A stretch of DNA of 23,260 nucleotides from positions 1 to 23,260 of the IMG/VR virus record IMGVR_UViG_3300044655_002370; one strand, given 5' to 3'. Both the position numbers and the translations under genes were made by a program. Below the pieces are notes generated by a model. The model was not told the DNA's origin, ran no database searches, and was given only the letters and a program-made list of their open reading frames with translations. This DNA comes from a virus. The stretch's first letter is position 1. Each line of letters starts with the position of its first letter. Positions 1 to 23,260 of the stretch are shown here, one piece after another.

Positions 1-18
1 CATAAAAAATAATAAAAT

Positions 19-486
19 ATGACTCTTTTAAAATTTAATCAATATTGTATTCTCGAGAGCAAGAAACAAAAAGCTAATCCTAAAAACTATAAAGCTCCTG
101 AAGGAAGCTCTAGAGATAAGAAATTAGATAAAGCAAAAGAATTACTTAAATTTGGAAATAAAGAAGATGCGTATAGACTTAGAGATGAGATGGAGAAAGC
201 TGAACGTGAAAAGGGAGGATTTAAGAATACTCCGCGCAAAGACTCTAAAGTTAATGAAGCAAAATCTCATAATTTAAGTAAGGAGACCTTATCTAAGATT
301 AGAGCAGTTGCAACCAAAAAAGGATATTCTTTTGCTGATCTTAGGCAGGAATACATTAAAGGGCTAGGAGCTTTTTATTCTTCTGGTTCTAGACCAGGAA
401 TGAGTGCTCATCAATGGGCAATGGCTAGGGTAAATGCAGCAAGTCCAAGTAAATCTTGGGCAAATGTTAAAAAATTAAAAGATTAA
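19..486 (+). CDS. DUF5824-like phage protein
   Basis: This is a 155-residue, Lys-rich, probably soluble protein. Residues 20-80 are charged and look helical or disordered. Residues about 85-150 hold the recognisable part: a helix, then YSFADLRQEYIKGLGAF and RPGMSAHQWAMARVNAA. This resembles the short module seen in many T4-like and marine phage proteins (leucine/arginine helix, then a G-x-RPG-x-x-x-x-QWAxARVN signature, DUF5824-type). The role of that domain is unknown to me. The next gene starts one base after the stop, so the two are probably co-transcribed and coupled. The ATG follows an A/T-only leader with no Shine-Dalgarno sequence, as elsewhere in the window. The family match is from memory of the motif; the reading frame itself is solid. 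Confidence 0.75.
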   Translation: MTLLKFNQYCILESKKQKANPKNYKAPEGSSRDKKLDKAKELLKFGNKEDAYRLRDEMEKAEREKGGFKNTPRKDSKVNEAKSHNLSKETLSKIRAVATKKGYSFADLRQEYIKGLGAFYSSGSRPGMSAHQWAMARVNAASPSKSWANVKKLKD

Positions 487-487
487 T

Positions 488-1039
488 ATGTTACTTAACG
501 TAAGACAAAGCGGATTTATATTTAGTTTTCCACCTGATTTCTTTTCTGCTGAGATTAAAGAAAAATACAAGAAGTATTATCAAAGTTTAATACTTCCATA
601 TGATACAATAGATGAATTTATGTCATCTACTATACAATCAATTGATTTTCCAGGCTGGACAATGGAGCCTACTGTTCAGACTCGATTATTTGGTAAGAAA
701 CAGGACTTTAAAAATGCTACGCAAGTAGTTGATTTAACTACTCGTGAATTTATAGTTACTTTTAAATTAACTGATGCTTACTTAAACTATTTTATCTTCT
801 TAGAAAACGCTAAGAAATATCTAGATTTTTCAAATCGTAATCAGCCTACCTTTTCACCAATGAGATTATCTCTACTTGATAATGAAGGATATTTAGTTTC
901 GTCTGTAGTATTTAAAAGACCTATTCTAAAAGCACAAAATGGTTTTAAGCTTTCATATAGTGCAGGAACTCCTGATTTTACTACATTTACTGCAACCTTT
1001 GCATATTTTGATTTCGATATTGAATTAGATTTTAATTAA
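488..1039 (+). CDS. tail-tube-fold protein (tail tube / tube-initiator like)
   Basis: This 183-residue protein probably forms or initiates the inner tail tube of a contractile tail. It is beta-rich. Signals seen are a central SIDFPGWTMEP segment (about 53-63), a GKKQDFKNATQVVDLTTREF stretch (about 69-88), a NYFIFLENAKKYLDF helix (about 100-114), and a C-terminal GFKLSYSAGTPDFTTF segment followed by FAYFDFDIEL. That pattern matches the small tube-like proteins (gp19/gp48/gp54 type) of T4-like phages of Bacteroidetes and marine hosts. T4 gp19 is 163 residues, so the length fits. The gene starts one base after the stop of the DUF5824-like gene and ends just before a strong hairpin. I cannot separate tube subunit from tube initiator or neck protein by eye. 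Confidence 0.6.
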   Translation: MLLNVRQSGFIFSFPPDFFSAEIKEKYKKYYQSLILPYDTIDEFMSSTIQSIDFPGWTMEPTVQTRLFGKKQDFKNATQVVDLTTREFIVTFKLTDAYLNYFIFLENAKKYLDFSNRNQPTFSPMRLSLLDNEGYLVSSVVFKRPILKAQNGFKLSYSAGTPDFTTFTATFAYFDFDIELDFN

Positions 1040-1040
1040 G

Positions 1041-1069
1041 GATTAACTCTAGGTACACTAGAGTTAATC
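1041..1069. terminator. hairpin between convergent transcription units
   Basis: There is a perfect 12-bp inverted repeat: GATTAACTCTAG at 1041-1052, a 5-base loop GTACA, and CTAGAGTTAATC at 1058-1069. It begins two bases after the stop codon at 1037-1039. It lies between the rightward pair 19-1039 and the 3' end (1151) of the long leftward unit. No clean T-tract follows on the plus strand; on the minus strand the sequence after it is moderately T-rich. It probably acts as a terminator or 3'-end-stabilising structure for one or both units. Confidence 0.6.
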
Positions 1070-1150
1070 AATCTGTATATAAACAGTTACACTAATTATT
1101 ATATAATTAAGCCATTAGACCCATCCTAATAAAATATAAGTTTCTAAGTT

Positions 1151-1297
1151 CTATTGAACTACTTCTATTCTAGGTTCTGTGAATAAAGCCTTTAATGCTT
1201 CTGTTATCAGTGCTGCATCTTGTAAACTATACGCACCTTTAAGAAATGCTTGATTTAAAGCCTGTTCAATTACTTGTTTTGCATCTTCTACTTTCAT
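1151..1297 (-). CDS. small 48-residue protein, last gene of leftward unit
   Basis: This short reading frame was found by hand translation. It encodes 48 residues beginning MKVEDAKQVIEQALNQAF and ending in FTEPRIEVVQ. It looks all-helical with Ala/Leu heptad-like spacing. Its ATG (1297-1295) overlaps the TGA stop of the preceding 72-residue gene in an ATGA arrangement, which is strong support for translation by coupling. No family is recognised. It is the most distal gene of a unit whose preceding genes are tail-fibre genes. Phages often put small fibre-assembly chaperones there (T4 gp57A is 79 residues), but that role is only an inference from position and size. Confidence 0.6.
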   Translation of the reverse strand: MKVEDAKQVIEQALNQAFLKGAYSLQDAALITEALKALFTEPRIEVVQ

Positions 1298-1512
1298 ATT
1301 GCTGATAATTCAGTTTTTTGTGCTTTAGTTAATGCATTTGCAAACCATTCTTTAGCTAACATAATTCTAATGTGCTCTTCATTACGAGTTATAGTAGATG
1401 TTTCTTCTTCAGTCAAAGTCTCTTTAGCTTTTAACTCATTTAATAGGTTAACACTATCATATGCTGCTGATACTGATTTTGCTATTTGTTCTGTTGTTAA
1501 TTCTAATTCCAT
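1294..1512 (-). CDS. small helical protein downstream of fibre gene
   Basis: This protein of 72 residues (MELELTTEQIAKSVSAAYDS... ending QKTELSAI) is rich in Glu, Ala, Leu and Thr and predicted almost wholly helical. Segments of note are VNLLNELKAKETLTEEE (about 21-37) and ITRNEEHIRIMLAKEWFANAL (about 41-61). It starts about 27 bases after the fibre stop, behind an A/T-only leader containing several AATAAA-like steps. It overlaps the next 48-residue gene by four bases. I do not recognise a named family. The 'EHIRIMLAKEWFANALT' stretch resembles small proteins I associate with fibre regions of marine T4-like phages, where they are annotated as hypothetical. A fibre-assembly or structural accessory role is possible. 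Confidence 0.65.
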   Translation of the reverse strand: MELELTTEQIAKSVSAAYDSVNLLNELKAKETLTEEETSTITRNEEHIRIMLAKEWFANALTKAQKTELSAI

Positions 1513-1539
1513 AATAATATATTTATTTTATTTTATTTA

Positions 1540-3144
1540 TTAAGCTAATAATATTTTTCTTGCTACTCCATTGATTACTACATTCCATACTTTAGAAGAG
1601 GTGTTTGATTCTGTAGCAACTGAACCTGCTGCCTCAATTGTTGAACCTACTACAAATTGATTGTTTGCAGTGGCTGTAGCATAGCTTCCAAGAATAACTG
1701 AACCACTAAAGTTACCTGTTGCAATAGATTCACCGACACCAACATTTCTATTTCCAGTCACACAATCACCTCCAGCACCAGTACCCATAAAGTTATTTTG
1801 ATAAGCTGTTGTTATAGCTGCTCCTGAATTTTGACCAATTGTGTTATTATCAAAACCTGAGGTAAGAGAACTTAATGCTGATCCACCCATTGCATTATTT
1901 GATGTACCTGTTGTACACGTGTAAAGAGCATATGTACCTACTGCATTATTATATGACCCATTTGTATTATTGTATAAAGCATTATAACCAATACCAATAT
2001 TGTTGCCTCCTATTATATTAGATCTTAAGGTATTTGTACCAAGTGCTGTATTATTAAGACCACCAGTATTTGAGAATAATGATAAAGATCCAATTGCCGT
2101 GTTATTATCTGCAAGAGTGTTATTATATAATGCCTGTCTACCTACGGCAACATTAAAGTTACCTGTAGTATTAGTATATAATGCAAAATAACCTAATCCA
2201 GTATTTTCATTACCACTTATATTATTAAATAATGTTTGAACCCCGACTGCAACATTTTGACCACCTACTGTATTATTAAATAATGTTGCATTACCATTAG
2301 CTACATTAGAACCTCCTGTTGTATTTGAGTACAATGCAAAACTTCCAATTGCTGTATTTTGTGAACCAGTAGTATTATTATATAAACTACCCCTACCGAA
2401 AGCAGAAATAAGACCACCAGTAGTATTATTTAGTAATGATGAATCTCCAACCGCTGTATTTTGTGTACCACTTGTTGTATTAAACATTGAGTAATAACCA
2501 ATAGCTGTATTATAACCTAACCCACTTTGATTATAATTAGATAAAGCAAAATTACCAACGGCTGTTAGCTGTGAACCTGTCGTATTATTATATAATGTTT
2601 GATATCCTAATGCAGTATTACTAAAACCAGTTGTATTTGCTACAAATGCTCTTTTACCATATGCAGTATTAGTATCAATATTACCCATACCATTATTCCA
2701 TATAGTAAGATCAAGTGCATCATATTCTAACCATGGAGGTAATGCAGCATCACTGCCTGACGTTCCAGAAGTACCGGATATTCCGCTTGTACCAGACGTT
2801 CCATCTATTCCCGAAGTACCATTTGTACCAGTAATTCCAGAAGTACCGCTAGTACCACCAATGCCGCTAGTACCAGATGTACCATTAATACCGCTAGTAC
2901 CAGAAGTACCATCTCCTCCTGAAGTTCCGGAGGTACCTTCAATACCTGATGTACCGCTAGTACCAGCGGTTCCACTTAATCCATAATTTTCAATTACTAT
3001 AATTGTTCCAGCATTATCTATTTTTGAAAGTTTACCTGAGTTATCTAAGTCAAAACCGATAAAGTATCCTCCTACTGGGATTTCAATATAGTTGATTGAT
3101 GAAAATGATACTTTTGGTAATTCTATTCCTGAGCCATATGCCAT
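1540..3144 (-). CDS. tail fibre-like protein: short collagen-like shaft plus 17-residue NTTG repeats
   Basis: This 534-residue protein is modular. Residues 1-54 form a small N-terminal region (MAYGSGIELPKVSF...). Residues 55-132 are 26 collagen-like G-x-x triplets of the GTS/GID/GIN kind without proline. A junction ALPPWLEYDALDLTIWNNG spans about 134-152. Then come about 18 repeats of roughly 17 residues with the pattern NTAxGxxALxxNTTGxx, up to about 480. The C-terminal cap contains TATANNQFVVGS and WNVVINGVARKILLA. The Asn/Thr/Gly repeats resemble the beta-roll head repeats of YadA-type trimeric adhesins, so a trimeric fibre that touches the host surface is likely. The junction and the cap are shared with the 795-residue protein at 19036-21423, so the two are paralogues. 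The fibre assignment is inferred from architecture and neighbours. Confidence 0.7.
   Translation of the reverse strand: MAYGSGIELPKVSFSSINYIEIPVGGYFIGFDLDNSGKLSKIDNAGTIIVIENYGLSGTAGTSGTSGIEGTSGTSGGDGTSGTSGINGTSGTSGIGGTSGTSGITGTNGTSGIDGTSGTSGISGTSGTSGSDAALPPWLEYDALDLTIWNNGMGNIDTNTAYGKRAFVANTTGFSNTALGYQTLYNNTTGSQLTAVGNFALSNYNQSGLGYNTAIGYYSMFNTTSGTQNTAVGDSSLLNNTTGGLISAFGRGSLYNNTTGSQNTAIGSFALYSNTTGGSNVANGNATLFNNTVGGQNVAVGVQTLFNNISGNENTGLGYFALYTNTTGNFNVAVGRQALYNNTLADNNTAIGSLSLFSNTGGLNNTALGTNTLRSNIIGGNNIGIGYNALYNNTNGSYNNAVGTYALYTCTTGTSNNAMGGSALSSLTSGFDNNTIGQNSGAAITTAYQNNFMGTGAGGDCVTGNRNVGVGESIATGNFSGSVILGSYATATANNQFVVGSTIEAAGSVATESNTSSKVWNVVINGVARKILLA
2749..2982 (-). repeat. short collagen-like G-x-x coding repeat
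   Basis: Twenty-six consecutive glycine-x-x codon triplets lie in the 534-residue fibre gene. Most are GTS, with interspersed GIE, GGD, GIN, GIG, GIT, GTN, GID and GIS. At DNA level it is a degenerate 9-base tandem repeat. It is in register and contains no proline. It probably forms a triple-stranded stalk between the N-terminal region and the NTTG-repeat body. Confidence 0.85.
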
Positions 3145-3158
3145 AATTAATTGTTATT

Positions 3159-3356
3159 TTAAAGACTTTTTATATCAAAAAGGTAAGCTAAACCATTATT
3201 CCAATAATTCTCTCTTAATTCTTGTGAAGTATCACTCGGATCAATCGTATATGCTGGAGAAGATAAACCTTTATATACATAAATAATTTCCATTTTATCT
3301 AAATATACTTGTTTAAATTCTAAATATTGCGTTGCTGAGTCAAAAGTTATATCCAT
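3159..3356 (-). CDS. small unknown protein in the fibre cassette
   Basis: This is a 65-residue protein (MDITFDSATQYLEFKQVYLD... ending AYLFDIKSL), rich in aromatic and acidic residues, with no membrane segment or known motif that I recognise. Its start overlaps the end of the LamG-like gene by 17 bases, and the 534-residue fibre gene begins 14 bases after its stop, so it sits tightly inside the receptor-binding cassette. It contains a YVYKGLSSPAYTIDPSD segment that may be a short beta hairpin and loop. A connector or small tail accessory protein is possible; function is not determined. Confidence 0.6.
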   Translation of the reverse strand: MDITFDSATQYLEFKQVYLDKMEIIYVYKGLSSPAYTIDPSDTSQELRENYWNNGLAYLFDIKSL

Positions 3357-4260
3357 AATACCATCTAAAATAATTTTCTACTCTCAATTGTTCAGACTCA
3401 TTCATCCATTGCTCTGTTATAAAACCTGCTGCAATTTGATTAGTACCGCCAGTTGTCTGATTTGAATTACCGAATTGAATATATCCATTCGCCCATGTAC
3501 TAACCGCAACTCTAGGTAATGAAGTAATAGTATCAGAAATAGTAGTTTTATTTCTCATGCCATTAACATATATGTCAATCGAGCTTCCTATACCGTTTGG
3601 TAAACTTAATCGTGCTTTAACTGTCAATATAATCCAATGGTTAAGAATTCTTGGGTCGGATGCTCTATATGTTGCAGTTTCAGTAGTTGGATTTCCATTA
3701 AAAACAACATTAATATTATTTCCATCAAATTCAACTGATAAATCACCAATTGTTGCAATCGATGGGTCACTAGTTACATCCTTTTTCCAAAAGAGTACAC
3801 TTCTACTTGTAGAAACTGGCCTACATACCATTATCATTGTCATTTCTGACGTATTTGTCATACTCGGAACCGCTAAATTATTGGTGCTAAATACGTCAGT
3901 GCTATCAAATGTGACTGCCGCACGATTATTAAAAACTGCTGCTGAATTGTATGCAGGATCTGATATGACACTCATAGAAGATATCGTAGATTGTGTTAAT
4001 GGATTATATGTTCCTAATAAATTTTCAATCGCAGCTACGTTTCCGCCAACCACCGTTAAATTATCTGCATTCCAATAAAAAAAAGGGCAATCGTTTCTAG
4101 CAGAAGCTATTACCGCAGGGTCTTGTATTTTAGATTTATCCCATATATCAGAGATAATTCCACCCTTCAATCCGCTTTTTAACTGACTTGCACTTAATCC
4201 GGATTTTACACCTTGGTGTAAACCTCTAGACATTCCTGAATTTAAACCCGATTGTGCCAT
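3340..4260 (-). CDS. LamG/concanavalin A-like putative receptor-binding protein
   Basis: This 306-residue protein has an odd N-terminus: residues 4-34 carry glycine at about every fourth position (GLNS, GMSR, GLHQ, GVKS, then GLSASQLKSGLKGG). The rest looks like a jelly-roll lectin-type domain. It has alternating beta strands such as AAVTFDSTDVF, TMIMVCRPV and LSVEFDGNNINVVFNG, then HWIILTVKARL, SIDIYVNGMRNKT, and a C-terminal helix SEQLRVENYFRWYYGYNF. That closing helix ('E-Q-x-x-x-E-x-Y-x-x-W-x-Y') is typical of LamG/ConA-like domains in surface proteins. In phage fibre regions such domains bind glycans, which would make this a tip or receptor-binding subunit. The fold is inferred from pattern only. 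It lies three bases downstream of the 131-residue gene. Confidence 0.65.
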   Translation of the reverse strand: MAQSGLNSGMSRGLHQGVKSGLSASQLKSGLKGGIISDIWDKSKIQDPAVIASARNDCPFFYWNADNLTVVGGNVAAIENLLGTYNPLTQSTISSMSVISDPAYNSAAVFNNRAAVTFDSTDVFSTNNLAVPSMTNTSEMTMIMVCRPVSTSRSVLFWKKDVTSDPSIATIGDLSVEFDGNNINVVFNGNPTTETATYRASDPRILNHWIILTVKARLSLPNGIGSSIDIYVNGMRNKTTISDTITSLPRVAVSTWANGYIQFGNSNQTTGGTNQIAAGFITEQWMNESEQLRVENYFRWYYGYNF

Positions 4261-4263
4261 GAA

Positions 4264-4659
4264 TTATGCATATGTTTCTCCGAAAACTACGTAATTTATA
4301 GAAGCTGCTGAACTTTGAGTTACGTTAATATTCCAGCCTGAAGGTAGATCAAAATAAGGTACTCCAGTTGCATCTTTCTTCTTTTGAAAAATCGCAGCTA
4401 AAGTCGAGTTACCAAAGATATCGGTCTGTATATTTGCAACGGTACCTGCTGCAGGACCTAGACCTATTGAATAATTCGTAGTTCCATTATTTAGAAATAT
4501 AGTTGCAGTCATTGCTGTAGTTCCTGTCTGTGTCTGTGATATACCATAGATTCTCCTATCAGAAGCATCGGATGCTAATATAATAGTATTTGCAGTGGTT
4601 GTCGCGACATTTGATGCACCTACGAAAGCTGCAGAAGTAAATGTTAAACTAGTTGCCAT
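4264..4659 (-). CDS. beta-rich virion-associated protein, unknown
   Basis: This protein has 131 residues, is rich in Thr, Ala, Ser and Asn, and shows no membrane segment. Visible elements are SLTFTSAAFVGASN near the N-terminus, a SDASDRRIYGISQTQTG strand-turn, a TATIFLNNGTTNYSIGLGP segment and a C-terminal YFDLPSGWNINVTQSSAASI with an aromatic/Gly turn. The composition and predicted all-beta structure resemble small phage decoration or fibre-associated proteins of the type seen beside collagen-like genes in marine phages. I do not recognise a named family. It lies between the collagen-like gene (28-base A/T-only spacer) and the LamG-like gene (three-base spacer), so it probably belongs to the same fibre assembly. 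Confidence 0.6.
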   Translation of the reverse strand: MATSLTFTSAAFVGASNVATTTANTIILASDASDRRIYGISQTQTGTTAMTATIFLNNGTTNYSIGLGPAAGTVANIQTDIFGNSTLAAIFQKKKDATGVPYFDLPSGWNINVTQSSAASINYVVFGETYA

Positions 4660-4687
4660 ATTGTTTTATTTCGTTTATTTTATATAT

Positions 4688-7600
4688 CTATGTATTATTA
4701 GATAGGAATAGTAAAGAAGCTTGAACTAATGCATTTACATTTATTGTATTAGATGTATTTCCTTTAATGTTTCCAGTTACTTCTAGCGTCGTTCCGTCGA
4801 AAGTTATATTAGCTTCAGCATTAGCGGATGTCACAGTTCCATCTGAAGTTAAAACTCGATTATCAACAGAATTTGTAATTGCCGAGAAGCCTGTACCTGA
4901 ACTACCGCTAGTACCTGATGTGCCACTTGATCCAGATGTACCTGATGTACCAGAAGATCCGCTAGTACCTGAAGTACCACTTGAACCTGATGTACCTGCG
5001 ATTGCCCCAGTTGATGTCAATACAAATGAATAATTAGTACTTCCTTCAGTATACCATTTAATATTATGGGCTGATGAATCATCGTTATTACAATAGATCT
5101 TAACAATCATTCTATTAGTAGGATCAATCGTAGTAGTAGTAAGTACTAAATCCATTAAAGTTAATACTGGATTTGTAGAATCTACCCATCCTATTAATGG
5201 AGTGTCAGTAGTCAATATAGGACCGATTCCTGTACCTGCTGAATTTGCTAATTGTATTGTAGCATATGCTTGAATATGATCATTCGCTGCAGGTTTTAAG
5301 AAATGTAAATGAAATTGTTGAGATCCTGCAGGTATAACCGCAAATCCTAATTCTGGGGTTATAAAACTAGATATAAGAATATTATTTGTACTACCAGATA
5401 AAGAAGTAGTTACTATTTGTTGAGTTGTAGATAAAGGAGTTATATTTAAATCTTTATAACTATTGATTCCAGTAGAAACCGATTGATTAAAGTAATAAAC
5501 TTGACCTGCAGATATTCCATTAATACCGCTAGTTCCAGAAGATCCGCTAGTACCTGAAGTACCACTTGTTCCTGAGCTACCAGATGTTCCATCAGTACCT
5601 GAAGTACCATCTATTCCTGAAGTACCGTTAGTTCCATCAATGCCGCTTGTTCCACTAGTACCATCAATACCTGAAGTACCTGACGTTCCAGATTCTCCCG
5701 AAGTACCACTAGTACCGTCTATTCCGCTTGTACCAGATGTTCCTGATTCTCCACTAGTACCTGAAGTACCACTTGTTCCTGAAGATCCACTAGTACCAGA
5801 TTCTCCACTAGTACCTGAAGATCCACTAGTACCATCTATTCCACTAGTACCTGAAGATCCACTAGTACCATCTATTCCACTAGTACCTGAAATACCATCA
5901 ATACCTGAAGTACCACTTGTTCCAGAAGAACCACTAGTACCATCTATACCTGAAGTACCTGATGTACCATCTATTCCACTAGTACCAGATGTACCATCGA
6001 TACCTGATGTTCCAGATGTACCGCTTGTTCCTGAGCTACCTGATGTACCGTCAATACCACTTGTTCCGCTTGTTCCAGATTCTCCTGAAGTACCATCAAT
6101 ACCGCTAGTACCACTTGTTCCTGAAGAACCATTAGTACCAGATGTACCATCTATTCCTGAAGAACCACTAGAACCAGAGGTTCCGTCAATACCACTAGTA
6201 CCGCTTGTTCCAGATGAACCGCTTGTTCCAGAAGAACCGCTAGTACCATCTATTCCTGAGCTACCAGATGTTCCATCTATTCCACTTGTACCAGATGTAC
6301 CATCAATACCAGAAGTACCACTTGTTCCTGAAGAACCACTAGTACCACTTGTACCATCGATACCTGAAGTACCAGATGTTCCTGATTCTCCGCTTGTACC
6401 TGAAGTACCAGATGTTCCTGATTCTCCGCTTGTACCTGAAGTACCAGATGTTCCTGATTCTCCGCTTGTACCTGAAGTACCATCGATACCCGAAGTACCA
6501 GATGTACCATCAATACCACTTGTACCAGAAGTACCATCAATACCCGAAGTACCGCTTGTTCCAGAAGTACCGTCTATTCCACTTGTTCCAGATGTTCCGT
6601 CTATTCCAGAAGTACCACTTGTCCCTGATTCTCCACTAGTACCAGATGTACCGTCTATACCAGAAGTTCCACTTGTTCCTGAAGAACCACTAGTACCATC
6701 GATACCTGAAGTACCTGAGGTACCATCTATTCCACTTGTACCGGATGTACCGGAAGTTCCGCTTGTTCCACTAGAACCTGAAGTACCATCAATACCACTT
6801 GTTCCTGAGCTACCTGACGTACCGTCAATACCACTTGTTCCAGAAGAACCGTCAATGCCTGATGTACCACTTGATCCTGAGCTACCAGATGTACCGCTTG
6901 ATCCTGAGCTACCAGATGTACCACTTGTTCCTGAAGTACCGTCTATTCCACTTGTACCAGATGTTCCATCTATTCCGCTTGTTCCAGATGTTCCATCTAT
7001 TCCGCTTGTTCCAGAAGAACCATTGATACCTGAAGTACCGCTTGAACCTGAACTACCAGAAGAGCCACTAGAACCTGAACTACCAGATGTACCATCAGTG
7101 CCACTAGTACCGGATGTACCATCAGTGCCACTAGTACCAGATGTACCATCGATGCCGCTAGTACCTGAAGTACCATCAATACCTGAAGTACCAGATGTAC
7201 CATCAATACCGCTAGTACCGGAAGTACCATCAATACCTGAAGTACCACTTGAACCACTAGAACCCGATGATCCTGAAGTACCTGAGGTCCCGCTGATACC
7301 TTCTTGCATAGATTCAAGTATAGATAAATGAGCATAGTCATTTACATCTACTGTGACGTCTAGAGGTATTCTAATTTCAAGTGTGTGTAAACCAGATAAA
7401 ATGTTCTCAACATTAAATATACATGGTATAGTTAAATGATTTCCAGTAGAATTAAAGAAATATGTAGTTGATGCAATAGTTGATCCATCAATTAAAAGAT
7501 CAAATTGTTTTAATCCAATAGTTGTTGCAAATGCAGAAAAACTAAGATTAATTAATAATGTACTTCCAGTAAAAGAAGTATACTGAGTCGTCCACTCAGT

Positions 7601-7756
7601 AACTATTGTGGAACCTGCTCTAGATGTTGCAGGAACATTATCCAATAATTGTGTGATATTTAGATATCCACCAGATTCTCCACTTGTTCCTGATGTACCA
7701 GATCCGCCTGGTCCACCTAAAGGGAATCGGTCAGTTACAGAATACCCATATGGCAT
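4688..7756 (-). CDS. giant collagen-like tail fibre/adhesin protein
   Basis: This 1022-residue protein begins with [11 protein letters not shown] and a short [10 protein letters not shown] linker. A globular beta domain spans about 28-150. An uninterrupted collagen-like region of about 198 G-x-x triplets spans 153-748, built of [15 protein letters not shown] and GIN and containing no proline. A second beta domain spans about 749-905 (starts AGQVYYFNQ, includes [18 protein letters not shown]). A second short collagen-like stretch of about a dozen triplets follows, then a C-terminal part with [18 protein letters not shown] and [12 protein letters not shown]. That 'RVLTSDGT' motif recurs in T4-like phage fibres near the C-terminal tip. 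The protein probably forms a long trimeric stalk presenting two globular knobs. Its gene follows the 89-residue gene, with an A/T leader holding a 7-bp hairpin. Function is inferred. Confidence 0.75.
5516..7300 (-). repeat. collagen-like coding repeat (about 198 G-x-x triplets)
   Basis: This is a degenerate 9-base tandem repeat inside the 1022-residue gene, with a common 18/27-base higher order (G-I-D G-T-S G-T-S). Codons vary (GGT/GGA; ACT/ACA; AGT/AGC/TCT/TCA), so the protein repeat is conserved more strictly than the DNA. The glycine register runs unbroken from residue 153 to 747. The antisense strand stays open in several frames here because of composition, producing Pro/Val-rich shadow frames that should not be annotated. 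Repeats of this type can change in length by recombination or slippage. Confidence 0.9.
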
Positions 7757-7764
7757 AATAAATT

Positions 7765-7781
7765 AGATTATTTTATAATCT
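7765..7781. promoter_or_regulatory. small hairpin in leader of the collagen-like gene
   Basis: AGATTAT (7765-7771), a three-base loop, and ATAATCT (7775-7781) form a 7-bp stem between the stop of the 89-residue gene and the ATG of the giant collagen-like gene. It is mostly A/T and may be fortuitous. If real, it could affect translation initiation or mRNA processing ahead of the largest gene here. Confidence 0.25.
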
Positions 7782-7784
7782 TAT

Positions 7785-8054
7785 TTATTCAGATAATTCA
7801 AAAACTTCTCCACTAACTAGTGTGTATGCTGTAAAATTTTTATTTGGTGGGCAAAACATATCACGATAAATAGTCTTACCTGTAAGATTCCATGCAGTCA
7901 TTACATCTATTCCATCTACGTATAATTCAGAAAATTCAATTCCAGCTAGGCTATTTAACAGGAATCCATATAATTGTAATCCAGTTCTAGGATCAGTTAA
8001 AATATTTAAATAATACCCAGTAGGTGCAATACTACGTTGATCATAACTTAACAT
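7785..8054 (-). CDS. small unknown protein upstream of the collagen-like gene
   Basis: This protein of 89 residues (MLSYDQRSIAPTGYYLNI... ending VSGEVFELSE) shows no signal peptide or membrane segment. Tyr, Leu and Gly are frequent and it looks mixed alpha/beta, with segments such as TGLQLYGFLLNSLAGIEF (about 24-41) and NFTAYTLVSGEVFELSE at the end. It starts 15 bases after the 158-residue gene in a row of four similarly small genes leading into the fibre genes. No family is recognised. A small connector between baseplate and fibre is plausible from position only. Confidence 0.6.
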   Translation of the reverse strand: MLSYDQRSIAPTGYYLNILTDPRTGLQLYGFLLNSLAGIEFSELYVDGIDVMTAWNLTGKTIYRDMFCPPNKNFTAYTLVSGEVFELSE

Positions 8055-8069
8055 AATTAATTTATTTTT

Positions 8070-8546
8070 TTATGAATCAATAAATTGAGAAAAACATAAT
8101 GCTTTAATAGAAGAAGTTTCATAAATTCTTTCTATTGTATCTACATAAATCTCAGTTGATTCTAAAGTTGATGGATTTTTTACCCAAGCTCTAATACTAC
8201 TATTTGAATAATTTGGAACAATTTTATCAAGATTACCAATTATTACTTTACCATTTTCAGAATTAATTTGTGAATTTACAATAGTTCCTCTAACTCTATC
8301 ACCAGGTTTAAAATAAAATTTAAGCTTGCTTACGGCTAAATCAAATGATGTATATCCAGGATCTCCATTTACTGACATATCAGTAAGAGGAACTTGTTTT
8401 ACTGAAATACCTGGAGTAAATTGACTCTTTCCAGCAGTAAAGTTAAAATCACCCTTGGTTCCATAAAAAGGAAGACCTTTGGCAAAATTACCACTAGTCA
8501 TTGCACTCATTGCACTCCATTCATTAAGTCTATCGATCTTTATCAT
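8070..8546 (-). CDS. unknown protein of the pre-fibre cluster
   Basis: This is a 158-residue protein (MIKIDRLNEWSAMSAMTSG...). The N-terminal 60 residues are Gly/Ser/Thr-rich and extended. Residues about 75-150 look like a small beta-barrel: KLKFYFKPGDRVRGTIVNSQ, VIIGNLDKIVPN, IRAWVKNPSTLESTEIYVDT. The PGDRVRGTIV segment resembles an OB/SH3-like strand-turn, but I do not recognise a family. Its ATG shares one base with the stop of the preceding gene (TAATG at 8548-8544), so translation is coupled. Context suggests a virion component. Confidence 0.6.
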   Translation of the reverse strand: MIKIDRLNEWSAMSAMTSGNFAKGLPFYGTKGDFNFTAGKSQFTPGISVKQVPLTDMSVNGDPGYTSFDLAVSKLKFYFKPGDRVRGTIVNSQINSENGKVIIGNLDKIVPNYSNSSIRAWVKNPSTLESTEIYVDTIERIYETSSIKALCFSQFIDS

Positions 8547-8953
8547 TAGTAAGAGATTGGCATTGAGTTTCTTTTATATCCAAAAATAGAATAATTTCCA
8601 GACTCATCTACTTCATTTCCTAGAGAATCACAAAAAATAAATTTCTTTAAATAAACATCAATTATTGTTCTAGTTGAAAGTAAATATACTATTGGATATA
8701 GTGGAGCATTTGTATCATCATTTGATAATCCCCAAACCTTTATATGAGTTGCAGTGTTAGCAGAAGTCAAGTCTGCAAATTCCACTTTAAAGATCGGGCC
8801 TAGAGTATTACCATATTGTTGAGTATCGCCGATTTGAATCTTACCTAGTGAGGTAGGTTCATTTGCTGCTCTTCGACGATCTGTTCTAATGAATGTAGGT
8901 GTGTATACATTGCCTGCTTCCAATACAATTATTTCAGTTGCGTAATTTGACAT
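8546..8953 (-). CDS. unknown beta-rich protein of the pre-fibre cluster
   Basis: This 135-residue protein starts MSNYATEIIVLEAGNVYTPT. It alternates short strands and polar loops, including a charged RTDRRRAANEP loop (about 24-34), FKVEFADLTSANTATHIKVW (about 55-74) and YLLSTRTIIDVYLKKFIF (about 88-105). No membrane segment, signal peptide or known motif was seen. It overlaps the next gene by one base (TAATG). The start is preceded by an A/T-only leader after the stop of the 175-residue gene. It is probably a structural or connector protein; function is unknown. Confidence 0.6.
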   Translation of the reverse strand: MSNYATEIIVLEAGNVYTPTFIRTDRRRAANEPTSLGKIQIGDTQQYGNTLGPIFKVEFADLTSANTATHIKVWGLSNDDTNAPLYPIVYLLSTRTIIDVYLKKFIFCDSLGNEVDESGNYSIFGYKRNSMPISY

Positions 8954-8966
8954 TCTATTTAATTTT

Positions 8967-9494
8967 TTATAAAGCGGTTCCTAGTAAAACTAATGCAGTT
9001 ATTCTAACTTGATAGCTAGCATGAGTATTAGTAACTTCTATCTTATTTATTAATTGAGATGGATCATTTGATTTAGGATTAGTAAATATTGAAAAGAAGT
9101 TATATAATGGATAATCAGTTGATATACCATCATACGTCTCAATTGTTAATTTAACATTCTTATCAGCAATTAATATTTCTTCTGAATTTGAATCGTTAGT
9201 TGGATAAGTTATCTTAAGAAGTATTCCTCTCGCATATGCTTTGCCACTTACTAGGGTAGCTAGTGGAATAGGTAAGTTATTATTAAAAAGTTCTTGTGCT
9301 CCTCCAGTTAAATCTAGATTAACTCCAACACATGAATATCCGTCGGTCGGGAATGCAAAATCCTTTAGACTAAACTCTTCGGTAATTTCTTTACCATCAG
9401 TTATACCAAAGGTTTTATTGTCGAATACTTGAAGAATGGGCTGATTTTCAGATCCTCCACAACAATCACATACTGCGTTTAAATTAATAGACAT
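8967..9494 (-). CDS. unknown protein with N-terminal CDCCGG cysteine cluster
   Basis: This 175-residue protein has a striking N-terminus, MSINLNAVCDCCGGSENQ, with Cys at 9, 11 and 12 and a Gly pair after. The body looks all-beta (EITEEFSLKDFAF, GVNLDLTGGAQELFNNN, ARGILLKITYP, NVKLTIETYDG) and ends with a strand pair ASYQVRITALVLLGTAL. The cysteine cluster could bind metal or form disulfides; no further cysteine ligand is close except Cys at about 55. The spacer before it carries the recurrent A/T leader. I do not recognise a family. It is the first of four small genes leading to the fibre cluster. Confidence 0.6.
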   Translation of the reverse strand: MSINLNAVCDCCGGSENQPILQVFDNKTFGITDGKEITEEFSLKDFAFPTDGYSCVGVNLDLTGGAQELFNNNLPIPLATLVSGKAYARGILLKITYPTNDSNSEEILIADKNVKLTIETYDGISTDYPLYNFFSIFTNPKSNDPSQLINKIEVTNTHASYQVRITALVLLGTAL

Positions 9495-9517
9495 TCGTAA
9501 AACTTTTTATTATTTAT

Positions 9518-10282
9518 TTACGAACCTCTCAGTTTATTGAATGGTCTATCTGGTAAAACTCCAGGTTTAATGCGAATTTTTTCAGGAATAATATCATTTT
9601 CTTCAGGATAATCAATAAAAATAACATTGTCATCAATTGATGGTTCTTCATATTGAGTAAATGCAAGAGCAGATGGCTCACCTAATTTATCTTCTTCTGA
9701 TATTTCAGGAAGTTTCCCATCTTCTCGTAAATCTTTAACTTTTTCCCAAACCTTATTTGAAACAATCTTTTCTTTAGTAGGCAACGGTTCATCTACTACT
9801 TGAGTAGGTACTTCATTATCAATATCACCATACTTAATAAAAAAGTGTAAACATGTTAATGAAATAAGTGGAAGTAATCCACCTTCCAATAATGCTAGTA
9901 ATCTACGTTGAGCTAGTAAATCAGTAGTATCACTAAATGAATCAAATAATGGAAACGTTAATTCTGCCCAATCTTTAAATCCGCTTGAATTAATATCAAT
10001 TTCAGTATAACTAAAATAAATATTTCCAATAAATTGAATAAGTGTTACTATAATAAAAACAAACCATACTGAAAAGCCTTTTACTTTTACTGATGATGCC
10101 GCAATAGCAGACATTGCTGCAACTTCTATTGCAATTGAAAGATATACTGCCCAGCTTATAGGATTAGCTAAGTCATACCATCTAACTACGTGAGAAATTG
10201 ATATTGCTGCAACTGATAATATTGGGATTAAAAAAGCTATTCTAATTAATGATTCTTTATTTCGATTTATCCAATTTAACAT
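9518..10282 (-). CDS. four-helix membrane protein with acidic cytoplasmic tail
   Basis: This 254-residue protein has four hydrophobic segments: about 11-32 (IRIAFLIPILSVAAISISHV), 43-63, 69-91 (FSVWFVFIIVTLIQFIGNIYF) and 128-149. A loop of about 35 residues lies between the third and fourth. Residues 150-254 form a hydrophilic, Glu/Asp/Pro-rich tail ending DRPFNKLRGS. Positive charges before the first helix suggest an N-in topology, with both ends cytoplasmic. No family is recognised with confidence. Phage multi-pass proteins of this size can be holin-like, exclusion or membrane-remodelling factors; the long acidic tail is unusual for a holin. It follows a 96-residue membrane-anchored gene by 10 bases. 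Confidence 0.65.
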   Translation of the reverse strand: MLNWINRNKESLIRIAFLIPILSVAAISISHVVRWYDLANPISWAVYLSIAIEVAAMSAIAASSVKVKGFSVWFVFIIVTLIQFIGNIYFSYTEIDINSSGFKDWAELTFPLFDSFSDTTDLLAQRRLLALLEGGLLPLISLTCLHFFIKYGDIDNEVPTQVVDEPLPTKEKIVSNKVWEKVKDLREDGKLPEISEEDKLGEPSALAFTQYEEPSIDDNVIFIDYPEENDIIPEKIRIKPGVLPDRPFNKLRGS

Positions 10283-10292
10283 TTAAAAATTA

Positions 10293-10583
10293 TTATTTTT
10301 CTAACTCTGAAATCTCTTTATCTATTTCAGATTGGCGATTCATATCAAATAATTTACGATCAGTTGATTGAATCATCCTTTTTTCAGATTTTAAGCCTTC
10401 TATTTTTAGATCTGTTCTAGTTACTGTAATTAATTCTAGTGAATCTATTTTATTTGATACTGAATCAAGTCTTTTATTAACTGATTTAGTAGGATTCCCG
10501 CAAGTATTAAAGAAAATCACTATTACTAAAAATACAAGTAATTTTCTATAATGTTTATCAAGAAAGTCATTAAATTTTTTCAT
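10293..10583 (-). CDS. membrane-anchored coiled-coil protein (spanin-like topology)
   Basis: This is a 96-residue protein. A basic N-terminus (MKKFNDFLDKHYRK) leads into one hydrophobic helix (about 15-27, LLVFLVIVIFF), then NTCGN, then a long, probably coiled-coil region (VNKRLDSVSNKIDSLELI, later SEIDKEISELEK). The topology is N-in with a periplasmic coiled coil, as in inner-membrane spanins or other small phage envelope proteins. The Cys after the helix is not in a good lipobox (F-N-T-C), so lipoprotein processing is doubtful. Its neighbours on both sides are membrane proteins, giving a three-gene membrane cluster. Identity is uncertain. Confidence 0.65.
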   Translation of the reverse strand: MKKFNDFLDKHYRKLLVFLVIVIFFNTCGNPTKSVNKRLDSVSNKIDSLELITVTRTDLKIEGLKSEKRMIQSTDRKLFDMNRQSEIDKEISELEK

Positions 10584-10605
10584 GAATAATATTTTTTATT
10601 ATTTA

Positions 10606-11067
10606 TTATAAGATTACTGATATACTTAAAGCTAGTGCAATAAATAATGCTGAAAAATAAACTGATCCGTATATAAGATCTGATCGACGATATTCGTTAA
10701 ACTTAAATCCTATCTGAAGAATATATCCATAGAATGCATCTGTTTGAATTCTTTCATAATCAACTTTAATAGCATCAAGTATTCCCTCTTTTGTTAGGAA
10801 ATCATTATACCGATTCATTTTTTCAGCAACTAATTTAAGTTCTACTGATTCTTGTGAAGTTTCCGAATATAATAATAATTCAGGATTTAAATCAATTCCT
10901 ATATACATATTTGAATTCGAATCAACTTTTAATCCTATTTCATCAAGCTTCCCTTGAGAATTTAGTTCAGCGATAATTTTTTTAAATTTTGAATACTTCG
11001 TTAATTCTTCAACATGCTTAGCAAGTCTCTTGTATATCCTAGTCGGTTCAATATAATCAAGTATCAT
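10606..11067 (-). CDS. tail-anchored protein downstream of sigma factor
   Basis: This 153-residue protein has a charged N-terminal region of about 130 residues and one C-terminal hydrophobic helix (about 131-152, [22 protein letters not shown]), so it is predicted to be tail-anchored with its bulk in the cytoplasm. The soluble part includes [20 protein letters not shown] and a strand pair [15 protein letters not shown]. Its ATG overlaps the TGA stop of the sigma factor by four bases (ATGA, 11067-11064), so the two are translationally coupled. A membrane protein coupled to a sigma factor is reminiscent of sigma/anti-sigma pairs, but it shows no recognised anti-sigma motif and that role is only a hypothesis. 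Confidence 0.65.
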
Positions 11068-11690
11068 AATAATATAAATTTTATTTTTTCTTCAAATTGA
11101 GGATTCTTCTTTAGTATAGACACTCTAATATCTAATCTAATTTTTCTTAATTTTGTTTTAACAGTATTCTCATTTATTTCATAATCCAGAGCAATCTGTC
11201 TAACTTTTTTATGGTTTATCATTTTATCAATTGCGATATTTTTTAATAATTCGTCTTCTATTAAAAATATCTCATCTATAGTAGTTTGATATAACATATC
11301 AATATCTCCAAAAGTATCAGATTCTACCAAATCTCCTGGCTTATCTACTTTTGCAAATACTGTCTCAATATCATAATGTGAATTCTTTTTTAATTGATGT
11401 AGATAAAAAAGAGTTTCATTTCTAGCAATAGTATAGATCCACGTGGTAAATCTACCTTTTTCAAAATCAAATTGAGCAATATTCTTAAAAATCTTTTTTA
11501 ATGTAAACTGCAGAGCTTCTTCTGTATCAAATTCATTTTTACAAAATTTCCAAATATAATATTTCAATTTTGGATAAATTAATGAAGCTAATTCATTAGT
11601 TTCACGAGTAGTACTTTCTTTACGTAGAAGGCGTTCAGATATTTCTTGAATTCTCTCGTTAATTTTTATGTTAGTTGATTCATATCCCAT
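11064..11690 (-). CDS. phage-encoded ECF-type sigma-70 family sigma factor
   Basis: This 208-residue protein probably redirects host RNA polymerase, most likely to late phage promoters. Region 2 spans about 36-102: helices with [32 protein letters not shown] and the diagnostic [19 protein letters not shown] (F-x-x-W-x-Y-x-I-A-R-N, promoter melting/-10 recognition). Region 4 spans about 142-192, with a helix-turn-helix at about 161-186 ([20 protein letters not shown]). The two-domain layout and length match ECF sigma factors, whereas T4 gp55 is a divergent sigma lacking a normal region 4. It starts three bases after the small gene upstream and is coupled to a tail-anchored protein downstream. 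Target promoters are unknown. Confidence 0.85.
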
Positions 11691-11693
11691 AAG

Positions 11694-12002
11694 TTATACA
11701 TTAATACTATTTTTTTTATTGAGTACTTTTATTATTTTTAAGCACTCTGCACACTTTTCATACTCTTCACAAGATTCATAAAAAGAAATTGCTCCTTCTA
11801 ATCCACTCACAAACTTTTCTCTAGACAAGTTAATTGTATAATCCGTCGAATTAATCGAGATTTTAACAATAGTCACCTCATTGTTATCTAGATCTAAATA
11901 GTGTTCCTTAATTGATTTCAAGAGATTATCATATATCTCTATCTTATGGCGGTTGAATACATCATCGAGTCCAATTTCGCCTTGAAATTTAAGAGTTTTC
12001 AT
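11694..12002 (-). CDS. small protein with UVR-like C-terminal helix, next to sigma factor
   Basis: This is a 102-residue protein if translation starts at the ATG at 12002 (MKTLKFQGEIGLDDVF). An in-frame TTG 18 bases upstream is possible but less likely. The N-terminal part is mixed, with a strand pair NEVTIVKISINSTDYTINLS (about 41-60). The C-terminal helix GLEGAISFYESCEEYEKCAE (about 68-87) has the look of a UVR-type or phage 'EYEKCA' helical motif and carries Cys 78, 84 and 87. It ends just before the sigma factor, so it may belong to the same regulatory set, for example as a sigma partner. No family is assigned. Confidence 0.6.
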   Translation of the reverse strand: MKTLKFQGEIGLDDVFNRHKIEIYDNLLKSIKEHYLDLDNNEVTIVKISINSTDYTINLSREKFVSGLEGAISFYESCEEYEKCAECLKIIKVLNKKNSINV

Positions 12003-12049
12003 AATTTTAGAATTACACAATATTTTTATATTATGATACTAAAAAAAAT

Positions 12050-14026
12050 TTAACTTTTAAAAAATTTATTTTTCATTGCATTCATTTTTTCCAATGATTC
12101 AATATCAAATACGTGACGTCTGACTGATCGATCGTCTTCTGCTCCATTGGATGAAGCATTCATTCCTCGCAATGCATCATAATCATATAACGGTTTTGCA
12201 TTACCTGATCTAAAAAAACTAAATATTTTTTCTTCAATTTCTTTTCGATATTCTGGAGTAGTTGATTCATATGTTGATGTAGCTAGATCCCAATATTGAG
12301 ATGATTCAAAGAAAGGTGAAAGATTTACACAAGTCATAGCAAGGTCATCATTCCCATTCTGTCCTCGATATGTGCCGCCTTTAGATTTACCAAATGACAT
12401 TAATTCCATAGTAGTTAAGTAATCAGTAGGAATTATCTTATTAATTGAGATTAAATATTTAAACTTCTCGCAATATCTTACTTTATTAGTTGGCCCTAGT
12501 CTTAGTCCGGGTTTTACATTAACTGCCATTTCAGTATGTTTCGTATGGACTAATTGTGATGTCCAAAATTCTGGATTATCAACTAATCTATTATGAATAA
12601 GCTCACCTTTATGGTTCCACTCAAGAACGATCCTAACTTGGTCAGGATTAAATATTTTATACGTAACATATTCTACTGCTGCAGCAAATTGATTAATATC
12701 AGTTTCATTTGATCTAAAGTGCCCAATTTGAACAATTGAAATAGCATCTAATTCTGATCGAACAGCCTCTTTCTTTTTAAGAAGTTCCTTTACAGGTAAT
12801 GCAACAAGTTTATAAATATTTAGGATTGAATAATCTCCTCCTACCCCATCTGCTGTGTCTACTGAAAATACATAATATGCAGGATCACTCTTAAAGTCAG
12901 TTATTGATCGCTTTGCATAATTAGGATGAAATGAAAGATATTCATTTAAGAACTGCCAATCCTCTTCTAATGCAAAATTAGGACTTACATAATTTGATTT
13001 AATATTATATAGTCTCTTTAATTCAGTCGAATTTAATAATAGTTGATCTGATGAAAAGAACTGAAGACCATATTCCTGATTAAAATCTTCAACTGATCCT
13101 AAATTGGCAATAACCGCCTGCTTCCAAGCTTCATCTCTACCTCCAACTTGCCACCAATCTACTCTTAATGGAACATAATCACTTAATCCAGCAATTGCAT
13201 CTGACCAAATATCATAGAATTTATTCTTACCATTTGGAGTAGACGTAATAATTACCTTTGCATTTGGATCGGCTGTAATTGTAGGAAGGATCGCTTTATA
13301 AAAATCATTTAAGTTTGCCTCATTGATATGCGCAAACTCATCCATATATAATAAGTTGACTGAGAGACCAATACCTGATTTCTTAGTAGTTGTTCTAGCA
13401 ACAATACGTGAGTCGTTATCGAATTTAATATTTCCACTGTTAATATGTTTTATTCCGGGCTTCATAAAAAATGGCAAATTGTCTAAGCCAATTTTAAATT
13501 TATCGATTAATTCTCGAGTAGTTGTAAAGTTATCTGCAACTATAAGAGCAGTTTTTTCAGAATTAAATAGAAGAAACCATAATATGTAGATTGCCGATGT
13601 TACTGATTTACCAGTTTGTCGACTTGCCATTAAGATGTTATATTTGTTTGCTTTAAATGAAAGTAGTATCTCTTCCTGAAAATCACGAAGTCCTCCAGCA
13701 TCCTTTACTAGCTGTACACCATCCTCTGTCTGGATCATACAGTAATTCCAAGCAAAATATAATAAGTCATGTTTACACTTCTTAAGTTCATTCCACTCTT
13801 CTGGTGTATATTCAAAAGGCATATTTGCCCTTTTTAAATTAATGTCATTATCTTTAAATGGAGAATTATGTAGACCTTTTATATCCATTCCATTATCAAC
13901 TTCGTCCAATAATTTATTGATTCGAAGAGTTGTCCACATCGACGAATTAATATCATCATCTCCTCCAGAAAGACCTGAAATCTTGCGTGGCGTAAATGCC
14001 CCTCGATTAGTCATAATATCTTTCAT
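12050..14026 (-). CDS. terminase large subunit (T4 gp17-like ATPase-nuclease)
   Basis: This 658-residue protein is the DNA-packaging motor that translocates and cuts concatemeric DNA at the prohead portal (T4 gp17 is 610 residues). ATPase domain: Walker A SRQTGKS at 135-141, Walker B LLYMDEFAH with D229/E230, and coupling motif ITSTPNG around 260-266. RNase H-like nuclease domain: SVDTADGVGGDYS with D390 and D393, IVLEWNHKGE with E469, and GNDDLAMT with D560/D561. All main catalytic acidic residues are visible, so it should be active. The start is ATG at 14026; a second in-frame ATG four codons later is possible. It is preceded by a candidate small terminase four bases away. Confidence 0.95.
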   Translation of the reverse strand: MKDIMTNRGAFTPRKISGLSGGDDDINSSMWTTLRINKLLDEVDNGMDIKGLHNSPFKDNDINLKRANMPFEYTPEEWNELKKCKHDLLYFAWNYCMIQTEDGVQLVKDAGGLRDFQEEILLSFKANKYNILMASRQTGKSVTSAIYILWFLLFNSEKTALIVADNFTTTRELIDKFKIGLDNLPFFMKPGIKHINSGNIKFDNDSRIVARTTTKKSGIGLSVNLLYMDEFAHINEANLNDFYKAILPTITADPNAKVIITSTPNGKNKFYDIWSDAIAGLSDYVPLRVDWWQVGGRDEAWKQAVIANLGSVEDFNQEYGLQFFSSDQLLLNSTELKRLYNIKSNYVSPNFALEEDWQFLNEYLSFHPNYAKRSITDFKSDPAYYVFSVDTADGVGGDYSILNIYKLVALPVKELLKKKEAVRSELDAISIVQIGHFRSNETDINQFAAAVEYVTYKIFNPDQVRIVLEWNHKGELIHNRLVDNPEFWTSQLVHTKHTEMAVNVKPGLRLGPTNKVRYCEKFKYLISINKIIPTDYLTTMELMSFGKSKGGTYRGQNGNDDLAMTCVNLSPFFESSQYWDLATSTYESTTPEYRKEIEEKIFSFFRSGNAKPLYDYDALRGMNASSNGAEDDRSVRRHVFDIESLEKMNAMKNKFFKS

Positions 14027-14030
14027 GTAA

Positions 14031-14762
14031 TTAAATTATTTCAGTTAGATCAATAAAATCATCGCCTTCATCATCTGAGGAAAGGTGTATATTTTTAGAT
14101 CTCATCAATTCTGATTTATTACTTGGGTCAACTAGTGCACCAGGTCGATGTTTACTTAAATCAGTTTCTTCAGCTGGTAAACTCTTCATTACATTCTTTG
14201 TCCCAACCGTAATAAAGAATTGTCCTTCATTTGAACTAGAATCTATTATCTGTGAATCTGGGTTTGCTGGAGGGGCTGAATTTAATTGTCTATATGTATC
14301 CTCAAGAAATATAACATAGTTTGCCTGCATCTTTGTAATAGAAGCCATCTTATCTTGGAGCTGACCCATTACTTCAATCAGCCTAGGATGAGTATTTCCA
14401 GAAGTTATCTCCTCCATTACTTTAATAATAGTAATCTTAATTGTTTTTAATTGAAAAAATAAATTCGATATATTAATAGTATCCAATTCTTTTTTATGTC
14501 TAGCGTAATCATTCTTTTCAAATATTCCAGCGTCTACAAAATTCTTAAATAGGGAATCTGTTATTTCTCTAGCCTTTATTGTAAACTGATTACTCATTTC
14601 CTCAAAATCATATGGACTTTCAGGTCGAGTTTTTTCTGAAATTTCGTTATCGACTACCATATCATTATGCGATTCAGTACCAACTGAACTAAGTAGTGAT
14701 TGAATCTCGTCTCTTAGGTGAGCACGATTTTCACGACTCATTCCCGCTTTATTTCCAGCCAT
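14031..14762 (-). CDS. candidate terminase small subunit / helical protein
   Basis: This 243-residue protein lies immediately upstream of the large terminase (4-base gap). The N-terminus (about 1-50) is polar. The centre (about 55-160) is strongly helical with likely coiled-coil segments (NQFTIKAREITDSLFKNF, FFQLKTIKITIIKVMEEI, IEVMGQLQDKMASITKMQ). The C-terminal 80 residues are acidic and disordered, ending DDEGDDFIDLTEII. T4 gp16 has a similar plan, with a helical oligomerising core and flexible ends, but is shorter (164 residues). Position and architecture suggest the small terminase; sequence recognition is not strong enough to be sure. It could instead be another head or neck accessory protein. 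Confidence 0.55.
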   Translation of the reverse strand: MAGNKAGMSRENRAHLRDEIQSLLSSVGTESHNDMVVDNEISEKTRPESPYDFEEMSNQFTIKAREITDSLFKNFVDAGIFEKNDYARHKKELDTINISNLFFQLKTIKITIIKVMEEITSGNTHPRLIEVMGQLQDKMASITKMQANYVIFLEDTYRQLNSAPPANPDSQIIDSSSNEGQFFITVGTKNVMKSLPAEETDLSKHRPGALVDPSNKSELMRSKNIHLSSDDEGDDFIDLTEII

Positions 14763-14763
14763 A

Positions 14764-15009
14764 TTATCTAATTTTATTTTCGTACTTATCTAGTGCAGGA
14801 TTAGCTGAGATTTTAATTTGTTTTACTGATTCTACCCATTCATATACTATTTTCTCAACCTGATCTAATAAGTAATCAAGTAGAGGGTGTGCTCCGAACA
14901 TTTGTGATGATAATGTTCTCTTTAATATTTGTCCCTTATAATTAAATCCCGTATTAATACGTTTTTCGTGTCTTTCATAAATAGGGCGATATATGCTGTC
15001 TTTTACCAT
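14764..15009 (-). CDS. small unknown protein between gp6-like and terminase genes
   Basis: This 81-residue basic protein (MVKDSIYRPIYERHEKRINT...) has a likely helical core, HPLLDYLLDQVEKIVYEWVE (about 41-60), and a Lys-rich C-terminus. It has no Cys, no membrane segment and no recognised motif. One base separates its start from the stop of the gp6-like gene and one base separates its stop from the next gene's start, so it is an integral member of the late operon. Size and place suggest a baseplate or head accessory protein; function is unknown. Confidence 0.6.
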   Translation of the reverse strand: MVKDSIYRPIYERHEKRINTGFNYKGQILKRTLSSQMFGAHPLLDYLLDQVEKIVYEWVESVKQIKISANPALDKYENKIR

Positions 15010-15010
15010 A

Positions 15011-16675
15011 TTAATTTACTTTTTTAGGTCGGGGTACAATTGATTTAATTTGAATATTTACTGGCCCTAATGAATCTGGTGTAATTCCAGTAGAGTAAAT
15101 ATTTCCATAACGATCAGTAAAACCTCCTCTAACTATTGGAAGTTCATGTAAACTAACGATAATATCATTAAATTCATCGAGTCCAATATCAACAGCCGAC
15201 GGATTTTTAATCTTAGAAACTTCATTTTTCTGAGAAATAATATTTATTGAAACTGAATCTACTCCATTTATCTCTTCAATAATCTTAATTAAATCACTTT
15301 TAGGCAATCTCGTTAACCTAGTATTCTGTATAAAATAGTCTCCGATTGAATTTAAAATATCTCTTTTAATAATATCTGTTGAAACATCATCAAAAACAAT
15401 AATTGATGTATTGATTACATATAAACTAGGAATTGGATCAATTATTTGAATTTCCGTTGAAATAAGTTTAGTTCCACATTTCTCAATATATTGTAGAAGT
15501 TGATTCTTTTGATAAGTATCTAATATAAACCTATTAATATTTGCACTAAAGTATTCTTGTGCAACACTAAATGTTTTTCTAATATCTGGAATCACAAATA
15601 AATTCAACATTCTATTATCTGTTTCATCTAGCGAAACATTAATAATTGAAAATAATTTTAATTTACGTAATACGTTTTCATAGTGATCAGTATTTACAAG
15701 AGCAAAACTTTTAGATTGTCTAGGCGCAAGTAATCGAGTTAATTTAGAGTCTTCTGAATTTGCACCAAAGAATGGAGCATTTGAGGATGTTATTTCAATA
15801 TATTCATTTAATTCAATCTCTTCTCCAAGTAAACTAAATCCTGTATCAACGAATTCAAATTTAATACTACTTAAATCTTCAGTTAAGATATTTCCGTTTG
15901 CACCTTCAGTAATAAGATATTCCACAACAATCTCTGCTCCACGATTAGGTATCTTTCCATAATTTCCATTACCGAAAAATAAATCAATTCCACTAGTCAT
16001 TCCAGTTTTTATCATAAATGCCTTATCTCCTCTCGGCATATCTAATATTGACTCGTATTTTGTCCACTGTTCTCCATTTACTGATACTTTAACTAGGAAA
16101 TTATCAATATAGTAATTTTGAGGACTTCCTATTGAGAAGCTTTCAACCGGTTCTCCCTTAGAGACAACTGTTTGAGATTCAATAGTCCCCTGACGTATTG
16201 CTAATTTTAATCCATTATTTGAACCAGCTAATGAAAATTTTATTTCATCTTGTGGAAGATCTAAAATATAAGTTAATCCATTATTTGTACATCTAATTCT
16301 AGATAAATTTGGAATAATTACAAGATCTACTGGTGGATCGGCTGAACCTGCACCAGTGGATAAACTAATTTCGCCAACTGATGATACTGCTCTACTCACA
16401 TTATGTCCAGCCAAAGTCGCTAGTGAATAAATTGAAGTTAATCGAGTAGCTTCATTTATATTTAATTCAGTAATAGAATCCTCTACATAAAAGAATACTA
16501 ATTGAGTTAAATTTTCAACAACTACTAAAAGTTGTCCAAATGGTGAAGCTGATGTAAATATTGCTTTACTTTGACTATATTTAGAAGTCAAATAATTTAT
16601 TGACTGTGTTAATAAGTCATCAACGTAAATACTCAGCTGCTTGAATACTGTATAATTATCTACTATTTTTGCCAT
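15011..16675 (-). CDS. baseplate wedge protein, T4 gp6-like (baseplate J family)
   Basis: This 554-residue protein is a predicted core wedge subunit of the contractile-tail baseplate; in T4 gp6 dimers form the inner ring linking six wedges. The N-terminal helical part ends with the characteristic RLTSIYSLATLAGHNVSRAV (about 78-97), followed by a beta stretch GEISLSTG. The middle is beta-rich (ISLAGSN-type repeats, LFFGNGNYGKIP at about 232-243 as in baseplate J-like domains). The C-terminal half contains the J-like region with TRLLAPRQSKSFALVNTDHYE and a repeated alpha/beta domain (DIIKRDILNSIGDYFIQNTR). T4 gp6 is 660 residues. It is the first gene of the leftward unit, with an ATG in an A/T-rich context lacking a Shine-Dalgarno. 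Confidence 0.85.
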   Translation of the reverse strand: MAKIVDNYTVFKQLSIYVDDLLTQSINYLTSKYSQSKAIFTSASPFGQLLVVVENLTQLVFFYVEDSITELNINEATRLTSIYSLATLAGHNVSRAVSSVGEISLSTGAGSADPPVDLVIIPNLSRIRCTNNGLTYILDLPQDEIKFSLAGSNNGLKLAIRQGTIESQTVVSKGEPVESFSIGSPQNYYIDNFLVKVSVNGEQWTKYESILDMPRGDKAFMIKTGMTSGIDLFFGNGNYGKIPNRGAEIVVEYLITEGANGNILTEDLSSIKFEFVDTGFSLLGEEIELNEYIEITSSNAPFFGANSEDSKLTRLLAPRQSKSFALVNTDHYENVLRKLKLFSIINVSLDETDNRMLNLFVIPDIRKTFSVAQEYFSANINRFILDTYQKNQLLQYIEKCGTKLISTEIQIIDPIPSLYVINTSIIVFDDVSTDIIKRDILNSIGDYFIQNTRLTRLPKSDLIKIIEEINGVDSVSINIISQKNEVSKIKNPSAVDIGLDEFNDIIVSLHELPIVRGGFTDRYGNIYSTGITPDSLGPVNIQIKSIVPRPKKVN

Positions 16676-16792
16676 TTAGCAAAGTTATTTATGTTATTTA
16701 TTCAATTATATTATATTTCAGACAATTTAATATAATACTTTCGATTTCGATAAAGAATCTTATTAGATAAATAGAATAAAGAAAATACTGCA
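16676..16792. promoter_or_regulatory. divergent control region between leftward and rightward late units
   Basis: This is the 117-base, nearly all-A/T gap between the gp6-like gene (minus) and the amidoligase-like gene (plus). It must hold promoters for both directions. Candidate elements on the plus strand are TATAAT inside AATATAATAC near 16730-16738 and GATAAATA at 16766-16773, about 20 bases before the ATG. On the minus strand, AATAAATAACATAAATAAC lies just ahead of the gp6-like start. A tandem TTTCGA repeat (16739-16750) could be an operator or spacer. No convincing -35 partner is visible, so the exact promoters are unresolved. Confidence 0.5.
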
Positions 16793-18112
16793 ATGTTTAA
16801 ATCATTAGATAAAAAGAGCATATATGATAGTTCACAAATATCTTTTTGTTTTGAATTCTTTTCTCCTATGCGAAAAATGGATGCTGCTGCAAAAATATCA
16901 CGTGCACTTGGAAAAAATATTAAATGGTTTAAAGAAGTAAAATCAAATTTTGTACCAACGAATGAAGTATTTAAACTTGCGCCAACCTATTCAAATGGAT
17001 ATAAGGAAATGCAATTAAGTACAGGTTTTATGCCATATCAAGAAGCAGTTCATATGTATTTAAAAGTATCGAATATTATTGAAGCTATCGGTTTTACTAC
17101 AGAGAGATGTAGAGTTAAAACAACTCTTAAATTAAATGAAAAGAAACTTGATTTGCCATATGGTCTTGAGAAATTAAATAAACTTAAATATCTCATCAGT
17201 TTAGATGAAAAAGCTCTATTTGAATTATGGCCACAGCCAATGAATGAAAATAGATTAATTTATCAAAACCATCTACAATATGTTCAGCCTAGGCGACTGT
17301 ATGACATGGTACTAACTGAGTCTTTAATACAAAGGGGCGAATCTATTGATTTAAATTTCCCAGAATCAGATTTCTTTGCAACTGATTTTTCTGAAATACG
17401 TGAAGGCAAACTTATTGTTAATTATATTAGCGGAAAGGATTATACTCAAAAAAAGAAAGAGGCAATTGAATCGCTTAATATTATAATAGAACATGCATAC
17501 GATACCCTAGTTGAAAATTATAATTATTCAAATCAGGAAAAAATTAGAATTTCTGAAATGGTGAGTGATTTTAGAACAGCAATTGACTCTACTAGAACAT
17601 TATTAGGTTTCAGGTCAGCTTTTCCAGATATTGGATTATATGTTGATTTAAAACAGGTACCTCATTTACTTGAATCACATTATCAACAGATACGAGAAAG
17701 AATATTTAAAATTGTAATAGGCGGTGGAATAACTGAAGGTGTTCTTAACTATGATACTAATCGTCAAGTGTTACAGATAAAAGGTGCTGAATTAAGACGA
17801 AGTATTCTTCTTGAAGGAATAGAATTTTATGAGTGTACAGTTGAAGGTGATGTTAAAGGATGTCTTTTTGAAAATTGTATCGTTCGTAATTCTAAATTAA
17901 GCGAGTGTACAATCTTTTCAAATAATAGGATTAAGTTTTCTAAATTAATAGATTGTGATTATTTAGGAGAATCAAATGAAGTAGTTTCAAGTTTTTTAGA
18001 TAATCCTGATACAAAGATGATTAATGCTGATTTAAAAGAGTGTTTAGTTAATAGAGGAAAGGTTACTCTAAATTCAGAAATAGATAAGTCAACTCTAATA
18101 ATTAATAAATAA
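16793..18112 (+). CDS. amidoligase-like protein with C-terminal beta-helix-like segment
   Basis: This 439-residue protein shows, in order, the landmarks of phage amidoligase (COOH-NH2 ligase superfamily) proteins: SFCFEFFSP (17-25) for the usual 'gvEfE', KEMQLSTGFMPYQEAV (71-86) for the 'ElvSPplpy' strand, FTTERCRVKTTLKLN (101-115) where active members have the 'cGlHvhis' strand, LNKLKYLISLDEKALFELWP (128-147), and IVNYISGKDYTQKKKEA (208-224) for the 'yiEfRyigGkdYekk' motif. The His of the third motif and the E-x-R of the last are missing, so catalysis is doubtful. Residues about 325-395 are a Cys-patterned, pentapeptide/beta-helix-like tail (ECTVEGDVKGCLFENCIVRN). Among structural genes it may serve as a virion or assembly protein. 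The family match is from remembered motifs. Confidence 0.55.
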   Translation: MFKSLDKKSIYDSSQISFCFEFFSPMRKMDAAAKISRALGKNIKWFKEVKSNFVPTNEVFKLAPTYSNGYKEMQLSTGFMPYQEAVHMYLKVSNIIEAIGFTTERCRVKTTLKLNEKKLDLPYGLEKLNKLKYLISLDEKALFELWPQPMNENRLIYQNHLQYVQPRRLYDMVLTESLIQRGESIDLNFPESDFFATDFSEIREGKLIVNYISGKDYTQKKKEAIESLNIIIEHAYDTLVENYNYSNQEKIRISEMVSDFRTAIDSTRTLLGFRSAFPDIGLYVDLKQVPHLLESHYQQIRERIFKIVIGGGITEGVLNYDTNRQVLQIKGAELRRSILLEGIEFYECTVEGDVKGCLFENCIVRNSKLSECTIFSNNRIKFSKLIDCDYLGESNEVVSSFLDNPDTKMINADLKECLVNRGKVTLNSEIDKSTLIINK

Positions 18113-18132
18113 CAAAAATAAACTTATAAATA

Positions 18133-19026
18133 ATGCTTGTTTATCAAAATTTGCAATCTATAAAACGATTGACTAATGCAAGTTTAACTTCATTAATTGA
18201 TGTAACTAACTTAAATTTTAAGAAATTATCAGATTCAAATTTAGAATTTTTAAATAATATTAATTATGATGAGATAGCAAATTCATTTAATGTATATTCT
18301 GGTAAATTTGAGTTAGTTGAAGTTACGACCTCGTTAACTGTTACAGAAAGCGGTATTCCTACATTTACTATTCCATCTTCTGGAAATGCAGTAGGCCGAT
18401 CATTATTAGTGGATGTTGCTGAAACCCGGAGACAGAGATTTACTGATTTTCCAACATATCCAACCGTTGGTGTTCCAGGAGAAATTGTTTATACTGGTGT
18501 CGCTGGAATAGATCCAGTATTTGGTGAAGATTTTATTGGATATTTACATAGTAAAGGATGGGTCAGTTTAACAAATGACGCCGATGGAGGTAGTGCAGCA
18601 AATGGACACAAGATATTAATCGAGTCTACTGAAGTGCTAACAATTGATGCTAATTATCAATATTGGATTTATGGAAATTTTACAATTGATGGAATTGTTG
18701 ATAACTATGGTGAATTAGTTATTGCCAATGGAACCTTAATTATTTCTCCGAGTGGTCAAATTAATAATTATGGTGCAGGAATAGTTAAAATAGTTAATCT
18801 AGCTCTCGGTACAAGTGTTCAAGTAGTAATACAAAATTTCATAGCCACTGCAGGTATTCCATTAACTATTACACATGGATTAAATACCAAAGACTTTGTA
18901 TATAGCACGAGAGACGGAAATGTGCTAGTCGATATTGATATATCATATATTGATGATAATTCATTCTATTTAACTTCAACTGGCGATATAACCGATGGTA
19001 AAATTGTGATACAAGCAAAAATTTAA
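18133..19026 (+). CDS. putative fibre/adaptor protein with beta-solenoid segment
   Basis: This 297-residue protein has an N-terminal helical part of about 50 residues (MLVYQNLQSIKRLTNASLTS... LEFLNNINYDEI) that may dock it to the baseplate. A beta-rich body follows. Residues about 155-220 form short strands with repeated I-D-G and N-Y-G turns (LTIDANYQYWIYGNF, TIDGIVDNYGELVIANG, IISPSGQINNYGAGIVKI), like a beta-helix rung pattern. The C-terminus (ITHGLNTKDFVYSTRDGNVL...) is another strand-rich module. It is followed nine bases later by the 795-residue repeat fibre, so a connector or fibre base is the best guess. No named family is recognised. Confidence 0.6.
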   Translation: MLVYQNLQSIKRLTNASLTSLIDVTNLNFKKLSDSNLEFLNNINYDEIANSFNVYSGKFELVEVTTSLTVTESGIPTFTIPSSGNAVGRSLLVDVAETRRQRFTDFPTYPTVGVPGEIVYTGVAGIDPVFGEDFIGYLHSKGWVSLTNDADGGSAANGHKILIESTEVLTIDANYQYWIYGNFTIDGIVDNYGELVIANGTLIISPSGQINNYGAGIVKIVNLALGTSVQVVIQNFIATAGIPLTITHGLNTKDFVYSTRDGNVLVDIDISYIDDNSFYLTSTGDITDGKIVIQAKI

Positions 19027-19035
19027 TATTATATA

Positions 19036-21423
19036 ATGACTAAGAAACTTAATAGTATACCTCAACATAAGAATGTAGGAATTACTCCCGATACTCCTGA
19101 GACAGGCTACAATAAAATATACGCAAAAGATGATGGCATATGGTATGGATTAGATGAGTTCGGTGTAGAAACACCGCTCGGTGCAAACATAATATCGGTA
19201 GACGGTATTACTATTACTGGAGATGGTACTCCGGGAGATCCATTGGCTACCACATTTGATCTGCCGCCCTATTGGTTAGAATATAATGAAACTGACCTTA
19301 CTATATGGAATAACGGTAAAGGGAATATTAGTAGTAATATTTCATATGGTAGCGATGCTCTCAAGAGTAATACTACGGGAACTCGTAATAGTGCACTCGG
19401 AATATATGCTTTATCTAGCAATACAACAGGTAGTAATAATAATGCCCTAGGCTATGATGCACTCGGCAGTAATATTAGCGGAGTAGATAATACTGCAATC
19501 GGTAATCTTGCATTAGAATCAAGTACTGGAAATTATAATACTGCAGTAGGCAGCCAGGCATTACTATCAAATACTGCAGCAGATAATAATACAGCGGTTG
19601 GTGCATATGCTATGCGATTTAATACAAGCGGTACGGAGAATACCGCTTTAGGTAGTAATTCATTATATAATAATACGACAGCCGGTAATAATGTCGGAGT
19701 TGGCAGTTCTACTTTATATAGTAATACAACAGGTTTTGGAAGTGTTGCAATTGGTGGAAGTTCACTAGTCAATAATACAACAGGGTATTTAAATACTGCG
19801 ATAGGTGTTAGCACACTTACCACTAATACTACCGGCCATGATAACGTTGCAGTAGGAGCTGCAGCATTATCTAATAATACAACTGGCAGATTTAATACAG
19901 CGGTTGGTGAAAGTGCATTACAGGATATATCTACTGGAAGACAAAATACAGCAATTGGTTGGTGTGCTTTACTTGCGGCAACATCGGGTAATTATAATAC
20001 TGCGATAGGAGCCGATGCAATAGGAAATGCAAATACTGGTAGTAGTAATGTGGCAGTCGGCGAGTCAGCATTATATTATAATACAAGCGGTGCTAGTAAT
20101 ACTGCAGTAGGAAAGAGCTCATTATTGTCTAATGCAACAGGTATTGTTAATACAGCTATTGGTGCCGTAAGTTTATATGCAAATACCACGGGTTCTTATA
20201 ATGTAGCACTCGGTTATGCATCGATGATTAGTAATACAACGGGCAGATTTAATACAGCAGTAGGTGAGTCGTCGTTACATTATAATACTACAGGAGATGA
20301 AAATACTGCTATCGGTACACGAAGTTTATATACAAACACCACGAGCCAAGGTCTTACAGCAGTTGGATACTCTGCTTTACATAGTAATATAACTGGGACT
20401 AGTCTTACTGCAGTAGGAAAGAATGCATTATCTGGAAATACCTCAGGTTCACAAAATACAGCATTGGGTAATTCTGCACTCAGTAGTAATACTATAGGAA
20501 ATGAAAATACAGCAATCGGTAATCTTGCATTACAATCAAGTACTGGAAATTATAATACGGCAGTCGGCAGCCAAGCATTACTATCAAATACAGCAGATAA
20601 TAATACAGCTGTTGGTGCATATGCGATGCTACTTAATACAAGTGGTATAGAGAATGTAGCTTTAGGTGGATTAGTACTATATAATAATACTACTGGCAAT
20701 ACTAATGTTGGAGTTGGCAGTGCTGCTTTATATAGTAATACAACAGGTTTTGGAAATGTCGGAGTTGGCTATTCTGCTTTATATAATAATACAACCGGTG
20801 AGTATAATACAGCAATCGGTATTAGTACACTTACTAATAATACTACAGGTTATGATAACACTGCAGTAGGAACTTCTGCATTATCTAGTAATACGATAGG
20901 GACTGATAATTGTGCTATTGGGAAAAATGCATTGCAAAATAATGAGGATGGTAGTAGTAATATTGCGCTTGGCACTGACTCATTATTATCAAATATTGGC
21001 GGCGGTAGTAATGTTGCAATAGGCTTTAATGCAATGTACAATAATGAAAGCAGTGGTAATGTAGCTATTGGAACGAGAACCTTATATAGTAACACTACTG
21101 GCGATAATAATACAAGTGTTGGGATCGATTCATTAGGGTCTAATACTGCAGGTGATTCTAATATAGCGATTGGTTTTAATGCGATGTATTCTAATACTAC
21201 AGGTAATGGAAATATTGCAATAGGCGCAGCAAGCAGCAGTGGAAATTTTAATAATTCAATACTCATAGGTACATTTGCAACAGCTACTGCAAATAATCAA
21301 TTCGTAGTCGGATCAGCCGGCTCTAATGCTGGTACTATCACAACTGAGTCAATTACTCCAGATAAAACGTGGACAGTTAGAATAAATGGAGTTAATTATA
21401 AAATACCACTATTGACTGCTTAA
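19036..21423 (+). CDS. large NTTG-repeat tail fibre protein, paralogue of the 534-residue fibre
   Basis: In this 795-residue protein, residues 1-50 hold a fibre attachment-like segment (PETGYNKIYAKDDGIWYGLD, then GVETPLG), widespread at phage fibre N-termini. A linker and the junction LPPYWLEYNETDLTIWNNG (77-95) precede about 37 repeats of 17 (sometimes 16) residues with consensus NTAxGxxALxxNTTGxx (about 118-745). The C-terminal cap contains TATANNQFVVGS and WTVRINGVNYKIPLL. Junction and cap match the 534-residue fibre (1540-3144), but this one has no collagen-like shaft. The repeats suggest a YadA-head-like trimeric beta-roll. An internal block is duplicated with a 1017-base offset. Host-surface binding is inferred. 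Confidence 0.7.
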   Translation: MTKKLNSIPQHKNVGITPDTPETGYNKIYAKDDGIWYGLDEFGVETPLGANIISVDGITITGDGTPGDPLATTFDLPPYWLEYNETDLTIWNNGKGNISSNISYGSDALKSNTTGTRNSALGIYALSSNTTGSNNNALGYDALGSNISGVDNTAIGNLALESSTGNYNTAVGSQALLSNTAADNNTAVGAYAMRFNTSGTENTALGSNSLYNNTTAGNNVGVGSSTLYSNTTGFGSVAIGGSSLVNNTTGYLNTAIGVSTLTTNTTGHDNVAVGAAALSNNTTGRFNTAVGESALQDISTGRQNTAIGWCALLAATSGNYNTAIGADAIGNANTGSSNVAVGESALYYNTSGASNTAVGKSSLLSNATGIVNTAIGAVSLYANTTGSYNVALGYASMISNTTGRFNTAVGESSLHYNTTGDENTAIGTRSLYTNTTSQGLTAVGYSALHSNITGTSLTAVGKNALSGNTSGSQNTALGNSALSSNTIGNENTAIGNLALQSSTGNYNTAVGSQALLSNTADNNTAVGAYAMLLNTSGIENVALGGLVLYNNTTGNTNVGVGSAALYSNTTGFGNVGVGYSALYNNTTGEYNTAIGISTLTNNTTGYDNTAVGTSALSSNTIGTDNCAIGKNALQNNEDGSSNIALGTDSLLSNIGGGSNVAIGFNAMYNNESSGNVAIGTRTLYSNTTGDNNTSVGIDSLGSNTAGDSNIAIGFNAMYSNTTGNGNIAIGAASSSGNFNNSILIGTFATATANNQFVVGSAGSNAGTITTESITPDKTWTVRINGVNYKIPLLTA
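19480..19890 (+). repeat. first copy of internal duplicated block in the fibre gene
   Basis: Starting at the GGA codon at 19480, about eight to nine 17-residue repeats here align with the block starting at 20497. The matching order includes the same irregular 16-residue unit (ALESSTGNYNTAVGSQALL), an 'AYAM' unit, and 'LYSNTTGF' and 'STLTTNTTG' units. DNA identity is high in the first 120 bases, with one codon difference (an extra Ala codon in this copy). The end is approximate. Confidence 0.7.
20497..20900 (+). repeat. second copy of internal duplicated block in the fibre gene
   Basis: This block lies 1017 bases (339 codons; 20 repeat units, one of them 16 residues long) after the first copy. 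It keeps the order of distinctive units, including ALQSSTGNYNTAVGSQALL and 'AYAM', and the LYSNTTGF unit. It has since diverged, mostly at third positions and with one codon lost. This indicates growth of the fibre by block duplication rather than only by single-unit slippage. The end is approximate. Confidence 0.7.
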
Positions 21424-21440
21424 AATTATTAGTAATTTTA
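21421..21440 (+). terminator. weak A/T hairpin at the end of the repeat-fibre gene
   Basis: TAAAATTA (21421-21428), loop TTAG, and TAATTTTA (21433-21440) form an 8-bp all-A/T stem that includes the stop codon. It is too weak for a confident terminator call. It may mark a transcription or processing boundary ahead of the hub gene. Confidence 0.25.
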
Positions 21441-21494
21441 AATTAGATAGAACCAATTGTGAGTTGATGTATATAAAATAAAAAACACTTTTAT

Positions 21495-22481
21495 ATGCAC
21501 GATTCATTTAATGAAGAAGAAGCAGCTCGTTTTTTAGAAGAGCAAGATCGAATTCATGGAGTAAATACTATATCTATCGAAGAAGAAAAAGAGTCAATCG
21601 TTACTCCTTTACCTCAATCAAATATTCGTCCAATATTACCTGAACTATCTGCGGCTGAGGAATCGTCTTGGAAATTATTAGATCTTCAATCTCTTCCATC
21701 ACAAGGATTATTTTATCCTGAAGGGACTGAGCTATTATTAAGATCTGCTAAAACTAAGGAAATTAGACATTGGTCTACTATTGATGAGCATGATCCACTT
21801 GATGTTCGAGATAAAATTAATTTTATTTTAAATGCATGTACTAAAATTAAACCGCGAACAGGGAGACCTTTAAACTTTAATGATTTTTTAGAAATCGATA
21901 GATATCATATATTATTTAGATTATATGAATTAACTTTCCCCAATCAAGAAAATAAGCTTTTTGCAAATATTAAATGTAGTAACGATGGAATTATCAATAA
22001 TACTCAAGTATTAAGCGCTAATTTAGTAGGTTTCAAATATCCTGAGGAATTAATGAAATGGTATTCGCCTGAAGAGAGATGTTTTAAAGTAGTATCTGAA
22101 AAATTAAATGAGACTTTTAATTTATATCTACCGACGATTGGAACTGAAAATAGATTTAGAACTAAGAGAGCAGATGAGATTAATAGAGGAAGTGAGATCG
22201 ACGAAGCATTCTTTTCATTTGGTCCATATTTAATTCAGGACTGGAGATCAGCTACACCGCAAGCAATAACTGAACTTAGATTTAATTCTCTTGCTTGGCA
22301 AGAGAATAAATTTGTCTTTATTCATAAGTTCACTGAGCAGTTAAAAACAGCAAGTTTAAATAAAGTAGTCAGTGTATGTAGTAAATGTAAAGAGGTTACT
22401 GAGAGCCATGTTTTTTCGACAGGAAGCTTCACTATCAAAGATATTTTCATTGTTTCAGCTGGACTTGATGAACTTATTTAA
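21495..22481 (+). CDS. baseplate hub protein, T4_baseplate family (gp26/gp51-like)
   Basis: This 328-residue protein begins with an acidic, flexible N-terminus (1-60). The signature LPSQGLFYPEGTELLLRSAKTKE (67-89) then matches the 'LPSgGkfYPeg...vRplt.kE' opening of the T4_baseplate family, whose T4 members gp26 and gp51 are needed for hub assembly. It continues with HDPLDVRDKINFILNACTKI (99-118). Near the C-terminus VCSKCKE supplies a CxxC pair, with a further Cys in NIKCSN earlier, so a degenerate zinc-ribbon-like element is possible. T4 gp26 is 208 residues; this one is extended at both ends. It overlaps the next gene by 14 bases. The family assignment is good; the exact T4 counterpart is uncertain. 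Confidence 0.75.
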   Translation: MHDSFNEEEAARFLEEQDRIHGVNTISIEEEKESIVTPLPQSNIRPILPELSAAEESSWKLLDLQSLPSQGLFYPEGTELLLRSAKTKEIRHWSTIDEHDPLDVRDKINFILNACTKIKPRTGRPLNFNDFLEIDRYHILFRLYELTFPNQENKLFANIKCSNDGIINNTQVLSANLVGFKYPEELMKWYSPEERCFKVVSEKLNETFNLYLPTIGTENRFRTKRADEINRGSEIDEAFFSFGPYLIQDWRSATPQAITELRFNSLAWQENKFVFIHKFTEQLKTASLNKVVSVCSKCKEVTESHVFSTGSFTIKDIFIVSAGLDELI

Positions 22482-22680
22482 GTTGAATAAAGACTTGGCA
22501 GTGAAGCTTAATCAATCATTCGATACCCTATATAATTTGGAATATATGGAATATTCTCTTCTGATAAATATACTTAATGATGAGACTGAAGAGGCAAATA
22601 ATCCAACTGATATTTTTACAGGAAAGGCTCACGAGCCTCCATTAAAAGTTAATTTACCAGATCATTTAAAATTTAAATAA
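22468..22680 (+). CDS. small tail-assembly-type protein overlapping the hub gene
   Basis: This is a 70-residue protein read from the ATG at 22468 (MNLFKLNKDLAVKLNQSFDT...). A longer in-frame extension upstream would lie almost entirely inside the hub gene and is rejected. A helical core with SFDTLYNLEYMEYSLLINIL (about 17-36) is followed by an acidic stretch and a C-terminal PPLKVNLPDHLKFK. The 'YxMEYxLL' helix resembles small proteins found after the hub gene in T4-like phages, and tape-measure chaperone proteins of other tailed phages, which occupy the same slot before the tape-measure or large hub gene. The 14-base overlap implies translational coupling. Function is inferred from position only. 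Confidence 0.6.
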   Translation: MNLFKLNKDLAVKLNQSFDTLYNLEYMEYSLLINILNDETEEANNPTDIFTGKAHEPPLKVNLPDHLKFK

Positions 22681-22702
22681 ATAATAAAAATAGTTAATTA
22701 CC

Positions 22703-23260
22703 GTGGACGATGCGCTTAGCGATATGCTTAATTCAATTATAAATTCAGAACCTGATTTAGCTGTTGAAATAAACTCAGAAGTGTCTCCGATTAATAAGGA
22801 GAATAAAAAAGTATCAGCTAAAGATAATAGGGTAGCTAACAATCCTCTTAATCCTCGTGATTCAAATAAGTCTAGTGAAAATACTTCAGCTTTAGATAAT
22901 TCACTAACTTCAAAAAATGAAGAACTTTTAACCCCGGATAATATTACTGATACTTCAAGTAATCCTACCATTAATATTAACTTGGCTCAGATTCCAGCAA
23001 TTGAAAAGAAGAACTCTGAAAATACTACGCCACCTGTTTTAAATACAACTTCATCATATAATAATTTAAATACAACAGTTAACAATATTGATAATTCGAA
23101 TACTTTAAATGTATCGAATACTACGAGTCCGTCTCCATTAAATACTGGAACAAATACAATTATTGATAGATCACAAGAGGTTACACCAACGACTATTGAA
23201 AATATTTTAAAGGGAATTGATAGTCACACAATATCTAATAAAACTATTAATAGTGAAAGA
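22703..23260 (+). CDS. N-terminus of an Asn/Ser/Thr-rich large protein (partial)
   Basis: An open frame of 186 codons runs off the window end with no stop. It starts at GTG 22703 (MDDALSDMLNSIINSEPDLA), with an in-frame ATG at 22724 as the alternative; a stop (TAG) lies just upstream in frame. The sequence is low-complexity, dominated by Asn, Ser, Thr and Glu/Asp/Lys, with no recognised domain so far. It looks like a long disordered leader of a bigger protein. Its position right after the hub and the small tail-assembly gene is where a tape-measure or large hub protein would be expected, so that is the leading guess. Confidence 0.55.
   Translation, partial: MDDALSDMLNSIINSEPDLAVEINSEVSPINKENKKVSAKDNRVANNPLNPRDSNKSSENTSALDNSLTSKNEELLTPDNITDTSSNPTININLAQIPAIEKKNSENTTPPVLNTTSSYNNLNTTVNNIDNSNTLNVSNTTSPSPLNTGTNTIIDRSQEVTPTTIENILKGIDSHTISNKTINSER

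Follow-up and report, generated by a model that had tools for sequence, protein, structure and literature searches.

An amidoligase-fold protein of large T4-related phages that has lost most of its active-site residues and whose gene stands in a neck, baseplate and fibre setting

What is the role of a phage protein that retains the order of amidoligase motifs, stands beside fibre genes and seems to have lost the residues needed for catalysis? This question is raised by gene X, an open reading frame of exactly 16793–18112 on the plus strand, with an ATG start and a product of 439 aa, in a virus contig whose 23,260 bases are the whole stretch of DNA analysed here (the window). A preliminary description of this DNA had offered two readings, namely that an enzyme fold was recruited for the structure or assembly of the virion, or that the protein is a divergent ligase that is still active. 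To our knowledge, phage amidoligases are known mostly by annotation, and their targets are unknown.

Gene X, its relatives and its neighbours

Scans of IMG/VR revealed at least 540 stretches related to X, and the comparison set comprises 168 distinct relatives: 60 with an intact active site, 63 in which the active-site histidine has become glutamine (His-to-Gln) and 45, at 40–100% identity to the window protein, that form its own clade, in which most of the site is gone. Five distant homologues were found by tblastn in phage records, each of 462–735 kb. Since relatives were absent from a scan of bacterial and archaeal genomes (one genome per species), the family looks viral. It is apparently an undescribed phage protein family, in which an amidoligase domain is joined to a beta-solenoid tail and which occurs in large T4-related phages among neck, baseplate and fibre genes; a literature search, with the 2009 amidoligase survey of Iyer et al. 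outside its scope, yielded no amidoligase with a pentapeptide tail and none located in virions. The genes and domains concerned are as follows.

15011–16675 (−): gp6-like baseplate wedge subunit, divergent neighbour of X (PHROG 219, E 5.6e-25)
16793–18112 (+): gene X, 439-aa amidoligase-fold pseudoenzyme (open reading frame, homologues, AlphaFold pLDDT 87.6, Foldseek)
16793–17755 (+): glutamine-synthetase/amidoligase-like core of X, about residues 1–321 (secondary structure; Foldseek matches to glutamine synthetases and phage amidoligases)
17768–18109 (+): pentapeptide-like right-handed beta-solenoid of X with a Cys ladder, about residues 326–439 (DSSP of the model, Foldseek matches to pentapeptide-repeat proteins, Cys columns)
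18133–19026 (+): fibre-like protein of 297 aa, directly after X; N-terminal domain conserved across the intact and pseudoenzyme clades
19036–21423 (+): repeat-rich tail-spike/fibre protein of 795 aa, downstream (PHROG 4636, tail spike)

The rightward unit beside fibre genes that had been described earlier is present: X starts it, diverging from the gp6-like gene, and the fibre-like gene comes next. Leftward beyond the gp6-like gene come genes for a conserved protein of 81 aa, a protein of 243 aa, the large terminase and a sigma-factor-like protein, in that order. The fibre-like family combines a conserved N-terminal domain of about 150 residues with a highly variable C-terminus (297–1148 aa), as in fibres. 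A neck, baseplate or fibre gene is found no more than eight genes from X in all 45 pseudoenzyme loci, all 63 His-to-Gln loci and 56 of the 60 intact loci, and in 38 loci of the pseudoenzyme clade and 19 intact loci the next gene after X belongs to the same fibre family. A head-closure (Hc2) gene precedes X in 20 intact loci (PHROG 679, E 8e-6; the Pfam T4 neck protein lies just under its cut-off), and a head-tail adaptor (Ad2) gene follows X in 62 of the 63 His-to-Gln loci. The dead clade adjoins the gp6 operon and its intact sister clade stands behind Hc2, both being followed by the same fibre family. This gene order is circumstantial support for a virion role of X.

Other genes were also observed around X. 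A protein with an S1 RNA-binding domain (PF00575, E 1.4e-16; L048:6875–7999) is encoded directly upstream of X, within a tail module, in 57 His-to-Gln and 8 intact loci, and a relative (L034:6673–7698) of the window gene at 21495–22481 (+; PHROG 36717, E 8.5e-22) lies two genes before X in an intact locus. In the large-phage loci L009 and L011 and their relatives, a protein of 470–760 aa that resembles DHH-type phosphoesterases by eye only is encoded at most two genes after X. The window also contains a gene at 4688–7756 (−) for a 1022-aa protein made up mostly of GTSGTSG-type collagen-like repeats, and antisense to it a 563-aa frame at 5640–7331 (+), which is probably open only through the repeat.

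The T4 late promoter is TATAAATA, and similar elements stand before X and its neighbours.

16695–16702 (−): AATAAATA element before the divergent gp6-like operon
16766–16773 (+): GATAAATA, element resembling the T4 late promoter, about 20 nt ahead of X, with ATAAAG next to it on the downstream side; conserved upstream of X in the pseudoenzyme clade
18104–18111 (+): AATAAATA element that overlaps the end of X and stands ahead of the fibre-like gene

An (N)ATAAATA element stands upstream of X, of the fibre gene and of the gp6 operon, and none precedes internal operon genes such as that of the terminase. Either GATAAATA or TATAAATA occurs between −60 and +75 of the X start in 34 of the 45 dead-clade loci, against a background of 3%. 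These two sequences are not enriched across the window (5 observed, 11 expected), and the promoter claim is based on position and conservation, not on the number of elements. The sigma-factor-like gene at 11064–11690 (−; PHROG 1740, E 8.6e-8), in the terminase/gp6 operon, is conserved in 29 neighbouring clade loci, and its product could be the late sigma factor that recognizes these ATAAATA sequences.

A late-type promoter element of its own, which makes X something other than a purely operon-bound gene, would also suit a different role, in which X is a late non-virion pseudoenzyme that binds a host protein or metabolite, for instance titrating a host ligase or its substrate, and owes its place among tail genes to shared late expression only. 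Many phage amidoligases do lie outside virion modules, beside COOH-NH2 ligase, amidotransferase or ATP-grasp genes. However, the pairing of X with the fibre gene persists across the change from intact to dead, and neck and tail neighbours accompany X in several gene orders, which would be unusual for a host-directed effector; we therefore regard such a role as unlikely.

Replacement of the active-site residues

The motif strands of the family, which we take to carry the metal and ATP ligands as in glutamine synthetase and gamma-glutamylcysteine synthetase, read as follows in the window protein.

16841–16855 (+): strand 1, S17-F-C19-F-E21; first Glu of G-x-E-x-E replaced by Cys, second Glu kept (alignment)
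16979–17014 (+): strands 2–3, A63-P-T65-Y-S67 ... Q74 in place of E-P-D-Y-S and the Glu of V-E-L-V-T-G; only S67 kept
17117–17125 (+): His strand, K109-T-T111 in place of H-x-N
17414–17422 (+): E-x-R strand, I208-V-N210 in place of E-x-R (E to I208, R to N210)

Eleven known phage amidoligases conserve E-x-E-x-E, D-x-S-L-R, E, H-x-H and E-x-R, and the 60 intact sequences of the X family show virtually no variation at ten matching site residues (E-x-E, E-x-D-x-S, E, H-x-N, E-x-R). The loss of catalytic motifs suspected in the preliminary description was confirmed and extends further than it had stated, since not only the His and E-x-R strands are replaced in the window protein but more acidic positions are gone too (E19 to C, E63 to A, D65 to T, E74 to Q), leaving E21 and S67 as the only survivors of the ten. 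Throughout the 45 window-clade sequences, eight of the ten residues are replaced or drifting and only E21 and S67 are mostly kept; a few members hold part of the site, L254 for example retaining E-x-R. Outside this clade (n=123), substitutions are limited to the H-x-N strand, with one single-residue exception. AlphaFold places the five motif strands of the window protein where it places those of an intact relative, and this match, together with the confinement of the substitutions to one clade, indicates that the motif loss is not alignment noise.

The 63 His-to-Gln sequences present a milder alteration, with eight of the ten residues essentially invariant and the H-x-N strand changed, with Gln invariably in place of His and the Asn position occupied by Ser or Gly and only rarely by Asn. 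This set (e.g., L041, L053 and L067), in which nearly all other site residues are kept, consists of two branches of the tree.

Within the window clade, columns of the old site, including positions that are fixed in all 123 other relatives, rank among the most variable of the protein (variability quantiles of 0.98 for E208, 0.94 for E19 and 0.91 for N111), and F22, T77, T102, E139, Y211, Y217 and N319 are invariant in all 45 sequences. Variable site columns combined with invariant structural positions are the signature of an active site that has relaxed within a fold that is kept. Could X instead be a divergent enzyme with a rebuilt active site, comparable to pseudokinases that have other transferase activities? 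E21 and S67 are largely kept, Lys109 occurs in 30 of the 45 sequences and Asn210 in 28, and residue 193 is acidic in all of them. Nevertheless, most of the old catalytic columns are now highly variable, the positions newly fixed in the clade are mostly hydrophobic or lie in the tail, and no new polar constellation is visible; the case is weak because the old pocket contains no conserved residue that is both new and polar. The divergent active ligase put forward earlier is thus improbable, given the free drift at the metal- and ATP-site positions and the lack of any conserved catalytic set in their stead.

Fold, descent and selection

For the window protein and the intact relative L028, AlphaFold gave models (mean pLDDT 87.6 and 87.7) that agree in strand order and positions, and Foldseek searches of solved structures with both returned glutamine synthetases first, followed by pentapeptide-repeat proteins, which match the tail. 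The window model matched glutamine synthetases with E 2e-4 and probability 1.00, and among viral models it matched many 'Amidoligase enzyme' entries, with E down to 1e-10. TM-scores to solved structures are low (0.2–0.3), the significance of the matches coming from local structure and sequence states, and hence the matches are distant. The window protein is thus predicted to have a glutamine-synthetase/GCS-type fold, and the structure model, which had been proposed as a check, shows no unrelated fold.

Direct searches with the window protein gave no match in Pfam or PHROG, and it missed the curated cut-off of Amidoligase_2 (PF12224) without any match. Its closest catalytically intact relatives, at about 35% identity, lie above that cut-off of 22 bits (L028 23.9, L032 28.7 and L120 26.9 bits), and 20 of 59 family members match Amidoligase_2 at E up to 1. 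The profile of the pseudoenzyme clade matches that of the intact relatives over its whole length (429 columns, probability 100, E 3.8e-92), and the intact-relative profile aligns with the 11 phage amidoligases with the motif strands in register (P 0.006). The pseudoenzyme-clade profile alone gave no match to the known phage amidoligases (P = 0.22), so the link to amidoligases needs the intact relatives. The profile search suggested in the preliminary description therefore succeeds through intermediates above the cut-off, but fails with the window protein alone; the motif order that it had recognized is present, and the motifs align in register with those of relatives in which the amidoligase residues survive. 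For ATP-grasp families, which it had also named, there was no Pfam match, and the fold matches were glutamine synthetases, with a bifunctional glutathione synthetase low-ranked only. By these profile and motif comparisons, the window protein clearly shares descent with Amidoligase_2 members. That X is unrelated to them and resembles them by chance, as the missing Pfam and PHROG matches of the window protein and the null result of its clade profile might suggest, is very improbable, being refuted by the intermediates that exceed the curated cut-off and opposed by the fold matches and by the alignment of all motif strands in register.

The Cys-patterned, pentapeptide- or beta-helix-like tail that had been described is likewise present, with Cys at 348, 357, 362, 372, 388 and 417 and strands predicted at about 326–421. 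In the model, these are regular 3-residue strands, as in a short-coil right-handed beta-helix; the pentapeptide-repeat families of Pfam (PF00805/PF13599) gave no match to the window protein, and the best relatives are under the cut-off. However, the tail had been described as gained, and intact, His-to-Gln and dead sequences all carry it and share its Cys columns. The solenoid is ancestral to the X family. Its acquisition along with the loss of the active site was rejected, as it is already present in intact relatives.

A tree of 89 representatives, with the ten site columns left out, was built by a quick search, SH-aLRT being its sole measure of support. A single branch (support 100) separates the dead clade, which has an intact clade next to it, from all other sequences, so that one change suffices and a single origin is indicated; its stem is long (0.71–1.07 changes per site). 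Simple counting gave dN/dS of 0.044–0.063 for the closest pairs and up to 0.21 for all pairs with measurable dS, which is partly saturated, core and tail being alike, and such low values mark X as a maintained pseudoenzyme. Taken together, the alignments and the tree show that most of the active-site residues were lost once, in the monophyletic window clade, which is under purifying selection. A gene decaying toward loss, for which the long stem might speak as a burst of change, was rejected on dN/dS values well under 1 in core and tail, and the full-length frames even at 40% identity from the window and the seven invariant residues leave it a negligible chance. No second, intact copy of X was found in six pseudoenzyme-clade contigs of up to 207 kb (possibly incomplete), which argues against a split active/inactive pair so far as the contigs are complete.

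Probable role and comparison with known systems

The best explanation overall is that the pseudoenzyme X probably acts without catalysis, by binding, in the assembly or structure of the virion. Between the two readings given at the outset, co-option for structure or assembly is the better one and is well supported, because the fold has been kept, the site was lost once, selection is purifying and the neck/baseplate/fibre position is constant. A ligase ancestrally resident in the virion module became a pseudoenzyme once, in the window clade, its role as a scaffold or in assembly probably outliving its chemistry: most of the residues expected to bind metal and ATP were lost and then drifted, and purifying selection preserved the fold, the solenoid and the place beside the fibre gene. 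Most likely X is made late and acts by binding, either as a scaffold or adaptor for a neck or tail appendage or as a factor in its assembly; this appendage would probably be the fibre of the next gene downstream, and the solenoid would provide the docking surface. The intact relatives may share this function and in addition modify a virion component by amide-bond formation. The virion role of X, its late expression and the modifying role of the intact relatives are what we infer from the data above. More tentatively, a glutamine-synthetase-type ligase may now be a true structural component of the neck, baseplate or fibre, its structural role predating the loss of catalysis and active and dead versions coexisting in related large phages.

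The X family places an amidoligase among neck, baseplate and fibre genes, and its intact, His-to-Gln and fully degenerate forms, whose genetic surroundings are similar, constitute a natural set for separating binding from chemistry. What the dead clade does would be the non-catalytic role, and differences in phages with intact copies would point to amide modification, perhaps of a fibre or neck protein. X is also a clear viral case of an enzyme that has probably become part of the virion or of its assembly while intact sister lineages persist and, if the structural reading is true, active and dead forms of one virion protein can be compared directly.

Among known proteins, UniProt A0A6J5PQ40 of an uncultured Caudovirales phage ('Uncharacterized protein', with no functional annotation) is itself a member of the pseudoenzyme clade, with 76% identity and a TM-score of 0.99 to the window protein and no difference seen. 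The best solved-structure matches of the two models are glutamine synthetase (8fbp) and, for the intact relative only, gamma-glutamylcysteine synthetase (1v4g, 1va6), from which the X models differ by 9–13% identity, a low global TM-score and the added solenoid, and the window clade also by its missing active-site residues. The tail shares the predicted short-coil right-handed beta-helix with the pentapeptide-repeat proteins MfpA, Qnr and AlbG, as seen in Foldseek and profile matches, but has just about 110 residues and lies under the Pfam cut-off, the likeness being one of fold, without evidence of gyrase binding. Closest in kind are the phage amidoligases (PF12224) of LUZ24, phiEco32, PA11 and RIO-1, which have the glutamine-synthetase-type fold and strand order of the X family and share with its intact members E-x-E, D-x-S, E, H-x-N or H-x-H, and E-x-R in the same order. 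Unlike them, the window clade is without nearly all site residues and carries a C-terminal beta-solenoid. Their genes adjoin those of a COOH-NH2 ligase, an amidotransferase or an ATP-grasp protein, partners typical of amidoligases that do not stand beside X in the window, where the neighbours are gp6, the 81-aa protein, the terminase and the fibre, whereas X in general adjoins neck, baseplate and fibre genes.
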